DNA of 64,000 nt, taken from the NCBI GenBank assembly GCA_030697165.1, contig JAUYQQ010000022.1, positions 496,001 to 560,000 on the forward strand, written 5' to 3'. This document shows positions 1-64,000 of this stretch, one piece after another (the stretch's first letter is position 1; every line of letters starts with the position of its first letter). Both the position numbers and the translations under genes were made by a program. The notes beneath the pieces are model-generated. The model saw nothing but the letters and a program-made list of their open reading frames with translations, did not search any database and was not told the origin of the DNA. This DNA comes from Acidobacteriota bacterium (lineage in GTDB: Bacteria; Acidobacteriota; Vicinamibacteria; Vicinamibacterales; UBA2999).

Positions 1-1170
1 CGGCACCGCCTCGGTCCACTTCACCTTGTTGTTCAGGTAGAGCAGGGTCGCCGCCAGGAACGGCACGAACAGGCTGCCGACGATGGTGTAGAGCACGATG
101 ATGGCGATGGGCTGGCCCGTGAACGCAAACGGCAGTGGCACCAGCGTGATGAACGCCAGCGCGAGCCGGTAGGGCGTGCTCGTGACCTTCACGACCTCGA
201 GGCGGTCGACCGGCGACATCTTCTTGAGGATGCCGTAGAAGTCGGCATAGAGATACGGCACGCTTTGCCACACGCCCAGTAGCGACGCGAAGACGGCGGC
301 CCAGAAGCCGGCCGAGAACGCGACCCGGCCGAAAGTGCCCAGCAACTCGCCGAGCGCCGCCGCCATGCGCGGCACGGCTTCGTTGTTACGGAGGGCGACG
401 CCCGGCTCATGCAGCGCATCGCTCGCGATCAGCATGATCGAGATGCCGAAGAGCGCGGTGAAGATGTAGGCGACGGCGATGTCGCCGCGGACGTAGCCCA
501 GGAAGCCGGCGCCGCGCATCTTCTCTTCGCGCATCCAGTAGTTGTAGGACAGCATCGTGATCGAGCCGCCGACGCCGCCAATCAGCGAGAGCACGTAAGT
601 GCCGCTGCCCATGGGAATGCTCGGAATGAGCAGGCCCTGCACGGCGGGAATCGGATCGCTCAGGGTCAGGCCGGCACAGATCAGGATGGTAAAGGCCATC
701 ACGCCGACCAGCAGCTTCATCATCTTCTCGAAGTTGCCGTAGCCGCCCAGCCAGACAAACGCGAACCCGATGATGCTGTGCGCGACCGCGCCCCACGATT
801 GGGGAACGGCGCCGCCGGTAAGGTTGGCAATGCCCAGGCCGGTGGCGTTGGTGAGGGCCGCGCTCACGAACACCGTCCAGATGACCAGGTAGACGGCGAA
901 GAACCACTTGACCCACCCCGGCAGGTGATCGGCCCAGCCCTCGAGCGCGGTCGTGCCGGTGGCCAGCTGCCACCGGGCAATGCCCTCGCTCAGCACGAAC
1001 TTGAAGAACGCGCCGGCGACGATCGCCCAGAGCAGCACATAGCCGTAGCGCGCGCCGCCGACCGTGGCCGACACGACGTCGCCCGAGCCGATGCCGGTGG
1101 CGGCGACGACCAGCCCGGGGCCGGCCAGTTTGAGAAAGCTGAAGGACTGCGGCTTTGACGAATCAGGCAC
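1..1170 (-). CDS. Nramp-family metal ion transporter, partial (runs off the window)
   Basis: Multi-pass membrane protein of the Nramp superfamily; 390 codons are present and the C-terminus lies beyond base 1. It opens with a conserved AGPGLVVAATGIGSGD segment, followed by many hydrophobic helices. Canonical Nramp proteins coordinate Mn/Fe with DPGN in helix 1 and an MPH-type motif in helix 6. Here the helix 1 position reads GSGD and the helix 6 region reads IGGVGGSITMLSYNYW, so the metal site is non-canonical and the substrate cannot be assigned. The start is GTG at 1168-1170, chosen because no ATG is available and a CATAAT box lies 6 nt upstream. The family call is fairly safe; the substrate is unknown. 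Confidence 0.8.
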   Translation of the reverse strand, partial: MPDSSKPQSFSFLKLAGPGLVVAATGIGSGDVVSATVGGARYGYVLLWAIVAGAFFKFVLSEGIARWQLATGTTALEGWADHLPGWVKWFFAVYLVIWTVFVSAALTNATGLGIANLTGGAVPQSWGAVAHSIIGFAFVWLGGYGNFEKMMKLLVGVMAFTILICAGLTLSDPIPAVQGLLIPSIPMGSGTYVLSLIGGVGGSITMLSYNYWMREEKMRGAGFLGYVRGDIAVAYIFTALFGISIMLIASDALHEPGVALRNNEAVPRMAAALGELLGTFGRVAFSAGFWAAVFASLLGVWQSVPYLYADFYGILKKMSPVDRLEVVKVTSTPYRLALAFITLVPLPFAFTGQPIAIIVLYTIVGSLFVPFLAATLLYLNNKVKWTEAVP

Positions 1171-1176
1171 GCCGAG

Positions 1177-1182
1177 ATTATG
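1177..1182 (-). promoter_or_regulatory. Putative -10 box CATAAT for the Nramp gene
   Basis: CATAAT ends 6 nt before the GTG start on the minus strand, too close for a Shine-Dalgarno leader. It fits the leaderless pattern seen at many genes in this window. Confidence 0.45.
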
Positions 1183-1193
1183 ACGCAAAACAA

Positions 1194-1268
1194 AACAGGA
1201 GATTAGGAGGTCACGAGCAATTTCTTGGACCGCCCAAGAATGACTCCTGATCTCCTTGACTCCTGTTA
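1194..1268. repeat. Palindromic repeat, AGGAGAT-iteron class, copy 1
   Basis: The left arm iterates AGGAG at about 8-nt spacing (AACAGGAGATTAGGAGGTCA) and the right arm is the imperfect reverse complement ending CTCCTGTTA. A second small hairpin (TTCTTGG/CCAAGAA) sits in the centre. The terminal TTA is the TAA stop of arfB on the minus strand. Other copies lie at 7183, 12720 and 15272. Confidence 0.75.
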
Positions 1269-1688
1269 CTCTTCGCGATCGGGCCGAGTCGTTCTTGTCT
1301 TCTTGACCTGCGCGTGGTGCTTCTTGCCGGCGAGCCGGCGCTCCTTGGCGGCCCTGGTCAGCGCCGTCGGGGTGCGCTTCTTGGGCGGCACCGAGGCGCG
1401 CTGGATCAGATCGATCAGGCGTTCGCGCGCCGCCTCGCGGTTGCGGGCCTGGGTGCGGTGGGCCCGGCTGTCGATCATCAGCACGCCGTCGGTCAGGGCC
1501 TTGCGCCCGGCGAGGGCCTTGAGGCGCGCCTTCATGTCGTGAGGCAGCGATGAGTTGTCGATGTCGAACCGCAGCTCGACCGCGGTCGCCACCTTGTTGA
1601 CGTTCTGGCCACCGGGACCGGAGGCCCGGACAAACCGCTCGTCAACGTGCAGGGGGATGCGTAGGGGAGACGAGAACAGGGTCGCCAT
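1266..1688 (-). CDS. arfB: Alternative ribosome-rescue factor ArfB (peptidyl-tRNA hydrolase)
   Basis: 140-residue class I release-factor-like protein. It contains the GGQ loop (GPGGQNVNK, residues 24-32) that hydrolyses peptidyl-tRNA, and a lysine/arginine-rich C-terminal tail (KKHHAQVKKTRTTRP) that in ArfB enters the empty mRNA channel of stalled ribosomes. There is no codon-recognition domain, which separates it from RF1/RF2, and the length matches the family. ATG start at 1688 with TAGAAT 5 nt upstream. The stop codon lies in the edge of an AGGAGAT-class palindromic repeat. Confidence 0.92.
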   Translation of the reverse strand: MATLFSSPLRIPLHVDERFVRASGPGGQNVNKVATAVELRFDIDNSSLPHDMKARLKALAGRKALTDGVLMIDSRAHRTQARNREAARERLIDLIQRASVPPKKRTPTALTRAAKERRLAGKKHHAQVKKTRTTRPDREE

Positions 1689-1693
1689 GCCTC

Positions 1694-1699
1694 ATTCTA
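1694..1699 (-). promoter_or_regulatory. Putative -10 box TAGAAT for arfB
   Basis: TAGAAT is followed by a 5-nt spacer and then the ATG, with no room for a ribosome-binding leader; predicted leaderless start. Confidence 0.5.
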
Positions 1700-1711
1700 G
1701 TCACGTTATCG

Positions 1712-2617
1712 CTAGCGATGCTTGATGAAGGTCCCATTCTTGAGCTCCGCATACGCCTGCTGCAGCTCCGAGCGCTCGTTCATCACGATTGGCCCATACC
1801 AGGCGACCGGTTCCTGCAGCGGCCGTCCCGACACCAACAGGAAACGAATCCCTTCGTCACCGGCTGTCACCGTAATCTCGTCGCCGCTGTCGAACACCAC
1901 CAGCGAGCGGTTGCCCAGCATCGACGGCGTGGCCTCGTCCGAGACGCCGACCAGCTCGGTCTGCACCGGCAGCGGCTTCGAGGCGTCGCGGAACGAACCG
2001 CTGCCCGCGAACACGTACGCGAACGCATGCCGCGAGTTCTCAACCGCGAGCCGCTTGGTCTGGTTGGGCGCGACCGAGATGTCAAGGTAGCGCGGATCGG
2101 CGGCCACGCCTTCCACCGGCCCCGTCTTGCCCCAGAAGTCACCGACCACCACCCTCACATGCGTCCCGTCATCGTCCGTGATCTCGGGGATGTCGTTGGC
2201 CTGAATATCCTGGTAGCGCGGCGCGGTCATCTTGAGCGCGCGCGGCAGGTTGGCCCACAGCTGGAAGCCGTGCATGCGGCCCTGGGCGTCGCCCTGTGGC
2301 ATCTCCTGGTGCATGATGCCGCTGCCGGCGGTCATCCACTGCACGTCGCCGGCGCCAAGGGATCCGCGGTTGCCGAGGCTGTCGCCGTGCGCAACGGTGC
2401 CCGCCAGCACGTAGGTGATGGTCTCGATGCCGCGGTGCGGATGCCACGGGAAACCCGCGAGGTAATCGTCGGGCCGTTCGTTGCGGAAGTCGTCGAACAG
2501 CAGGAACGGATCGAACTCGTTGGTGTCGCCAAAGCCGAAGCCGCGATGCAGCTTCACGCCGGCGCCTTCCATGTGGGGAGTGGCCTCAACTACACGCTTA
2601 ACGGGACGAATCGACAT
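1712..2617 (-). CDS. Pirin family protein
   Basis: 301-residue bicupin of the pirin family. The N-terminal cupin shows the metal-binding histidines in FPWHPHRGIETITYVL and the downstream pair in GSGIMHQEMP. The C-terminal cupin carries a degenerate metal site, as is normal for pirins. Bacterial pirins are iron-binding proteins, some with quercetinase activity; the substrate here is unknown. I chose the ATG at 2615-2617 (MSIRPVKRVV) because homology begins there. It overlaps the 3' end of the upstream hydroxyacid oxidase gene by 20 nt and has a GGAG about 8 nt upstream, so the two are probably co-transcribed. Confidence 0.9.
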   Translation of the reverse strand: MSIRPVKRVVEATPHMEGAGVKLHRGFGFGDTNEFDPFLLFDDFRNERPDDYLAGFPWHPHRGIETITYVLAGTVAHGDSLGNRGSLGAGDVQWMTAGSGIMHQEMPQGDAQGRMHGFQLWANLPRALKMTAPRYQDIQANDIPEITDDDGTHVRVVVGDFWGKTGPVEGVAADPRYLDISVAPNQTKRLAVENSRHAFAYVFAGSGSFRDASKPLPVQTELVGVSDEATPSMLGNRSLVVFDSGDEITVTAGDEGIRFLLVSGRPLQEPVAWYGPIVMNERSELQQAYAELKNGTFIKHR

Positions 2618-3797
2618 TGGGAAGACTCCGGGCCCGGGAGGTCCACTCGGGTGGGACCTCGACAAACGAGCCGTCTAAATCTTCGATGCGGCCGCAGCCG
2701 AGGAGTTTCATGGTCCGCACGACGTCGGCGCGCAGGATGTCGATGGCGCGGGTGACGCCGGCCTCGCCGGCCGCCGCCAGGCCATAGGCATAGGCCCGGC
2801 CCACGAGCACCGCGCGCGCGCCCATGCACAGGGCCTTGACGATGTCGCTGCCGCGACGGATGCCGCCATCGAGCAGGATCTCGGTCTGCCCGTGCACCGC
2901 CTGCACCACCTCGGGCAGCACGCGAATGGTCGGCGACACGCCGTCGAGCTGGCGCGCGCCGTGGTTCGAGACCACGATCGCGGCCGCGCCCTCGCCGACC
3001 GCCCGCCGGGCATCATCGGCCGTGTGCACGCCCTTCGCGATAATCGGGCCACCCCACGCTTCGCGGATCCACTTGAAGTCGGTCCACGAAGTCATCGATT
3101 GCTCGAGCGCGGCGCCCACGTCGGCGTAGCCCATGGGCTCGTTGTTGATGACGATGTTCGGGAAGTTCATCAGGCCGCCGTCGTTGAAGAACCGGTAGAG
3201 CCAACCGGGACGAATCAGCATCTGGCCGAGGTGCGGAACAGTGGACAGGTTGCGCGCGAGCAGTTGCTTGACGCCGTTGCGCGCGTCCCGCTCGCGCATG
3301 CCGGCCACGGGGGTGTCGATGGTCACGACCAGCGCCTTGAAGCCGGCCGCCTTGGCGCGGGCAATGGCGCCGAGGGCCACCTCGCGGCCACCGACGAGAT
3401 ACAGCTGATACCAGGCCGTGCCGCTGGTGGCGGCCTTGACGTCCTCCATGCGGCAGCCCGACAGCGTGGACAGCGTGTAGATGGTGCCCGCGCCGCCCGC
3501 CGCGCTGGCCGCCACTTCCTCGCCGCGCGGAAAGAACATGCGGCTGCTGCCGACCGGCGCCAGGATGAACGGCACGTCGATGGTGGTGCCGAGCACCGTG
3601 GCTCGCAGGTCGCACGCGGCCGTCGCGACCGCCGAGCGCGGGCGGAACAGCACATCTTCGTAGGCGCGGCAGTTCTCGCGCAGGGTCCACTCGCGCTCGG
3701 CGCCGCCATCGATGTAGTCGAACGCCATGCGCGGCAAGCGGAGCATGGCGCGGTGGCGGAGATCGGCAATGGTGACAGCGCTGGTCACGGATGACAT
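2598..3797 (-). CDS. FMN-dependent alpha-hydroxy-acid dehydrogenase/oxidase (LldD-like)
   Basis: 399 residues, a full-length FMN-dependent 2-hydroxyacid oxidoreductase with a TIM-barrel fold. Visible signatures are the N-terminal FDYIDGGAERE, FMN contacts in FILAPVGSS (about 78-85), the barrel lysine in PIIAKG (K255), and the active-site SNHGARQLDG with catalytic H279 and substrate arginine R282, followed by DGGIRRGSDIVKALCMGA. It oxidises a 2-hydroxyacid such as L-lactate to a 2-oxoacid. Whether electrons go to quinone (LldD) or oxygen (oxidase or monooxygenase) cannot be read from the sequence. Start chosen at MSSVTSAVTI, with TACAAT 8 nt upstream. Confidence 0.88.
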   Translation of the reverse strand: MSSVTSAVTIADLRHRAMLRLPRMAFDYIDGGAEREWTLRENCRAYEDVLFRPRSAVATAACDLRATVLGTTIDVPFILAPVGSSRMFFPRGEEVAASAAGGAGTIYTLSTLSGCRMEDVKAATSGTAWYQLYLVGGREVALGAIARAKAAGFKALVVTIDTPVAGMRERDARNGVKQLLARNLSTVPHLGQMLIRPGWLYRFFNDGGLMNFPNIVINNEPMGYADVGAALEQSMTSWTDFKWIREAWGGPIIAKGVHTADDARRAVGEGAAAIVVSNHGARQLDGVSPTIRVLPEVVQAVHGQTEILLDGGIRRGSDIVKALCMGARAVLVGRAYAYGLAAAGEAGVTRAIDILRADVVRTMKLLGCGRIEDLDGSFVEVPPEWTSRARSLPNVDSSR

Positions 3798-3805
3798 CGG
3801 CGCCG

Positions 3806-3811
3806 ATTGTA
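3806..3811 (-). promoter_or_regulatory. Putative -10 box TACAAT for the hydroxyacid oxidase/pirin pair
   Basis: TACAAT with an 8-nt spacer to the ATG at 3797; fits the leaderless pattern of the window. Confidence 0.5.
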
Positions 3812-3820
3812 TCCTCAGGC

Positions 3821-4050
3821 CACAGATTAGACACCGATTAGACGCAGATTCAGGCGGCCTGCCGGCGCAGTTCGCTGGCGGCGCTACGCGCCGCTGGTGT
3901 GATGACAGTCGGCGAGCAAATGAGTCCGGAGGACGGTTCGCAGTGGACTCTTTTCTCGCCGGCTGTCATCGCACCAAGCTCCGGCCAAGGGCCGGAGCCA
4001 GCGAACTCCCATCGGTGTCTAATCTGTGTTTAATCTGTGGCTGTCTTTTA
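3821..4050. repeat. Composite inverted repeat: CAGATTA iterons enclosing a second palindrome
   Basis: The outer left arm holds CACAGATTAGA, CACCGATTAGA and CGCAGATT at 11-nt spacing; the outer right arm (about 4013-4042) is the inverse, ending AATCTGTGGCTG. Nested inside is another inverted pair: AGTTCGCTGG with TGATGACAG on the left and CTGTCATCGCA with CCAGCGAACT on the right. The right edge reaches the TAA stop of lysK at 4048-4050. No protein-coding potential is visible in the 250-nt gap. Confidence 0.7.
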
Positions 4051-5187
4051 GTCCGTGGCTGCGAAGGCAGCCAATGTATGGCTGATCACGTTGACGGCTT
4101 TCCAATACTCATCGAGCGGCAAGTGTTCGTTCGGCGTGTGATCGAGGGCGCTGTCGCCTGGCCCGTAGGCGACGATCGGGCACTTCCACACCGGCGCCAC
4201 CACGTTCATGTCGCTGGTGCCGGTTTTCAAGACGAACCCCAGTTGCGCGGCCGGGTCTTCGGTCCTCACACCGGCCAGGAAGCTGCGGACCAGCGGGTTG
4301 TTGCGGTCGCCGCGCCAGGCGCGCTCTTCGCCCCTGAAGTTGAACTCGAAGCGGGTGTGGCCATCGCGCAGGTTGGCCGAGGGCCAGGCGCGCAGGTTGG
4401 CGATGAGCGCGTCAACATCGAAGCCCACCGGCAGGCGCCAGGCAAACTGCGCCTCGACCAGGTCGTGCATCGCCTCGTTGGTGGAGGTGATGAACCGGCG
4501 AAGGCTGGGACTCAACTGGTCGAACGCCTTGTCCTTGCCGGCGTTGTAGGCGGCCGCATGGGCCGTCACCCAGTTCCACGTGTCCACCACCACTGACGCC
4601 ACGCTGGCGTCGGGTCCGGCCGTGTGCGCCATGGGCTGATCGGCGGACAGGTCGAGCAGTAATCGTCCCTTGTAACCCAGCGTGACGCGGTTCCAGTGGC
4701 TGGGTTCGCCGATGATGCAGGCCGTGGGCATGGGCTCGGTCGTGCCATTGAAGCGCGATGCGATGAACCGGGCGCCCTTGCTGGTGGCGGCCTCTTCTTC
4801 GACCGCGCCGACCACCACCACGCGCAAGTTGGCGGCGCGTGCGTTGCCGGCGCCGAAGATGGCCGCCCCGGCCACGAAGCTGGCGAGTGGCCCCTTGGCG
4901 TCGACGCTGCCGCGGCCGAACAGGAGGTCGCCGTTGGCCGACGGCTCGATGCGCACGGGAATGTTGCCCGGGACGGTGTCGATGTGGCCGAGCAGCACGA
5001 TGGTGCGAGCGGCGGACGGATCGCCAAGCTCGCCGACGGCATTGCCGGCCTCATCGACGAACGCGCGCTCGTAGCCGTTCGCGCGCATCTGTTCGACCAG
5101 CCACCCCGACGCCTGCGCTTCGTGCCGCGAAAGCGAAGGAATCGCGACGAGCCCGCGAATCAACTCGACGGCGGCCGCGCGCTCCAT
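4048..5187 (-). CDS. lysK: [LysW]-lysine/[LysW]-ornithine hydrolase LysK (M20 family)
   Basis: 379-residue zinc-dependent M20 peptidase-like deacylase. Metal ligands are recognisable in [11 protein letters not shown] (H68, D70), [10 protein letters not shown] (D96) and VGAVEEEA (E130-E132). In the LysW pathway this enzyme cleaves finished lysine or ornithine from the C-terminal glutamate of the LysW carrier. The assignment to LysK and not ArgE or DapE rests on its place as the last gene of a lysW-X-Y-Z-J-K cluster; its start overlaps the lysJ stop by 1 nt. The stop codon lies at the edge of a CAGATTA-class repeat. Confidence 0.88.
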
Positions 5188-6365
5188 CAGGCCTTGAGCT
5201 CCTTGATCGCCTTGGCGATCGCCTGCACGCCGAAATCAATCTCGGCTTCGCTGATTACCAGCGGCGGCAACAGGCGCAACACGGTGGGTCCGGCCGGCAG
5301 GGCGATGACGCCGTGGTTCAGCATCAGGCTCTTCAGCACCGGCGCCACCTTGGTTCGCAACTCGACCGCAATCATCAGGCCGAGGCCGCGGATGTCGCGG
5401 ACCGCCGGGACGCCCTCGAGCACACTGCGCAGCGTGTTGCGCAGGTGCGCGCCGAGCATGGCGCTGCGCTTGATCAGTCCCTCGTCCTGGTAGGCCTGGA
5501 TGGCCGCCAGCCCGGCCGCGCACGCAAGGGGCGAGCCGCCGAAGGTGCTGCCGTGCGCGCCCTGGGTCAGGACGTCGCGAACCGCCGTGGTGTAGGCAAA
5601 CGCGCCCATGGGGAAGCCGCCGCCCAGGCCCTTGGCCAGGCACATGATGTCGGGCTCGATGCCGGCGTGCTCGACCGCGAACCACTTGCCGGTGCGGCCA
5701 AAGCCGGTCTGGATCTCATCGACAATCAGCAGCGCACCGCGCTCGCGGCACAGGCGCTGGGCCGACCGCAGAAAGTCGGGCGTGCCGATGTTGACACCGC
5801 TTTCTCCCTGCACGACTTCGAGAATGACCGCCGCCGTCTGGTCGGTGATCGCCTGGTCGAGCGCCGCCGCATCGTTGAACTGCACGTGCGCGGTCTCGAG
5901 CAGCGGCAGGAAGCCGTCGCGGTACTTCGGCTCCCACGTCACCGACAGCGCGCCGATGGTGCGGCCGTGAAAGCCCTTGGTGGTGGCGACAAACGCCGGC
6001 CGATTGGTGAACAGCCGCGCGAACTTGAGCGCCCCGTCCACGGCTTCGGCGCCGCTGTTGGCGAGAAAGAGATGGGAGAGGTGCTTCGGCAGCACGTCCA
6101 CCAGCGCTTGCGCAAACTCCGCGCGAACGTCGTTGTAGAAATAGTTCGGACAAAGCGTGAGCGTCTCGGCCTGGCGGCTGATGGCCTCGACCACCCTGGG
6201 ATGGCAGTGGCCCAACATGGCCACGCCCTGGGCCGACCCCAGATCAAGATACTTCTTGCCGTGCTCGTCGTAGACCCACGAGCCTTCGCCACGGGTGATG
6301 ACCACGTCGCCACGACGGGCGGTGGTGCCACCCAGGATGCGTTCCTCGACTTCGGCGTACTTCAT
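5187..6365 (-). CDS. lysJ: [LysW]-aminoadipate/glutamate semialdehyde transaminase LysJ
   Basis: 392-residue class III PLP aminotransferase of the ArgD/LysJ family. It shows the phosphate-binding [15 protein letters not shown] region (about 103-117), the cofactor aspartate in [15 protein letters not shown], and the Schiff-base lysine K245 in [13 protein letters not shown]. It transfers an amino group from glutamate to the LysW-linked semialdehyde made by LysY. Its gene overlaps lysZ by 4 nt upstream and lysK by 1 nt downstream, so the three are translationally coupled. Confidence 0.9.
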
Positions 6366-7165
6366 GAGATGTGTGTTCCGGCGCCGGCCAGGGCGCGCGA
6401 GATGGGTTCGTCGACACGGCCGTCGGCGAAAATCACCTTGCCGACGCCTTCGGCGATGGCTTCGACGGCGCCCATCACTTTCTTCTTCATGCGCCCTTCG
6501 GCGAATTCCATGAACTGGTCGGCTTTGGCCTTGGGGATTTCGGAAATCAGCGTTGATTCGTCGGGAAACTTCTTCAACAGGCCCACTTGATCCGTGAGGA
6601 TCACCAGCGCTTCGGCGCCAAAGGCGCCCGCCACCATGGCCGCGGCGCGGTCGCCATCCACGTTGATGGCCTCGCCGGCCGTGGACGAACCGGGCGGCGT
6701 CAGGACGGGGAAGTAGCCGGCGGCGATCAGTGTCTTCAGCAAATCGGCGTTGACCTTCTCGACGGTGCCGGTCCAGTCGTCGCGCAGCACCATGCGGCGG
6801 CCGTCCACCCGAATGCGCAGCGTGTCTTTACGAGTGCCTTCGAAAATGCGGCCGTCGAGGCCCGACAGGCCGACGGCGTTCACGCCCTGCTGCTGCAGCT
6901 TCTCGACCCACATCTTGTTCAACTGGCCGCAGTAGACCATCTCGAAGATCTCGAGGGTGCGGCGGTCGGTGCGGCGGCTGACGTGCCCGGTCTCGCTGGT
7001 CACGAATTGCGCCGGATGCCCGAGGGCCTCAGCCACCGCATTGGTCGTCTGCGCGCCCCCATGCACGAGGATCAACTCGGTTCCCCTGGCGCGCAGCGCG
7101 ACGATGTCGGCCACGACGGCGTCGATGTTCAGGGAAGTACCGCCGCCTACCTTGACTACGATCAT
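6362..7165 (-). CDS. lysZ: [LysW]-aminoadipate/[LysW]-glutamate kinase LysZ
   Basis: 267-residue amino acid kinase. The N-terminal [15 protein letters not shown] and a late LTDQVGLL match the N-acetylglutamate kinase fold. It phosphorylates the side-chain carboxylate of the LysW-bound aminoadipate or glutamate. It is the length of a LysZ/ArgB-type kinase, with no extra regulatory domain, so arginine feedback of the long ArgB type is not evident. It lies 83 nt downstream of lysY, the gap being filled by an AGGAGAT-class repeat, and overlaps lysJ by 4 nt. Confidence 0.9.
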
Positions 7166-7182
7166 TTCGGTGCCACGAACTT

Positions 7183-7252
7183 AAAGGAGATAAAGAGATT
7201 AGGAGTAAAGGTTTTCAAAAACATTGCTCCTGAACTCCTTGTCTCCTGTTAG
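7183..7252. repeat. Palindromic repeat, AGGAGAT-iteron class, copy 2
   Basis: Sits inside the lys operon between lysY and lysZ. Arms AAAGGAGATAAAGAGATTAG and GCTCCTGAACTCCTTGTCTC are inverted. Its CTGTTA edge provides the TAA stop of lysY at 7249-7251, exactly as at arfB. Confidence 0.7.
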
Positions 7253-8346
7253 ATGGGATGCAGGCCGGGGAAGTCGAGGCCGAGCGTCTCGTCCCACCCC
7301 ATCATGACGTTCGCGCATTGCACGGCGGAGCCGGCCGCACCCTTCATCAGGTTGTCGATGGCGCAAAGCGCCACCACGCGGCCGGTCGCGGCGTCCATTT
7401 CGAAGCCAACGTCGGCGTAGTTGCTGCCCGAGAGGATCTTCGGCTCGGGATAGCGATAGAGGCCCGTCCGTTCCTTGACAATGCGGACGAACGGCTCCTG
7501 GTGGTAGGCCTCGCGATAGGCCTTCCACACGTCCTTCTCGGCCGTGCCGGGCTTCACGAACACGTGCGCGGTGGCCAGCACGCCGCGGACGTTGCCGACG
7601 GCGGTCGCGCTCAGGTGCACGTCGGTGACGACGTCTGTCCGCTTGAGCGCCTGCAGCACTTCGGCGGTGTGGCGGTGACCGGTGGGCGCGAAGCTGCGCA
7701 TCACACCTGACCGCTCGGGATGGTGCGTCGAATCAGCGGACACCGCGCCGCCCTCGCTGCTGCCCACCTTGACCTCGCAGATAATCCCGCGCGCGGTGTC
7801 GATCAGCCCGGCCGCCGCCAGCGGCCACACCGCCAGGGTCGTCGCGGTCGCGTTGCAGCCGACGCCGCTTACATAGCGGGCGGCTGTCAGCTCGGCGCGG
7901 TGCAGTTCGGGCAGGCCGTAAACGAACTTCTCGAGCCATGCCGGATTGGTGTGCGGCTTGCCGTACCACTTTTCATAACCGGCCGCGTCGCGCAGCCGGA
8001 AATCGGCGCTGAGGTCGATGATGCGGTCGGCGAGGGTCGAGAGCTGAGCGATGCGGCTCATCGCGCTGCCGTGCGGCAGACACAGAAACAGCAAGTCGCA
8101 CTTCTCGACCGATTCGGACCGCACGAACTTGAGCGGGAGGCGCTTTTGCCCCTCGACAAGCTCGGGGCGCCCTGAGCCTGCCGAAGGGCGCAGGTTCGCG
8201 TGCGTGAAGTGGACGAACTGGCCGTCGAGCCGCTCGCTGGTGACCTGCTTCACTTCGAGATGCGGATGCCCGAGTGCGAGCCGCAGCAGTTCGCCGCCGG
8301 TGTAGCCCGACGCGCCAACGATGGAGACCGTAAGAGGTGTTGTCAC
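7249..8346 (-). CDS. lysY: [LysW]-aminoadipyl/glutamyl phosphate reductase LysY (ArgC family)
   Basis: 365-residue NADPH-dependent acyl-phosphate reductase. The N-terminal Rossmann motif VGASGYTGGELLRL, the catalytic cysteine C164 in SGVGCNATAT and the C-terminal SNYADVGFE region are typical of ArgC/LysY. It reduces the LysW-linked acyl phosphate to the semialdehyde. The GTG at 8344-8346 gives the normal N-terminus (TTPLTVSIVGASG); the open frame runs further upstream but only through repeat sequence. Residues about 53-67 (RPSAGSGRPELVEG) are an in-frame insertion encoded by a palindromic repeat, absent from typical family members. The stop codon lies in another repeat. Confidence 0.9.
   Translation of the reverse strand: MTTPLTVSIVGASGYTGGELLRLALGHPHLEVKQVTSERLDGQFVHFTHANLRPSAGSGRPELVEGQKRLPLKFVRSESVEKCDLLFLCLPHGSAMSRIAQLSTLADRIIDLSADFRLRDAAGYEKWYGKPHTNPAWLEKFVYGLPELHRAELTAARYVSGVGCNATATTLAVWPLAAAGLIDTARGIICEVKVGSSEGGAVSADSTHHPERSGVMRSFAPTGHRHTAEVLQALKRTDVVTDVHLSATAVGNVRGVLATAHVFVKPGTAEKDVWKAYREAYHQEPFVRIVKERTGLYRYPEPKILSGSNYADVGFEMDAATGRVVALCAIDNLMKGAAGSAVQCANVMMGWDETLGLDFPGLHPI
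8157..8191. repeat. Palindromic repeat inserted in frame within lysY
   Basis: Two adjacent short hairpins, GCCCC..GGGGC and GCCCT..AGGGC. The translated form SAGSGRPELVEG resembles the SSGRPELVEG peptides that I recall recurring in many unrelated bacterial proteins where this repeat lands in a gene. Confidence 0.75.
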
Positions 8347-8476
8347 GGATGATTTGGTGGTCTTGTGGTTTGTTGGTGTGGTGATTGTGATTTGGGATTT
8401 ACAGATTTGCGGATTCCACCCCGCTAAATCTGTGCCTGATCTGTGTTTAATCTGTGGCTGTTCTGTCGGTGGCCTA
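8347..8476. repeat. CAGATTA-class repeat between lysX and lysY
   Basis: Contains TTACAGATTTGCGGATT and, inverted, AAATCTGTGCCTGATCTGTG then TTTAATCTGTGGCTG; a neighbouring GGTGGTCTTGTGGTTTGTTG tract is TTGGTGG-rich. The edge CGGTGGCCTAG overlaps the lysX stop codon. The same edge, slightly changed, abuts the nei gene at 33967. Confidence 0.65.
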
Positions 8477-9415
8477 GGCCGACGCGCCGTCGGCGAGGGA
8501 AATCGACGCCATCTGCGGCCCGTCGTCGGTCCAGCCATTGGCCTCGTTCCAGCCGTTCTTGGCAACATCCAGGCAGAAGTCCACCATGCGCTCCGGGATG
8601 TTCACGTTGGTCGGCGCGATGCTGTTGCGGAACTCCATGGTGTAGTTCACTTCGTTCACCAGCAGGCCCCGATCCGGATCTTCGAACAGGTCGAGCGCCA
8701 CCACGCCGCCGCCGCACGCCTTGGCGGCACGGGTGCAGATGTCGGCGAGTTCCGGCGTGATCGGGCAGTTGCTGGATGACCCGCCGCGCGCGGTGTTGGT
8801 GATCCAGTTGGGCGAGGTGCGGTAGATGGCGCAGATCGTTTCCGGCCCGACCTGGAACGCGCGGATGTCGCGGCCCGGCTTCTGGATGTACTCCTGGATG
8901 TAGAAGATGCTGTGGTGATAGCTGCCGAGCGTTTCCTTGTGCTCGAGAATCGTCTCGGCGGCGTCGCGGTCGTTGACCTTGCTCAGCAGGCGGCCCCACG
9001 AGCCCACGGTGGGCTTCAGCACCACCGGGTAGCCGAGCCGCTCGATCGCCTCGATCGCGCTCTCGGCCGTGTAGGCCACGAGCGCCTTGGGCTGCGGCAC
9101 GCCGGCGGCGGCCAGCGCGCTGGTGGTCATCAGTTTGTTGCCGCAAATGTCGGCGCAGAGCGCGGTGTTCACCGTCTTCACGCCCTGGTCGTTCAGGATC
9201 TTCAGGCTGTAGAGCGCGCGGCTGTGATTGATGCAGCGTTCGACAATGACGTCGTAGTCGGTGAACGGGTGGTTGTCGACGTCGGTGATGTCGAAGATCA
9301 GCTTCTGATCGTCGATCAGGTCCAGCGAGACACCGCGCTTCTCGAACGCTTCGAACAGCAGCTTTTCTTCGACCCGGACCCGGCTGTAGAGGACCCCTAC
9401 CCGGACGCTACTCAC
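8474..9415 (-). CDS. lysX: LysW-glutamate/aminoadipate ligase LysX (RimK-like ATP-grasp)
   Basis: 313-residue ATP-grasp ligase of the RimK/LysX family. Recognisable segments are [20 protein letters not shown] (ATP-binding loop), [29 protein letters not shown], and the metal-binding [15 protein letters not shown]. It joins the amino group of 2-aminoadipate (lysine route) or glutamate (arginine route) to the C-terminal glutamate of LysW. I could not decide between the two substrates from the motifs. It overlaps lysW by 8 nt, consistent with coupled synthesis of ligase and carrier. The last codon and stop sit at a repeat edge. Confidence 0.9.
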
Positions 9416-9593
9416 CCCAGTCCTCTTCTTCCTGGGGCGCGAGCGCCAGGGTGATCGGCTCGAGCGACGTGATCTCGAGTTCCGCTCCGCAGCCGGGGCA
9501 TTGGGTGATCTCGTTCTGCATCACCTTGGTCAGCGTGACGTCAGCAAAACACTCGGGGCACTGCGCCGTGCCGGTGGCGGTTGGGAGGGCCAT
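9408..9593 (-). CDS. lysW: Amino-group carrier protein LysW
   Basis: 61-residue acidic zinc-ribbon carrier. Two CxxC pairs (C12/C15 in QCPEC and C32/C35 in QCPGC) bind zinc, and the protein ends in the diagnostic EDWGE, whose terminal glutamate gamma-carboxyl carries the growing amino acid and protects its amino group. I start at the ATG at 9591-9593; the frame is open upstream but without LysW similarity. It is the first gene of the lysW-X-Y-Z-J-K cluster and lies 29 nt downstream of an FmdB-type gene. Confidence 0.93.
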
Positions 9594-9622
9594 CGCGTCG
9601 GAATCCTGGAAAGGGTTGAGGG

Positions 9623-9871
9623 TTAATCGTTGTGGTGCAGTTCGTACTCGCGCTGCACGCGCGCGTTGTAGCTGGCCTGTTTCTGGTCGCGCTTCTTCGC
9701 CGCGCCCAGCGCCAGGGCGTGCGTCGTCTCGGACTTGACCGCGGGAATCGAGATCAGCTTGTCGAGCTCGGTGCTCTGGCAGGCCGGGCACGACGGCGCC
9801 GCGGTGTTCGGGCGCACCAGGGTCTCAAATTCTTTTCCGCACTTCTTGCAGGCGTATTCGAACATCGGCAT
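9623..9871 (-). CDS. FmdB family zinc-ribbon protein
   Basis: 82 residues beginning [16 protein letters not shown] with a second CPAC, the CxxC-x(n)-CxxC zinc ribbon of the FmdB family (putative regulatory or nucleic-acid-binding proteins). The C-terminal half is charged and probably helical. The start is supported by GGAGAA 6-7 nt upstream, making this one of the leadered genes. It directly precedes lysW on the same strand and may share its transcript. Its role is not known. Confidence 0.85.
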
Positions 9872-9892
9872 TGGTGTTCTCCGTCGGCTGAC

Positions 9893-9912
9893 GGTCCGGC
9901 TAAAGCCGGACC
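9893..9912. terminator. Palindrome GGTCCGGC/GCCGGACC after the SMP-30-like gene
   Basis: An 8-bp stem with a TAAA loop lies 11 nt past the stop of the SMP-30-like gene. A near-identical palindrome occurs at 61518-61535 by selA, so this is a dispersed repeat that may act as a 3'-end hairpin. No strong T-tract is present. Confidence 0.5.
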
Positions 9913-9923
9913 CTACATAAAGG

Positions 9924-10898
9924 CTACTTGACGCGCCCCGCGTAACCGGCGGTCAACAGCCGAACTTTGAAGGCGGCGCCGCGGCCGACGATGTACAACG
10001 TTTTCTTGTCGGTGCCGGCAAACGCGATGTTCTGGCCCTGCAGCGACAGCGGAATCGTGCCCAGCAGATCGCCCGTGGGGCTGAACACGTGCACGCCGCC
10101 GATCGACACCGAGTAGACGCGGCCCTCGTGGTCGATGGCCAGTCCGTCGGCGCCGCTGTTGAAGGCGCCGGTGGCCGTCTTGTTCACCGTCGGGTACTTC
10201 GCGAAGTTGCGGCGGTTGCCCACCGAGCCGTCCGGCTTGATGTCGAACGCCAGCAGGTATTCGCCCGCGGTGTCGTTCACGTAGAGCGTCTGCTCGTCGG
10301 GGCTCAGCTGAATGCCGTTCGGCCGGGCAATGCCTTCGGCGATGCGCATCGACTTGCCGCCGGCCGGCACGTAGTACACCGCCGGTGTCAGCGGCGGGGG
10401 CGGCTGGCCGGGCGCGGCGTTGGGCCCGGGTTCCGAAAAATAGACGCCGCCCTTCTTGTCAACGACCAGGTCGTTGGGCCGGCCGTACGGCTTGCCATCG
10501 AAGTTGTCCGACAGCGTGGCTTCCTGGCCCTTCGGATAGATCACGCCGATCAGTGTCTTGCCGGGCGTGGTCTGCACCGAGATGAGGCGGCCCTTGCTGT
10601 CGAACGCCAGGCCGTTCGAGCCATTGGTGTTCTCGAGAAAGGTCGTGATGTTGTTGTCCTGGTCGATCCTCGTGATGCGGTTGGCCTGAGTCTCGGTGAA
10701 CAGGAAGCTGCCATCGGCCATGCCGATGGGGCCCTCGGTGCCGGTGAAGCCGCTCTTGATGACCTCGACCTTAGTGCCGGCGGCGATCACGCCGGGGATG
10801 GCCGTGGCGATGGTTTCGGCGACGACCGGCGCCGGCGCCTGGGCAAAAAGCGGCGTGGCAAACAACGACGTGAGCAGGGCGAGTGTCAGTGCGCGCAT
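9924..10898 (-). CDS. Secreted SMP-30/gluconolactonase-like beta-propeller protein
   Basis: 324 residues with a Sec signal peptide (hydrophobic LTLALLTSLFATPLFAQA) and a six-bladed SMP-30/gluconolactonase/LRE fold. Signatures include GPIGMADGSFLFTET, NGLAFDSKGRLISVQ, GRPNDLVVDKKGGVYFSEPG, RPNGIQLSPDEQTLYVND and ADGLAIDHEGRVYSVS. The family hydrolyses sugar lactones using a divalent cation, but many secreted members have unknown substrates. The start is supported by GAGGTAA 7 nt upstream. It is divergent from a second propeller gene at 10977. Confidence 0.85.
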   Translation of the reverse strand: MRALTLALLTSLFATPLFAQAPAPVVAETIATAIPGVIAAGTKVEVIKSGFTGTEGPIGMADGSFLFTETQANRITRIDQDNNITTFLENTNGSNGLAFDSKGRLISVQTTPGKTLIGVIYPKGQEATLSDNFDGKPYGRPNDLVVDKKGGVYFSEPGPNAAPGQPPPPLTPAVYYVPAGGKSMRIAEGIARPNGIQLSPDEQTLYVNDTAGEYLLAFDIKPDGSVGNRRNFAKYPTVNKTATGAFNSGADGLAIDHEGRVYSVSIGGVHVFSPTGDLLGTIPLSLQGQNIAFAGTDKKTLYIVGRGAAFKVRLLTAGYAGRVK

Positions 10899-10945
10899 TC
10901 GGTTACCTCAGCTGGCCGGACAGACAATCTTATCCCGGGAACGTG

Positions 10946-10951
10946 TAATAT
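10946..10951 (+). promoter_or_regulatory. Putative -10 box TAATAT upstream of the NHL-propeller gene
   Basis: TAATAT lies 25 nt before the ATG, with AAGGGGAGG in the leader. This is a conventional leadered arrangement that contrasts with the leaderless pattern elsewhere. Confidence 0.4.
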
Positions 10952-10976
10952 CTCCTGCTCAAGGGGAGGCATCCGA

Positions 10977-12188
10977 ATGGGACGTGTTCTACGAGTGGGT
11001 CTACTGGTCGCGGCTGGAGTAATGGCCGTTGGTGCAATGGGCGGCGGTTTCTACGCGCAGGCACCCGCGCCGGCGCCGTGGATGGCGGCCACGCCGACCA
11101 ACGATGCGCCGAATCCCTACAACACGATCGAGGGCTGGGCGAAGATGCCGGCAGGCCGCACCTGGGGCTCGACGAGCGCCGTTGACATCGACAAGGACGG
11201 CCGCAGCATCTGGGTGGCCGAGCGCTGCTCCGCCAATTCGTGCTGGGACCGCGCCAAGGGCGAGATGTCGCCGCTGAACGTGGTGTTCAAGTTCGACTCG
11301 AACGGCAACGTAGTGACGAGCTTCGGCCAGGGCATGTTCGTCTTTCCGCACGGCATTCACGTCGACCGCGACGGCAACATCTGGGTGACCGACGGGCAGA
11401 GCAACCTGCCGGCGCGTGCCCCGGGTTCGGCGCCCGATGCGCCCATGCCCGCGATGCCCGAGAAGGTCGTGGGCCATCAGGTGATCAAGTTCAGCCCCGA
11501 GGGCAAGGTGCTGTTGACGCTCGGCAAGCCCGGCGGCAACGTGCCCGGCCAGCCGGCGGATCCGGCGTCTTTCTACCAGCCCAACGACGTGATCACCTAT
11601 CCGAACGGCGACATCCTGGTCGCCGAGGGCCACGGCAACGCGCCCCCGGCCACCGCGCGGCTGATCCGGTTCGATCGCAACGGCAAGTTCCTGCGCGAGT
11701 TCGGCAAGATGGGCTCAGGCCCCGAGGGCGAGTTCATGCAGCCCCACGGCCTGGCGTTTGACTCGAAGGGCCGCCTGTTTGTCGCGGATCGTTCGAACAA
11801 CCGCATCCAGGTGCTCGATCCCGAGAGCTACAAGACGCTCGACACCCTCTACCAGTTCAGCCGGCTGAGCGGGATCTTCATCAAGGACGACATCATCTAC
11901 GGGGCTGACTCGGAATCGGGTTCCGTCAGCCCGCCGCACTACGCGTGGAAGCGCGGCATTCGCATCGGCGCCATCGGTGACGGCAAGGTCACCGCGTTCA
12001 TTCCCGATCCGTCGCACATCGGCCTGACCTACGAGATGGTTGACGGCAAGGTGGTCGCGAAGATGGCTGATGGCGGCAAGCCGCCCGGCGGCACGCTCGC
12101 GGCCGAAGGCGTCGCGGTCGACGCGGCCGGCAACATCTACGGCGCCGAAGTCGGGCCGCGCAAGCTGCAGAAGTACGTCAAGAAGTAG
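10977..12188 (+). CDS. Secreted NHL-repeat beta-propeller protein
   Basis: 403 residues with a signal peptide ending near FYAQAPAPAP and repeated NHL-type strands: FPHGIHVDRDGNIWVTDGQ, QPNDVITYPNGDILVAEGH, QPHGLAFDSKGRLFVADRS with NNRIQVLD, and AEGVAVDAAGNIYGAEVG. It resembles the peptidyl-alpha-hydroxyglycine amidating lyase/NHL group but I cannot confirm enzymatic residues. The ATG at 10977 is supported by AAGGGGAGG 7 nt upstream and by the signal peptide; the open frame extends 296 codons upstream only as an artefact antisense to the neighbouring gene. A strong terminator hairpin follows. Confidence 0.85.
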   Translation: MGRVLRVGLLVAAGVMAVGAMGGGFYAQAPAPAPWMAATPTNDAPNPYNTIEGWAKMPAGRTWGSTSAVDIDKDGRSIWVAERCSANSCWDRAKGEMSPLNVVFKFDSNGNVVTSFGQGMFVFPHGIHVDRDGNIWVTDGQSNLPARAPGSAPDAPMPAMPEKVVGHQVIKFSPEGKVLLTLGKPGGNVPGQPADPASFYQPNDVITYPNGDILVAEGHGNAPPATARLIRFDRNGKFLREFGKMGSGPEGEFMQPHGLAFDSKGRLFVADRSNNRIQVLDPESYKTLDTLYQFSRLSGIFIKDDIIYGADSESGSVSPPHYAWKRGIRIGAIGDGKVTAFIPDPSHIGLTYEMVDGKVVAKMADGGKPPGGTLAAEGVAVDAAGNIYGAEVGPRKLQKYVKK

Positions 12189-12198
12189 GAGGACGGAG

Positions 12199-12226
12199 GG
12201 CCGGGACTTTAGTCCCGGCCTTTCTT
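12199..12226 (+). terminator. Rho-independent terminator after the NHL gene
   Basis: Perfect 10-bp stem GGCCGGGACT/AGTCCCGGCC with a TT loop, then TTTCTT. The right arm also encodes the last residues of the convergent thioesterase, whose stop is at 12209-12211, so the hairpin can serve both transcripts. Confidence 0.75.
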
Positions 12227-12706
12227 CCGGCGGATGAGGCACGTGCTCGTGGCGAAGGCATACAACTTCCCACCAGCATCTTCGATCCGTCCTTCGGCCA
12301 ATGCGGTGGTCCGGCCGGCATGCACGATGGTGCCGATTCCGCGGACCAATCCCGTGGCATGGGTCAGCGGTCTCAGGAAGTTCACCTTCAGTTCCAGCGT
12401 CGTGTAGGCGTCGCCGGCCTCGAGCGTGCTATGGACGGCGCAGCCCATCGCCGAGTCGAGCAGGGTGGCGCCAAAGCCGCCGTGGACGGTGCCGAGCGGG
12501 TTGTAGTGGAATTCGCCGGGGATTGACTCGAACACGGTCTTGCCGTTCTCGACTTCGACGAGCCGGATGTCCATCAGGTGGGCCATCGGCGGCTGCGGGA
12601 GTTCACCACTGATTACCAGTCGCAGCACTTCGAGTCCCGACAGGGTGGCCATGCCCTGCGTCCGTGGCGTGGGGTCGTCCCACTTGTGCGTCCGCTCGCG
12701 CTTCAT
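12209..12706 (-). CDS. PaaI-family hotdog-fold thioesterase
   Basis: 165 residues with the hotdog-fold thioesterase signature GTVHGGFGATLLDSAMGCAV, preceded by GEFHYNPL and followed by TTLELKVNFLRPLT. It probably hydrolyses acyl- or aryl-CoA thioesters; the substrate is unknown. ATG at 12704-12706 with TAAGCT 7 nt upstream. The C-terminal RRKKGRD is encoded within the stem of the convergent terminator. Confidence 0.85.
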   Translation of the reverse strand: MKRERTHKWDDPTPRTQGMATLSGLEVLRLVISGELPQPPMAHLMDIRLVEVENGKTVFESIPGEFHYNPLGTVHGGFGATLLDSAMGCAVHSTLEAGDAYTTLELKVNFLRPLTHATGLVRGIGTIVHAGRTTALAEGRIEDAGGKLYAFATSTCLIRRKKGRD

Positions 12707-12713
12707 CCGGACA

Positions 12714-12719
12714 AGCTTA
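12714..12719 (-). promoter_or_regulatory. Putative -10 box TAAGCT for the thioesterase gene
   Basis: TANNNT box with a 7-nt spacer to the start codon, directly abutting the AGGAGAT-class repeat. Confidence 0.4.
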
Positions 12720-12776
12720 AACAGGAGATCAGGAGATCAGGAAAAAATCTTCTCCTAATCTCCTGGGCTCCTGTTA
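12720..12776. repeat. Palindromic repeat, AGGAGAT-iteron class, copy 3
   Basis: Nearly perfect arms: ACAGGAGATCAGGAGATCAG and its inverse CTTCTCCTAATCTCCTGGGC plus CTCCTGTTA. The final TTA is the TAA stop of the secreted protein at 12774, repeating the arrangement at arfB and lysY. Confidence 0.8.
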
Positions 12777-13265
12777 CTTGATCGCGATGGCCCAGCCGAC
12801 GCCCATCTTCAGCCCTGGCACGTAGCTGCCGCCTCCCACCCGGAACTCGGTGAAGAAGCCGTTGTCGTGCTCGAACCCGAACAGGTAGCTGCCGCCGGCG
12901 TGCAGTTCGCGCGGCGCGCCCTCGTAGATGCCGGTGTAGTTCACGATGATGATGGTGGGGCCGCCGCCCTGGATTAGCGACCATCCCGACTGGCCGAGCG
13001 GGAACTTCGCGATCAGGTCGATGTTGACGGTGCCGAGCCTGAGGTTGTCGCCAAACCCGCCGTCAATGCCCGGGCGAAGCCGGAAGCGGCCGCCAATGTC
13101 CGGCGATTCCCAATACACCCCGCCATAGGCCTGCGTGGGGTCGATCGAGACCCCGCCGTTGAAGCCTATTGAGGACTGTGCCCGCGCCGGCGCGGGGGCG
13201 AAGGCGGCAAAACATGCGGCAAAGGCGGCGGCGAGTACAAAGCGCTGTCCACTCGTGGTGACCAT
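12774..13265 (-). CDS. Uncharacterised secreted or outer-membrane protein
   Basis: 163 residues. A clear Sec signal peptide (FVLAAAFAACFAAFAPAPARAQ) precedes a glycine- and aromatic-rich region with alternating hydrophobic residues (GGVYWESPDIGGRFRLRPGI, NIDLIAKFPLG, GGSYLFGFEHDNGFFTEF), which suggests a small outer-membrane beta-barrel. I recognise no specific family. AAGGAAA 6 nt upstream supports the start. The stop codon is supplied by a palindromic repeat. Confidence 0.7.
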   Translation of the reverse strand: MVTTSGQRFVLAAAFAACFAAFAPAPARAQSSIGFNGGVSIDPTQAYGGVYWESPDIGGRFRLRPGIDGGFGDNLRLGTVNIDLIAKFPLGQSGWSLIQGGGPTIIIVNYTGIYEGAPRELHAGGSYLFGFEHDNGFFTEFRVGGGSYVPGLKMGVGWAIAIK

Positions 13266-13324
13266 TTGGTTTCCTTTGCTACCCTCTTATCAATTCTCAT
13301 GCCCGCCTTCGCCGGCGAGCTCCT

Positions 13325-13489
13325 TTAGCCGGCTTCGGCGTGGTAAACCCGCATCGCTTCTTCGATCAATACAGCCGCCCGAGCCGGTCCGTCATCGTCT
13401 TTCATGCGCGCAGCCATGGCCGCCGCTCGCGTGCGCATCCCGGGATCGGCCAGCACCTCCCGGATCCGGCGCGCCAGCTTCGCTGCGGT
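13325..13489 (-). pseudogene. C-terminal remnant of a UGT-like glycosyltransferase
   Basis: An open minus-strand frame with no start codon, beginning right after an in-frame TAG (13490-13492) and ending at TAA (13325-13327). It reads KLARRIREVLADPGMRTRAA, MAARMKDDDGPARAA and VLIEEAMR, which matches the usual C-terminal helices of macrolide/UGT-type glycosyltransferases. Nothing else of such a gene remains. The rest of the 281-nt gap (13266-13546) shows no other coding signal. Confidence 0.5.
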
Positions 13490-13531
13490 CTATTCTCGGT
13501 GCAGCTCGTGCCCCGCGCGCCGCGGGCCGTG

Positions 13532-13537
13532 TAGGAT
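13532..13537 (+). promoter_or_regulatory. Putative -10 box TAGGAT for the proline dehydrogenase gene
   Basis: TAGGAT with a 9-nt spacer to ATG 13547; leaderless pattern. Confidence 0.45.
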
Positions 13538-13546
13538 GATAGCGAC

Positions 13547-14476
13547 ATGAGCGTTGCGCGTAGTCTCCTCCTCAAGGCTTCCGACAGCACGTGGCTCCGC
13601 GAAAACGGCACCCGGGCGCCGTTCGTCCGCCGCGCCGTATCGCGCTTCATGCCCGGCGAGGCGTTCGACGACATGGTCGGCGCCGCCCGGGCCATGGCCG
13701 CCGAAGGCGTTACCGCGGTGTTTACGCGGCTGGGCGAGAACGTCAAGGACCTGGCCGAGGCCGACGATGTGGCGCGCCATTATCTCGATGGGATCGATCG
13801 CATCCAGAAACTGAACCTGGCGTGCGAGCCCTCGATCAAGTTGACGCAGCTCGGCCTCGATATCGATCGCGAGCTCGCCTACGGTCACCTGCGCGACCTG
13901 GCGGCACGCGCGCATGCCGCCGGCAACTTCCTGTGGATCGACATGGAGCAGTCGCACTATGTCGACCTTACCCTCGACCTGACGCGCCGCCTGCGAGCCG
14001 AGTTCCCGCGCGTGGGCGTGTGCCTGCAGGCGTACCTGTATCGCACCCGCGAAGACCTGGTCGAATTGACGGGCCGGGGCATCGGCATTCGCCTGGTCAA
14101 GGGTGCCTACAACGAGCCGCCCGAGATCGCGTTTCCGAAGAAGAGCGACGTCGACGCCAACTACTTCGCGCTCGCGCAGGTGATGCTCGACGCCGGCAGC
14201 CGCGCCAGCGGCGCCCGGGCGGTGTTTGGCACCCACGACGTCCAGCTGATTGACACCATCCGCCGGCACGCGGCGGCGACGGGCGTCAAGCCGGCCGAGT
14301 TCGAGTTTCACATGCTCTACGGCATCCAGAAGGCGACGCAACTGCGCCTGGCCCACGACGGCGCGTCGGTCCGGGTGCTGATCGCGTACGGCGCCTACTG
14401 GTTCCCCTGGTACATGCGCCGCCTGGCCGAGCGCCCCGCCAACGTCTGGTTCGTCGCCAAGAGCCTGTTCGGTTAG
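13547..14476 (+). CDS. Proline dehydrogenase family protein
   Basis: 309-residue FAD-dependent TIM-barrel enzyme resembling stand-alone PRODH. Visible family features are FLWIDMEQSHYVDLTLDL, VCLQAYLYRTREDL (FAD and substrate region), IRLVKGAYNEPPEIAFPKK and EFHMLYGIQ. It oxidises proline to pyrroline-5-carboxylate and passes electrons to the quinone pool. The length matches monofunctional PRODH and there is no fused P5C dehydrogenase. A GGGAGTC-iteron palindrome follows its stop at once. Confidence 0.88.
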   Translation: MSVARSLLLKASDSTWLRENGTRAPFVRRAVSRFMPGEAFDDMVGAARAMAAEGVTAVFTRLGENVKDLAEADDVARHYLDGIDRIQKLNLACEPSIKLTQLGLDIDRELAYGHLRDLAARAHAAGNFLWIDMEQSHYVDLTLDLTRRLRAEFPRVGVCLQAYLYRTREDLVELTGRGIGIRLVKGAYNEPPEIAFPKKSDVDANYFALAQVMLDAGSRASGARAVFGTHDVQLIDTIRRHAAATGVKPAEFEFHMLYGIQKATQLRLAHDGASVRVLIAYGAYWFPWYMRRLAERPANVWFVAKSLFG

Positions 14477-14482
14477 ATACAG

Positions 14483-14574
14483 CCGGGAGTCGGGAGTCGG
14501 GAGTCGGAAAAGACACTTGTCTTCAAATTTGGCGACTCCCGCCCGACTCCCGGTTCCCGACTCCCGACTCCCGG
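14483..14574. repeat. Palindromic repeat with 7-nt CGGGAGT iterons
   Basis: The left arm holds three tandem CGGGAGT units; the right arm holds several inverted ACTCCCG units, around a central AAGACACTTGTCTT palindrome. It can form a long hairpin with several pairing registers. It begins 6 nt after the proline dehydrogenase stop and ends next to the TATGAT box of the next gene. Confidence 0.8.
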
Positions 14575-14580
14575 TATGAT
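14575..14580 (+). promoter_or_regulatory. Putative -10 box TATGAT for the 98-residue gene
   Basis: TATGAT, a 6-nt spacer (CGCTCC) and then ATG; no leader. One of the clearest leaderless candidates. Confidence 0.55.
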
Positions 14581-14586
14581 CGCTCC

Positions 14587-14883
14587 ATGAACGACGAAGC
14601 ACCGAAGAGCGCGATCGAACTGGCGATGGCGCGCTTGAAGAAACAGGATGCCGACGCCGGCGTCACCGAGCACCGGCTGACCGACGACCAGAAGAACGAG
14701 ATTGCCGAGATCCGCAAGACCTACGCGGCCAAGCTCGCGCAGGAAGAGATCCTCTATAAATCGAAGCTGGCCGCCTCGGTTGATTTCGAGCAGCGCCAGA
14801 CCATGGACGATCACTATCGCCGCGATGTCGAACGCCTGAACCACGAGCGCGATCGGAAGATCGAGAAAGTCCACAACGCCTGA
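14587..14883 (+). CDS. Small charged helical protein of unknown function
   Basis: 98 residues, highly charged, with long predicted helices (IELAMARLKKQDADAG, TDDQKNEIAEIRKTYAAKLA, RDVERLNHERDRKIEKV) and no signal peptide or cysteines. It resembles a short cytoplasmic coiled coil, but I recognise no family. Its stop overlaps the start of the globin gene in TGATG, so the two are translationally coupled. Confidence 0.7.
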   Translation: MNDEAPKSAIELAMARLKKQDADAGVTEHRLTDDQKNEIAEIRKTYAAKLAQEEILYKSKLAASVDFEQRQTMDDHYRRDVERLNHERDRKIEKVHNA

Positions 14884-15263
14884 TGGTGACCGACGCCGAC
14901 ATCTACGCTCGCATCGGCGAGGATGGCTTCGCGCGCCTCGTGACTGCGTTCTACGCGCAGGTCCCGGCAGACGATGTGCTTGGGCCCATGTATCCGGCCG
15001 ATGACATGGCCGGTGCGGAGCAGCGCCTGCGCGACTTCCTGGTCGGCCGCTTCGGCGGACCGCCGCGCTACGAACAGAGCCGCGGGCATCCGCGCCTGCG
15101 GATGCGGCACCTGCCTTACAAGCTGGATCAGGACGCCCGCGACCGCTGGGTGCAGTTGATGGATCGCGCCCTCGATGAGGCTGCGCTGCCGGCCGACGTG
15201 ACGCAGTTCTTGCGGCATTTCTTCCACGAGATGGCGACGTTCCTCATGAATAGTCGAGCGTAG
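14883..15263 (+). CDS. Group II-like truncated haemoglobin
   Basis: 126 residues with the 2/2 globin pattern: FYAQVPADDVLGPMYP (B helix F23/Y24), QRLRDFLVGRFGGPPRY, and the proximal haem histidine H76 in RMRHLPYKL. It binds haem and probably oxygen or NO, acting in oxygen delivery or NO/peroxide detoxification. The length and GGPPRY motif favour the TrHb2/GlbO group. It is coupled to the preceding helical protein gene by a 1-nt overlap. Confidence 0.88.
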   Translation: MVTDADIYARIGEDGFARLVTAFYAQVPADDVLGPMYPADDMAGAEQRLRDFLVGRFGGPPRYEQSRGHPRLRMRHLPYKLDQDARDRWVQLMDRALDEAALPADVTQFLRHFFHEMATFLMNSRA

Positions 15264-15271
15264 ATAAGACC

Positions 15272-15342
15272 AACAGGAGATCAGGAGGTCAAGAGGCAGG
15301 CCTTCTAAATTCCTGTCTCCTAATCTCCTGATCTTCTGTTTA
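15272..15342. repeat. Palindromic repeat, AGGAGAT-iteron class, copy 4
   Basis: Arms AACAGGAGATCAGGAGGTCA and the inverse TCCTGTCTCCTAATCTCCTG plus ATCTTCTGTT. It lies 8 nt after the globin stop and ends about 10 nt before the osmC -10 box. Confidence 0.75.
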
Positions 15343-15352
15343 TTTGGCGATG

Positions 15353-15358
15353 TAGGAT
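15353..15358 (+). promoter_or_regulatory. Putative -10 box TAGGAT for osmC
   Basis: TAGGAT, a 6-nt spacer, then ATG 15365; leaderless pattern. Confidence 0.5.
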
Positions 15359-15364
15359 GCCTGC

Positions 15365-15772
15365 ATGCGCGATGTAATCGTCACTTCGGACGGAACCAAG
15401 CTGGGACAGGACATCATCATCGGCGAGTTCCGGCTGCGCGCCGACGAGCCCGTCGACAAGACGGGCGCCGATACCGGACCCGAGCCACACGAGTTCATGC
15501 TCGCGGCCCTCGGCGCCTGCACCTCGATGACGCTCCGGTTGTATGCCGAGCGGAAGGGCTGGCCGCTCCAAGGTGTGCACGTCCGATTGACCGGCGGGCC
15601 GGCCGACGGCAAGTACAACATCATCCGGCACATCACGATGGACGGTGACCTCGACGCCGAGCAGCGCGCGCGGCTGCTCGAGATCGCCAGCAAGTGCCCG
15701 GTGCACCGGACCCTGACCGGGGAGGTGCTGATCGAGACGAAGGAGGGGCATGAGCCGGCCAAAACCGGGTAG
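15365..15772 (+). CDS. OsmC family peroxiredoxin-like protein
   Basis: 135 residues of the OsmC/Ohr fold. Both redox cysteines are visible: C52 in AALGACTSMTLRLYAERKGW and C111 in ASKCPVHRTLTG. The family reduces organic hydroperoxides, although the subgroup with HEFMLAALGAC has an uncertain in vivo substrate. It is cytoplasmic. It has its own promoter and is followed by a short palindromic repeat. Confidence 0.88.
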   Translation: MRDVIVTSDGTKLGQDIIIGEFRLRADEPVDKTGADTGPEPHEFMLAALGACTSMTLRLYAERKGWPLQGVHVRLTGGPADGKYNIIRHITMDGDLDAEQRARLLEIASKCPVHRTLTGEVLIETKEGHEPAKTG

Positions 15773-15780
15773 CAGCCCCA

Positions 15781-15814
15781 CATATGGTGCATGGGGACTC
15801 AACTGACCCCATTT
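15781..15814. repeat. Short palindromic element with GGGGACTCAACTGACCCC
   Basis: CATATG then a GGGGA..TGACCCC hairpin in the 62-nt gap between osmC and the TPR gene. It is related in style to the GGGGTCAGACCCC units at 54856-55013. Confidence 0.45.
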
Positions 15815-15819
15815 CGCCG

Positions 15820-15825
15820 TATACT
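15820..15825 (+). promoter_or_regulatory. Putative -10 box TATACT for the TPR/CHAT gene
   Basis: TATACT with a 9-nt spacer to ATG 15835; near-consensus -10 hexamer. Confidence 0.5.
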
Positions 15826-15834
15826 CTCCTACCG

Positions 15835-18255
15835 ATGCACACAAAGGCACGCCTTTTCCTGACGATCGGGCTGGTGGCCGGTTCGGTCAGCATCGGGCAG
15901 GTTTTCGCCCAGATTCCGTCCGATGTCGCCGCCGAGCTCGATCGCGCGCTGGCGCAGGTGGCCGACGCCCCGGCGGAACGTAACCCCACCGAGCGGGCCC
16001 GCCGGCTTGAACTGCTTGGCGACATCGAGGTCCGCGCCAACATGCTGGCGGCCGCGCGCGGCGCGTTTGAAGAAGCCACCAGCCTGCTGACCCAGAATGC
16101 GCCGCAGGATCGCGACCTGGGCCGCCTGGCCTTCAAGATGGCGAACGTGGCCCGGATCGACAAGCGCACGGCCGATGCCGAACGGTGGATGGATGTCGCC
16201 GTCGCCCGCCTGGCCGCCGGCGCGCCGACCAGTCCCGAGTACGCGGATGCGCTGATGGAAGTGGCCCGCGTCGCGACGGCGCGCAACGACACGGCACGGG
16301 CGGCGCAGGCCTATGCCACGGCGTACGAGGTGGTGTCGAAGATTCAGCCCGGCTCGGCGCGCGAAGCGCAGCTCGCCGAGATGATGGGCGACGGCGCCGT
16401 GCGCCGCAAGGACCTGGAAGAGGCCGACCGCTTCTATTCGCGCAGCCTGGCCGTGCTCGAAAGCTCGCAGCGCAACTCCATCGACTACGCGCGCGTCTCG
16501 AACGCGCTGGCGGTGGTCGCCGCGTCGCGCAACCAGGCGCCGCGGGCGCAAGGCCTCTACGAAACGTCGCTCAAGATCTACGAGGCGCAGCGGCCCGACA
16601 GCCTCGAGGTCTCGCAGATCCTGACCAACCTCGGCATCCTGCAGATGAACCGCGGCCAGCTGACCGCTGCCGAAACGATGTTCCGGCGGTCGCTCACCAT
16701 CAAGACCGCCCGCAAGGGTGCCCCTGAAGACCTGGGTACCACTCACGCCAACCTCGGACTCGTGCTGCTCGAACAGGGCCGGCTGGCCGATGCCGGCGCC
16801 GAGCTCAAGGCCGCCGTCGATCTGCGCCGCTCGCAGGCGCCGCCGCTCGAGATGGCGTCTTTGCTGACCAGCCTCGCTCGCATCGAGCGCCTGCGCGGGC
16901 GACCCGACACGGCCACGTCCGCCGCGCGCGAAGCGCTGGAGTTGCGCCGCGCGCAGCTGCCGCAGACATTGCTGGTGGCGGCCACCGCCACCGAGTTGGG
17001 CCTGGCGCGCGAGGCGGCCGGTGCCTGGGGCGAGGCGCTGCCACTGCACCGCGAGGCCCTCGCCATTCGCGAAAAGCTCCTGCCGACCTCGTCCGACGTC
17101 GCCGAATCACTCGAGCGCATCGCCATCGTCACGTCCAAGGGCAGCGATCCGATTGCCGCCCGCAATGCCTTCGAGCGTTCGGTCGAAGCGTGGAGCAAGG
17201 TCGCGCCCGGCTCGCTCGATCACGTGAACGTGGTTCACGAGCTCGGCAACTTCCTCGTCACGCGCGGTGATCCAGACGAGGGCCTGCGCCGGTTGCGCGA
17301 GGCCGTCAACCTGCTCGAGCAGTCGCGCGCGGCGCGGCCGGCCGGCACACTCGAAGCCCGGGCGCAGCTCGTGTCGCGCGTGCAGGCGTATTACGGCCGG
17401 CCCATTCGCATCCTCGCCGACCAGGGCAATGCCGGCGAGTCGTTCACGTTGCTGGACCACATGCACGAGCGCCTGCGGCGTGCTCGCGGCGCGGCGGACG
17501 AGGGCCCGTCAGCGCTGGCGCCGCTCGACGCGCTGAAAGAGGGCCTTGAAGACGGCACGCTGATGATCGCCTTCAGCGTACAGCCCGAAGCGACCTATGC
17601 CTTCGTCGCGACTCGCGAATCGCCGATTCGCGTCTACCGCATCGACGAAAAGTCGGCCGCGCTCGACGAGCGCATCAAGCAGTTCGTGGAGCGCGTGCAG
17701 ACCCGGACCTCGACGCTGGCCTACCAGGTGCCGCTTGTGGCTGACGGCCGCGCGTTGTTCACGTTGCTGTTCGGGCAGTTCGAGAGTGATGCGATCCGCG
17801 CCGATCGCCTGCTGATCATCCCCGATGGTCCGCTCGACGCGCTGCCGTTCAGTGCCCTGGTCCGCAACCCCGGGGCCCGCGCCGCCTGGCAGTATCTCGT
17901 GGACTGGAAGCCGATGGTGTTTGCGCCATCTCTGACATCGGCCGCAGCGTGGAGCGGCAGCACCAGCGCGCCAGGCAGCGTCGGCCAGCTGTTTCCGACG
18001 GCCAGCGATCCCGGACCGGCCGACGCGAAACTCGTCGGGTCGGCTATGCCAGCCGGGGCGATCGTGTCGCTCTGGACGCCGGCGGAACGCGCGTCGGATG
18101 AGTTGGCAGAGCTGTTCAAGATGAGCCTCACCGCCGGCCGAGCGCGCGAGACCGCATTGCTGCGCGCCCAGCGCGTGATGCGCGACGAGCGCGGCCGTAC
18201 GCACCCGGCATACTGGGCGGCGTTCCGTTACTACGGCGCTCGCGGGATGAAATAG
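15835..18255 (+). CDS. Secreted TPR protein with an internally deleted CHAT domain
   Basis: 806 residues. A signal peptide (LFLTIGLVAGSVSIGQVFAQ) is followed by about 500 residues of tetratricopeptide repeats (for example TNLGILQMNRGQLTAAETMF, then ANLGLVLLEQGRLADAG). The C-terminal part is CHAT-like: LLIIPDGPLDALPFSALVRN (about 658-677), VFAPSLTSA, then AGAIVSLWTPAERASDEL (about 740) and HPAYWAAFRYYG. CHAT proteases carry a catalytic His and Cys between PSLTS and VSLW. Here that stretch is only about 45 residues long and contains neither, so the domain should be proteolytically dead. ATG at 15835 chosen for its signal peptide and promoter. Confidence 0.8.
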   Translation: MHTKARLFLTIGLVAGSVSIGQVFAQIPSDVAAELDRALAQVADAPAERNPTERARRLELLGDIEVRANMLAAARGAFEEATSLLTQNAPQDRDLGRLAFKMANVARIDKRTADAERWMDVAVARLAAGAPTSPEYADALMEVARVATARNDTARAAQAYATAYEVVSKIQPGSAREAQLAEMMGDGAVRRKDLEEADRFYSRSLAVLESSQRNSIDYARVSNALAVVAASRNQAPRAQGLYETSLKIYEAQRPDSLEVSQILTNLGILQMNRGQLTAAETMFRRSLTIKTARKGAPEDLGTTHANLGLVLLEQGRLADAGAELKAAVDLRRSQAPPLEMASLLTSLARIERLRGRPDTATSAAREALELRRAQLPQTLLVAATATELGLAREAAGAWGEALPLHREALAIREKLLPTSSDVAESLERIAIVTSKGSDPIAARNAFERSVEAWSKVAPGSLDHVNVVHELGNFLVTRGDPDEGLRRLREAVNLLEQSRAARPAGTLEARAQLVSRVQAYYGRPIRILADQGNAGESFTLLDHMHERLRRARGAADEGPSALAPLDALKEGLEDGTLMIAFSVQPEATYAFVATRESPIRVYRIDEKSAALDERIKQFVERVQTRTSTLAYQVPLVADGRALFTLLFGQFESDAIRADRLLIIPDGPLDALPFSALVRNPGARAAWQYLVDWKPMVFAPSLTSAAAWSGSTSAPGSVGQLFPTASDPGPADAKLVGSAMPAGAIVSLWTPAERASDELAELFKMSLTAGRARETALLRAQRVMRDERGRTHPAYWAAFRYYGARGMK

Positions 18256-18365
18256 GGCTAGGGTGCCTAGGGTGCCTAGGGTGCCTGAAGTGCCTAAAGT
18301 GCCGACGGCCTGCTCAACATTAGCACCCTGGGCACGTTAGGCACCCCAGGCACCCCTTAGGCACC
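18256..18365. repeat. Palindromic repeat with 9-nt GGTGCCTAG iterons
   Basis: Four tandem GGTGCCTAG-like units form the left arm, followed by inverted GGCACC units forming the right arm, around an unpaired centre. It begins directly after the TPR/CHAT stop codon. A tandem-only relative lies at 62911 and a short version at the fdhD 5' end. Confidence 0.8.
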
Positions 18366-18418
18366 GTATTTTTCAGGTATGGCGTTTGCTTTCTCATTCG
18401 AGAGAAGTGACAAACACC

Positions 18419-20428
18419 ATGACCGCCCGCGTTGTTCCTCGCGTCCTTCTCGTCCTCCTCAGCATCGCTGCCGTGGCGACCGGGTACGCGATCTGGCAGA
18501 TCAAGGCCGACGTGGATCGCGCCACGGCACGTCTCACGCTGGATCCGGGTCCTGTGTCGACCGTGATCTTCGATGCGCAGGACCGGCCGATCTCCGCGCT
18601 CTACCGTGAGCATCGCCTCCCGGTGTCGCTGGAAGAGATGTCGGATGACCTGGTCCAGGCCGTGCTCGTGACCGAAGATCGCCGGTTTTTCGAGCACGAT
18701 GGCATCGATCGCCGGCGGATCCTGGCATCGATGGTGACCAACCTTCGCGAAGGCCGAATCACACAGGGGGCCAGCACCATCTCTCAGCAGTTGGCGCGGG
18801 CGACCGGGCTCGATCGCAGCCGCACCTACAGCCGTAAGCTGCGCGAGGTGTGGCTGGCGCAGCGGCTCGAAAAGAAATACGGCAAGAAGGCCATCCTGCA
18901 GGCGTATCTCAATCACGTCTACCTGGGCGACGGCTACTACGGCGTCGAGGCGGCCTCGCTCGGCTACTTCGCGAAGCCGGCGGCGAAGCTGACGGCCGCG
19001 GAATCGGCAACCCTGGCGGCGCTCATCAGCCGGCCGTCGGGCTATACGCTGCGCCGCACGCCGGCGCGCATCCGCGACCGGCGCGACTGGGTGCTGCGGC
19101 AGATGTTCGAGGCGCGCTATCTCGACCCGGCTGAGTTCGGCACCGCGATCGCCACGCCGGTCAACTCCACGCTGGCCAGTGCCGCCGTGCGCGCGTCGAT
19201 TGATCCGTCAGCCGTAACCCAGGGCCCGTACTTCGTCAGCCTGGTCACCGAGGAGCTGTATCACCAGTTCGGCGTCACGAAGGCGCTCACCGGTGGACTG
19301 CGCGTCTATACGACGCTCGATACCGATGTGCAGCAGTTTGCGGAGGCGGCGGTCGCGAAGCGGCTGACCGAACTTGACCGGCAGGGCACGGCGGGCGAGC
19401 CGCTGCAGGCGGCGCTCGTGGCCATGGAGCCGACGACCGGCTACGTCCGCGCCATCGTCGGCGGCCGCGATTTCACCGAGAGCCCCTTCAATCGGGCGAC
19501 CCAGGCCAGGCGCCAGCCAGGCTCGGCGTTCAAGCCATTCGTGTTCGCGGCGGCGCTCGAGGCGGGCTTCTCACCCGGCACCACCCTTGACGGCCTGGAC
19601 GCGACTATCGACTCGGCGCAGGGCGCGTACTTGCCCGGCGGCGAGCACGAGGTGGATTCGACGACGTTGCGGTCGGCGCTGATGTCGTCGAGCAACCGCG
19701 CGGCCGTGCACCTGATGCAGCGCGTTGGCGTGCGCTCGACCGTCGACCTGGCGACTCGCGTCGGCCTCGAAGAGATGCCGGCCGTGCCGTCGCTGGCGCT
19801 CGGCACCGGCGAGGTCAGCCTGCTCGACCTGACTTCTGCTTACACGGCGTTCGCCAATGGCGGCGTGCTGCAGCCGCCGGTGCTGATCCGGCGCATCGAA
19901 GATCGCGACGGCCGGGTCTTGTTTCGCGCCGACGAGCAGGGCCGCCGCGTCTTCAGCGAGTCAACGGCGTTCCTGATGTCGTCGATGCTGTCGGACGTGG
20001 TCGATCACGGCACCGGCTACGGCGCGCGCCGGGACGGCTTCCGCCTGCCGGCCGCCGGGAAGACCGGCAGCACCGACGATCATGCCGACGCGTGGTTCGT
20101 CGGGTTTACCTCGCGCCTGGCTGCCGGCGTGTGGATCGGCTTCGATCGGCCGCAGCCGATCATGCGCCGCGGCTTCGCGAGCGTGGTCGCGGTGCCGGTG
20201 TGGTCCGGCTTCATGAAGGCGGCGACGGTGGGGAACAAGGCGGAGTGGATGACAAGGCCGGCGGGCATCAGCCGCATTCGGCGCTGCCAGGAATCGGGCG
20301 CGCTGGCGACGGATTATTGCGAGTTGCACGGCGCGGTCGCCGACGACCTGGTCGCCATCGGCCGCGCGCCGGACCTGTGCCCGCTGCAGCACTCCGCGTC
20401 GAGCGCACCGCCACCGCCGCAGAACTGA
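18419..20428 (+). CDS. Class A penicillin-binding protein (PBP1A family)
   Basis: 669-residue bifunctional peptidoglycan synthase. An N-terminal membrane anchor (VLLVLLSIAAVATGYAIW) precedes a GT51 transglycosylase domain with AVLVTEDRRFFEHDGID and GASTISQQLARATG. The transpeptidase domain has the SxxK serine in QPGSAFKPFVF, SxN in SSSNRAAVH and KTG in AAGKTGSTDDHADAW. It polymerises and crosslinks lipid II in the periplasm. I prefer ATG 18419; an in-frame ATG 33 nt upstream is possible. Confidence 0.93.
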   Translation: MTARVVPRVLLVLLSIAAVATGYAIWQIKADVDRATARLTLDPGPVSTVIFDAQDRPISALYREHRLPVSLEEMSDDLVQAVLVTEDRRFFEHDGIDRRRILASMVTNLREGRITQGASTISQQLARATGLDRSRTYSRKLREVWLAQRLEKKYGKKAILQAYLNHVYLGDGYYGVEAASLGYFAKPAAKLTAAESATLAALISRPSGYTLRRTPARIRDRRDWVLRQMFEARYLDPAEFGTAIATPVNSTLASAAVRASIDPSAVTQGPYFVSLVTEELYHQFGVTKALTGGLRVYTTLDTDVQQFAEAAVAKRLTELDRQGTAGEPLQAALVAMEPTTGYVRAIVGGRDFTESPFNRATQARRQPGSAFKPFVFAAALEAGFSPGTTLDGLDATIDSAQGAYLPGGEHEVDSTTLRSALMSSSNRAAVHLMQRVGVRSTVDLATRVGLEEMPAVPSLALGTGEVSLLDLTSAYTAFANGGVLQPPVLIRRIEDRDGRVLFRADEQGRRVFSESTAFLMSSMLSDVVDHGTGYGARRDGFRLPAAGKTGSTDDHADAWFVGFTSRLAAGVWIGFDRPQPIMRRGFASVVAVPVWSGFMKAATVGNKAEWMTRPAGISRIRRCQESGALATDYCELHGAVADDLVAIGRAPDLCPLQHSASSAPPPPQN

Positions 20429-20451
20429 GCGCGGGAACGCCGCTTTAGGGG

Positions 20452-20667
20452 CTAGGCCGGAACGACGACGTACTCGGCAAAGGACGTGGACGCGGGAACC
20501 GGCAGCTTGTCTTCGATGAGGCCATCCACATGCATTTGGATGGCCTCGTACATCCGCCGTTCGGTCTGCTCCCGTGTCGCCCCGGTGGCGACGCAGCCTG
20601 GCAAGTCTGGCGAATACGCCGAGAAGTTTCCGCCGGCCGTTTCGATGACGATCAGGAATCGATGCAT
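20452..20667 (-). CDS. hicB: HicB-family antitoxin
   Basis: 71 residues with the partial RNase H-like HicB fold: FLIVIETAGGNFSAYSPDLP, GCVATGATREQTERRMYEAI, HVDGLIEDKLPVP. It lacks an obvious C-terminal DNA-binding domain, as in short HicB proteins. It lies 2 nt downstream of hicA, a toxin-first order. It neutralises the HicA mRNA interferase. Confidence 0.85.
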   Translation of the reverse strand: MHRFLIVIETAGGNFSAYSPDLPGCVATGATREQTERRMYEAIQMHVDGLIEDKLPVPASTSFAEYVVVPA

Positions 20668-20669
20668 GC

Positions 20670-20855
20670 TTAACCCTTGAGCCCCGCCTGCTTCAGAATT
20701 GCCTGGCGCCAGGTCGTCCGATGGTGCCCAGCGATGGTGACGCGCCCGGTCTTGGTCGGGTGCTTGAACTGCCGGTGACTGCCCTTGGTCGCCACCTCGC
20801 GCCAGCCGTCGGCCTCGATCAGCTTGATGGCCTCACGTACCTTCGGCACGTGCAT
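20670..20855 (-). CDS. hicA: HicA-family toxin (mRNA interferase)
   Basis: 61 residues with the double-stranded RNA-binding-like HicA fold: KVREAIKLIEADGWREVATK, then the catalytic-histidine motif GSHRQFKHP, then KTGRVTIAGHH. It cleaves mRNA at the ribosome when not bound by HicB. The ATG at 20855 gives the longest form, but a GTG at 20849 is preceded by TAAGAT with a 6-nt spacer and gives the more typical N-terminus (PKVREAIKLIE), so the true start may be there. Confidence 0.87.
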   Translation of the reverse strand: MHVPKVREAIKLIEADGWREVATKGSHRQFKHPTKTGRVTIAGHHRTTWRQAILKQAGLKG

Positions 20856-20861
20856 ATCTTA
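20856..20861 (-). promoter_or_regulatory. Putative -10 box TAAGAT for hicAB
   Basis: TAAGAT ends 6 nt before a GTG at 20849 and 0 nt before the ATG at 20855; the spacing favours GTG initiation on a leaderless mRNA. Confidence 0.35.
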
Positions 20862-20943
20862 TATGACCACACCCCAGTTTGCCCCTCCATCGAGCACTGC
20901 CATCGCCCCAGAACCTGAGAGCTGAACCGCGCGCAGAGCGCCT

Positions 20944-21357
20944 TTGAGGCTCATAGTCGGATCGTGTGCGTTGCTGACCCTCATGGCGAATGGGCCGGTA
21001 AGCGCGATGCAAAAGAGCCGAACCATTTACTTCGCACCATCGCCTCCTATTGTCGAGCGCCTCCTGCCGGGCGATGAGATCGTCGTCATCCAGAAGGCGC
21101 TGACGACACCGTTCGTGCCGTCACCGAGCGCCCGTGAATCTTTCGACGCAGAGATCCGGCGCCTCGCCGGTTCGTCCGGACGGCTCGAATCTGTCGTGAG
21201 TTCGGATGGCGGCCGCGTGTGGCCGTTGCCGAGCAACTTGATCGGCCGCCAGCTCGCCGAAGTTACCGCGGCGTTGGTGGTTAGAATTCCGGGACGGGGT
21301 GGAGTTCAAGAAAGGGACACACGAATCTGTCGAGCGCGAGCCTGGTCTTGCTTATAG
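20944..21357 (+). CDS. Uncharacterised small exported protein
   Basis: 137 residues. A hydrophobic N-terminus (LIVGSCALLTLMANGPVSA) looks like a signal peptide, followed by RTIYFAPSPPIVERLLPGDE and a run of mixed residues. The last 25 or so residues (RGGVQERDTRICRARAWSCL) look unlike a natural C-terminus, and a downstream alternative frame encodes a membrane segment, so a frameshift is possible. No family recognised. Confidence 0.45.
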   Translation: MRLIVGSCALLTLMANGPVSAMQKSRTIYFAPSPPIVERLLPGDEIVVIQKALTTPFVPSPSARESFDAEIRRLAGSSGRLESVVSSDGGRVWPLPSNLIGRQLAEVTAALVVRIPGRGGVQERDTRICRARAWSCL

Positions 21358-21431
21358 TGCTCGCAATCGTGGTCGTGACTGTCATAGCCGCGCTTGCTGC
21401 GATGGCAACGGGCAACTACGACGTGCCCTGA
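21288..21431 (+). other. Out-of-frame transmembrane-coding tail after the small exported gene
   Basis: In a different frame from the preceding gene, this stretch reads into NLSSASLVLLIVLAIVVVTV and IAALAAMATGNYDVP before a TGA. It has no start codon of its own. It could be the lost C-terminus of the 20944 gene after a frameshift, or chance. The rest of 21358-21582 shows only a GGGCAAGCGCCAGCCTCGCA-type GC-rich tract. Confidence 0.3.
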
Positions 21432-21582
21432 CCGTCGCGCGGGAGGCGAGCGGCCGGCCTATTCGTGCAGGGGCAGGGCAAGCGCCAGCCTCGCAGGCGC
21501 CAGGCGACTCTCCATGGCCGCCGCATTGAGTTGATATCTGCCGCTTCTGCGGCTAGGCTTAGGCCTTTGTGAGGCGGCCTTC

Positions 21583-22386
21583 ATGCAGGTGATTCCGGTA
21601 ACGGCCGTTCACCGTGGCTTCGGGACAACGTCCCGCAAAGACACGTGGTGGGCGGCACCTCTCGGTGTTTTCATCGGTCTCTCGGCCTTCGTTGTTTACG
21701 CCACGTGGGCGGCGTTCCAGGGTGAGCATTACCACTACGGACCGTACCTCTCGCCGTTCTATGCGCCAGAGTTGTGGGGGGAGTCGCAGCATGCCTGGTT
21801 CGGCCCGAGGCCCGGCTGGTGGCCCGCGGTCATCCCGTTCTCGCCGGCGCTGCTGATTCTGCCGTTCCCGGGCGGGTTCCGCTTCACCTGCTATTACTAC
21901 CGCGGCGCCTACTACAAGGCGTTCTGGGCCGACCCGCCGTCGTGCGCGGTGGGCGAGCCGCGCAAGAGTTACCTCGGCGAGAACTCGTTTCCGCTGATCC
22001 TGCAGAACGCCCACCGCTTCTTCATGTGGGTGGCGATCGTCTTCATCGGCTTCCTGGCCTACGACGTCTGGGTGGCCATGTGGTTCACCAACCCCGTGAC
22101 CGGCGCCAGGGAGTTCGGCATCGGCGTCGGCACCGTCGTGCTCGCCGTCAACGTCGGCCTGCTCGCCAGCTATACCTGGGGCTGCCACGTGCTTCGCCAC
22201 ATCGTCGGCGGGTTCAAGGACGAGGTCTCGAAGTCGCCGGCCTGCGACATGGCGTACTCGTGCGTGACCAGCCTGAACGTGCGCCACCAGTTGTTCGCGT
22301 GGTGCAGCCTGTTCTCGGTGATGGGGGCGGATGTCTACGTCCGCCTCTGCTCGATGGGCTACATCACGGATCTGAGGCTCTTTTAG
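21583..22386 (+). CDS. sdhC: Succinate dehydrogenase membrane anchor subunit (Sdh1-like)
   Basis: 267 residues with about five hydrophobic helices (APLGVFIGLSAFVVYATWAA, FFMWVAIVFIGFLAYDVWVA, GIGVGTVVLAVNVGLLASY). It precedes sdhA-sdhB with no second anchor gene. The organisation and residues (C103 in FTCYYYRGAYYKAFWADPPS, C121, H144 in NAHRFF, C201/H202) resemble the mycobacterial Sdh1 anchor, for which a membrane-embedded Rieske-type 2Fe-2S cluster has been described. Assignment of ligands here is inference. The start has GAGG about 9 nt upstream. Confidence 0.82.
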   Translation: MQVIPVTAVHRGFGTTSRKDTWWAAPLGVFIGLSAFVVYATWAAFQGEHYHYGPYLSPFYAPELWGESQHAWFGPRPGWWPAVIPFSPALLILPFPGGFRFTCYYYRGAYYKAFWADPPSCAVGEPRKSYLGENSFPLILQNAHRFFMWVAIVFIGFLAYDVWVAMWFTNPVTGAREFGIGVGTVVLAVNVGLLASYTWGCHVLRHIVGGFKDEVSKSPACDMAYSCVTSLNVRHQLFAWCSLFSVMGADVYVRLCSMGYITDLRLF

Positions 22387-22459
22387 TGGTGCGCCAAGAC
22401 GCTTCCCCCTGCGGCCGCTCCGTTGTCGCGACCGTGCTCTCTTACGCGAGGTCCCTGTA

Positions 22460-24277
22460 ATGGCGGCCCACGCAACTTACTCCTACGACGTCCTGGTGAT
22501 CGGGGCGGGCGGCGCGGGTCTGCGCGCGGCGATTGAAGCGGCGGGCGCGGGCGTCTCGGTCGGCCTGATCTGCAAGTCGCTGCTCGGCAAAGCCCACACC
22601 GTGATGGCCGAAGGCGGCATGGCTGCGGCCATGGCCCACAACGACGATCGCGACAGCTGGAAGGTGCACTTTGCCGACACCATGCGTGGCGGCCAATACG
22701 TCAACAACTGGCGCATGGCCGAGATTCACGCCAAGGAGGCGCCCGACCGCGTCCGCGAGCTCGAGGCCTGGGGCGCGGTGTTCGACAGAACGCCAGACGG
22801 CCGCATCAACCAGCGCAACTTCGGTGGCCACCGCTATCCGCGCCTGGCCCACGTTGGCGATCGCACCGGCCTGGAGCTGATCCGCACGCTTCAGGATCAC
22901 ACTACTTATCTCGGTGTCACCGTGCACATGGAGCACACGGTGATCGAGCTGATCCTGGACGGGGGGCGCGCGGCCGGTGTGCTGGCGTACGACCGCGAGC
23001 GCGGCCGCTTCCACGTGTTCTCGGCCAAGGCCATCGTCATGGCCACCGGTGGCGCGGGTCGTGCCTACAAAATCACCAGCAACAGTTGGGAAGGCACCGG
23101 CGACGGCCACGCCCTGGCGTATCGAGCCGGCGCTGAGCTGATCGACATGGAGTTCATCCAGTTCCACCCCACGGGCATGGTGTGGCCGCCGAGCGTGCGC
23201 GGCATCCTGGTGACCGAGGGCGTGCGTGGCGAGGGCGGCGTACTGCGCAATAGCGAAGGCCGCCGCTTCATGTTCGACGACATCCCCGACAACTACAAGC
23301 CGCAGACCGCCGCCGATCCCGAAGAGGGCTGGCGCTACGTCATGCAGGACAAGACCGCGCGGCGTCCGCCAGAGCTGCTGACCCGCGACCACGTGGCTCG
23401 CTGCATCAACCGCGAGGTGAAGGCCGGCCGCGGCTCACCCCACGGCGGCGTGTTCCTCGACATCGCGTGGATCAAGGAGAAGATCTCCGACGCGCCTGGC
23501 CACATCAAGCGCAAGCTGCCGAGCATGTACCACCAGTTCAAGGAACTGGCCGACCTCGACATTACGACGACGCCGATGGAAGTGGGCCCGACGACGCACT
23601 ACATCATGGGCGGGATCAAGGTGGACGCCGACTCGCAGGAGTCGACCATTCCGGGCCTGTTCGCGGCAGGGGAGTGCGCGGCCGGCATCAACGGCGCCAA
23701 CCGCCTGGGCGGCAACTCGCTGTCGGACCTGATCGTGTTCGGCAAGCGGGCGGGTGAGTACGCCGCGCAGTTGGCGCGCAAGAGCGCCCAGCCCAAGGTG
23801 GATGATGGCGCGGTGGAGCGCGCGCTCAAGGCATCGCTCGAGCCGTTCGAGCGCGGCAGCGCCGGCGAGAATCCCTACAAGGTGCAGCAGGACCTGCAGG
23901 AGGCCATGCAGGAACTGGTCGGCATCGTCCGCAACGAAGAGGAGATGCAGGAAGCCGTGCAGAAGCTCGTCGGCTTCAACGAGCGCGCATCGCGCGCCGG
24001 CATCGACGGGCACCGCGAGTACAACTCGGGCTGGCACACCTGCATCGACCTGCGGAACCTGTTGGACTGCGCCGAGGCGATTGCCCGCTCGGCGATCGAG
24101 CGCAAAGAGAGCCGTGGCGGCCACTTCCGCGAGGACTATCCAGACAAGGTCGCCGAATTTGGCACCTTCAACATCGCGACGAAGCGTCAGCCGGACGGCT
24201 CGATGAAAGTGTCGCGCCTGCCGTTGAAGGAGATCCCGGCAGAGCTGAAGCAGGTCATCGAGGAGCAGAAGCAGTGA
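22460..24277 (+). CDS. sdhA: Succinate dehydrogenase/fumarate reductase flavoprotein subunit
   Basis: 605 residues. The N-terminal FAD Rossmann motif VLVIGAGGAGLRAAIEAAGA, the covalent-FAD histidine in KAHTVMAEGG, the substrate region EFIQFHPTGM, the catalytic arginine segment TEGVRGEGGVLRNSEGRRFM and GGIKVDADSQES are all present. It oxidises succinate to fumarate in the TCA cycle and feeds electrons to SdhB. It overlaps sdhB by 4 nt. Confidence 0.95.
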   Translation: MAAHATYSYDVLVIGAGGAGLRAAIEAAGAGVSVGLICKSLLGKAHTVMAEGGMAAAMAHNDDRDSWKVHFADTMRGGQYVNNWRMAEIHAKEAPDRVRELEAWGAVFDRTPDGRINQRNFGGHRYPRLAHVGDRTGLELIRTLQDHTTYLGVTVHMEHTVIELILDGGRAAGVLAYDRERGRFHVFSAKAIVMATGGAGRAYKITSNSWEGTGDGHALAYRAGAELIDMEFIQFHPTGMVWPPSVRGILVTEGVRGEGGVLRNSEGRRFMFDDIPDNYKPQTAADPEEGWRYVMQDKTARRPPELLTRDHVARCINREVKAGRGSPHGGVFLDIAWIKEKISDAPGHIKRKLPSMYHQFKELADLDITTTPMEVGPTTHYIMGGIKVDADSQESTIPGLFAAGECAAGINGANRLGGNSLSDLIVFGKRAGEYAAQLARKSAQPKVDDGAVERALKASLEPFERGSAGENPYKVQQDLQEAMQELVGIVRNEEEMQEAVQKLVGFNERASRAGIDGHREYNSGWHTCIDLRNLLDCAEAIARSAIERKESRGGHFREDYPDKVAEFGTFNIATKRQPDGSMKVSRLPLKEIPAELKQVIEEQKQ

Positions 24278-25020
24278 GCCAGGCCACTTTTCGCATTTGG
24301 CGCAGCGAGCCCGGCGGCGGCTCCGGCAAGTTTGTCGACTACACGACCGAGATTTCTGAAGGCATGGTCGTGCTCGACGCAGTTCACAAGGTGCAGGCGG
24401 AACAGGCGCCCGACCTGGCGTGCCGCTGGAACTGCAAGGCCGGCAAGTGCGGATCGTGCTCGGCCGAAATCAACGGCAAGCCGCGGCTGATGTGCATGAG
24501 CCGGCTCAACTCGCTTGACCTGAACGAGCCGGTGACGGTCGAGCCCATGCGCACCTTCCCGTTGATCAAGGACCTGGTCACCGACGTGTCGTGGAACTTC
24601 CGGGTGAAGAAGGGCCTGAAGAAGTTCAAGCCCCGCGCGCCCGACGCGCCCGACGGCACCTGGCGCATGGCGCAGCGGGACGTAGACCGGGTGCAGGAGT
24701 TCCGCAAGTGCATCGAGTGCTTCCTGTGCCAGGACGTGTGCCACGTGCTGCGCGACCACGACAAGCACGAGGAGTTCATCGGCCCGCGCTTCTTCGTCTA
24801 TTCCGCAGCCCTCGAAATGCACCCGCTCGACAGCGACGACCGGCTGCTGGACCTGAAGGACAAGAACAACATCGGCTACTGCAACATCACCAAGTGCTGC
24901 ACCAAGGTGTGCCCCGAGCACATCCACATCACCGATAATGCGATCATTCCATTGAAGGAGCGGGTCGTTGACCGCTTCTACGACCCGGTGACCCGGCTGT
25001 TGCGAATGATCACCGGTTAA
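24274..25020 (+). CDS. sdhB: Succinate dehydrogenase/fumarate reductase iron-sulfur subunit
   Basis: 248 residues. The N-terminal plant-type ferredoxin domain binds 2Fe-2S through CRWNCKAGKCGSCS and a downstream LMCMSR; the C-terminal domain has CIECFLCQDVCH and CNITKCCTKVCPEH for the 4Fe-4S and 3Fe-4S clusters. It carries electrons from SdhA to the membrane quinone site. GTG start at 24274 overlapping the sdhA stop; AGGAGCAG upstream. Confidence 0.95.
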   Translation: MSQATFRIWRSEPGGGSGKFVDYTTEISEGMVVLDAVHKVQAEQAPDLACRWNCKAGKCGSCSAEINGKPRLMCMSRLNSLDLNEPVTVEPMRTFPLIKDLVTDVSWNFRVKKGLKKFKPRAPDAPDGTWRMAQRDVDRVQEFRKCIECFLCQDVCHVLRDHDKHEEFIGPRFFVYSAALEMHPLDSDDRLLDLKDKNNIGYCNITKCCTKVCPEHIHITDNAIIPLKERVVDRFYDPVTRLLRMITG

Positions 25021-25034
25021 CCCAGGGAGGCTGC

Positions 25035-25538
25035 ATGTTCAACCTCAAGCGGCTTTCGACGTCGGCCATTCCATCGGCGCTGGCCAAGGCCGAGCGCTAC
25101 CGGCTCTTGAACGAGCCGGAAGAAGCGCAGAGCATCTGCGAAGACGTGCTGCACGCCGACCCGGCCAATGCCGATGCCGTGCGGACCTTGCTCCTCGCCC
25201 TCACCGATTCGTTTCCCCACCAGGACGGCAAGACCGTGAGCCGGGCGAAGGACCTGGTGGCCAGGCTTCCGTCCGAGTACGAGCGGGCCTACTTCGGCGG
25301 CCTGATCGCCGAACGCCGGGCGCGCGCGCTGCTAGGCAAGGGCGGTGCGGGTCGCAGCCGGCCGGCCGGCGACCTGCTGCGTGAAGCGATGCATGCGTTC
25401 GAGCGCGCCGAGGCCGTGAAGCCCGCCGACAACGACGATGCGTTGCTGCGGTGGAATGCGTGCGCGCGGTTGTTCGAGCGTCATCCGGAGTTGATGACGG
25501 TGGACGACGAACGCACCGCACCGGTGATGTTGGAGTAG
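25035..25538 (+). CDS. TPR-like protein following sdhB
   Basis: 167 residues with tetratricopeptide-like helices (KAERYRLLNEPEEAQSICED, VLHADPANADAVRTLLLALT, EAMHAFERAEAVKPADNDDA). No signal peptide. It starts 14 nt after sdhB behind a GGGAGG ribosome site, so it is probably in the sdh transcript. It could aid complex assembly, but this rests on position only. Confidence 0.7.
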   Translation: MFNLKRLSTSAIPSALAKAERYRLLNEPEEAQSICEDVLHADPANADAVRTLLLALTDSFPHQDGKTVSRAKDLVARLPSEYERAYFGGLIAERRARALLGKGGAGRSRPAGDLLREAMHAFERAEAVKPADNDDALLRWNACARLFERHPELMTVDDERTAPVMLE

Positions 25539-25610
25539 GGGTCGCGGTTCGCACATTTCGCCACTTTCATGGACAAACGATTGCAACCGCGCTGATTGTA
25601 AAATCGTATC

Positions 25611-25688
25611 CTCTGCGTGCAACGACAGAGGGGAAGCACCGGGTGGGGCATCGCCTTGCAAGCCGCAATGTCCCCGCCCGGTTTTTTT
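25611..25688 (+). ncRNA. Candidate small RNA of about 78 nt ending in a strong terminator
   Basis: TAAAAT at 25599-25604 would place a transcription start near 25611. The RNA would open with a hairpin (CCTCTG/CAGAGG with a CGTGCAACGA loop), then GGGAAGC, then a long stem ACCGGGTGGGGCAT/ATGTCCCCGCCCGGT followed by seven T. No open reading frame of note lies inside, and the downstream gene has its own TATAAT box. It might instead be an attenuator. I do not match it to a known RNA class. Confidence 0.45.
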
Positions 25689-25699
25689 GTTGGTCGCGG

Positions 25700-25705
25700 T
25701 ATAAT
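25700..25705 (+). promoter_or_regulatory. Consensus -10 box TATAAT for the Tat zinc-ribbon gene
   Basis: Perfect TATAAT 64 nt before the ATG. The leader contains a small GGGCTTTAGCCC hairpin and an AGGAGAT ribosome-binding site. Confidence 0.6.
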
Positions 25706-25769
25706 GCTGAACAGACGGGCTTTAGCCCAGCTGTTGAAGACCACAGCGCTTTCAGGAGATCACTTGCCC

Positions 25770-26084
25770 ATGTTCGAAAATGTGAACGGTTCGGGCCTCA
25801 ATCGGCGCTCATTCCTCCGCGGCTCGGCCATGTTTGCGGCCGCCATCGGCGTGTCGGTCATTCCCGCGTTTGCGCAGGAGCAACAGCCGCCACCCAAGCC
25901 GGAAGAAGAGAAGAAGAAGGAAGAGCCGAAGGATCCGTTTGCCGACGGCGACGCGAAGGACGAGAAGAAGCTGGTCGACGCCGAGGGCCGCGAATACCGC
26001 GTCTGCCCGCAGTGCGCCTACAACATGTACAAGCAGGGCCGCATGTGGGTGTGTGAGAACTGCGGATACAGCTACGTAGAGTAA
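25770..26084 (+). CDS. Tat-exported zinc-ribbon protein of unknown function
   Basis: 104 residues. A twin-arginine signal (LNRRSFLRGSAMFAAAIGVS, cleaved near AFAQE) precedes a lysine/glutamate/proline-rich linker and a C-terminal zinc ribbon with CPQCAYNMYK and CENCGYSY. Tat export suggests the metal centre folds in the cytoplasm. AGGAGAT about 9 nt upstream of ATG 25770 fixes the start; the frame is open further upstream. A strong terminator follows. I recognise no family; a rubredoxin-like role is speculative. Confidence 0.75.
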   Translation: MFENVNGSGLNRRSFLRGSAMFAAAIGVSVIPAFAQEQQPPPKPEEEKKKEEPKDPFADGDAKDEKKLVDAEGREYRVCPQCAYNMYKQGRMWVCENCGYSYVE

Positions 26085-26110
26085 CCAGCCGCTTCCGCTA
26101 GATTCGACAG

Positions 26111-26150
26111 ACGCCCGGTTCCCGCTTGGGGGCCGGGCGTTTTGTTTTTT
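26111..26150 (+). terminator. Rho-independent terminator after the Tat zinc-ribbon gene
   Basis: Stem ACGCCCGG/CCGGGCGT with a CCCGCTTGGGG-containing loop, followed by TTTGTTTTTT. Confidence 0.85.
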
Positions 26151-26201
26151 TATGGGTGGGATTGAGTTGTCCGCAGATTACGCCGATTACACCGATTGGG
26201 T

Positions 26202-26337
26202 GGACCCGCGGCGCCAGGCTTTGCCTGGCGCGAGGCAAGACGGCAACGGGCGAGAATCAAGAGACCGCAAACGACCAGACGTCTCTTGATTTCGCCCGTT
26301 GCCGTCTTGCCCGGCCCGGAGGGCCGGCCGCGGGTCC
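26202..26337. repeat. Left cloverleaf-forming repeat
   Basis: Closing stem GGACCCGCGG (26202-26211) with CCGCGGGTCC (26328-26337). Inside are hairpin 1 GCGCCAGGC/GCCTGGCGC (26211-26231), hairpin 2 with ~30-bp arms (26235-26310, GCAAGACGG..CCGTCTTGC) and hairpin 3 CCGGCCC/GGGCCGG (26311-26327), placed almost without gaps. Confidence 0.8.
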
Positions 26338-26343
26338 GATCAC

Positions 26344-26742
26344 TCACGCGTTTGGCGTCCACACAATTCGCCGGTACTCGAGGCTCCGCGCGCCGAAGTT
26401 CAGCAGCAGGCCGCGCTGCGCGCCAGAGGCGCGGAGGTAGTTGATGACCTGCGACAGGTGGACGGGCGACAACTCCGCGACGGCTTTCGCCTCGACGAGC
26501 ACCTGCCCGCACACGAAATCTACACGGTAGTTTGTCGGCAGGCGCTCGCCCTTGTAGTCGATTGGCAAGGCGACTTCCGGCCAGAACTGGATTGAACGGA
26601 GCCGAAACTCAATTGCGAGTGCGGCCTTGTAGACTGCTTCCAGATAGCCACATCCGAGTTCCCGGTGCACCGCCATGGCTGCACCGATGATGTCGTAGGT
26701 GTCTTGATCGCGCTGAGAGGGCTGGATGGATGTTGTCGACAT
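26344..26742 (-). CDS. GxxExxY family protein (PD-(D/E)XK nuclease fold)
   Basis: 132 residues. The family signature GYLEAVY (G32, E35, Y38) is followed by YRVDFVCGQVLVEAKAVAEL, where D75, E84 and K86 fit the PD-(D/E)XK nuclease core, and by HLSQVINYLRASG and GLLLNFGARSLEYRRI. The family occurs in many copies in some bacterial genomes and its function is not established. It lies alone between two inverted structured repeats and its stop is 7 nt from the left copy. No Shine-Dalgarno or TANNNT box is obvious at ATG 26742. Confidence 0.85.
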   Translation of the reverse strand: MSTTSIQPSQRDQDTYDIIGAAMAVHRELGCGYLEAVYKAALAIEFRLRSIQFWPEVALPIDYKGERLPTNYRVDFVCGQVLVEAKAVAELSPVHLSQVINYLRASGAQRGLLLNFGARSLEYRRIVWTPNA

Positions 26743-26862
26743 GCCACTTGTTCAAGCACGCGGCGTGCCTCACGAATTCTCTCCAGAATCGCGTTTGACG
26801 GTGGGCGAGTGCGCAGTTGTTGCGATAGCGCCGGCGAAACGGCGGCTCAATTTTTGCCATCG

Positions 26863-26995
26863 GGACCGCGGCCGGCCCTTTGGGCCGGGCAAGACGGCAA
26901 CAGGCAAAATCAAGAGACCACAAGCAGCCCGAAGTCTCTTGATTTCGCCTGTTGCCGTCTTGCCGAGCGCCAGGCGAAGCCTGGCGCCGCGGTCC
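26863..26995. repeat. Right cloverleaf-forming repeat (inverted copy)
   Basis: Closing stem GGACCGCGG (26863-26871) with CCGCGGTCC (26987-26995), holding CCGGCCC/GGGCCGG, the ~30-bp GCAAGACGG hairpin (26889-26963) and GCGCCAGGC/GCCTGGCGC. Relative to the left copy the closing stem has lost one C and the matching G, and the long hairpin has a G:C to A:T swap, so pairing is kept. This copy fills most of the 305-nt gap 26743-27047. Confidence 0.8.
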
Positions 26996-27047
26996 GCCGA
27001 GGCGGGCCATGAATCGGCGTAATCCGCGTAATCTGCGGACAACAAGA

Positions 27048-28280
27048 TCAGGAGCTAGCCACCGTCTTCTCAACCAGGCGCAGGAACGCCGTGATGGTCT
27101 TCTCGAGGTGCGGCTCGGGTGTGTCCTCTTCCTTGCAGTGTGACAGGCCGTTCGCGGAATACGCAAACATCATGACCGTCGGCATGTGCGGCACCATCTC
27201 CGCCGCGTCGTGCAACGGGCCGGACGGCAGCAGCGGCGCGTCGCCAGTCGCCTCGCGGACGGCCTCGGTGCAGAGCGCAATCAGCCGCGGATCGAACGGC
27301 CGCGGCTCGATCCGCCACAGCGTTCGCCACTCCACGCCCACGTTGTTGTGGCGTGCCGCCTTGCCCGCCGCCTCACGGGCATCGGCCAGCATCTGCGCCA
27401 GCACGGACGCGTCGAGGGCGCGCTGATCGAGCGAGATCTCGCAGACCCCGGGTACGGCCGTGACGATCCCCGGCTCCACCTTCACCGTGCCCACCGTGCA
27501 GACGACCCGGGCATCGGGCGTGGTGTGCTTGACGGCGATCTCCCTGAACGCCAGCGCGCTTTCCGCCGCCGCCAGGAACGCGTCGCGCCGCATCGGAATG
27601 GGCGTGGAACCCGAGTGCGCGGCCTGGCCGGTGAACCGCAGCAGGTGGCGCTCCACCCCGAATGTCCCGAGGACGACACCGGCCGGCTTGTTCAGTGCCT
27701 CGAGCACCGGCCCCTGCTCGATATGCAGTTCGAGATAGGCCCGGGCATCGATCGCCTTCAGGAACGCCTGCGCCTCGTGCATGCGCGTCAGCTCGACGCC
27801 GTTCTCGCGCAACGCGTCCACCAGCCGGGTGCCGGCCTTGTCGGCCAGGTGCTCGACCTCGGAGACCGTCAAGGCCCCGCCGGCAGCAGAGGAGCCGAGC
27901 AGGCTGCGGCCGAAGCGAGCGCCCTCCTCGTCGGCCCAGTCCACCACCTTGATCGTGACCGGCGGTCGCCGGTCCTTGAACATACGCAGTGCCTCCAAGC
28001 CGGCCATCATCCCGAGCGTGCCGTCGAGCCAGCCGCCGTTCGGCACCGAGTCCAGGTGGCTGCCGATGATGACGGTCCGATCCGACTCGCCCGGCAGGGT
28101 GGCCCAGACGTTGCCCGCCGCATCGACCTCGGGCGTGATGCCGAGGGTGGCCAGCTTGCCGCTGAACCACTGCCGGGCCTCGCGCCACACCGGTCCCCAC
28201 GCCAGCCGCTGCGCGCCGTCGGGGGTCGAGGTGAGGGTGGCCACTTCTCGCAGGTTGGCGATGACGTCACGAGCGCTCAT
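27048..28280 (-). CDS. M20-family amidohydrolase (N-carbamoyl-amino acid hydrolase/allantoate amidohydrolase type)
   Basis: 410-residue binuclear zinc hydrolase. Signatures include GSHLDSVPNGGWLDG (metal histidine and aspartate), WADEEGARFGRSLLGS (bridging glutamate), ELHIEQGPVLE, the dimerisation-domain segment FTGQAAHSGSTPIPMRRDAF and SGPLHDAAEM. Family members cleave N-carbamoyl amino acids, ureidoglycolate or allantoate; the substrate is unresolved and no pyrimidine or purine degradation genes are adjacent. ATG 28280 has TATACT 8 nt upstream. The stop codon is 3 nt from the GxxExxY element. Confidence 0.88.
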   Translation of the reverse strand: MSARDVIANLREVATLTSTPDGAQRLAWGPVWREARQWFSGKLATLGITPEVDAAGNVWATLPGESDRTVIIGSHLDSVPNGGWLDGTLGMMAGLEALRMFKDRRPPVTIKVVDWADEEGARFGRSLLGSSAAGGALTVSEVEHLADKAGTRLVDALRENGVELTRMHEAQAFLKAIDARAYLELHIEQGPVLEALNKPAGVVLGTFGVERHLLRFTGQAAHSGSTPIPMRRDAFLAAAESALAFREIAVKHTTPDARVVCTVGTVKVEPGIVTAVPGVCEISLDQRALDASVLAQMLADAREAAGKAARHNNVGVEWRTLWRIEPRPFDPRLIALCTEAVREATGDAPLLPSGPLHDAAEMVPHMPTVMMFAYSANGLSHCKEEDTPEPHLEKTITAFLRLVEKTVASS

Positions 28281-28288
28281 GACGCGAG

Positions 28289-28294
28289 AGTATA
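28289..28294 (-). promoter_or_regulatory. Putative -10 box TATACT for the M20 hydrolase gene
   Basis: TATACT with an 8-nt spacer to ATG 28280. It forms a compact divergent promoter pair with 28319-28324. Confidence 0.55.
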
Positions 28295-28318
28295 CCCAAG
28301 GCGCATGCGTGGCTGGCC

Positions 28319-28324
28319 TAGAAT
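28319..28324 (+). promoter_or_regulatory. Putative -10 box TAGAAT for the SDR gene
   Basis: TAGAAT with a 9-nt spacer to ATG 28334. The whole divergent intergenic region is only 53 nt. Confidence 0.55.
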
Positions 28325-28333
28325 GGCCGGGTC

Positions 28334-29161
28334 ATGTCCCTCAAGCACCGAACCCTCTTCATCACCGGCGCGTCTCGCGGTATCGGCCACGCCATCGCCC
28401 TGCGCGCGGCCGCCGATGGCGCCAACGTCGTGATTGCCGCCAAGACCGTTGACCCGCACCCGAAATTGCCGGGCACCATCCATACGGCGGCGGCCGATGT
28501 TGAGGCGGCCGGCGGGCAGGCGCTGGCCGTGGCGGTCGACATTCGCGACGAGGCGCAGGTGGAAGCGGCCGTCGCGGCCGCGGTGGCGCGTTTCGGCGGC
28601 ATCGACATCCTTGTCAACAACGCCTCGGCCATCAGCCTCACCGGCACGGTCGAGACGCCCATGAAGCGCTTCGACCTCATGCACCAGGTCAACACGCGCG
28701 GCACCTTCTTGTGCTCGCAGAAGGCGATTCCGCATCTGCTGAAGTCGCCCAACCCCCACATCCTCAACCTCGCGCCGCCGCTGCCGTCGATCACCGAGGC
28801 GAAGTGGTTCGCGCCCCACGTGGCCTACACCATGGCGAAGTTCGGCATGTCCCTGTGCGTCCTGGGGATGGCCGAAGAGTTGCGAGGGCAGGGGATTGCC
28901 GTCAACGCGCTGTGGCCAAGGACGACGATCGATACCGAGGCCATCCGGCTGATTGCCGGACAGGCCGCGCGCAAGATGACCCGCTCACCGCAGATCATGG
29001 CGGATGCGGCGCACTGGATTCTCTCGCAGCCGAGCCGCGCATACACCGGCCGGTTCGCGATTGATGAGGACGTGCTGCGCGAGTCCGGCGTGACCGACCT
29101 GTCGCGCTATCGCGGTGAGGGGGTCCGGGAAGAGGACCTGATGCCGGACTTCTTCGTGTAA
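28334..29161 (+). CDS. HSDL2-like short-chain dehydrogenase with catalytic Ser replaced
   Basis: 275-residue SDR. It shows the NAD(P) motif TGASRGIGHA (11-20), the NNAS motif (about 95-98), and YxxxK as Y165/K169 in AYTMAKFGMS. The segment HILNLAPPL and the following VLGMAEELRGQ and NALWPRTTIDTEA match the HSDL2-like SDR subgroup. In that subgroup the catalytic serine lies in an N(I/L)SPPL motif; here the residue is alanine (A147). It may be weakly active or use a different mechanism. Substrate unknown. Confidence 0.85.
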   Translation: MSLKHRTLFITGASRGIGHAIALRAAADGANVVIAAKTVDPHPKLPGTIHTAAADVEAAGGQALAVAVDIRDEAQVEAAVAAAVARFGGIDILVNNASAISLTGTVETPMKRFDLMHQVNTRGTFLCSQKAIPHLLKSPNPHILNLAPPLPSITEAKWFAPHVAYTMAKFGMSLCVLGMAEELRGQGIAVNALWPRTTIDTEAIRLIAGQAARKMTRSPQIMADAAHWILSQPSRAYTGRFAIDEDVLRESGVTDLSRYRGEGVREEDLMPDFFV

Positions 29162-29230
29162 CAGAGCCGAACGGGTCGTCCCGTCTCAAGATATTTGTGA
29201 CAGCCAGATACCGGCGGCTGAAATCACGAA

Positions 29231-29236
29231 TATTGT
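29231..29236 (+). promoter_or_regulatory. Putative -10 box TATTGT for the MgtE-like gene
   Basis: TATTGT with a 5-nt spacer to ATG 29242; leaderless pattern. Confidence 0.45.
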
Positions 29237-29241
29237 AGGGC

Positions 29242-30228
29242 ATGCCTGCTGCTCTGCTCTCTGCCGCCCAGTTGCACGAGCCCATTTTGCCCCTGGCTCG
29301 GCCCCCGCAGGTCGTCCTTGCGCCGACCCAGACCATCGACGAGGCGCTCCGGGCCATTCGCTCGGCCGCTTCGGCCAGCTCGATCCACTACCTGTACGTC
29401 GTCGATCAAGACGCCCGGCTGGTCGGGGTGGTCCCGACCCGGCGGTTGCTGACGGCGGAGCCCCATCAGCAGGTCAGCGAAGTGATGGTCGACAACGTGG
29501 TGGCCATACCGGACTGGGCGACGGTCTTGATTGCGAGCGAGTACTTCGCGACGCGGCGGTTACTGGCGTTTCCGGTGGTCGATGGGAAGGGCGTGCTGCT
29601 CGGGGTCGTCGACGTGGGCTTGTTCACCGACGAGGTGATCGACCTGGCTCGCCAGACCTACGACGACATCTTCCAGCTGATCGGCGTGCATGGTACGGCC
29701 CAGCGATCGACCATGGATGCGTTCCGCGACCGCTTTCCCTGGCTGCTCTGCAACATCGTTGGGGGGCTGATCGCGGCCTTCATCGCCAGCCGCTTCGAAC
29801 ACCTGCTGCAAGAGGTGGTCGTGCTGGCCCTGTTCATTCCGATCGTGTTGGCGCTTGGCGAAAGCGTCAGCATGCAGGCGCTCAGCCTGACGCTGCAGAG
29901 CTTCACCGACGGTCCCTTTGTGCCAAAGCGCCTGGCCGCGGCCTTGTGGAAGGAATTTCGGACCGCGGTCTTGCTTGGCCTGGGCTGCGGTGGTGTGGTC
30001 GGGGGCGTGGTCGTGGTGTGGCGCGGGGAAATGATGGTGGCCGGGGTCATCTTCGCGGCGATCGCGCTGTCGATGGTCGTCGCCTGCCTGCTGGGTGTGG
30101 CGTTTCCGGCCTTGCTCAAGTACGCCAAGGCCGACCCGCGGATTGCGGCAGGCCCGGTGGTGCTGGCGGTGGCGGACGTGGTGACGTTGTTGTTCTACTT
30201 CGGGCTGGGCGCCCGCTTCCTGGCCTGA
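29242..30228 (+). CDS. Magnesium transporter MgtE family protein lacking the N domain
   Basis: 328 residues: two CBS domains (about 25-130; SSIHYLYVVDQDARLVGVVP and AFPVVDGKGVLLGVVDVG) followed by an MgtE membrane domain with RFPWLLCNIVGGLIAAFIAS, FIPIVLALGESVSMQALSL and three further helices. Full MgtE (about 450 residues) has an N-terminal superhelical domain that gates the channel; it is absent here. It transports Mg2+ or a related divalent ion across the inner membrane. Its 3' end overlaps the convergent pseudouridine synthase gene by 34 nt. Confidence 0.85.
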   Translation: MPAALLSAAQLHEPILPLARPPQVVLAPTQTIDEALRAIRSAASASSIHYLYVVDQDARLVGVVPTRRLLTAEPHQQVSEVMVDNVVAIPDWATVLIASEYFATRRLLAFPVVDGKGVLLGVVDVGLFTDEVIDLARQTYDDIFQLIGVHGTAQRSTMDAFRDRFPWLLCNIVGGLIAAFIASRFEHLLQEVVVLALFIPIVLALGESVSMQALSLTLQSFTDGPFVPKRLAAALWKEFRTAVLLGLGCGGVVGGVVVVWRGEMMVAGVIFAAIALSMVVACLLGVAFPALLKYAKADPRIAAGPVVLAVADVVTLLFYFGLGARFLA

Positions 30229-30971
30229 GGCCGTCCGGGAAACGCGCGGCGCAGTTCGGCGGCGGTGACTTCGCGCCACGTCCCAGGCGCCAGCGTGCCC
30301 AGCGCCAGGCCGCCGTACTCCACGCGCCGCAGCCGCGTCACCGGATGGCCGGCGGCGGCCAGCATGCGGCGCACCTCGCGGTTCCGGCCTTCGGTCAACG
30401 TCACCACCAGGTGGCTCTCACGATTTGACGCCTTGCGAAGTGCGGCGGCGGCGGCCGTGAGCCGCTCGCCATCGACAAGAATGCCGCGCTGCAGGACCGG
30501 GATGGTGGCCGGTTCGACGCGTCCCTTGACGGTGACCAGGTACACCCGCGGCACACCGGACGCCGGGTCGGTCAACCAGTCGGCGAAGCGTGTGTCGTTG
30601 GTGAGGATCAGCACGCCGCTGGTGGCGAGGTCCAACCGGCCGACGGGCATCACGGGCACCGGCACACCCTCGAGCAGGTCGAACACGGTCGTGCGGCCCT
30701 CCGGATCCGATCGGGTGGTGACCACGCCCCGTGGCTTGTGCAGCACGATGGTGCAGGGGCGAGGCGCGGGCGCGGCCTGGCCGTCGATGGCGATGGCGGC
30801 GCGTTCCGGGATCACCAGCTGGCCGGGATTGGTGACGCGCACGCCGTTGACGGTGACCCGCCCCTCGGCCACCAGGGCGCGAGCCTGGGTGCGGCTGGCG
30901 AGCCCCAGTTTCGAGACCGCGCGCTCGAGTGGCACGCGCCCCCGCCGGGCCTGACTAGCGGTAGTTGCCAA
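30195..30971 (-). CDS. RsuA/RluB/RluE-family RNA pseudouridine synthase
   Basis: 258 residues: an N-terminal S4 RNA-binding domain (VPLERAVSKLGLASRTQARA, LVAEGRVTVNGVRV) and a catalytic domain with MPVGRLDLATSGVLILTND, where the aspartate is the nucleophile, plus LTEGRNREVRRMLAAAGHPV and LRRVEYGGLALG. It isomerises uridine in rRNA; the exact site cannot be told. It overlaps the upstream yajQ gene by 17 nt, so the two are coupled. Confidence 0.9.
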   Translation of the reverse strand: MATTASQARRGRVPLERAVSKLGLASRTQARALVAEGRVTVNGVRVTNPGQLVIPERAAIAIDGQAAPAPRPCTIVLHKPRGVVTTRSDPEGRTTVFDLLEGVPVPVMPVGRLDLATSGVLILTNDTRFADWLTDPASGVPRVYLVTVKGRVEPATIPVLQRGILVDGERLTAAAAALRKASNRESHLVVTLTEGRNREVRRMLAAAGHPVTRLRRVEYGGLALGTLAPGTWREVTAAELRRAFPGRPQARKRAPSPK

Positions 30972-31452
30972 ACTGGAGCGAGACCCCGAAGTCCTTGCCG
31001 CGCAGCGCCTGCATGGCCTCCTGCAGTTCGTCCTTCGACCCCGACGTCACGCGCACCTGGTCCGCCTGAATCTGCCCCTGCACCTTCTTCTTTGACTCCT
31101 TCAAGTGCTTGACGATGTCCTTGGCGGCATCGCTTGGAATGCCCTGTTGCAGCGTAATCACCTGCTTGACCGTGCTGCCGGACGCCGCCTGGATTTCTTC
31201 GCGCTTCAGGTTCTTCACCGGCACGCCGCGTTTAATCAGCCGCGTCTGCAGCACGTCCCACACCGACTCGAGCTTGAAGTTGTCCTCGGCGGTCAGGGTC
31301 AGGGTGTTGGCCTTGGCGTCGAGGTCGATGGCGGCGCTCGACCCCTTGAAGTCGAAGCGCTGGGCAATTTCCTTGCGTGCCTGGTTGACGGCGTTGTCGA
31401 CCTCGGGCATGTCGATGTTCGACGTGACGTCGAACGAATACGTGGTGGCCAT
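30955..31452 (-). CDS. yajQ: YajQ-family nucleotide-binding protein
   Basis: 165 residues of the YajQ family: YSFDVTSNIDMPEVDNAVNQ, AQRFDFKGSSAAIDLDAKAN, KESKKKVQGQIQADQVRVTS and LRGKDFGVSLQFGNYR. Members bind nucleotides or RNA, and in Xanthomonas one is a cyclic di-GMP effector. ATG 31452 has TAGGAT 6 nt upstream. Divergent from the response-regulator gene across a 35-nt gap. Confidence 0.92.
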   Translation of the reverse strand: MATTYSFDVTSNIDMPEVDNAVNQARKEIAQRFDFKGSSAAIDLDAKANTLTLTAEDNFKLESVWDVLQTRLIKRGVPVKNLKREEIQAASGSTVKQVITLQQGIPSDAAKDIVKHLKESKKKVQGQIQADQVRVTSGSKDELQEAMQALRGKDFGVSLQFGNYR

Positions 31453-31458
31453 GAACGG

Positions 31459-31464
31459 ATCCTA
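31459..31464 (-). promoter_or_regulatory. Putative -10 box TAGGAT for yajQ
   Basis: TAGGAT, a 6-nt spacer, then ATG; leaderless. It lies back to back with the TATACT box at 31474. Confidence 0.5.
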
Positions 31465-31473
31465 ACTGATTGG

Positions 31474-31479
31474 TATACT
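31474..31479 (+). promoter_or_regulatory. Putative -10 box TATACT for the response-regulator gene
   Basis: TATACT with an 8-nt spacer to GTG 31488. It rules out a TTG at 31470 as start, since that would lie upstream of the transcription start. Confidence 0.5.
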
Positions 31480-31487
31480 CGGCGCGA

Positions 31488-31883
31488 GTGCCCGCTGACG
31501 CCCGCCAGCCCCTCGTCCTCGTCGTCGACGACTACGCCGACGCCCGCGAGATGTACGTCGAGAGCCTGCTGGTGCTGGGCTTTCGCGTCGCCGAGGCGTC
31601 GAACGGGGTCGAGGCGGTCGAGAAGGCCCGCGACCTGGCGCCCGACGCGATCCTGATGGACCTGTCGCTGCCGGGCATCGATGGCTGGGAGGCGACCCGC
31701 CGGATCAAAGCCGATCCCGCGACGCGCCACATCCCGATTGTCGCCATGACCGGTCATGCGCCGGGGCATGCGGCCGACCGGGCCAAGCAGGCCGGCTGCG
31801 ATCGCCTGCTGATCAAGCCCGCGCTCCCGGACAAGGTGATGGCCGAGGTCCGCCAGCTCCTGGGACGCGACCCCTCGCTCTAA
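31488..31883 (+). CDS. Single-domain response regulator (CheY-like)
   Basis: 131 residues, receiver domain only. It has the acidic pair in LVLVVDDYADAREMY, the phospho-acceptor aspartate in AILMDLSLPGIDGWEATRRI, the conserved threonine in IPIVAMTGHAP and the lysine in LLIKPALP. No output domain, so it must act through protein contacts. No cognate kinase is adjacent. GTG start chosen from the promoter position. Confidence 0.88.
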   Translation: MPADARQPLVLVVDDYADAREMYVESLLVLGFRVAEASNGVEAVEKARDLAPDAILMDLSLPGIDGWEATRRIKADPATRHIPIVAMTGHAPGHAADRAKQAGCDRLLIKPALPDKVMAEVRQLLGRDPSL

Positions 31884-31936
31884 TAATCGTCCTTCGGCGA
31901 CGAAAAAACCTAAGTATTGCTGCCGCCGCCCCCACG

Positions 31937-31942
31937 TACGCT
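31937..31942 (+). promoter_or_regulatory. Putative -10 box TACGCT for terC
   Basis: TACGCT with a 6-nt spacer to GTG 31949; leaderless pattern. Confidence 0.4.
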
Positions 31943-31948
31943 ACTTGG

Positions 31949-32953
31949 GTGATTCTCTTTCCGATTGCCGACTACTGGTGGTTCTACGCTGCGTTTACCG
32001 GCTTCATCCTGGTGCTGCTGGCCATCGACCTGGGGGTGTTCAACCGCAAGTCGCATGTCGTGTCGATTCGCGAGGCCGCGAAGTTCAGCGCCCTCTGGAT
32101 CTCGCTGGCCCTGATCTTCAACGTCCTGTTCTACTACTACGCGCTGAACAAGTTTTCGAACGATCCGCGCCTGCTGGCGACTCCGGGCTTCGACCCGGCG
32201 GCGGCGGCCGCGCGGATCGCCCTCGAGTTCCTCGCCGGCTACGTCGTCGAATACACGTTGTCGGTCGACAACATGTTCGTGTTCGTCGTGATCTTCTCGT
32301 TTTTCAAGGTGCCATCGCAGTATCAGCACCGGGTGCTGTTCTACGGCATCCTGGGCGCGCTGGTCTTCCGGGCGACGTTCATCGCCATGGGGTCGGTGCT
32401 GCTGTCGTATCACTGGATGATCGTCCTGTTCGGCGTGCTGCTGATCTACACCGGCTTCAAGATGCTCGGCCACGATTCCGGGGAGATGGATCCGAGCAAG
32501 AATCCGCTGGTCCGCTTGACGCGCCGCCTGATGCCGGTCTCGGACCAGTTCGACGGCAAGCACTTCTTCTCGAAGATCGACCGCAAGTGGCACGCGACGC
32601 CGCTGTTCCTGGCGCTGATGGCGATCGAGATGAGCGACATCGTGTTCGCGATCGATTCGGTGCCGGCCATCTTCGCGTTGACCCGCGAGCCGATGATCGT
32701 GTTCACGTCGAACGTGTTCGCCATTCTCGGCCTGCGGTCGCTGTATTTCGTGCTGGCGGGCATGGTCGCCAAGTTCACGCTGCTGCGGTACGGCCTGGCC
32801 GGGGTGCTGATGTTCATCGGCCTCAAGATGATCTGGCTGAACCAGTACTGGGGCGGGCACTTCCCGATCGTCTGGTCGCTGGCCATTATCGGCACGCTGG
32901 TCGGCGGTTCGATCATCGCCTCGCTGTTCGTCGGCCGCGACAAGGCGGCGTAG
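31949..32953 (+). CDS. TerC family integral membrane protein
   Basis: 334 residues with about nine hydrophobic helices. TerC motifs include LAIDLGVFNRKSH, AGYVVEYTLSVDNMFVFVVI (conserved SVDN), IEMSDIVFAIDSVPAIFALT (DIVFAIDSVPA) and SNVFAILGLRSLYFVLAGM. TerC/Alx proteins act in manganese homeostasis and tellurite resistance. GTG at 31949. Its stop region overlaps the promoter box of fdhD. Confidence 0.92.
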   Translation: MILFPIADYWWFYAAFTGFILVLLAIDLGVFNRKSHVVSIREAAKFSALWISLALIFNVLFYYYALNKFSNDPRLLATPGFDPAAAAARIALEFLAGYVVEYTLSVDNMFVFVVIFSFFKVPSQYQHRVLFYGILGALVFRATFIAMGSVLLSYHWMIVLFGVLLIYTGFKMLGHDSGEMDPSKNPLVRLTRRLMPVSDQFDGKHFFSKIDRKWHATPLFLALMAIEMSDIVFAIDSVPAIFALTREPMIVFTSNVFAILGLRSLYFVLAGMVAKFTLLRYGLAGVLMFIGLKMIWLNQYWGGHFPIVWSLAIIGTLVGGSIIASLFVGRDKAA

Positions 32954-32956
32954 ACT
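32951..32956 (+). promoter_or_regulatory. Putative -10 box TAGACT for fdhD
   Basis: TAGACT overlaps the terC stop codon and lies 6 nt before GTG 32963, favouring that codon over the internal ATG at 33077. Confidence 0.4.
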
Positions 32957-33076
32957 AGGAAGGTGCCAAAGGTGCCAGGGGTGTCCGCCTCCGCGGCCAA
33001 CGGCCGCTACGGCGAGACCTCGCCGAAGCTCGCGCCCAAGGGCCGGGCGAGCGAAGGCGGGCCAACTGTGCCAACC
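32957..33076. repeat. Repeat-derived sequence at the 5' end of fdhD
   Basis: Two AGGTGCCA-like units followed by a palindromic block (CCTCCGCGGCCAACGGCCGC and GGCGAGACCTCGCC through GGCGAGCGAAGGCGGG) and an inverted ACTGTGCCAACC. It stays in frame with fdhD, without a stop codon. Confidence 0.55.
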
Positions 33077-33895
33077 ATGCAGGCCGGAGCCCGGGACGTC
33101 ATCATCCACCGCGTCGGCGAGGCCGCGCCGGTGTCCGACCGCGTGGCGGTCGAGGAGCCGATGGAGGTGCGCGTCAATGGCGCGCCGTTCGCGGTGATCA
33201 TGCGCACGCCGGGCGCCGACCGCGACCTGGCCGCCGGCTTCCTGCTGGCCGAGGACGTGATTCGCTCAGACGCCGAGATTGGCGCGATCGAGTACTGCGC
33301 CGCTCCGGACGATGACGAGCGCGAGAACACCATCAACGTCACGGTCCTGGGCGAGGCGGTGGCGCGACTCGACGCCCGCCTGGGCGATCGCCGGCAGGTG
33401 ATGATGACGGCGTCGTGCGGGCTGTGCGGCCGGCGGACGATCGAATCGCTGCGCGCACGCGTGTCGGCGGTGGCCGGGCAGTGGACTGTGCCGGCCAGCG
33501 TGCTCGCCGCACTGCCCAATCGGCTGCGCGCCAGCCAGGCGGTGTTCGAGGCGACCGGCGGCCTGCACGCCGCTGGATTGTTCGACCGGACCGGAGCCCT
33601 GCAATTGTCGGCCGAAGACGTCGGCCGCCACAACGCCGTGGACAAGATTGTCGGCCGCACCCTGCTGGCGGGTCAGCATCCGCTGGACGATCGGCTGCTG
33701 CTCGTGTCGGGCCGCACCTCATTCGAGCTGGTCCAGAAGGCGCTGCTGGCCGGCGTGCCGCTGATTGCGGCGGTGTCGGCGCCGTCGAGCCTGGCCATTG
33801 ATTTAGCCACCGAGGCCGGGATCACGCTGTGCGGCTTCGTCCGCGGCGCCGGCTTCAACATTTACAGCCACCCACAACGGATCAGCCACGGATAG
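32963..33895 (+). CDS. fdhD: Formate dehydrogenase accessory sulfurtransferase FdhD
   Basis: 310 codons from GTG 32963; the conserved protein starts near residue 45. FdhD hallmarks are AVEEPMEVRVNGAPFAVIMR, GADRDLAAGFLLAEDVI, the catalytic cysteine pair in TASCGLCGRRTIES, SAEDVGRHNAVDKIVG and LVSGRTSFELVQKALLAGVP. It transfers sulfur from IscS to the Mo/W cofactor of formate dehydrogenase. The first 38 codons are repeat-derived, so translation may instead begin at ATG 33077 (272 residues, normal length). The C-terminal SHPQRISHG is also repeat-like. No formate dehydrogenase is in the window. Confidence 0.88.
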   Translation: MPKVPGVSASAANGRYGETSPKLAPKGRASEGGPTVPTMQAGARDVIIHRVGEAAPVSDRVAVEEPMEVRVNGAPFAVIMRTPGADRDLAAGFLLAEDVIRSDAEIGAIEYCAAPDDDERENTINVTVLGEAVARLDARLGDRRQVMMTASCGLCGRRTIESLRARVSAVAGQWTVPASVLAALPNRLRASQAVFEATGGLHAAGLFDRTGALQLSAEDVGRHNAVDKIVGRTLLAGQHPLDDRLLLVSGRTSFELVQKALLAGVPLIAAVSAPSSLAIDLATEAGITLCGFVRGAGFNIYSHPQRISHG

Positions 33896-33990
33896 AGCAG
33901 CCACAGATTAAACGCCGATTAGGCACAGATCGAGAAAACCCAACTTCCTATCTGTGTTTAATCGGCCTAATCTGTGGCTTTCTTATCGGT
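33866..33990. repeat. CAGATTA-class palindromic repeat between fdhD and nei
   Basis: CAGCCACAGATTAAACGCCGATTAGGCACAGAT-type iterons at 11-nt spacing on the left and the inverse ATCTGTGTTTAATCGGCCTA then ATCTGTGGCT on the right. The right part encodes the last residues (ATDKKATD) and the stop of nei; AGCCAC motifs extend into the end of fdhD. Confidence 0.7.
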
Positions 33991-34815
33991 GGCCTGGCAA
34001 GTGGGACACCAATACGTGGCCCTGGCGTCGAGGCCCATCTTCTTTGAGGCGATCGCCGCGCCGCAGTTGCGGCATGGCTTTCCTGCGCGGCTATAGACCC
34101 ACAGGCTGTCTTCGGGATCCGACCGCCGGTCTGCGCGCCGGAGCGATCGATAGGTCTGGATCGCGGCCGGCGTGCCGTCCACCACGTTGGCTTGCAGCAG
34201 CGAGCGCGCCAGGTCCATCACGCGCTCGAGCGCGTCCTGCGCGACGCCACTCGCGGGCGTGTCGGGGTGAACCCCGGCGAGAAACAACACCTCCGATTTG
34301 TAGACGTTGCCGATCCCCGCCACCAGCCGCTGATCGAGCAGCGCCTGCGCGATTGGCAACGCCCCGGCGGCCCGCACGCGGCGGATGGCCTCGTCGCGAT
34401 CGAACGTGGGCTTGAGCAAGTCGGGTCCGAGCGCGGCGACCGGATCGGTCGACACCAGTTGCTTCGCGGTCACGAACTCCGCTACCGGCACGTCGAACGC
34501 GACCGTCACCCAGTCGGCCGTGTCAATCCGCACCCGCATGGCCTGCGGTCCGCGCCACCAGCGCTCGCCGTGCCGATAGACATGCCACGAGCCGTTCATC
34601 CGCATGTGCGTGCGGAGAACCAAGTCCCCCTCGAAGACGATCAGGACATGCTTGCCGGCCGCCTCGCACCGCTCGATCATCCTTCCCGCGATCGGCCCAT
34701 CGTCGTTCACCCGCGCCAGGTGCGCGTAGGCGGTGTCGAAGTGGGTCGCGCGATGGCCCGCCAGCACCTTCTGCAGCGTACGAGCCGTCCGGAAGATGGT
34801 GTCGCCTTCAGGCAT
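33967..34815 (-). CDS. nei: Fpg/Nei family DNA glycosylase (endonuclease VIII-like)
   Basis: 282 residues. It starts MPEGDTIFRTARTLQKVLAG: the catalytic Pro1/Glu2 of Nei rather than the PELPE of Fpg. It has the helix-two-turn-helix segment QRLVAGIGNVYKSEVLFLAG and a C-terminal zinc finger with CRNC and CPTC. It excises oxidised pyrimidines and nicks the abasic site. I start at ATG 34815, not the longer frame, because proline must follow the initiator. It overlaps lhr by 8 nt. The C-terminal ATDKKATD comes from a repeat. Confidence 0.9.
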   Translation of the reverse strand: MPEGDTIFRTARTLQKVLAGHRATHFDTAYAHLARVNDDGPIAGRMIERCEAAGKHVLIVFEGDLVLRTHMRMNGSWHVYRHGERWWRGPQAMRVRIDTADWVTVAFDVPVAEFVTAKQLVSTDPVAALGPDLLKPTFDRDEAIRRVRAAGALPIAQALLDQRLVAGIGNVYKSEVLFLAGVHPDTPASGVAQDALERVMDLARSLLQANVVDGTPAAIQTYRSLRRADRRSDPEDSLWVYSRAGKPCRNCGAAIASKKMGLDARATYWCPTCQATDKKATD

Positions 34816-37800
34816 CCTCAGGCTCGTCTTCAGGATCGGCCGACGCGCGGCGTTTCGAGACACGCAACTGCAGGCCCATGCCGGTCGCAGAGAAGCCGTG
34901 CTCCAGCAGATACTGGCTGGACGAATCCTCCGCGGCGGGTTGCCCGTTGATCTCCGCGATCAGCCACCCGCGCCGCTCGTCCCGGGCGTGGCCGGCAATC
35001 CTGACGAGTTCCCGGGCGAGCGCGCGGCCCGCGTGCGATCGCTCGGGCTCGTCTCCAGGCAGCGACACCACCAGGTGGCGATCGCCGCGGCCAATCCAGG
35101 CGACCAACTGGCCATTCACCAGGACCACGCGCGAACCGGCGGTGCGGGTGGCCTTCTCGAGCGGCCACGGGATCAGGATGCCGTACGGATTCGCCGGGTC
35201 GGTGGCCGACAGGGTAATCGTGGCGTCGCTGGTGGCGGCGTCACGGGCATCGCGCAGCAGATCGACCGCGCCCGGTTGCGCGAACTGCGCGGCACCGAGC
35301 CCGGCCACGAAGTATCCCCGCCGGATGCGGCCGGTCTCTTCGAGCCTTCGCAACACCGGATAGAGCGCCGAGAAGCCGCCCGGGAGTTGTTCGATGACGG
35401 CGACATCGCGCGTGACCACGCCGTGCCGCATCAGCAACTGATTGGCCATGGCCGCGGCCCACGTCGTCGGCGTGCCGTCAGCAACCGGCGCGAGCGCCCA
35501 GCGCCCCTCGGCCGATGGCGGCACCAGCCGCCGCGATCGAAAGGGCGCACGGCCCGCCCGTCGCGACCGTTCGGGCGGCGCCGTAAACGCCCGCAGCGCG
35601 TGCAGCGTGTCGTTGGTGACCAGTCCTTTCCAGACCAAGTCCCAGAGCGCATCCAGGGTCTCCTGCGGGAAGCCGCCACCCGCGGCCTCGTGCAGAGGGC
35701 CGAAGAACGACGCCCCTTGCCGGGCCAGGAACGCGACGATGCGCGCGTCGCGATCGGCGAGCCCTGACTCTCGCGCCGGATCCAGGGCGGCGGGGGGCCG
35801 CAGCTTCGCCACGTGGTCGGTTAGATAGAGCGCGATGCGGCCATCGCGTTCACCGAGTGACTCGACCCCGACCCAGGTCACTTCGCCGGCGCCCATCAAC
35901 GTGTCGAGCATCGCCGGCGCGTAGTCATGGACACGGGCCGCCAGCACCTCGCGGTCGACGAGCGACGCCACCAGCGGGACTCCCTGCAACTGCTCGATCG
36001 CATCAAGGAGGCCGTCGAGGCCCGCGCGCGGCCGCGCCAGGCCATGCCAGCGGACCAGGAAACGCCCGAGGGCTCCTGCCTCCACCGGCTCCACTTCCTG
36101 TCGCAGCTTGGCCAGCGAGCGTTGGCGCACGCTGCGCAACACCTCGGCGTCACACCACTCGCGTCCGCGGCCGCCAGGGCGGAACTCACCGTCGATGACG
36201 CGTCCCAACGCGCGCAGGCGCACGAGCGTGGCATCGACGACGGCGACACCCAGGCCGAGACGGGTACCGAGGTCGGCGCTGATGAACGGCCCGTGCGTGC
36301 GCGCGAACCGGCGCACCAGGTCGCTCACGGGATCGGCGACCGATTCGAGCAGCGCGTCGGGCAGGCCCGGGGGGAGCGGCGTGCCGACCGCGTCACGGAA
36401 CCGCGCAGCATCCTCCACCGCGATCAACCTGGGCTCGCCGGCGATGCGCACTTCGACCGCTCGGCGGGTTGACGTCAGCTCGGCGATCGCCACCGCCGCT
36501 ACCGTCGGCTCGCTGCGCGCGGCGATCTCGTCTCGCGACAGGTCGCCGAGGCGCAGCAGCAGGTCGTGGACGGCGTCGGTGGACCGGGCGTGAAACCGCT
36601 CGGGCAGGTGCTGCAGGTCGGCTTCCAGTGATTCGAGCGCGCCGGCGTCGAGCAAATCTCGCAGGCCGGTGTCGCCGATCAGATCGCGCAGCTGCGACTG
36701 GTCCACCGACAGGGCCTGCGCGCGCCGCTCGGCCAATGGCGCATCGCCGTCGTAGATGTAGTTGGCGACGTACCCGAACAGCAGCGACGTCGAGAACGGC
36801 GACGGCTTGGTCGACTCGACATGCACCACGCGGATGCTGCGGCTGCGCACGCGCGTCAGGATGTCGGTGAGGGCCGGCAGGTCGAAGATGTCGCGCAGGC
36901 ACTCGCGATAGGTCTCGAGGATGATCGGGAACGACCCGTAACGGGCGGCGACCGCCAGCAGGTCCGACGCGCGCTTGCGCAGTTGCCAGAGCGGCGTGCG
37001 GGCGCCGGGGCGGCGGCGGGGCAGCAGCAGGGCGCGGCCGGCTGCTTCCCGGAACCGCGCCGAGAACATCGCCGTCGCGCCGAGCTGGCGGACCACCTGC
37101 TCCTCGACCTCGTCCGGATCCGGCAGCAGCAATGCCACGTGCGGCAATCGTTCGCCATCCGGATACCGCACCACGAACCCATCGTCGGACCACATCACCT
37201 CGACGTCCACGCCCGCTTCGTCGCGGATGCGGGCGGTGACGGCCATGGCCCACGGGGCATGCACGCGGCTGCCGAGCGGCGACAGCACCGCGACCCGCCA
37301 GTCGCCCAGGTCATCGCGCGACTGTTCGACCAGGATCGTGCGGTCGTCGGGCACCGTGCCGGCGGATGCTTCCTGATCGTCGAGGTACTGCATCAGGTTC
37401 GCGCTGGCCATGGCATCCAGGCCATGGTCGGCTTGCAGAGACTGGAGCGCCACGGCCCGCGGGCGCTTGCGCAGCTCGCGAACCAGCTTACCGATCGCCA
37501 TCCCGAGTTCGACCGGACGTCCAGGTCCCTCGCCCTTCCAGAACGGCATCTTGCCCGGCTGCCCGGGAGCGGGGGAGACCAGCACGCGATCGTGGGTGAT
37601 CTGATCGATGCGCCAGGTCGAGGCGCCCAGCAGGAACGTTTCACCCGCGCGCGCCTCGAACACCATCTCTTCGTCCAACTCGCCGACGCGCGCCTTGTCC
37701 TTGTCGGCGCCGGTGAGGAACACGCCGTAGAGGCCGCGATCGGGAATGGTGCCGGCGTTGGCGATCGCCACGCGCTGCGCGCCCTGGCGTCCCGTCACCG

Positions 37801-39418
37801 TGCCGTTGACCCGATCCCAGGTGAGGCGCGGCCGCAACTCGGCGAAGTCGTCCGAAGGATAGCGGCCCGACAGCATGTCGAGCACGCCGTCGAAGATGGC
37901 GCGGCTCAACTCGGCAAACGGCGCCGCGGATCGGACGACGCGGAACAGTTCATCGACCGCCCAGCGCTCCATCGCCACCATCGCGACCAGTTGTTGCGCG
38001 AGCACATCGAGCGGGTTGCGCGGGTAGCGCGACGATTCCACCTTGCCGCTGCGCATGGCCGCCGTGACTGCGGCGCATGCCACCAGGTCGCCGCGGAACT
38101 TCGGGAAGATGATCCCTTCGCTGACCTCGTTGATCGAATGGCCGGCGCGGCCAATGCGCTGCAGTCCGCTGGCCACCGACGGCGGCGCCTCGATCTGGAT
38201 CACCAGGTCGATCGCCCCCATGTCGATGCCGAGCTCGAGGGACGAGGTCGCGACCAGCCCGCGCAAGTGCCCGCCCTTCAGCAGGTCTTCGATCTCGGTG
38301 CGCTGCGCCCGGGCCAGCGAGCCGTGGTGGGCGCGCACCAGCGCTTCGCCGGCCAGTTCGTTCAGTGCGCCGGCCAGCCGTTCGGCCAGGCGGCGGCTGT
38401 TGACGAACAGCAGCGTGGAGCGATGGGAGCGAATCAGCTCGAGGAGCCTCGGGTGGATCGAGCTCCAGATCGACTGGGCCACCGGCCCGCGCGACGCCGG
38501 TCCGCTCGGCTGCTCCGCCGGCTTGCCCATGGCCGCCATGTCTTCCACCGGCGTCTGCACCGTGATGGCAAGCTTCTTCGGCGCGCTCGCATCGATGATC
38601 GTGACGGGCCGGTAGCTAACGGCGCGATCCTCCTCGAATTCCGAGTGCACCGAAGCGCCGAAGTCTGGCTTCGGTGCACGAGTCTTGAGCGAGCGATTCG
38701 ACTTCGGAGAAGTCGAACCGCGAGTCGAAAGAGTGGTTGCCTTTTGGGCAACCGCCCCGCCGAGAAACTTCGCCACCTCCTCCAGCGGCCGTTGCGTCGC
38801 CGACAGCCCAATGCGCTGCAACGGCTTCGCGACCAGCCGCTCCAGCCGTTCGAGCGACAGCGCCAGGTGCGCGCCGCGCTTGCTCGGCACCAGGGCGTGA
38901 ATCTCGTCGAGGATGACGGTTTCGACCGACCGCAGGCTGTCGTGCGCGTTCGACGTCAGCAGCAGGAACAGCGACTCCGGCGTCGTAATCAGGATGTCGG
39001 CCGGCGCGCGCTGGAACCGGGCCCGCTCGGCGGCCGGCGTATCTCCCGTGCGGACGGCAATCGACGGCACGTGAAACGGCAGACCGCGGCCGGTGGCCAC
39101 ATTGGCAATGCCCGCCAGCGGCGCGCGCAAGTTCCGCTCGACGTCCACCGCCAGCGCCTTGAGCGGCGAGATGTACAGCACCCGGCAGCGCCGTGTTGCG
39201 TCGGGCACCGGCTCGAACATGAGCCGGTTCAACGACCACAAGAATGCCGCGAGTGTCTTGCCGCTGCCGGTCGGCGCAAGAATCAGCGTGGATTCGCCGC
39301 GTGCAATCGCCGGCCACCCACGCTTCTGCGGTGTGGTCGCGTCGGCAAAGACGGCGCGAAACCACTCGGCCACGGCCGGATGGAAGTTCGACTGGAGCGG
39401 GTCAGCCACTCCCTCCAT
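34808..39418 (-). CDS. lhr: Lhr-family ATP-dependent DNA helicase
   Basis: 1536 residues. The Lhr core has a Walker A motif (LAPTGSGKTLAAFLWSLNRL), DEIH in TVILDEIHALVPSKRG, motif III LSATQRPLEEVAKFLGG, SRRLAERLAGALNELAG, and motif VI QRIGRAGHSINEVSEG, followed by the long Lhr-specific C-terminal region (FWKGEGPGRPVELGMAIGKL and further). Lhr is a 3'-5' translocase active on DNA and RNA:DNA hybrids in repair. Residues about 222-262 (TRGSTSPKSNRSLKTRAPKP and neighbours) are a repeat-encoded in-frame insert between core domains. Coupled with nei, suggesting a repair operon. Confidence 0.9.
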   Translation of the reverse strand: MEGVADPLQSNFHPAVAEWFRAVFADATTPQKRGWPAIARGESTLILAPTGSGKTLAAFLWSLNRLMFEPVPDATRRCRVLYISPLKALAVDVERNLRAPLAGIANVATGRGLPFHVPSIAVRTGDTPAAERARFQRAPADILITTPESLFLLLTSNAHDSLRSVETVILDEIHALVPSKRGAHLALSLERLERLVAKPLQRIGLSATQRPLEEVAKFLGGAVAQKATTLSTRGSTSPKSNRSLKTRAPKPDFGASVHSEFEEDRAVSYRPVTIIDASAPKKLAITVQTPVEDMAAMGKPAEQPSGPASRGPVAQSIWSSIHPRLLELIRSHRSTLLFVNSRRLAERLAGALNELAGEALVRAHHGSLARAQRTEIEDLLKGGHLRGLVATSSLELGIDMGAIDLVIQIEAPPSVASGLQRIGRAGHSINEVSEGIIFPKFRGDLVACAAVTAAMRSGKVESSRYPRNPLDVLAQQLVAMVAMERWAVDELFRVVRSAAPFAELSRAIFDGVLDMLSGRYPSDDFAELRPRLTWDRVNGTVTGRQGAQRVAIANAGTIPDRGLYGVFLTGADKDKARVGELDEEMVFEARAGETFLLGASTWRIDQITHDRVLVSPAPGQPGKMPFWKGEGPGRPVELGMAIGKLVRELRKRPRAVALQSLQADHGLDAMASANLMQYLDDQEASAGTVPDDRTILVEQSRDDLGDWRVAVLSPLGSRVHAPWAMAVTARIRDEAGVDVEVMWSDDGFVVRYPDGERLPHVALLLPDPDEVEEQVVRQLGATAMFSARFREAAGRALLLPRRRPGARTPLWQLRKRASDLLAVAARYGSFPIILETYRECLRDIFDLPALTDILTRVRSRSIRVVHVESTKPSPFSTSLLFGYVANYIYDGDAPLAERRAQALSVDQSQLRDLIGDTGLRDLLDAGALESLEADLQHLPERFHARSTDAVHDLLLRLGDLSRDEIAARSEPTVAAVAIAELTSTRRAVEVRIAGEPRLIAVEDAARFRDAVGTPLPPGLPDALLESVADPVSDLVRRFARTHGPFISADLGTRLGLGVAVVDATLVRLRALGRVIDGEFRPGGRGREWCDAEVLRSVRQRSLAKLRQEVEPVEAGALGRFLVRWHGLARPRAGLDGLLDAIEQLQGVPLVASLVDREVLAARVHDYAPAMLDTLMGAGEVTWVGVESLGERDGRIALYLTDHVAKLRPPAALDPARESGLADRDARIVAFLARQGASFFGPLHEAAGGGFPQETLDALWDLVWKGLVTNDTLHALRAFTAPPERSRRAGRAPFRSRRLVPPSAEGRWALAPVADGTPTTWAAAMANQLLMRHGVVTRDVAVIEQLPGGFSALYPVLRRLEETGRIRRGYFVAGLGAAQFAQPGAVDLLRDARDAATSDATITLSATDPANPYGILIPWPLEKATRTAGSRVVLVNGQLVAWIGRGDRHLVVSLPGDEPERSHAGRALARELVRIAGHARDERRGWLIAEINGQPAAEDSSSQYLLEHGFSATGMGLQLRVSKRRASADPEDEPEDA
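38631..38755. repeat. Repeat cluster inserted in frame within lhr
   Basis: Three stem-loops: GTGCACCGAAG..CTTCGGTGCAC (38645-38679), ATTCGACTTC/GAAGTCGAA (38695-38717) and GGTTGCC/GGGCAACC (about 38735-38753). Together they add about 41 residues to the helicase without a stop. Confidence 0.75.
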
Positions 39419-39425
39419 TCTGTGT

Positions 39426-39431
39426 CATAAT
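39426..39431 (+). promoter_or_regulatory. Putative -10 box CATAAT for the 90-residue gene
   Basis: CATAAT with a 10-nt spacer to ATG 39442. The lhr start is only 23 nt away on the other strand, so the divergent promoters must overlap. Confidence 0.4.
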
Positions 39432-39441
39432 CAGCGGCTAC

Positions 39442-39714
39442 ATGGGTGACGCTGGCGAAGGCCTTATTGACGCTGAAGCGCGCTTGCAAGAGCGCATGGA
39501 CGAACTCGAGGAGAGCCGCAAGGTCGCGAAGGACAAGGGCCCCAAGGTCGACCCCGAGATTGCGCGGCAAACCGAATCGCTGCGACTGGCGCGGACCGAA
39601 CTGCAGCGCCAGCTCGAGCTGACGACCCACGCGGTGCGTCGCGAGCAAATCGGCCACGCGGTGGCCGAAATTGAACGCCGCCTCGCGGACGTCGGGGCCA
39701 AGAAGAAGAAATAG
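39442..39714 (+). CDS. Small coiled-coil protein of unknown function
   Basis: 90 residues, charged and helical (DAEARLQERMDELEESRKVA, TESLRLARTELQRQLELTTH, AEIERRLADVGAKKKK), with a lysine-rich C-terminus. No signal peptide, cysteine or known domain. It is divergent from lhr and convergent with the kinase gene, separated from the latter by a terminator-like palindrome. Confidence 0.7.
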   Translation: MGDAGEGLIDAEARLQERMDELEESRKVAKDKGPKVDPEIARQTESLRLARTELQRQLELTTHAVRREQIGHAVAEIERRLADVGAKKKK

Positions 39715-39715
39715 A

Positions 39716-39773
39716 AAGACGCCGGGTTGAATTTCGCCCGACGCACTGACGAGAAATTCAACCCGGCGTCTTC
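39716..39773. terminator. Bidirectional terminator-like palindrome (KTPG element)
   Basis: A 19-bp stem, AAGACGCCGGGTTGAATTT and its inverse AAATTCAACCCGGCGTCTT, around a CGCCCGACGCACTGACGAG loop. The right arm encodes the last residues (LKTPG) and the TGA stop of the kinase gene. The same AAGACGCCGGGT core occurs at the 3' end of nuoM. Confidence 0.75.
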
Positions 39774-42628
39774 AGCTCCTCCGCAAACGCGAGCGGCGAC
39801 TGGGGACGCTCGCTCCGGTCGAACGCGATGGCGCGGCGAATGGCCGCCGCCATGAAGTCGGGCACGTCGCTCATGTCGATCGCGGCCGGTCCGGCCGCCT
39901 GCTTCATTCCAATATCGAAAAGTGAGGCGCCCCCGTAGGGCAGCCTGCCCGTCAGCATCTCAAACGTCATCACGCCCAGGCTGAACACGTCAGCGCGGGC
40001 GTCCACGCTTTCGCCCCGCAACTGTTCCGGCGCCATGTAGGCCGGCGTGCCGACGATGGTGCCGGCCCCGGTGAGGGTGCCGCCCCCGACCGCCCCGGTG
40101 TTGAGCTTGGCCACGCCGAAGTCGACCACCTTGGGGCCCGTGCCGCTTTCGGGCAACAGGATGTTCTCGGGCTTGAGATCGCGGTGAAAGATGCCCGCCT
40201 TGTGCGCCGAGTCGACGCCGCCGGCAATGCCCGCCAGCAGTTCGGCCGCGCGTGCCGGCGTCAACCGCCGTTCGCGCTTCAGTAGTTGCCGCAGGTCCTC
40301 GCCCGGCACGAACTCCATCACCAGGAACGCGGCGCCGTCGCCGAGCGTGCCGTAGTCGAACACCGTCACCACCGAGGGGTGCTGCAGGCGCGCCACGATC
40401 TGCGACTCGCGCCGGAAGCGCTCGCGCGAATCGGGATCGGCGAGCAGGTCCCCACGCACCACCTTGATGGCGACCGAGCGCTCGAGCCGAACGTCCCACG
40501 CCCGAAAGACCGCCCCCATGCCGCCCTGGCCGACCATGGCGTCAACCCGGTACTTGTTGTCGACCAGGGCGCCGACACCAATGGCCGGCGTGCTGCGACC
40601 GCTCTCCACGCGCAGGGTGGGCGTGAACGCCTGCGTGCCGCCGGGTGCCTGCGTGGCGTTGGCCTGTTGCCGTAACCGCGACAAGTCGAGCGCCACCCCC
40701 ATCTGCACGGCAATGCCGCGCAACAGCTCGCGATCCTCCGGTGTGTATGGCTCCTCGGATCGTTTGGGGCCGAGCGCGATCAGGCCGACGAACGGCCGCG
40801 GTTCGCTGCCATCCCTCGACTCCGCTCGGGACACGCCTGCGAAGATCGGCACCAGGAGCGCGGCATTCGCTTCGGCCAGCCACCGGCGGTCGGCCGGCGG
40901 CACCCGCGCCACCGGCGACTGCTCATCGTCCAGGAAAATCTCCAGCGGCTTGTCCGACCATCGCAAGAGCGTGATGATGCCGCTGTCGGCTGGCAGGGGA
41001 GTGGTGCTGACATGCAATGCCGTGACTGGCTCGAAGGCGCCGCCCTCGCCAGGCACTGCGCCCGGCGAGGTCTGTGCCGCGCGCGCAAACACCGCCACGC
41101 CCTCGGGATGGAGCGCGGTATCGATTTGCCCAACCACCATCGCCACCAGCTCGCGCGGATTCTCTTCGTAGGGCACGCGCGCGGCCAGCGAGACCAGGAT
41201 CTCCCGCGCGTCGTACTCGGAGCGGAAGAAATGCTGGTCGAGCCACCGCTGCGCCGCGACCCGGTAGCGCAGGCCGAGGCCGAGCATGGCGAGGCAGACC
41301 AGGTAGAACAGCGGGCGGCCGCTGACGATCATCGACAGCGACATGTCACGCTGCTGCACGAGCGAGGCCACGAGCGCAATCACCGGCAGGACGACCAGCA
41401 CCGCCAGCGTGCGCCGCGCGAACGCATACTGAAGGCTGCGTCGCAGCACCGTGCGCGGGCTGAAGACGTGCCGCACCGCCACGGCATAGGGCAGGCCGAA
41501 AGCGGGCAGCAGGACGATCGCCTGCAGCACGGCCTCGAGCAGCCACGGCAGTTCCATCGGCCGGCCGAGCAGGCCCGACAACAGCGGGACGCCGGTCTTG
41601 AGCGCGTAGGCGAAGACTGCGGGCACGCCGGTAAACACGACGATCTGGATGCGGCGCCGCTCGTTGGCGTCGAGGTTGGCGCGGTAGCGGCCAATGCCTT
41701 CGATCACGATCAACACGTTGGCGCCCAGGCCCAGCGCGAAGCAGGCGTCGAAGGTCCAGGCCCGCGCGGCAATCCAGGTGAGCGCCGGCAGCGCCGCATC
41801 CACGCCCAGCAGGAACGCCGCGCTGATGCTGCCGATGACGAGCATCGGGAGCGCGGCCGCGACGACCGCGGGGACGATCCAGCGATGGCGATCGAGGATC
41901 TCGGCGCGGTGCGGAAAGAACAGCACGGCCAGTCCGATGATGGGGAACGACAGCGCCGTGATGATCCAGTTGAAGATCAGCAGGATGGTGCCGAGCATCG
42001 GGATGGCCTGCGCGCTGCCGAGCAGCGGCCCGCCGTTGGCGGCCGCGGTCACGATCAAGGCCAGCGTCATCAGCATCGCCGTGGAGCCGCGCGCGCCGAG
42101 CGCCAGCAGCGTCGCCGCGCCGGCGAGAAACGCCGTCATTTGCGCCAACGGTCCGGCGTGCAGGCGCAGCCAGGTGCCCCACGTCGCGCCGGCCATCGAC
42201 CAGATGGCGGGTTGCTCGACGACGACTTCGCGCGTCGTGCCCGTGGCCGCGCTGGTAATACTGAGTGCGAGCGGCGCGCCGGGGCGCTGTTGCTGCAGCT
42301 CGCGCCAAATGCGCAGGCGGTCGGCCGGGTCGGGTGGCAGCGTCCTGAGGTGGTCGCCCACGCGAATGCCGGCGCGGTCGGCGGCGCCCCCGGGCCACAC
42401 GCGCATGACGGTTACGGGCTGGCCGGCGGCGGCGCGCACGTCGGGAGGGCGAATGACCGCAACCGGCCGCGGCTCCGCGAGCACGCCCATGACGTTCTCG
42501 CCGGAAACGGCGAGTCCGGCGCCGGCGGGCCACAGGTGGGGCCGCAGGATGAAGGCCTGGACGACCAGGCTGGCGGCCGACAAGGCGAGCACCGCTCCGA
42601 CAATCAGCCGTTCCGAGGAGACCCGCAT
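39758..42628 (-). CDS. Membrane serine/threonine kinase with PDZ, multi-pass, GAF and C-terminal kinase domains
   Basis: 956 residues. Order: N-terminal membrane helix; a PDZ-like domain (RVWPGGAADRAGIRVGDHLR, about 75-94); about eight hydrophobic helices (155-460); a GAF-like domain (about 490-670); and a C-terminal protein kinase (from about 692) with GQGGMGAVFRAWDVRLERSV, VAIKVV, HRDLKPENILLP, DFGVAKLN and GTPAYMAPEQLRGE. Most bacterial kinases place the kinase first, so this order resembles a sensor histidine kinase with the output swapped. SRAESRDG in the GAF-like region comes from a repeat. The last residues LKTPG come from a palindrome. Confidence 0.85.
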   Translation of the reverse strand: MRVSSERLIVGAVLALSAASLVVQAFILRPHLWPAGAGLAVSGENVMGVLAEPRPVAVIRPPDVRAAAGQPVTVMRVWPGGAADRAGIRVGDHLRTLPPDPADRLRIWRELQQQRPGAPLALSITSAATGTTREVVVEQPAIWSMAGATWGTWLRLHAGPLAQMTAFLAGAATLLALGARGSTAMLMTLALIVTAAANGGPLLGSAQAIPMLGTILLIFNWIITALSFPIIGLAVLFFPHRAEILDRHRWIVPAVVAAALPMLVIGSISAAFLLGVDAALPALTWIAARAWTFDACFALGLGANVLIVIEGIGRYRANLDANERRRIQIVVFTGVPAVFAYALKTGVPLLSGLLGRPMELPWLLEAVLQAIVLLPAFGLPYAVAVRHVFSPRTVLRRSLQYAFARRTLAVLVVLPVIALVASLVQQRDMSLSMIVSGRPLFYLVCLAMLGLGLRYRVAAQRWLDQHFFRSEYDAREILVSLAARVPYEENPRELVAMVVGQIDTALHPEGVAVFARAAQTSPGAVPGEGGAFEPVTALHVSTTPLPADSGIITLLRWSDKPLEIFLDDEQSPVARVPPADRRWLAEANAALLVPIFAGVSRAESRDGSEPRPFVGLIALGPKRSEEPYTPEDRELLRGIAVQMGVALDLSRLRQQANATQAPGGTQAFTPTLRVESGRSTPAIGVGALVDNKYRVDAMVGQGGMGAVFRAWDVRLERSVAIKVVRGDLLADPDSRERFRRESQIVARLQHPSVVTVFDYGTLGDGAAFLVMEFVPGEDLRQLLKRERRLTPARAAELLAGIAGGVDSAHKAGIFHRDLKPENILLPESGTGPKVVDFGVAKLNTGAVGGGTLTGAGTIVGTPAYMAPEQLRGESVDARADVFSLGVMTFEMLTGRLPYGGASLFDIGMKQAAGPAAIDMSDVPDFMAAAIRRAIAFDRSERPQSPLAFAEELKTPG
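40811..40835. repeat. Short palindromic repeat inside the kinase gene
   Basis: CCTCGACTCCGCTCGGGA, adding SRAESRDG in frame to the GAF-like region. I recall this sequence as a common dispersed repeat that reads PERSRG in another frame. Confidence 0.55.
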
Positions 42629-42637
42629 GCAGGTGCG

Positions 42638-42643
42638 ATTGTA
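42638..42643 (-). promoter_or_regulatory. Putative -10 box TACAAT for the kinase gene
   Basis: TACAAT with a 9-nt spacer to ATG 42628; leaderless pattern. Confidence 0.45.
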
Positions 42644-42690
42644 GTGCGTGTGATATCCTTCACAAGCGCGCAGAAAACTGGCGTGCGTGA

Positions 42691-42696
42691 CATAAT
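42691..42696 (+). promoter_or_regulatory. Possible -10 box CATAAT for the nuo operon
   Basis: CATAAT lies 27 nt before nuoA in the 95-nt divergent gap. No clear -35 or Shine-Dalgarno sequence is seen, so this is tentative. Confidence 0.35.
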
Positions 42697-42723
42697 TCGC
42701 GGCGCAAACGGGTGTCTTAGAAC

Positions 42724-43141
42724 ATGGACGGCTGGGGCGGAATCCTACTACTAGCGGCGATCGGGGTCGGCTTCGGCATTGTCTCCGTGGTGCTGTCGTA
42801 CTTCCTCGGCCCGCGCAATCCCACGCCCGAAAAGCTGGCAGCGTACGAGTGCGGCATGCCGCCGGTCGGCGACGCGCGCGAGCGGCAGTCGGTGAAGTTC
42901 TACCTGATTGCGATGATCTTCCTGCTGTTCGACATCGAAGTGGCCTTTCTCTATCCGTGGGCCATGGCGATGCGCGACCTGGGCTGGACGGGCCTGATCC
43001 AGATCGTCGTTTTTTTCCTGATCCTGATGGTTGGCTACATCTATATCTGGCGCAAGGGCGTGCTCGATTGGGGCCCCGAGTTTGATCCCGACTACAAGCA
43101 CGCGCCCAAACCCGGCCCGGCCGTGGTGAAGAGATACCGTT

Positions 43142-43158
<17 letters not shown>
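42724..43158 (+). CDS. nuoA: NADH-quinone oxidoreductase subunit A
   Basis: 144 residues, three membrane helices, with NuoA signatures [20 protein letters not shown] and [20 protein letters not shown]. The cysteine loop contributes to the quinone-access region of complex I. First gene of the complex I operon; its 3' end overlaps nuoB by 17 nt. The C-terminus ([16 protein letters not shown]) is longer than in many NuoA proteins. Confidence 0.94.
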
Positions 43159-43632
<474 letters not shown>

Positions 43633-43636
<4 letters not shown>

Positions 43637-44196
43637 CCGCTGACGAACTGATCGCCGCGATCACGCCGGCGGTGCCCGGCGCGACGTTCCAGGCGTTGGC
43701 CTCGGCGGACGCCGCCGTGACGCCGACGATCGGCGTGCCGCGCGAGTTCATCGTCCCGACGTGCCGCGCCTTGCAGGCCCCGGGCCTCGAGTTCATCGCG
43801 TTCTCGGACGTCACCGCGGTGGACTTTCATCCCCACCGCCTGCCGCGCTTCGATCTGGTCTATCACCTGGTGTCGCCGCACCGCCGCGCGCGCGTGCGAC
43901 TGAAAGTGCAAATCAACGCCCAGGAAGCGATCGAGACGCTGTCAGTGCTCTACCCGGGCGCCGGCTGGCCCGAGCGCGAGCTCTACGACCTGTTTGGCCT
44001 CGTGTTCGACGGCCACGCCGATCTGCGCCGGTTGATGATGCCCGACGAGTGGGAAGGCCATCCGCTGCGCAAGGACTACCCGGTGCAGTTGCGGAAGGAC
44101 GCGCAGACCTACATGCCGTTGCAGATCACCGAAGAAGAGTTCAAGGCGAACATGGAGCGCGATCGCTACCAGCGGACGGCTGCCAAACCGAAATGA
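43633..44196 (+). CDS. nuoC: NADH-quinone oxidoreductase subunit C
   Basis: 187 residues, stand-alone NuoC (not fused to NuoD). Signatures: [15 protein letters not shown], and [20 protein letters not shown] with [20 protein letters not shown]. It belongs to the peripheral arm. Its stop overlaps the start of gmhA (ATGA), so the isomerase is translationally coupled to it. Confidence 0.94.
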
Positions 44197-44771
44197 CGGA
44201 CGAGGCGCGCAGTGGCCGGGCGGCGGCAACGCTGCGCGAGGCGGCGCGGGCTCATGAACGGGCGGCGCAAGACGTTCGCGGATTGACGCAGGCCGCCGAG
44301 GCGATGGTGGCGGCGCTGCGGCAGGGACGGAAGATTCTGGTGTTCGGCAACGGCGGCAGTGCCGCCGACGCCCAGCACTTCGTGGCGGAACTGGTCGGGC
44401 GGTATTTGGTCGAGCGTCGAGCGTGGCCGGCACTTGCGCTCTCGACCGACACCAGTATCCTGACCGCGCTCGGCAACGACTACGGGTTTGATCGCGTATT
44501 CGCGCGGCAGATCGAGGCGCACGGCCAGGCCGGCGACATCGCGCTGGGCATTACCACCAGCGGGAACTCGCCGAACGTGGTGCGGGCGCTCGAGGAAGCG
44601 AATCGGCGGGGGCTCGTGACCATTGCCCTGACCGGGCGAGGCGGCGAGGCCGGACCGATGGCGGCGATTCATCTCGCGGTCGACGACGATCGGACGCCGA
44701 GAATTCAGGAAGTGCACATCACCATGTTGCACATCCTTTGCGAGTGGGTTGAGGAAGAGCTGAATGGCTGA
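44193..44771 (+). CDS. gmhA: SIS-domain sugar isomerase (sedoheptulose-7-phosphate isomerase-like)
   Basis: 192 residues with the GmhA/SIS fold: [60 protein letters not shown] and [15 protein letters not shown]. GmhA converts sedoheptulose 7-phosphate to D-glycero-D-manno-heptose 7-phosphate for lipopolysaccharide. It is inserted between nuoC and nuoD, overlapping the first by 4 nt and the second by 8 nt. The position is odd and suggests an old insertion that kept reading-frame coupling. The symbol rests on motifs; a related phosphosugar isomerase is possible. Confidence 0.85.
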
Positions 44772-45951
44772 CGTACGCACCGAGACGATGACGGTCAACA
44801 TGGGGCCACAGCACCCCAGCACGCACGGCGTGCTGCGGCTGGTGCTGGAGCTCGATGGCGAGACCGTGGTGTCGGTGTCGCCGACCGTCGGCTACCTGCA
44901 CACCGGCATCGAGAAGACCTGCGAGCAGAAGAAGTGGCAGCAGGTGATCCCGCTGGTCGAGCGCATGGATTACCTCGGCGCCCAGTCCAACAGCCTGGCG
45001 TTCTGCCTGACGGTTGAGAAGATGCTCGGCCTCGACGAGCAGATGCCGGCGCGGGTCAGCGCGATCCGCGTGCTGATCGCGGAGTTGCAGCGCCTCAGCA
45101 GCCACCTGGTGTGGTTCGGCACGCACGCCATGGAGATTGGCGCGATCACCGGCCTGCTCCACGCGCTACGCGAGCGCGAAATCATCATGAACCTGAACGA
45201 GATGCTCGGCGGCTTCAGGTTCTTCCCGAGCTATATCCGGGTCGGCGGCCTGAAAGAAGACATCCCGCGCGGGTACAAGGAAGCGGTCAGGGCGTTCCTC
45301 GACCGAATGCCGGGCAAGATCGATGAATACGAAACGCTGATTACCAAGAACCCGATCTGGATGGACCGCACCCGCGGCGTCGGCGTGATCAGCTACGACG
45401 ACTGCTGCAAGTGGGGGCTGTTCGGCCCGATCGCCCGCGCCGCCGGCGGCGACTACGACGTCCGCCGCGCCTTCCCGTACTGCGATTACGACACCTACGA
45501 GTTCGACGTGATCGGCGCCTCGAACGGCGACGTCTACGATCGCTACCTCACGCGCATGGCCGAGATGCGCGAAAGCGTCAAGATCTGCAACCAGGCGCTC
45601 GAGCGCATTGACCCGGTCGGGGCGTGGGCGTGCGATGACCGGCGGGTCGTGCCGCCGCCCAAGGACCAGGTCTACACGGAAATGGAAGCGCTGATTCAGC
45701 ACTTCCTGATTTACTCGCAGGGCTTCAAGGTGCCGGCCGGCGACGCCTACGTCCCGGTCGAAGGGCCGCGCGGCGAGCATGGCTGTTACGTGGTCTCGGA
45801 CGGCACCAATCGTCCGTGGCGCGTGCACATGCGCGCGCCCGCACTGTTTGCCTGCCAGGCCCTGCACAAGTTCGTCGTCGGAGGCATGATCGCGGACGTG
45901 ATCGCCGTGATTGGATCGCTCGACGTCGTGATGGGAGACGTGGACCGATGA
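44764..45951 (+). CDS. nuoD: NADH-quinone oxidoreductase subunit D
   Basis: 395 residues, the 49-kDa-type subunit. [20 protein letters not shown] (quinone-site histidine), [33 protein letters not shown] and the C-terminal region to [13 protein letters not shown] are characteristic. It forms the quinone pocket with NuoB. It overlaps the nuoEF start by 4 nt. Confidence 0.95.
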
Positions 45952-47915
45952 GCTTTCATCCCACGATGCCGTACGGCACGGAGGGTTGGCATCGCTCGAT
46001 GCGGGCCACGCTGCCGGAGGGCCCGGAGTTCGCGTTCAGCGCCGAGGCGCGCGCGCAGTTCGAGGAGTTTGCCGCGCACTACGCGCCCGAGCACCGCAAG
46101 TCGGCGGTGCTGCATGCGCTCTATCTCGCGCAGGCGCAGCAGGGCTACATCAGCAACAACGTGGCGCGCCACGTGGCCGAGGTGATTGGCTGCACGACCG
46201 CCGAGGTCGAGGACGTCGTCTCGTACTACGTGATGTTCCACCGCAACCCGGTGGGCAAGTACGTGCTGCAGGTCTGCACGACCCTGTCGTGCGCGCTGGC
46301 CGGCGCCGAACGGGTCGTCGAAGAACTCGAGCGCAAGCTGGGCATCACGGCCGGCCAGACCGACCCGACCGGCATGTTCACCATCCAGCCGATGGAATGC
46401 CTCGGCGCGTGCGACCGCGCGCCGGTGGTGATGGTGAACAACGATCACTGGCACGAGCACCTGGCGCCCGAGGCGGCCGGCGCGTTCGTTGACCGGATCA
46501 AGGCCGATGGCCTCAAGGCGCTTGGCGGTTGCCACCTCGCCATCGAGGGCCGTCCCGAAAGCGAGTGGCAGGGCAAGACCACCACGCCGGTGAAGCCCAA
46601 GTCGGTGCCCGACTACGAACCCGTACTCACGAAGTACGCGTACACGCCGGGCGGCGCGGAACTGGATCACTACGTCCAGAACCAGGCCGGCTACGAAGGG
46701 CTGAAGAAGGCCCTGACGATGACCCCCGACGCGGTGATCGAAGACGTCAAGAAGTCGGGCTTGCGCGGCCGCGGCGGCGCCGGTTTCCCGACCGGGCTCA
46801 AGTGGCAGTTCGTCGACAAGAAGTCGCCCAAGCCCAAGTTCATTGTCTGCAACGCCGACGAGAGCGAGCCGGGCACCTTCAAGGATCACCTGTTGATGGA
46901 GCGCAATCCCCACCTCCTGGTGGAGGGCTGCCTGATTGGCTGCTTCGCAATCGGCTCGAAAGCCGCCTACATCTACATTCGCGGCGAGTTCCAGCACCTC
47001 TTCCCGACCATGCAGAAGGCCATCGACGATGCCCGCAAGGCCGGGTTCGTCGGCAAGAACATTCTCGGTTCGGGTTTCGACTGCGAGGTCTACCTGCACC
47101 GCGGCGCCGGCGCCTACGAAGCCGGCGAAGAAACCGCGCTGCTCGAGTCGCTCGAAGGCAAGCGCGCCCAGCCGCGCTTCAAGCCGCCCTTTCCCGCGGT
47201 CGAAGGCGCCTGGGGCTGCCCGACGGCGGTCAACAACGTCGAGACCCTCTGCAATGTCCCGCTCGTGATGACGCGCGGCGCCGACTGGTTCGTGGCGCTC
47301 GGGCCCGAGAAGAACGGCGGCCCGAAGCTGTTCTGCGTGAGCGGCGCGGTGAAGCGTCCTGGCGTATTCGAGGCGCCGATGAAGGTCACCCTCAAGGAAC
47401 TGATTTACGACTACGCCGGCGGCCCGCTCGACGGCCGCACGCTGAAGGCCGTCATTCCCGGCGGCTCCTCGGTGCCGATCCTGTTGCCGGAGCAACTCGA
47501 CATCCCGGCCAGCTTCGACGCCGTCCAGCAGGCCGGCTCGTTGCTGGGTTCGGCGGCGATCATGGCGCTCGACGACACCACCGACATGGTCTGGCTCGCC
47601 GACAACCTGCTGCACTTCTACCGTCACGAATCGTGCGGCAAGTGCACGCCCTGCCGCGAAGGCACCGACTGGCTGTATCGCATCCTGCATCGCATGATCA
47701 ACGGCCAGGCCACCGAGAAGGACATCGCCCTGCTCGGCAGTGTCGCCAACCAGATCAACGGCAAGACGCTGTGCGCCTTCGGCGACGCGGCGGCGACGCC
47801 GGTGCTGACCACCCTCAAGCTGTTCAAGCCGGAGTTCGAAGCCTACGTGACCGGCACCCAACCCAAGCCCGCAGCGTATCGTTCACAGACGGCCAAGCTG
47901 GCAGGGACCCACTAA
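45948..47915 (+). CDS. nuoEF: Fused NADH-quinone oxidoreductase subunits E and F
   Basis: 655 residues. Residues about 1-185 are NuoE: a thioredoxin-like domain with the 2Fe-2S ligands in VCTTLSCALA and MECLGACDRAP. After a linker, about 220-655 are NuoF: NADH/FMN loops GLRGRGGAGFPTGLKW and CNADESEPGTFKDHL, GAGAYEAGEETALLESLEGK, and the 4Fe-4S motif ESCGKCTPCREGTDW. It oxidises NADH at the tip of the peripheral arm. The two subunits are usually separate genes. ATG 45948 overlaps the nuoD stop; the frame is open upstream but inside nuoD. Confidence 0.94.
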   Translation: MSFHPTMPYGTEGWHRSMRATLPEGPEFAFSAEARAQFEEFAAHYAPEHRKSAVLHALYLAQAQQGYISNNVARHVAEVIGCTTAEVEDVVSYYVMFHRNPVGKYVLQVCTTLSCALAGAERVVEELERKLGITAGQTDPTGMFTIQPMECLGACDRAPVVMVNNDHWHEHLAPEAAGAFVDRIKADGLKALGGCHLAIEGRPESEWQGKTTTPVKPKSVPDYEPVLTKYAYTPGGAELDHYVQNQAGYEGLKKALTMTPDAVIEDVKKSGLRGRGGAGFPTGLKWQFVDKKSPKPKFIVCNADESEPGTFKDHLLMERNPHLLVEGCLIGCFAIGSKAAYIYIRGEFQHLFPTMQKAIDDARKAGFVGKNILGSGFDCEVYLHRGAGAYEAGEETALLESLEGKRAQPRFKPPFPAVEGAWGCPTAVNNVETLCNVPLVMTRGADWFVALGPEKNGGPKLFCVSGAVKRPGVFEAPMKVTLKELIYDYAGGPLDGRTLKAVIPGGSSVPILLPEQLDIPASFDAVQQAGSLLGSAAIMALDDTTDMVWLADNLLHFYRHESCGKCTPCREGTDWLYRILHRMINGQATEKDIALLGSVANQINGKTLCAFGDAAATPVLTTLKLFKPEFEAYVTGTQPKPAAYRSQTAKLAGTH

Positions 47916-47916
47916 C

Positions 47917-48966
47917 GTGGCCGACATCATCACCTGGGTCACGTCGCCGATGTTTATTGCCTACGCCACGCTGGTCGGCGTGGTGTTCATGGCGCTGCAG
48001 ATTTCGGCGGCCGTGATGGTCTACGCCGAGCGCAAGGTCGCGGCGTTCATGCAGCAGCGTCTCGGTCCGACGCGGGTCGGTCCCCACGGCCTGCTCCAGC
48101 CGATTGCCGACATCGTCAAGTTGTTCTTCAAGGAAGAACTGCGGCCCAAGGCGGCGGATGCGCTGCTGTTCACCATGGCGCCGATTATCTCGGTGACCAC
48201 CGCGTTCCTGGCGTTCGGCCCGGTGCCCTTTGGCGCAGCGACCACGTTCTACGGCCTGCTGCCCGAGCCGATGGCGCTGGTGATCGCCGACCTCGACGTC
48301 GCGGTGCTGGTCATTTTCGCGGTCGCCTCGATGGGCGTTTACGGCATCGTGCTGGCCGGCTGGGCCAGCAACTCGAAGTACTCGCTGCTCGGCGGCCTGC
48401 GCAGCTCGGCGCAGATGATCAGCTACGAGCTGGCTTACGGCATTTCGCTGGCCACGGTGGTCATGTTCGCCGGGTCGCTGTCGCTGACCGAGATCGTCGA
48501 CCTGCAGCAGGGCTACTGGTTCGGCTTCATCCCGAAGTGGTACATCTTCATCCAGCCGGTCGCGTTCTTCGTGTTCGCCTGCGCCGGCATCGCCGAAACC
48601 AACCGCGCGCCGTTCGACTTTCCGGAAGCCGAACAGGAGCTGGTGGCCGGCTACCACACCGAATACAGCTCGATGCGCTTCGCCATGTTCTTCATGGCCG
48701 AGTACATCAACATGGTCACCGTCTCGGCGGTCGCGGTGAACCTGTTCATGGGCGGCTGGCACGGTCCGTTCATCCCGCCCGAGTACGGCTGGATCTGGTT
48801 CCTGATCAAGCTGGCGTTCCTCTTGTTCTGCTACCTGTGGCTGCGGTGGACGCTCCCGCGCTTCCGGTACGACCAACTGATGGCGTTTGGATGGAAGGTG
48901 CTGCTGCCGTTGGCGACGGTCAACATGCTTCTCACAGCCGCGGGGGTGCTCTACTTTGAGCTCTGA
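47917..48966 (+). CDS. nuoH: NADH-quinone oxidoreductase subunit H
   Basis: 349 residues, about eight membrane helices. Signatures AERKVAAFMQQRLGPTRVGP, LQPIADIVKLFFKEEL and IAETNRAPFDFPEAEQELVA are those of the ND1/NuoH subunit at the quinone channel. GTG start 1 nt after the nuoEF stop. nuoG, which normally lies between F and H, is missing. Confidence 0.95.
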   Translation: MADIITWVTSPMFIAYATLVGVVFMALQISAAVMVYAERKVAAFMQQRLGPTRVGPHGLLQPIADIVKLFFKEELRPKAADALLFTMAPIISVTTAFLAFGPVPFGAATTFYGLLPEPMALVIADLDVAVLVIFAVASMGVYGIVLAGWASNSKYSLLGGLRSSAQMISYELAYGISLATVVMFAGSLSLTEIVDLQQGYWFGFIPKWYIFIQPVAFFVFACAGIAETNRAPFDFPEAEQELVAGYHTEYSSMRFAMFFMAEYINMVTVSAVAVNLFMGGWHGPFIPPEYGWIWFLIKLAFLLFCYLWLRWTLPRFRYDQLMAFGWKVLLPLATVNMLLTAAGVLYFEL

Positions 48967-49480
48967 CGCGTTGCTCTTCTACGCCTTCGCCGGCGCCGCG
49001 GTGCTCGGGTCGTTGCTGGTCGTCACCCAGCGAAACCCGGTCTACAGCGTGCTGGCCCTGATTGCCTCGTTCTTCGGGCTGTCGGGCCTCTACGTGCTGC
49101 TCGAGGCGCCGTTCGTGGCGGTGGTGCAGATCATCATCTACGCCGGCGCCATCATGGTGCTGTTCCTGTTCGTGGTGATGCTGCTGAACGTGCCGCGCGA
49201 GGACGCGGCGGAATGGGATCGCGCGCACCCGCTGTACCGCCCGATGGCGGTCCGCATCGGCGGCGTGCTCGCGGTGCTGCTGGCGCTCGAACTGGCCTGG
49301 GCGCTGTCGCGCACCGCCGGCCTCGGCGCCGGCGTGGCCGACAGCAACCCGGCGGTGTCGTCGGTCGCCGAGCTCGGCCGCGTGTTGTTCACCGACTATA
49401 TGTTCGCGTTTGAAGTGACCTCGATCCTGATCATCGTGGCGATGGTCGGCGCGGTCATCCTCGCGAAGAAGGAGAAGTGA
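48956..49480 (+). CDS. nuoJ: NADH-quinone oxidoreductase subunit J
   Basis: 174 residues, five membrane helices (LFYAFAGAAVLGSLLVVTQR, FVAVVQIIIYAGAIMVLFLF, and a C-terminal FEVTSILIIVAMVGAVILAK). It follows nuoH directly; nuoI, which usually intervenes, is absent. The only plausible start is TTG at 48956, overlapping nuoH by 11 nt. Confidence 0.88.
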   Translation: MSSDALLFYAFAGAAVLGSLLVVTQRNPVYSVLALIASFFGLSGLYVLLEAPFVAVVQIIIYAGAIMVLFLFVVMLLNVPREDAAEWDRAHPLYRPMAVRIGGVLAVLLALELAWALSRTAGLGAGVADSNPAVSSVAELGRVLFTDYMFAFEVTSILIIVAMVGAVILAKKEK

Positions 49481-49482
49481 CC

Positions 49483-49782
49483 ATGTCGATTGGCCACTAT
49501 CTCGTGCTCTCGGGCCTGTTGTTCTCGATCGGTGCGGCCGGCGTGTTCCTGCGCCGCAACCTGATCACGCTGCTGCTGTCGGTGGAAATCATGCTGAACG
49601 CGGTCAACCTGGCGTTTGTCGCGTTCGGCCGCCAGCTCGGCACCGTCGACGGCCAGATCATCACGTTCTTCGTGATGACCGTCGCCGCCGCCGAAGCCGC
49701 CGTCGGCCTCGCGCTGGTGATTGGCCTGTTCCGCCACCGCGAGTCGCTCAACCCCGAAGCCTTCACGTCCTTGAAGTGGTGA
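49483..49782 (+). CDS. nuoK: NADH-quinone oxidoreductase subunit K
   Basis: 99 residues, three helices, with the conserved glutamates in LLSVEIMLNAVNLAFVAFGR and TVAAAEAAVGLALVIGLFRH used in proton translocation. I start at ATG 49483; an in-frame GTG at 49477 overlaps the nuoJ stop. GAAGGAGAAG lies just upstream. Confidence 0.94.
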   Translation: MSIGHYLVLSGLLFSIGAAGVFLRRNLITLLLSVEIMLNAVNLAFVAFGRQLGTVDGQIITFFVMTVAAAEAAVGLALVIGLFRHRESLNPEAFTSLKW

Positions 49783-49786
49783 CCCG

Positions 49787-51823
49787 GTGCTAGCCCTTAT
49801 TCCACTCCTTCCGTTCGCCGGCTTCCTCGTCAATGCGACGATGGGGCGGCGGCTGCCCAAGGCGGTGACCGGCGGACTGGCGTCGGCCGTGATGGTGGTC
49901 TCGTTCCTGCTCGCCGTGATGCAGGTGTGGTCGCTCTCGGCCATGCCGCCCGAGTCGCGGCAGATCAACCAGACGCTGTTCACTTGGATCACCGCGGGCG
50001 ATTTCTCGCTCGACCTCGCCCTGCGCCTCGACGCGCTGTCGGCGGTGATGATCCTGGTGATCACCGGGATCGGCTCGCTGATTCACATCTACTCGACCTC
50101 GTACATGCACGAGGAAACCGACGAGGCGTTCGCCCGGTACTTCTCGTACCTGAACCTGTTCTGCTTCTTCATGCTGATGCTGGTGCTCGGCTCGAACGTC
50201 CTGGTGATGTTCGTGGGCTGGGAAGGCGTCGGCTTGTGCTCGTACCTGCTGATCGGCTTCTACTACGAGAAGCAGGCGGCCCAGGATGCCGCCAAGAAGG
50301 CGTTCGTCGTCAACCGGATTGGTGACTTCGCGTTCCTGCTCGGCGCCTTGCTGCTGGTGGTGACGTTCAACTCGCTCGACTTCACCACCATCGCGCTGGC
50401 CGCGAAAGAAATGCCGGTGGAGGTGACCTTCGGCACCTTGTCGCTGATCACGCTGCTGCTGTTCATTGGCGCGACCGGCAAGTCGGCGCAAATTCCGCTC
50501 TATACCTGGCTGCCCGACGCCATGGAAGGCCCGACCCCGGTGTCGGCCCTGATCCACGCCGCGACCATGGTCACCGCGGGCGTCTACATGATCGGCCGCA
50601 ACGCCGTGCTGTTCGAGCATGCGCCGATCACGATGACCATCGTCGCGGTCGTCGGCGCCGCCACGGCGCTCTTGGCCGGCACCATCGGCCTGGTGCAGAA
50701 CGACATCAAGCGGGTGCTGGCGTACTCGACCGTGTCGCAGCTGGGCTATATGTTCCTGGCCATGGGCATGGGCGCCTTCGGCGCCGGTATCTTCCACCTG
50801 ATGACCCACGCCTTCTTCAAGGCCTGCCTGTTCCTCGGTTCGGGCGCGGTCATCCACGCACTGCACGGCGAGCAGGACATCCGCAAGATGGGTGGCCTCA
50901 AGAAGCACATCCCGATCACCTACTGGACGTTCGTGATTGCCGCGATCGCCATTTCCGGCGTGCCGTTCCTGTCGGGGTTCTTCTCGAAGGACGAGATCCT
51001 GTTCGAGACCTTCCTGCACGGCAGCCAGATCTTGTGGGCGGTCGGCGTGTTGACATCACTGCTGACGGCGACCTACATGTTCCGCCTCGTGCACCTGACC
51101 TTCCACGGCGAGGAACGGTTCGGCGCAGCGGCGGCGCACGCTCACGGTCACGACGACCACGGCCATCCGCACCAGCCCAACCCGTCCCACCAGCCCCACT
51201 TGCATGACGCGCCGGCGCCGATGGCGTTCGCGCTGATTGTGCTGGCGATCGGCTCGATCCTGGCCGGCTACACCAACATTCCGCATGCGCTCGGCGGCCA
51301 CCTGGCGCTTGGCACGTGGCTCGAGCCGGCCTTCCAGGCGACCAACTGCGGCCAGCCGGTCGCGGTCGGCGAACTGGCCGGTATCGCCCTGGCCGACTGC
51401 CTGCCGGGCGAGGGCGCGGCCGTCGCGGACCACGCGGCGCTCGAGCTGACGCTGATGGCCGTCTCGTCGCTGGTCGCCTTTGCGGGCATCGGGCTGGCGA
51501 CGTTCCTGTGGCTGAAGCGCAAGGACATCCCGGCGCAGATGGCGACCCAGTTTTCCGGGGTGCACAAGTTGCTGTTGAACAAGTACTACGTGGACGAGGT
51601 CTACGACGCGACCATCGTGCAACCGATCAAGGTGGTGTCCCAGGAAGGCCTGTGGCGCGGCTTTGACGTGAAGGTCGTCGACGGCGCGGTCAACGGCGCA
51701 GGCTACTTCGTGAGCGGCGTCAGCATTGTTCTTCGGCTGCTGCAGAACGGGTCGGTCAAGACCTATGCGGCAGCCATTTTCGCGGGCGCGGTGTCAATCC
51801 TTGCCTATTACTTCTGGAGATAG
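49787..51823 (+). CDS. nuoL: NADH-quinone oxidoreductase subunit L
   Basis: 678 residues, a distal antiporter-like proton pump. Signatures: LFCFFMLMLVLGSNVLVMFV, GWEGVGLCSYLLIGFYYEKQ, TGKSAQIPLYTWLPDAMEGP and STVSQLGYMFLAMGMGAFGA. At about 450-476 is a histidine-rich loop (HAHGHDDHGHPHQPNPSHQP) with ten or more His. The C-terminal lateral helix region is present. GTG start 4 nt after nuoK. Confidence 0.94.
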   Translation: MLALIPLLPFAGFLVNATMGRRLPKAVTGGLASAVMVVSFLLAVMQVWSLSAMPPESRQINQTLFTWITAGDFSLDLALRLDALSAVMILVITGIGSLIHIYSTSYMHEETDEAFARYFSYLNLFCFFMLMLVLGSNVLVMFVGWEGVGLCSYLLIGFYYEKQAAQDAAKKAFVVNRIGDFAFLLGALLLVVTFNSLDFTTIALAAKEMPVEVTFGTLSLITLLLFIGATGKSAQIPLYTWLPDAMEGPTPVSALIHAATMVTAGVYMIGRNAVLFEHAPITMTIVAVVGAATALLAGTIGLVQNDIKRVLAYSTVSQLGYMFLAMGMGAFGAGIFHLMTHAFFKACLFLGSGAVIHALHGEQDIRKMGGLKKHIPITYWTFVIAAIAISGVPFLSGFFSKDEILFETFLHGSQILWAVGVLTSLLTATYMFRLVHLTFHGEERFGAAAAHAHGHDDHGHPHQPNPSHQPHLHDAPAPMAFALIVLAIGSILAGYTNIPHALGGHLALGTWLEPAFQATNCGQPVAVGELAGIALADCLPGEGAAVADHAALELTLMAVSSLVAFAGIGLATFLWLKRKDIPAQMATQFSGVHKLLLNKYYVDEVYDATIVQPIKVVSQEGLWRGFDVKVVDGAVNGAGYFVSGVSIVLRLLQNGSVKTYAAAIFAGAVSILAYYFWR

Positions 51824-51829
51824 CGCGAC

Positions 51830-53422
51830 GTGAACGGGTTGCCCCTACTCTCCATCGCCATCCTCCTGCCCATCATCGGGTCGGTGCTGCTGCTGTTCGT
51901 GTCGAACCGCGATGGTGCGAAGAACGCGCTGGTCCGGAACCTGACGCTGGCCATTTCGCTCGTGACCTTCGCGGTCACGCTGGCGCTGTGGGCCGGCTTC
52001 GACCCGTCGGCCGGCGCGCCGGCGTTCCAGTTCGTCGAGCGGCGCGCCTGGATCCCGGCGTTCGGCATCGAGTACTACGTCGGCATCGACGGCCTGAGCC
52101 TGATGCTGCTGGTGCTGACCGGCTTCCTCACGCCGCTGGCGCTGCTGTCGGGGTGGGACAGCATCGAGAAGAACGTCAAGGAATTCTCGATCTTCATGCT
52201 GCTGCTCGAGGCGTCGATGATTGGCGTGTTCAGCGCCCTCGATATTTTCCTCTTCTATATCTTCTGGGACTTCGTCCTGATCCCGATGTACTTCCTGATC
52301 GGGATCTGGGGCTACGACCAGCGTATCTACGCCGCCGTCAAGTTCATCCTCTACACCATGGCCGGCAGCGTGTTGATGCTGGTGGCGATTATTGGCCTGT
52401 CGTGGCTGCACCAGTCGGCGACCGGCGAGTACAGCTTCGATCTGCTCAAGCTCTACGAGTTGTCGATTCCGGCCAGCACGCAGTACTGGTTCTTCCTGGC
52501 GTTTGCGCTGGCGTTCATCATCAAGGTGCCGCTGTTCCCGTTCCACACCTGGCTGCCTGATGCGCACGTGCAGGCGCCGACGCCCGGTTCGGTGATCCTG
52601 GCCGGCGTGATGCTGAAGATGGGCGGCTACGGCTTGATTCGCCTGGCCTTCCCGCTGTTCCCGGAGGCGGGGCTCTACTTCGCACCGCTGCTCGCCACGC
52701 TGGCGGTGATCGCCATCGTTTACGGCGCGCTCGTCGCGATGGTGCAGCCCGACATGAAGAAGCTGGTGGCCTACTCGTCGGTCAGCCACATGGGCTTCGT
52801 GGTACTCGGCATTGCCGCGTTCAACATGCAGGGGCTGCAGGGCGCGTCGTACCAGATGCTGGCCCACGGCGTCAGCACCGGCGGCCTGTTCTGCATCGTC
52901 GGCATGCTCTCGGACCGGCGGCATACGCGCCAGATCAGCGAGTTCGGCGGCCTCAAGACGGTGATGCCGCGGCTGACGGCGGTGATGCTGATCCTGACGC
53001 TGTCGTCGATCGGCCTGCCCGGCATGAACGGGTTCATCGGCGAGTTCCTGATCATGCTCGGCGCCTTCAAGTGGGATCCGCGCTTCGTCGTGGTCGCCGC
53101 CCTCGGCGTGATTCTTTCGGCCGTCTACATGTTGTGGATGTTCCAGCGGGTCTTCTACGGGAAGATCACCAACAGCCATAACGCCGGCCTCAAGGACCTG
53201 TCGTTCCGCGAGTGGGCGATTGTGGGTCCGCTGGCGGCCGCCGCCATCGGCATGGGCGTGTTCCCGAACGTGTTCCTGAAACCGATGGAGCCGGCAATTC
53301 AGCGCCTGGTCGATCGCGTGCAGGCACGCCAGCCGCTGGTCGTGTTGAAGACGCCGGGTGTCTTTTCAGACCCCAAACTTGCTGAAAAGACACCCGGCGT
53401 CTTGGCGGAGGCGGGTCGATGA
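51830..53422 (+). CDS. nuoM: NADH-quinone oxidoreductase subunit M
   Basis: 530 residues, antiporter-like subunit. Signatures: FWDFVLIPMYFLIGIWGYDQ, KVPLFPFHTWLPDAHVQAPT, SYSSVSHMGFVVLGI-type segment (AYSSVSHMGFVVLGIAAFNM) and GLPGMNGFIGEFLIMLGAFK. The normal protein ends near VQARQPLVV; the last residues (LKTPGVFSDPKLAEKTPGVL and a short tail) are encoded by a palindromic repeat. GTG start; overlaps nuoN by 4 nt. Confidence 0.93.
   Translation: MNGLPLLSIAILLPIIGSVLLLFVSNRDGAKNALVRNLTLAISLVTFAVTLALWAGFDPSAGAPAFQFVERRAWIPAFGIEYYVGIDGLSLMLLVLTGFLTPLALLSGWDSIEKNVKEFSIFMLLLEASMIGVFSALDIFLFYIFWDFVLIPMYFLIGIWGYDQRIYAAVKFILYTMAGSVLMLVAIIGLSWLHQSATGEYSFDLLKLYELSIPASTQYWFFLAFALAFIIKVPLFPFHTWLPDAHVQAPTPGSVILAGVMLKMGGYGLIRLAFPLFPEAGLYFAPLLATLAVIAIVYGALVAMVQPDMKKLVAYSSVSHMGFVVLGIAAFNMQGLQGASYQMLAHGVSTGGLFCIVGMLSDRRHTRQISEFGGLKTVMPRLTAVMLILTLSSIGLPGMNGFIGEFLIMLGAFKWDPRFVVVAALGVILSAVYMLWMFQRVFYGKITNSHNAGLKDLSFREWAIVGPLAAAAIGMGVFPNVFLKPMEPAIQRLVDRVQARQPLVVLKTPGVFSDPKLAEKTPGVLAEAGR
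53347..53404. repeat. KTPG palindrome at the 3' end of nuoM
   Basis: Arms AAGACGCCGGGTGTCTTTTC and the inverse GAAAAGACACCCGGCGTCTT. It is translated in frame on both arms as KTPGV, and shares the AAGACGCCGGGT core with 39716-39773. Confidence 0.8.
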
Positions 53423-54858
53423 TCAGCAGCCAGTTCGACGCCGTCATCCCGATTCTCTGCGTGACCCTGGCTGGTCTGGTCGTCCTGCTCGCGGAAGCGT
53501 TCCGCGGCCGCGACGAGAAGATGCCCATTGGCGGGCTGGCCATCATCGGCCTGATTGGCGCCGGCGCGGCGTCGATCCTGCTGTGGAACCGCAACGCCAC
53601 CAGCTTCGGCGTGGTGACGGCCGACAACTTCTCGCTGTTCGTCAACCTGGTCCTGGTGGGCGTCGGCATCCTGACGGTGATCTTCTCGTCGCAAACCGTC
53701 GAGCGCGACGGCATCCCGGCGGGCGAGTACTACGCCATCATGCTGTTCGCCATCGTCGGCATGATGCTGATGGGGCAGGCCACCGACCTGCTGGTGATTT
53801 TCCTGGCGCTCGAGACCATGTCGATTGCGGTCTACGTGCTCACCGGCATCCGGCGCGAGCAGCAGCAGAGCACCGAGGCGGCGTTCAAGTACTTCCTGCT
53901 CGGCGCCTTCGCCAGTTCGTTCTTTCTCTACGGCGTGGCGTTCCTCTACGGCGTGACCGGCAGCACCAACCTCGACCGCATCGGCTCGGTGATTGCCGCC
54001 CAGTCGATGAGCGGCAACCCGATGATCCTGCTGGGCGTCGGCCTGCTGATTGTCGGCTTTGCCTTCAAGGTGGCGGCGGTGCCGTTCCACATGTGGTCGC
54101 CCGACGTTTACGAGGGTGCGCCGGCGGTCGTGACCGGTTTCATGTCGACCGGCGTGAAGGCCGCGGCCGTGGCCGCCTTCGTGCGCGTGTTCCTGTCGGC
54201 GCTCGAGCCGATGATTACCGACTGGGCGCCGGTGCTGTGGGCCATTGCCGCGGCGACCATGATTCTCGGCACGGTCGTCGGTGTCGCGCAGACCAGCCTC
54301 AAACGCATGCTGGCGTATTCGAGCATTGCGCACGGCGGCTACATCCTGGCCGGCCTGGTCGCCGGTAACGACGTCGGCAAGGCCGCCATCCTGTTCTACC
54401 TGGCCGCCTATGCGCTGACCAACCTTGGCGCCTTCGGAGTGATTGCCCTGCTCGGCACGCGCGAGCGCGCCAACGACGACCTGCGCGACTACGCCGGCTT
54501 GTTCAAGAGCCACCCGGCGCTGGCCGTGTTGATGACCTTCTTCCTGCTGTCGCTCGGCGGCTTCCCGCCGACCGCAGGCTTCATTGCCAAGTGGTATGTC
54601 TTCAGCGCCGCGATCGGCTCGGGCTATTACGGCCTGGCCATCATCGGCGTGCTGTCGAGCGTGGTCTCGGTGTTCTTCTACCTGCGGATTGTCGTGATGA
54701 TGTTCATGACCGACCGCGATGCCCGGCCCGTGCCGGCCCCGATCACCGGCCTGGCCATGTCAGGGCTGGTGCTGGCGCTCGTCGGCGTGCTCTACCTCGG
54801 CGTGCTGCCGACGGCGGTGATCGACTTCGCGCAGGCATCCATCAGCACGATCTTCTAG
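53419..54858 (+). CDS. nuoN: NADH-quinone oxidoreductase subunit N
   Basis: 479 residues, antiporter-like subunit closest to NuoA/J/K. Signatures: LLVIFLALETMSIAVYVLTG, TEAAFKYFLLGAFASSFFLY, KVAAVPFHMWSPDVYEGAPA and SSIAHGGYILAGLVAGNDVG. Last gene of the operon; a cluster of GGGGTC palindromes follows immediately. Confidence 0.94.
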   Translation: MISSQFDAVIPILCVTLAGLVVLLAEAFRGRDEKMPIGGLAIIGLIGAGAASILLWNRNATSFGVVTADNFSLFVNLVLVGVGILTVIFSSQTVERDGIPAGEYYAIMLFAIVGMMLMGQATDLLVIFLALETMSIAVYVLTGIRREQQQSTEAAFKYFLLGAFASSFFLYGVAFLYGVTGSTNLDRIGSVIAAQSMSGNPMILLGVGLLIVGFAFKVAAVPFHMWSPDVYEGAPAVVTGFMSTGVKAAAVAAFVRVFLSALEPMITDWAPVLWAIAAATMILGTVVGVAQTSLKRMLAYSSIAHGGYILAGLVAGNDVGKAAILFYLAAYALTNLGAFGVIALLGTRERANDDLRDYAGLFKSHPALAVLMTFFLLSLGGFPPTAGFIAKWYVFSAAIGSGYYGLAIIGVLSSVVSVFFYLRIVVMMFMTDRDARPVPAPITGLAMSGLVLALVGVLYLGVLPTAVIDFAQASISTIF

Positions 54859-55013
54859 CCGGGGACTGACCCCGAGCAGGAGTTGCCGAGGGGTCTGTCC
54901 CCCTGGCACAGGATCGGGTCGCAGCCTCCGCGATGGGGTCAGACCCCTCGACAGATATCCCTCGGGGGCAGACCCCACGCCGAATCTCCCTCGGGGTCAG
55001 ACCCCGCCGCAGT
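54856..55013. repeat. Cluster of GGGGTCAGACCCC-type palindromes
   Basis: Several 13-nt palindromes (GGGGTCTGTCCCC, GGGGTCAGACCCC, GGGGGCAGACCCC, GGGGTCAGACCCC) at 30-45 nt spacing between the nuoN stop and the hybrid kinase. They can pair locally or with each other. The arrangement could be terminators or stacked operators, and no coding sequence is seen. Confidence 0.7.
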
Positions 55014-55047
55014 AGAATCGGGCCTGCCCACGAGGGGGCCCATTCGA

Positions 55048-58000
55048 ATGCGACTTCCAGCCGCTCTTGCCGCCGTCTGCTTGCTGACGGCTTCCGCACT
55101 CGCGCAGACGTCTTCTGCCCCCCAGCCAATTCCTGCCGGGCGCCACCCCGAGGCTGGTGGTCTGCTCATCCGGCACTACTCGCCAGAGGTCTACGACGGC
55201 GGTGGGCAGAACTGGTCGATGGTGCAAGACGCCCGCGGCGTGATTTACGTGGGGTCCACCAACGCCCTCCTGGAGTACGACGGCGTCACCTGGCGGCAGA
55301 TCCTCACGCCGGCCCGCGCGACCATCCGGTCCCTGGCGATCGACGCCTCCGGCCGCATCTATGCTGGTGGCAACGGCGACCTCGGCTACCTCGCGCCAGA
55401 TGCCAAGGGCGAGACGCAGTTTGTGTCGATGCTCGACAAGATCCCGTCAGACGCCCCGCGATTCGAGGATGTCTGGCGCATCTTCACGGCCCCCGAAGGC
55501 GTGTACTTCCAGACCTCAGTCGCGCTCTTCCGGTGGGCCAACGGGCAGATGCGGATGTGGAAGCCCACGGGGCGCATTTTCAACCGCGCGCAGTTTGCGA
55601 ACAACACGCTCTACATCGGCCAGACCGATGGCGCGCTAATGCGCCTGGTCGGCGACACGTTCGAGCCGGTGCCCGGCGCCGAACGGATGGGTGCGGAGCC
55701 CTATCCCATCATCATCCCCTTCGACGAGAAGCGCCTGCTGATGGGCACGCGTGAGGCTGGTGTCTTCCTCTACGACGGCACGACGATGGTGCCGTTCGTG
55801 ACGGAAGCTGACGAGCTGCTCAAGAAATCCAACCTTTATCGTGGGTTCGTGCTGCCAACAGGCGGCATCGCGCTCTCGACCACGGCTGCCGGTGTAGTGA
55901 TCATCGATCGCCAGGGCCGGGTACTCGAGCAGGTCGATGAGAGCGACGGCCTCGCGAGCCCGTCGGTGTACTACGTGATGGCCGATCGCGAGGGAGGGCT
56001 GTGGTTGGGGTTGGCGGTTGGCCTCGCACGGGTCGAGGCGCAGTCGCCGTTTTCGCTGTACAGCACGGCCGAGGGCCTGCGGGCTGCCGTGGTGGGGGTG
56101 ATACGGCATGAAGGCCGGATCTACATGGCACACGGGCAGGGGGTTCAGTATCTGGTCCCGAACGCCACCGGATCACCCGACTTGCGGGCGGTGACTGGTG
56201 TCGCCAACCAGTGCTGGGCCTTGACCGAGTTCGTGGATCCTGGCGGCAAGGCAAAGTCGCAACTGCTGCTGAACGCTTCCGATGGTCTCTACGTCATCAC
56301 CGGAACAACCGCCAGGCCGATCGTCGCATCGCGAGCCGGTTCGTACAACACGTTCGTCAGCCACGTCTCGCGCCTCAACCCACACCGGGTCTTCACCGGC
56401 CTCGGCGACGGTCTCGCCTCAGTGCGCTGGGAGAATGGGCAGTGGGTCGACGAAGGACGCGTCCCCGGCCTAACCGAGCAGGTGCGCAGTCTCTACCAGG
56501 CGGCCGACGGCACGATTTGGGCTGGCACCCAGTCGTCGGGCCTTTTGATTGTCAAGGGAGCGGACTCGAAGGCCGGCGAGCCGCGGCCGCTGAGACCGGA
56601 GGTGATGCGTTACGGCGCCGCCGAGGGACTGGTCGCAGGTTTCGCCTCGGTCGTGAGTGTCGCCGATCGACCGTACGTCTCGCAGCAGGGGCAGGTGGCC
56701 GTGCTCGACCCCGCGAGCGGAAAGTTCGTCGTAGACAGGACGTTCGAAGTGGTGGCGCGCGACGCCGACGGTGGGTTCCTTCGGATCGTCGAGGGACCCG
56801 ATGGACGCGTCTATGTTGGGACGGCGCGGGAAGCCGCCGTGTTGACGCGCCAGTCCGATGGGAGCTACGCCGCCGACCGGCAGTTGTTCAGCCGATTCGC
56901 CGCCCAACGCGGCGGTGCGTTTTTCGCGGAACGGGACGGCGTGTTGTGGTTTGGCACGGCAGGTCGTCTGGCCCGCTTCGACACCACCAAGTTCGATCGG
57001 ACCGTGCCGCCGTTCGCCGCGCTCATTCGGCGAATCACCCTGAACCAGTCCCAAACCATGGCGCCCACTTACGCCGAGGATGCGCCTCCCCAGCTCGCGG
57101 CCGTCAGCCGCGCACTTCGTTTCGAGTTTGCCGCACCGTCGTTCCTGAACGAGGGCGCGACGGAGTACCAGTCCCGCCTCGATGGTACCGACTCCGATTG
57201 GTCGCCATGGTCCAGAGAGACGCGCCGTGACTACACCAACCTGTCGTTTGGCGACTATCGGTTTCATGTCCGCGCCCGCAATGAGCTGGGCCAGATCAGC
57301 GAGGAGGGTCTCTATGCCTTCACCATCCTGCCGCCGTGGTACCGCACGTGGTGGGCGTACGGGGGCTACCTCGTTCTTCTCGGCTTTGTCGGCTTTGGCA
57401 TCGATCGCATCCAGCGGCGTCGGCTGATCGGCAAGGAGCGTGAGCGTTCTGAGTTTGCCGAAGCCCGCCTGCGGGCTGACGCCGCTGAGGCCCTGGCCGG
57501 AGCGGAGCGCGAGCGCAACCGCAGCATCGAATTGCTCAGCGATATCGGGCGCGAGATCACCGCCTCGCTCGATTTCGACACCATCTTCGACAAGCTCTAC
57601 AGTCGTGTCAACGAACTGGCGGATGCCGACGTGTTCGGCGTCGGGCTCTATCACCCCGACAAGAACGAGATCGAGTACCGGCTGGCCATCGAAAAGGGCA
57701 AGCGTTACGCCCCTTACTCGCGCAGCACCACCGACCGCAGCCAGTTGCCGGTGTGGTGCATCGAGCACCGCGAGCCGGTCTTCATCAACGACGTGGCGCA
57801 GGAGTCCCCGCAGTACATTCCGCACTACGCCGAAGCCGCGCGGGTGCTGGAAGACGGCACCATGTCGCAGGCGGCGCAGTCGATCATCTACCTGCCGCTC
57901 GTCTCCAAGGACAAGGTCCTGGGTGTCGTCACCATCCAGAGCCTGGAGAAGGGGGCCTACACCGAGCATCACCTCAACATGATGCAGAACCTGGCGGCGT

Positions 58001-59535
58001 TTACGGCGATCGCGCTCGATAACGCCGCCGCCTACCGGCAGATCAACGAGCAGGAACACGAGAATCGCCGGCTGTTCGAGGAGGCCCAGCGGGCCCGGGC
58101 GGCCGCCGAGGATGCCGACGCCGCCAAGAGCGCGTTCCTGTCGACGGTGAGCCACGAACTGCGCACACCACTCACATCGGTGCTGGGGTTCGCCAAGATC
58201 ATCAAGAAGCGTCTGGACGACCGCATCTTCCCCATCATCAAGACCGACGACAAGAAGGTGCTGCAGACGGTGCAGCAGATCCAGGAGAACCTGCAAGTCG
58301 TGGTCGGCGAGGGTGAGCGCCTCACCAAGCTGATTGACGATGTGCTGGATCTCGCCAAGATCGAGGCCGGCAAGCTCGAGTGGAACATGGGGCCGGTCAC
58401 GGTCCAGGAGATCGTCGACCACGCCACCGCGGCCACCGCCTCGCTGCTCGAGCCAAAGGGTCTCAAGCTGGTGAAGGACGTGGACGCGACGCTGCCGGCG
58501 ATCACCGGCGACCGCGATCGCCTGATCCAGGTGGTCATCAATCTCGTGTCGAACGCCGTCAAGTTCACCGACGCCGGCACCATCACCTGCCGCGCCGTCC
58601 GCCAGGCCGACATGCTGGTGGTGAGCGTGATCGACACCGGCCTCGGCATTGCCCCCGCCGATCAGCCCAAAGTGTTCGAACGCTTCAAGCAGGTGGGCGA
58701 CACGCTGACCGACAAGCCCAAGGGCACCGGTCTCGGTCTGCCGATTTGTCGCGAGATTATCGAACACCACGGCGGCCGCGTCTGGGTCGAGAGCGAACTT
58801 GGCAAGGGCAGCACCTTCTCCTTCTCGCTGCCGCTTGCCGATGGGGCGCAGCCGTCGCTGCCCCTCGACCTGGCGACGGTCGTGCGCCAGTTGCGCGACC
58901 AGGTGGTGGTGACCACGCCGCGGACGGCGGAACGGCAGCCGCGCATCCTGGTGGTCGATGACGAAGCGAACATTCGCGAGTTGCTGACACAGGAGTTCAC
59001 CGAGGCCGGCTACGCGGTGGTCACGGCTGCGAACGGCCGCGAAGCGGTCAGCGAAGTCCGCCGCCAGCGTCCTGACCTGATTGTGCTCGACGTGATGATG
59101 CCCGAGATGAATGGCTTCGACGTGGCGGCCGTGCTGCGCAACGATCCGCAGACGCTCGACATTCCGATCGTCATCCTGTCGATCGTCCAGGACCGCGAGC
59201 GCGGCTTCCGGCTGGGCGTCGATCGCTACCTGACCAAGCCGATCAACACCGATCTCCTGTTCCGCGAGGTCGGTGCGTTGCTCGACCAGCGCAAGTCGCA
59301 CAAGCGTGTGCTGGTGGTGGACGATGACGCGACCGCGGTGAAGACCTTGACCGAGGTGCTGAAGGCGCGCGGTTACAGCGTGACCGAGGCGCGCGGCCAC
59401 GACTTGTTCGAGAAGGCCAAGATGCTGCAGCCCGACATCATCATGCTGAGCTCGATTGATCCCAAGCCCGAGATCGTGCAGACCCTGCGGTTCGAGAAGG
59501 GTCTCGAGAATGTCCTCTTCTTTGTCTACCGGTAG
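55048..59535 (+). CDS. Hybrid sensor histidine kinase with propeller sensor and two receiver domains
   Basis: 1495 residues. A signal peptide (AALAAVCLLTASALAQTS) leads into periplasmic Reg_prop beta-propeller repeats (about 40-680; WSMVQDARGVIYVGSTNALL, IFTAPEGVYFQTS), a Y_Y_Y domain (about 690-765) and a transmembrane helix (YGGYLVLLGFVGFGIDRIQR). The cytoplasmic part has a GAF domain (about 835-990), HisKA (H-box VSHELRTPLTSVLGFAKI), HATPase (NLVSNAVKF, DTGLGIAP, GTGLGLPICREI), a canonical receiver (LIVLDVMMPEMNGFD) and a second, short receiver whose acceptor site reads IIMLSSIDP. ATG 55048 chosen for the signal peptide; TAGAAT lies 28 nt upstream. Confidence 0.9.
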   Translation: MRLPAALAAVCLLTASALAQTSSAPQPIPAGRHPEAGGLLIRHYSPEVYDGGGQNWSMVQDARGVIYVGSTNALLEYDGVTWRQILTPARATIRSLAIDASGRIYAGGNGDLGYLAPDAKGETQFVSMLDKIPSDAPRFEDVWRIFTAPEGVYFQTSVALFRWANGQMRMWKPTGRIFNRAQFANNTLYIGQTDGALMRLVGDTFEPVPGAERMGAEPYPIIIPFDEKRLLMGTREAGVFLYDGTTMVPFVTEADELLKKSNLYRGFVLPTGGIALSTTAAGVVIIDRQGRVLEQVDESDGLASPSVYYVMADREGGLWLGLAVGLARVEAQSPFSLYSTAEGLRAAVVGVIRHEGRIYMAHGQGVQYLVPNATGSPDLRAVTGVANQCWALTEFVDPGGKAKSQLLLNASDGLYVITGTTARPIVASRAGSYNTFVSHVSRLNPHRVFTGLGDGLASVRWENGQWVDEGRVPGLTEQVRSLYQAADGTIWAGTQSSGLLIVKGADSKAGEPRPLRPEVMRYGAAEGLVAGFASVVSVADRPYVSQQGQVAVLDPASGKFVVDRTFEVVARDADGGFLRIVEGPDGRVYVGTAREAAVLTRQSDGSYAADRQLFSRFAAQRGGAFFAERDGVLWFGTAGRLARFDTTKFDRTVPPFAALIRRITLNQSQTMAPTYAEDAPPQLAAVSRALRFEFAAPSFLNEGATEYQSRLDGTDSDWSPWSRETRRDYTNLSFGDYRFHVRARNELGQISEEGLYAFTILPPWYRTWWAYGGYLVLLGFVGFGIDRIQRRRLIGKERERSEFAEARLRADAAEALAGAERERNRSIELLSDIGREITASLDFDTIFDKLYSRVNELADADVFGVGLYHPDKNEIEYRLAIEKGKRYAPYSRSTTDRSQLPVWCIEHREPVFINDVAQESPQYIPHYAEAARVLEDGTMSQAAQSIIYLPLVSKDKVLGVVTIQSLEKGAYTEHHLNMMQNLAAFTAIALDNAAAYRQINEQEHENRRLFEEAQRARAAAEDADAAKSAFLSTVSHELRTPLTSVLGFAKIIKKRLDDRIFPIIKTDDKKVLQTVQQIQENLQVVVGEGERLTKLIDDVLDLAKIEAGKLEWNMGPVTVQEIVDHATAATASLLEPKGLKLVKDVDATLPAITGDRDRLIQVVINLVSNAVKFTDAGTITCRAVRQADMLVVSVIDTGLGIAPADQPKVFERFKQVGDTLTDKPKGTGLGLPICREIIEHHGGRVWVESELGKGSTFSFSLPLADGAQPSLPLDLATVVRQLRDQVVVTTPRTAERQPRILVVDDEANIRELLTQEFTEAGYAVVTAANGREAVSEVRRQRPDLIVLDVMMPEMNGFDVAAVLRNDPQTLDIPIVILSIVQDRERGFRLGVDRYLTKPINTDLLFREVGALLDQRKSHKRVLVVDDDATAVKTLTEVLKARGYSVTEARGHDLFEKAKMLQPDIIMLSSIDPKPEIVQTLRFEKGLENVLFFVYR

Positions 59536-59543
59536 GAGTGTCC

Positions 59544-59921
59544 GTGAGTAAGAAGATCCTGATTGTCGACGATGAAGTGCACCTGCGGACGTTGCTGCAT
59601 CAGACGCTCGAGGAGCTCGAAGACGAGGGCATCGAGTTGCACGTGGCGACCAACGGCGAAGAGGCCCTGGCCGCGATCCAGTCGCTGCAGCCGGACCTGG
59701 TGTTCCTCGACGTGATGATGCCGAAACTGAGCGGCTTCGATGTCTGTGAACGCGCCAAGAAGACCCTCGGCCTGTCCAATGTTTACATCGTCCTGCTGAC
59801 CGCCAAGGGGCAGGAGTTCGATCGGCAGCGGGGCATCGAGGTCGGCGCCGACCTCTACATGACCAAGCCGTTCGACCCGGACGCCTTGTTGATGAAGGCC
59901 CGCGACGTGCTCGGCATCTGA
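59544..59921 (+). CDS. Single-domain response regulator in the kinase operon
   Basis: 125 residues: ILIVDDEVHLRTLLHQTLEE, acceptor aspartate in LVFLDVMMPKLSGFDVCERA, threonine in IVLLTAKGQEFD and lysine in MTKPFDPDALL. It starts 8 nt after the hybrid kinase stop; GTG 59544 is preferred over GTG 59538 because TAGGAG sits 6 nt upstream of it. It probably receives phosphate from the upstream kinase and signals to the phosphatase encoded next. Confidence 0.88.
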   Translation: MSKKILIVDDEVHLRTLLHQTLEELEDEGIELHVATNGEEALAAIQSLQPDLVFLDVMMPKLSGFDVCERAKKTLGLSNVYIVLLTAKGQEFDRQRGIEVGADLYMTKPFDPDALLMKARDVLGI

Positions 59922-59930
59922 CCCTGATTC

Positions 59931-61499
59931 ATGGCCCGGATTTCCCTCAAGCAGATCGTGGGCGCCCAGAACGGGCTGCGACCGGTGATGGCCGCGCTCG
60001 AGCGCGCCCTCGGCGGCGTCGTCGCCGTTGAAGACGCGGCCGGCGGGGTCCTGCTCGGCACGGCCGGCGGTGGCGATCGGCACGCCGTAGTCCACGAGGG
60101 CAGGGACCTCGGCTGGGTGTCTGGACCGCGGGGCGCCGAGGCGGTCGCCGGGCTGTTGCAGTTCCTGGCCGCGAAAGAATCGGAGCGCAAGGCGCTCGGG
60201 TCCGAGGTGCTGCACCTCTACCGCGAGGTGAACCTGATCTACAGCTTCTCGGAGAAGCTGGCGGCCTTGCTGGACCTCGAACTGGTGGCCAGGCTCACGC
60301 TGCAGGAGGCGCGCCACCTGATTGTCGCGACCGACGGCGCCATCCTGCTGCTCGATGAGGAGACCGGCGCGTTGACCTCGGCGGCTGCCTTCGGCGATGA
60401 ATTGCCAGGGCTCTCGGGCTTCAAGCGTGGCACCGGCATTGCCGGCACGGTGGCCGCGACCGGTGTCGGCGAGATCGTCAACGACGTGATGGGTGACCCG
60501 CGACGCATCAACGCGGTGATCGACGTGCGCTCGCTGGTGTGCGCACCGCTCAAGGTGGGCGAGAAGGTGATTGGCGTGATGATGCTCGCGAGCACGCTGC
60601 CCATGGCCTACGAGGCGCGCGAACTCAAGCTCCTGAACACCTTGGCGCTGCAGACCGCGACCGCCATCGAGAACGCGCGGCTGTTCGAGCGCACGGTGCA
60701 GGCCGGCCACGAGCGCGAGCGTTTGCTGGCGCTCAACAAGGCTGCTGAAGTGGCCCGTGCCGGCTACGAGCGCGAGCTCGAATTGGCGGCGACCATTCAA
60801 GCCGGCCTGTTCCCTGCCCAGCTGCCTGCCGTGGCCGGCTACGACCTCGCCGCACGGAACCGGCCGGCGCGCCGGTGTGGCGGCGACTACTACGACGCCA
60901 TCCCGATCGGCTCCGGTGCCGATGCCTCGGTGCTGCTGTGCGTAGCCGACGTTTCGGGCAAGGGCCTGCCGGCGTCATTGCTGATGAGTCATATGCAGGC
61001 GACGCTGCGAGCGCTGCTCGGGCGAACCGCCTCGCTCCAGGATCTGACCAGCCACGCGCACGCATTGCTGCACGGCTCAACGGCGGACGAGAAGTACGTC
61101 ACGGCGGCCCTGCTGGAGTTGGCGCCTGGCACCGGCCGGGCCAGCTACGTGAGCGCCGGCCACATCAACAGCCTGCTGGTCAGGAGGGGTGGCGACGTGA
61201 TCTCGTTGGCATCGACCGGTGCCCCACTGGGCCTGTTACCTCCGGGTATGCCGTACGACACCACCGCCATCACTATTGAGCCGGGTGATTGCCTGATCCT
61301 GTGTTCAGACGGCGTCCCCGACGCGCAGAACGAAGGCGATGACGAGTTCGGCGAGAGCCGCCTGACGGCGATCGTTCAAGAGGCGCGCCATCGGCCCTCG
61401 GCCGAGATCGTGTCGCGGGTGTTCGACGCGATCGACCAGTTCGCCGGTGCGGCGCCTCAGTTCGACGACATCACGCTCATGGTGTTGCGCCGCCTCTGA
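59931..61499 (+). CDS. GAF-domain PP2C (SpoIIE/RsbU-type) serine phosphatase
   Basis: 522 residues: an N-terminal region of unknown fold, a GAF domain (about 100-265; RLTLQEARHLIVATDGAILL, GTGIAGTVAATGVGEIVNDV), a helical linker, and a PP2C phosphatase domain with AATIQAGLFPAQLP, RCGGDYYDAIPI (metal aspartate), CVADVSGKGLPASLLMSHMQ, VSAGHINSLLVRRGG, LCSDGVPDAQN and QFDDITLMVLR. Such enzymes dephosphorylate anti-sigma-factor antagonists in partner-switching. It starts 9 nt after the response regulator. No STAS or anti-sigma gene is adjacent. Confidence 0.9.
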   Translation: MARISLKQIVGAQNGLRPVMAALERALGGVVAVEDAAGGVLLGTAGGGDRHAVVHEGRDLGWVSGPRGAEAVAGLLQFLAAKESERKALGSEVLHLYREVNLIYSFSEKLAALLDLELVARLTLQEARHLIVATDGAILLLDEETGALTSAAAFGDELPGLSGFKRGTGIAGTVAATGVGEIVNDVMGDPRRINAVIDVRSLVCAPLKVGEKVIGVMMLASTLPMAYEARELKLLNTLALQTATAIENARLFERTVQAGHERERLLALNKAAEVARAGYERELELAATIQAGLFPAQLPAVAGYDLAARNRPARRCGGDYYDAIPIGSGADASVLLCVADVSGKGLPASLLMSHMQATLRALLGRTASLQDLTSHAHALLHGSTADEKYVTAALLELAPGTGRASYVSAGHINSLLVRRGGDVISLASTGAPLGLLPPGMPYDTTAITIEPGDCLILCSDGVPDAQNEGDDEFGESRLTAIVQEARHRPSAEIVSRVFDAIDQFAGAAPQFDDITLMVLRRL

Positions 61500-61517
61500 G
61501 ACCACGTCGGATGCAGC

Positions 61518-61535
61518 GTCCGGCTTTAGCCGGAC
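61518..61535. repeat. Palindrome GTCCGGCT/AGCCGGAC at the 3' end of selA
   Basis: An 8-bp stem with a TT loop between convergent genes; it matches the palindrome at 9893-9912. Its centre supplies the TAA stop of selA and the preceding Ser-Gly codons. Confidence 0.7.
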
Positions 61536-62905
61536 CTGGCTCCAAGCAACGTCGCCAGCATCTCGTCCTGTGCCGGCAGCACGGTCCGCAAGTCGAGCAC
61601 GACGCGATCGTTTTCAATCCTTGCAATGACCGGTGGCTCGAGCGTGCGCAGCCAGGCCTCGGTCGCGGCCGCGGATTCGCCGGCGCGGCCGATCGACAAC
61701 AGCACGGTCGGCAGTTCCAGCCCCGGCGCGCTGCCGCCGCCGACCGCTGACGCGCCGCAGATCGTCGCGACCTGCCAGCCCGTCGTGGCCAGCCGTTCGG
61801 CCAGTGCCTGCGCGCGCGATTCGATGGATTCGGCCGAGGCGTGCAGCATCTGCTGCACCGGGATGGCGCTGGCCGCCCGACCGGCGACGTACTCCGCGAG
61901 CGTCGCCTCGAGGAGCGCGAACGTGATCTTGTCGGCGCGCAGCGCCCGCATCAACGGATGCGTCCGCAGGCGATCGACCAGCGCGCGCGAGCCGGCGATG
62001 ATCCCGCACTGGGGTCCGCCGAGCAGCTTGTCGCCACTAAAACACACCAGGTCCACGCCGGCGGCAATCGATGCCTGCACCGACGGCTCGCCGGCGAGAT
62101 CCTCGACCAGGCAGCCGCTACCGATGTCTTCGACCACCGGCACGCCCATGGCACGGCCGGCCTGCACGAGGTCGGCCAGCGCCGGACGCTCGGTGAAGCC
62201 TTCGATCCGGAAGTTCGACGGATGCACGCGCAGGAACATGGCGGTGGCCGGCGTCACTGTCGCTGTGTAGTCGTTGACCCGCGTGCGGTTGGTGGTGCCC
62301 ACCTCGCGCAGCGTGGCGCCCGACTGGCGCATCACGTCCGGGACGCGGAACCCGCCGCCAATCTCCACCAGCTCGCCGCGCGAAATCACCACCTCGCGGC
62401 CATTGGCCAGGCCGCTCAGGATCAGCAGCGTCGCCGCGGCGTTGTTGTTGACGACGATGGCGGCTTCGGCGCCGGTGAGGGTGGTGAGCAGCGACTCGGC
62501 GTGGACCGTGCGCGAGCCGCGCGTCCCGGCCGCCAGGTCGTATTCAAGGTTCGAGTAGCCCGCGGCGATGGCCGCGGCGCGTTGCAGGGCGGCGGGCGCC
62601 AGCGGCGCACGGCCCAGGTTGGTGTGAATCACGACCCCGGTCGCGTTGATGACCGGCCGCAGCGACCCGCGCGCAGATGCTGCCAGCGACTCGCGCGCGT
62701 CGTGTTCAATGAGCGCGCCGGCGGCCGCGCTGTCGGCGGGTTCGTTGCCGGCGGCAATTACGTTGCGCAGTCGACCTGCCCCCGCACGCAAGGCCTGCAC
62801 GGTCGCCTCGGCGCCGAACGTCACCTCGAGGGCGCGAACCCCCTCGCGTTGCCGCAATGCTTCAATCGCCGGAATCAATCGAAAATCGGCCACCCCAAGA
62901 AGCAT
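61526..62905 (-). CDS. selA: L-seryl-tRNA(Sec) selenium transferase
   Basis: 459 residues of PLP-dependent SelA. Signatures: INATGVVIHTNLGRAPLAPA, AIVVNNNAAATLLILSGLAN, REVVISRGELVEIGGGFRVP, REVGTTNRTRVNDYT and the PLP lysine in LVCFSGDKLLGGPQCGIIAG. It converts Ser-tRNA(Sec) to Sec-tRNA(Sec) with selenophosphate. selB, selD and selC are not in the window. ATG 62905 gives normal length; a GTG at 62893 is an alternative. The last residues RSG and the stop are encoded by a palindromic repeat. Confidence 0.92.
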   Translation of the reverse strand: MLLGVADFRLIPAIEALRQREGVRALEVTFGAEATVQALRAGAGRLRNVIAAGNEPADSAAAGALIEHDARESLAASARGSLRPVINATGVVIHTNLGRAPLAPAALQRAAAIAAGYSNLEYDLAAGTRGSRTVHAESLLTTLTGAEAAIVVNNNAAATLLILSGLANGREVVISRGELVEIGGGFRVPDVMRQSGATLREVGTTNRTRVNDYTATVTPATAMFLRVHPSNFRIEGFTERPALADLVQAGRAMGVPVVEDIGSGCLVEDLAGEPSVQASIAAGVDLVCFSGDKLLGGPQCGIIAGSRALVDRLRTHPLMRALRADKITFALLEATLAEYVAGRAASAIPVQQMLHASAESIESRAQALAERLATTGWQVATICGASAVGGGSAPGLELPTVLLSIGRAGESAAATEAWLRTLEPPVIARIENDRVVLDLRTVLPAQDEMLATLLGARSG

Positions 62906-62910
62906 AGCCG

Positions 62911-63010
62911 CACCGTGGCACTTTGGCACTTTGGCACTTTGGCACCCTGGTACCCTGGCACCTTAGGCACCCTTGGCACCTTAGGCACCCTTGGCACCCT
63001 AGGCACCTTA
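62911..63010. repeat. Tandem 9-nt GGCAC repeats between divergent genes
   Basis: About ten units alternating TTTGGCAC, CCTGGTACC, CTTAGGCAC and CCTTGGCAC, nearly all in the same orientation, so apart from a central GGTACC it does not form one long hairpin. It fills the gap between selA and the 63030 gene. The iteron matches the 18256 element. Confidence 0.8.
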
Positions 63011-63013
63011 GAG

Positions 63014-63019
63014 TACGAT
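63014..63019 (+). promoter_or_regulatory. Putative -10 box TACGAT for the 63030 gene
   Basis: TACGAT with a 10-nt spacer to ATG 63030, directly after the tandem repeat. Confidence 0.45.
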
Positions 63020-63029
63020 CCGTAAGCCC

Positions 63030-63437
63030 ATGACGCAGCAAACGCATCGTCCGGCCGAGAAGTTCTGGCCGTACGTCGAGAAGCCGGAAGAGCCGACGGC
63101 CGAGGAACTGGCCGCCCTCGATCCCGATCTCCACGCGACGCTGTTTGGCCCCCGCGACCTGCCGTTTTCGGTGACCCTGGTGTTTCCGCCGTTCGAGGGA
63201 CCGGGTTATGACACCGCCGTGGACAAGGCCAGGGCGTCGGCCGAGTATCGCGAGACCGGCGAGGGCGCCAATCGCCGCCACCGGGCGCGGTTCTTTCCGG
63301 GCGATGCGTTGCGCCTGAGGGACCTGTTCGAAATCGTTGGCCCGGTGCCTGGGTGCGAGGTGCTGATCGACGATCGGCTCATTCCGTACTCTCGGGAGCT
63401 GTGGCTGCCGATGATTTGGCTCCTTCTGCTCGACTAG
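63030..63437 (+). CDS. Uncharacterised conserved-looking protein
   Basis: 135 residues, no signal peptide. Features are an acidic/proline N-terminus (PYVEKPEEPTAEELAALDPD), SVTLVFPPFEGPGYDTAVDK, RHRARFFPGDALRLRDLFEI and a hydrophobic C-terminus (ELWLPMIWLLLLD). I recognise no family. It is followed 9 nt later by another gene on the same strand, so they are probably one operon. Confidence 0.7.
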   Translation: MTQQTHRPAEKFWPYVEKPEEPTAEELAALDPDLHATLFGPRDLPFSVTLVFPPFEGPGYDTAVDKARASAEYRETGEGANRRHRARFFPGDALRLRDLFEIVGPVPGCEVLIDDRLIPYSRELWLPMIWLLLLD

Positions 63438-63446
63438 GCCAGGGCT

Positions 63447-64000
63447 GTGGCGTCTCCCAAAAGCGATTTCGAGAAGGAGATGCAGCACCTCGAGGCCGAG
63501 ATTCGGCGCCTCGAGGCGGAATACAACATGTTCTTCGCCGGCCGGTTGCCGCGGCTGCCGTGGGAGACGCGCACCCGCGTCGAGGCGCTGGTCAAGAAAC
63601 ACGACCGCTCCTTCATCCGCAACACCGCCGACCGGTTCCGCTTCGAGTCGCTGCAGAACAAGTACGCCAAGTTCTGCGAGCTGTGGGAGCGGCAGATCAA
63701 CCAGATGGAGGGCGGGCGGCCCAAGCGGGGCGGCGGGGCGAAGCCTCCGCCTTCACCGCCACGCACTGTCCCCAAGGCCGAGCAGGCACCGGCGGGTGAT
63801 CCCGATCGGGTGGTGCGGTTCTCGAGCAGCGGCGCAGACGATGACCGGGTGAAGGAGCTGTTCCAGACGCTCTCGGAGATGAAGCAGGCGGCCGGCGAGG
63901 CGGCGGTGCCAATGGACCGGGTGGCCGCGCTCGTCAAGGCGCAGGTCGCGAAGTACGCGGCCGACGGCAGCGAGGTGGCGTTCCGGGTGGGCGTGAAGGA
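63447..64000 (+). CDS. Coiled-coil protein, partial; possibly MXAN_5187-like C-terminal domain
   Basis: 184 codons up to the window end; the frame stays open. It begins (GTG) ASPKSDFEKEMQHLEAEI with heptad-like helices, followed by YNMFFAGRLPRLPWETRTRV, FRFESLQNKYAKFCELWERQ, then a proline/glycine linker (GGGAKPPPSPPRTVPKAE) and a second helical region. The RLPWETR and NKYAKFCELWERQ motifs remind me of the MXAN_5187 C-terminal domain in deltaproteobacterial and acidobacterial proteins, which I hold with low confidence. Function unknown. Confidence 0.65.
   Translation, partial: MASPKSDFEKEMQHLEAEIRRLEAEYNMFFAGRLPRLPWETRTRVEALVKKHDRSFIRNTADRFRFESLQNKYAKFCELWERQINQMEGGRPKRGGGAKPPPSPPRTVPKAEQAPAGDPDRVVRFSSSGADDDRVKELFQTLSEMKQAAGEAAVPMDRVAALVKAQVAKYAADGSEVAFRVGVK

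Follow-up and report, generated by a model that had tools for sequence, protein, structure and literature searches.

A GxxExxY nuclease gene between cognate inward iteron arrays: a candidate mobile unit with REP/RAYT-like organisation

The closest described counterparts of the locus analysed here are the REP/REPIN-RAYT systems ('REPtrons'), which the accessible text of two reports describes as a nuclease gene together with short repeats dispersed extragenically as inverted doublets; SBW25 has three repeat groups, each near a specific RAYT (PMC3116915, PMC8266576). The RAYT gene is presented in the same text as more housekeeping-like than transposase-like (PMC3116915, PMC8266576), and for the tnpA-REP gene there was 'no evidence of mobility' (PMC8266576). 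Rpn or YhgA-like proteins (PF04754) figure in the available parts of a further paper as small PD-(D/E)XK DNA nucleases tied to recombination, with independent insertions at one place (PMC5350276). According to the sections available, G. bemidjiensis has intergenic multicopy families that insert non-randomly, some palindromic and others composed of 6-42 nt direct repeats (PMC2996986), and multicopy nucleotide sequences are abundant in G. metallireducens also (PMC2700814). For GxxExxY proteins, the accessible portion of the open-access literature yielded no function and its full text no link to repeats; work elsewhere may exist.

The window, by which we mean the whole 64-kb stretch of DNA that was analysed, comes from a genome of 5.39 Mb. 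Between 26166 and 27043 it contains, in order, inward iterons, a cloverleaf of 136 bp, a minus-strand GxxExxY gene, an inverse cloverleaf and inverse iterons. An earlier note had described two inverted cloverleaf blocks and inverted CAGATTA iterons bracketing the gene, and this arrangement is real: the iterons at 26166-26197 are 94% complementary to those at 27012-27043, and the cloverleafs matched in inverse orientation with 90% and 92% complementarity over two aligned stretches. The features are as follows.

25617-26084, plus strand: left neighbour, a small protein with a weak TAT-signal match below the Pfam cut-off; used as a flank in the empty-site comparison.
26166-26197, plus strand: left end, an inward array of three 9-bp iterons (CGCAGATTA CGCCGATTA CACCGATT) with the tip GTTGTC.
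26202-26337, no strand assigned: left cloverleaf (four-way-junction) block, from folding, the strict architecture finder and the covariance model.
26344-26742, minus strand: GxxExxY gene, 132 aa, PD-(D/E)XK nuclease with D75, E84 and K86, from profile matches and residues.
26862-26996 by the covariance model (26863-26995 by the strict finder), no strand assigned: right cloverleaf block, an inverted copy of the left.
27012-27043, minus strand: right end, three iterons in an inverted array, from self-comparison of the window.
27048-28280, minus strand: right neighbour, a Peptidase_M20-family gene; used as a flank in the empty-site comparison.
3819-4041, no strand assigned: gene-less element of the same type, with inverted CAGATTA arrays round a third cloverleaf (3869-4007).
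33885-33993, no strand assigned: short gene-less inverted CAGATTA array in which no cloverleaf was found.

Elsewhere in the window, a lone array of three CAGATTA-like iterons (8428-8456) has no partner within 1 kb. Gene-less inverted short-repeat arrays of other types lie at 14481-14574 (CGGGAGTC), 15272-15340 (CAGGAG) and 18258-18355 (CTAGGGTGC), and interlocking inverted repeats with GGGGTCTGACCCC-like units at 54860-55006. At the site orthologous to the 14481-14574 array, G001 is bare and other relatives show changes.

The product of the gene matched PF13366 (E 6.2e-36, 123.7 bits, cut-off 22) and TIGR04256 (E 9e-39, 132.4 bits, cut-off 35), and belongs to the GxxExxY/PDDEXK_3 family by these profiles and its intact PD-(D/E)XK residues. 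D75, E84 and K86 are kept in 136, 136 and 137 of 138 family members, and the full active-site set, with E or D allowed at position 84, is intact in 135 of the 138. At E<=1, Pfam and NCBIfam gave only PDDEXK_3, GxxExxY and one sub-threshold acyltransferase match, with no HUH family among them, which upholds the original description of a PD-(D/E)XK-like nuclease with a fold unlike that of RAYT. No solved homologue was found at E<=5. The family is as widespread, and its function as unsettled, as had been proposed: PF13366 was matched in 35 of 60 relatives (73 matches, some fragmentary), and a scan of named genomes with one peptide pattern confirmed at least 576 GxxExxY places.

Inward iteron arrays stood on both sides of the gene at 98 of 136 loci, made up of 63 of the 74 global and 35 of the 62 order-level ones, against 6 of 136 for the outward control; a further 20 loci had an inward array on just one side, and 18 had none. 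The 136 were drawn from 143 loci after dropping four genomes present twice, plus L118, L171 and L191, and the array definition leaves out some types (e.g., CACGGAAGC, ACGGAGG, CAGGAG), for which the counts are low. The bracket is an inward pair of arrays of 8-9 bp iterons with the core CAC-RRA-G, modally 3 + 3; the commonest array has three iterons at a spacing of 8 or 9 bp, at least three iterons were present on both sides at 68 of the 136 loci, and the median unit length is 498 bp. The same bracket was seen at none of 4843 random (overlapping) places in the window and at one of 662 other places in the same loci.

Direct comparison of the flanks gave a similar picture. The left flank matched the inverse of the right with a score of >=16 at 48 of 61 order-level loci, where cross-pairs reached it in 5.4% of cases and the direct orientation at 8 of 61 loci, and at 60 of 78 global loci, compared with 16.8% and 13 of 78. 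(L076 and L118, at contig ends, were dropped from the 63 order-level loci, and L171 and L191 from the 80 global ones.) The matching DNA was mostly 8-9 bp repeat array, the sequence of which varies by locus (CACGAAGGA, CACAGAGGA, CACGGAAGC, CGCAGATTA and others). Left-right identity exceeded that of cross-pairs to ~5 nt past the first iteron and then fell near background, with a lone excess at -12, and the end consensus over the 98 loci was TTNRC-CAC. The general end of the element is the iteron array, not the cloverleaf.

The order-level set comprised 63 of 73 PF13366 matches, after ten short fragments were set aside. A single peptide pattern supplied the 80 global loci, taken among the matches listed; they are the query's nearest relatives, a non-random sample, and span Acidobacteria, Verrucomicrobia, Chloroflexi, Planctomycetes, Nitrospira, Bacteroidetes, several proteobacterial classes, Leptospira relatives, Omnitrophota and the archaeon Methanoperedens. 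The window genome has eight PF13366 genes, the window gene and seven more. Four of the eight have both-sided arrays under the one definition; a fifth, L015 (CACGGAAGC type), is bracketed by reading, and two more are close to a contig end, at 223 and 384 bp.

With a probability of about 0.6, we read the locus as a compact, (recently) mobile unit, in which a GxxExxY PD-(D/E)XK gene lies between inward, cognate arrays of 8-9 bp iterons that act as its ends, the gene-less elements being non-autonomous copies. The nuclease would drive the movement of both the arrays and the unit.

Gene-less inverted arrays are dispersed in these genomes and are more numerous than GxxExxY genes. A three-iteron RRAG pattern gave 931 matches in the 60 relatives against 22 for the reversed pattern; these RRAG counts include arrays at genes and count an inverted pair twice. 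In 26 named-record genomes, all picked for holding the gene, there were 381 matches in 24 genomes and none reversed. In six relatives, many among the matches listed were inverted pairs with a short spacer, often ~20 nt; the placement of gene-less arrays was intergenic at the sites shown. The window genome (G000) had 18 RRAG matches and none reversed, whereas the CAGATT pattern gave 11 + 9 matches there and its reversed control 31 + 24, so that the RRAG pattern and site reading were used for this genome. The 55 reversed CAGATT matches in G000, of which there were few elsewhere, possibly represent another iteron family, such as that at 18258-18355 of the window.

Presence of arrays went with presence of the gene: arrays were found in 32 of 35 genomes with PF13366 and in 5 of 25 without (Fisher 1.5e-8, kinship uncorrected), and CAGATT arrays in 9 of 11 genomes with a protein of the corresponding clade and in 7 of 49 without (p 3e-5). 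The genomes with arrays and no PF13366 match are G048, which has 54 RRAG matches and is 86% complete, and G019, G022, G033 and G014; G013 has 33 CAGATT matches, and no protein of that clade was found in it. Among the G048 loci (L284-L303, anchor located in 13 of 20 copies), one array family comprises at least five copies with near-identical ends and differing outer DNA where a flank was available. Some G048 elements run from about CTAGCAGGA to TCCTGCTAG.

The unit itself comes and goes at orthologous sites, as the earlier note's idea of a unit moving with its inverted ends would have it; this was seen both in the genus of the window and in Geomonas. At the window site, the unit was present in 2 of 9 genomes of the genus and the array absent in 4 of 9. 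G002 has the unit with an orthologous gene (77% nucleotide identity, dN 0.115, dS 1.07) and cloverleafs that differ in sequence. A CACGAAG pair without a gene lies there in G001, an inverted remnant of 20 bp in G005 and iteron remnants by a terminator in G006, and no array was found at the site in G003, G004, G007 or G008. Flank identities within the genus are ~76-87% and intergenic turnover is fast, which places the comparison of empty sites short of base-exact.

The GxxExxY locus of Geomonas azotofigens was matched in all 19 genomes of that genus, with both flanks read in 18. The gene is present in G063, G103, G096 and G100, and also in G101, where one flank was found. In G086 an internal deletion has left the two arrays and the final codons of the gene. 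Array pairs without the gene stand at the site in four genomes, inverted and of the same type in G088 and G089 and of a different type in G099 and G093; G102 has only 36 bp. The remaining eight genomes have other DNA, largely tandem repeats and in some cases with a remnant array, and the varied filling makes the locus look like a hot spot. In L334, L336, L337, L342 and L344-L346 the filling is largely tandem repeats of ~20-40 bp, TTCGACGAATC-like in several.

Dispersed places sampled in two Geomonas genomes had inward arrays in 20 of 20 cases. Seventeen of these 20 gene-less copies, aligned with the gene-bearing unit (L130), share one common inverted terminal repeat: AAACCRTTRG-CCACGGAG or AAACCRTTRG-CCACGGAGAAAATCTGAG, followed by direct 8-9 bp iterons, with conservation stopping ~11 nt outside the first iteron. 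No target duplication of note was found among the aligned copies. Eight elements had a mean pairwise identity of 0.72 internally and of 0.61 over their flanks, where the maximum was 0.85; the contrast is weak, partly because global alignment has a high floor.

Of the alternatives, the one that survives best, though we consider it unlikely, is that the GxxExxY protein is a resident nuclease using the arrays as binding or regulatory sites (for autoregulation, self-DNA marking or maintenance of structure), the arrays having spread otherwise. The arrays in 5 of 25 genomes in which no gene was detected, G048 among them, favor it, as do the housekeeping-like traits of the gene, namely purifying selection and rarity on plasmids and phages. 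Selection of this kind is suggested by dN values of 0.09-0.20 in seven gene pairs, set against dS values of 0.64-1.84 in the four computable pairs. The same dN values and the intact active sites also accord with the mobile-unit reading. Searches with one query (E<=1e-5) found the gene in 7 of 72,556 plasmid records, in none of 50,697 phage records and in two IMG/VR matches. The rarity on plasmids and absence from phage records point to little spread between hosts, and a role of phages or plasmids in spreading the gene is unsupported by these counts. The three plasmid-borne genes that were read, at fabD/fabG, radA/FAD-dependent protein and ade/mannose-1-phosphate guanylyltransferase, all had inverted iterons; for two plasmids tried, no near-identical plasmid lacking the gene was found. 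On the other hand, a resident nuclease would not account for a unit that is itself present or absent at orthologous sites, with gene-less derivatives in place, nor for several types coexisting in one genome, each with its own ends.

Iteron type follows protein lineage. On a tree of 134 of the 143 proteins, 111 of them clearly typed and 23 without a clear type, iteron type changed 13 times, compared with 36.6 changes after shuffling (0 of 200). For 46 labelled order-level rows there were 8 changes against 23.4 shuffled, and against 17.3 (0 of 500) when labels were shuffled within genomes only. Since the within-genome shuffle was still significant, the association of type with lineage is not a by-product of host composition. 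Nine genomes have more than one iteron type, each with its own ends. In a tree of 141 of the 143 proteins, the CAGATT and CAGATG types all fall in one clade (SH-aLRT 100) that includes the window gene, although many forks are unresolved because the protein is short.

Less probable again is that the unit is the cargo of another enzyme, e.g., an HUH (RAYT/IS200-like) or DDE transposase that reads the arrays in trans. The inverted ends and intergenic placement are REP-like and compatible with such a driver, and so is the lack of target duplication: for duplications of >=4 nt the best result was 3 of 98 loci, with 0.5 expected and over a thousand offsets and lengths tried. (Direct repeats of 2 nt adjoining the iterons numbered 26 against 10.8, an excess consistent with the palindromic GC of the tip.) However, action of a transposase in trans would not alone explain why iteron type tracks GxxExxY lineage within genomes, and the GTAG tag is absent from the end consensus.

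More doubtful still is a role in phage defence or as a toxin, with the nuclease carried in a small mobile cassette, as is reported for Rpn PD-(D/E)XK proteins in the accessible text of PMC10327210. The small PD-(D/E)XK protein, its patchy distribution and its repeated gain and loss would suit this role, and the Geomonas protein weakly matches Cas4, itself a PD-(D/E)XK nuclease, in PADLOC. That match (E 0.003) was the best given by three GxxExxY proteins, none of which matched a defence family well, and the remaining open reading frames of >=80 aa in the window unit matched no Pfam family above its cut-off that might mark a partner gene. To our knowledge, moreover, cognate DNA arrays are no feature of defence or toxin nuclease systems.

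The cloverleaf is a second module, found mostly away from the gene: a DNA four-way junction conserved in shape and free in sequence. Each window block has the closing stem and three hairpins first described for it, the stem being of 8-9 bp and the hairpins a GC hairpin, a long arm of ~31 bp and a second GC hairpin; the loops of both GC hairpins have 3 nt. Folding z-scores were -9.8 (left block, as DNA) and -10.5 (right block, as RNA). A strict architecture finder located exactly two blocks in the window and none in 640 kb of Markov-shuffled window, and the covariance model added the third, at 3869-4007. A DNA search with the left side (26100-26320) hit just three places outside the unit, with matches of 27-28 bp to the outer portion of the block.

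The architecture recurs at many places with differing sequence. Nineteen blocks from different loci are 129-144 bp long and 71-87% paired, with a mean identity of 0.65 compared with 0.59 after shuffling; for L024 the minimum-energy fold is not a cloverleaf. The covariance model, trained on just the pair of window blocks (effective number 0.44, thus nearly pure structure), recovered most of the other blocks but missed L066, L131, L074 and L079. Changes on both sides were found at 55 of 55 base pairs, and 95.7% of cells were paired against 54.8% when shuffled, in an alignment that was fitted to the structure and includes both strands of many blocks. At the inner end of the long arm (e.g., 26255-26291 of the window), seven aligned blocks have the motif TC(A/G)AGAG...CTCT(T/C)GA, the rest being variable.

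The least probable alternative, that the cloverleafs are RNA elements or terminators of convergent neighbours that adjoin the gene by chance, has on its side that the blocks are intergenic and fold strongly, and is very improbable given that G.U pairs (2%) are no commoner than A.C (30 against 35), which speaks for a DNA palindrome and not RNA, that many blocks match the covariance model on both strands, that no Rfam family reached its gathering score in 2 kb of the window and nine other loci (the E-value matches being microRNA hairpins far under their gathering scores), and that 25 of 26 cloverleaf places lie inside inward iterons.

Those 26 places are a minimum from an iteron-blind search of 60 genomes, in which 55 candidates per genome were scored under strict filters that missed known blocks of other families, making the census a lower bound. 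Matches occurred in seven genomes, six of them of the window's genus. Inward CAGATT iterons flank 17 of the places on both sides and another 8 on a single side, leaving one, in G055, as the exception. This record (L309, G055:C10:86234-86375), from another family of the order, is a match to the cloverleaf model with no adjoining iterons. The earlier note had staked its case on the blocks not being mostly gene-free and in random relation to the gene: mostly gene-free they are, with 8 of 26 places adjoining a GxxExxY gene, but the relation is not random, as their position within the iterons indicates. Double blocks flanking the gene were found in G000, G002 and G007.

Beside the gene, a cloverleaf was found at 13 of 139 loci, a lower bound (11 of 63 order-level and 2 of 76 global). 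These counts, together with 6 of the 8 GxxExxY genes of the window genome beside which none was found, dispose of the suggestion that the cloverleaf defines the unit or forms its universal end. The 13 are the union of two finders and the covariance model, which was run on the window and 75 of 303 loci; L066, L074, L079 and L131 were found by a finder only, though the model was run on them. The strict finder needs near-perfect helices and missed blocks that the model finds; the second missed both window blocks, which we attribute to a loose hairpin extension that shifts the ends, and a fold-based finder, too loose at 9 of 31 sites and 10 of 93 controls, was dropped. The cloverleaf is commonest in the window's genus and not confined there, being also present in genomes from other families of the order (G011, G013, G040, G041 and G057) and in the named Acidobacteria records L128 and L131.

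Returning to the mobile unit as the preferred reading, we suggest that the nuclease would bind its own iteron type at both ends and cut the hairpin or cruciform formed by the inverted ends, after which host replication or repair may copy the unit into a new intergenic site with no target duplication. The transposases of Mu and Tn7 likewise have several binding sites per end. In the window's genus, the 129-144 bp cloverleaf between iterons and gene would extrude as a four-way junction and is plausibly a structural substrate of the same nuclease. We know of no case in which the PD-(D/E)XK fold performs strand transfer on its own.

A broader proposal seems to us to stand at even odds: that GxxExxY proteins drive a so far unrecognised class of mobile DNA, present across many phyla of bacteria and in the archaeon Methanoperedens. 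Its autonomous form would be ~500 bp and need a single nuclease of ~125 residues, which reads the 3 + 3 iterons at the ends; gene-less copies would number tens per genome, and one acidobacterial lineage would have gained a sequence-free four-way junction as an extra recognition module. With the cognate-array rule, work on the GxxExxY family has a specific substrate to start from, and the rule could explain where intergenic repeats come from in many genomes. The cloverleaf would be a DNA element whose shape is conserved and whose sequence is not.

Compared with insertion sequences and MITEs, the likeness lies in a gene-bearing unit accompanied by shorter, internally deleted copies with common terminal inverted repeats. 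Unlike these, the unit has no known transposase, its ends are iterons and its median length is ~500 bp; a target-site duplication, which is not required of all such families, was not seen. The accessible text of a MITE review has none of the nuclease terms sought (PMC10969869). Rpn or YhgA-like proteins are likewise small and of the PD-(D/E)XK type, but belong to a different Pfam family, PF04754, which the window protein did not match. The Geobacter multicopy sequences, compared by description only, are likewise intergenic and, in the accessible sections, are not tied to a gene or driver (PMC2996986, PMC2700814).

Among enzymes acting on DNA junctions, the predicted nuclease fold resembles that of Holliday junction resolvases, and by analogy a four-way junction may be a substrate here too. 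Hjc and T7 endonuclease I are such resolvases with the PD-(D/E)XK fold. RAYT differs in being an HUH tyrosine enzyme, so that the PD-(D/E)XK protein falls outside that family. REP sequences are palindromes of 20-50 nt, usually tagged with GTAG or similar, whereas the ends here are direct arrays of 8-9 bp iterons with the outer sequences TTNRC-CAC and AAACCRTTRG; and in contrast to tnpA-REP, the gene-bearing unit comes and goes at orthologous sites. We call the nuclease-array class new because its protein and ends lack the defining features of the families tested and the accessible open-access literature gave no link between them. The comparison with REP/RAYT logic drawn at the outset is nonetheless apt: inverted doublets are dispersed and are cognate to a resident nuclease of a different fold, an arrangement that works alike without being a member of REP/REPIN. 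The locus is best read as a REP/RAYT-like system built on a PD-(D/E)XK nuclease and, if that nuclease moves the arrays, it would be a second, independent solution to the task performed by RAYT and REP.
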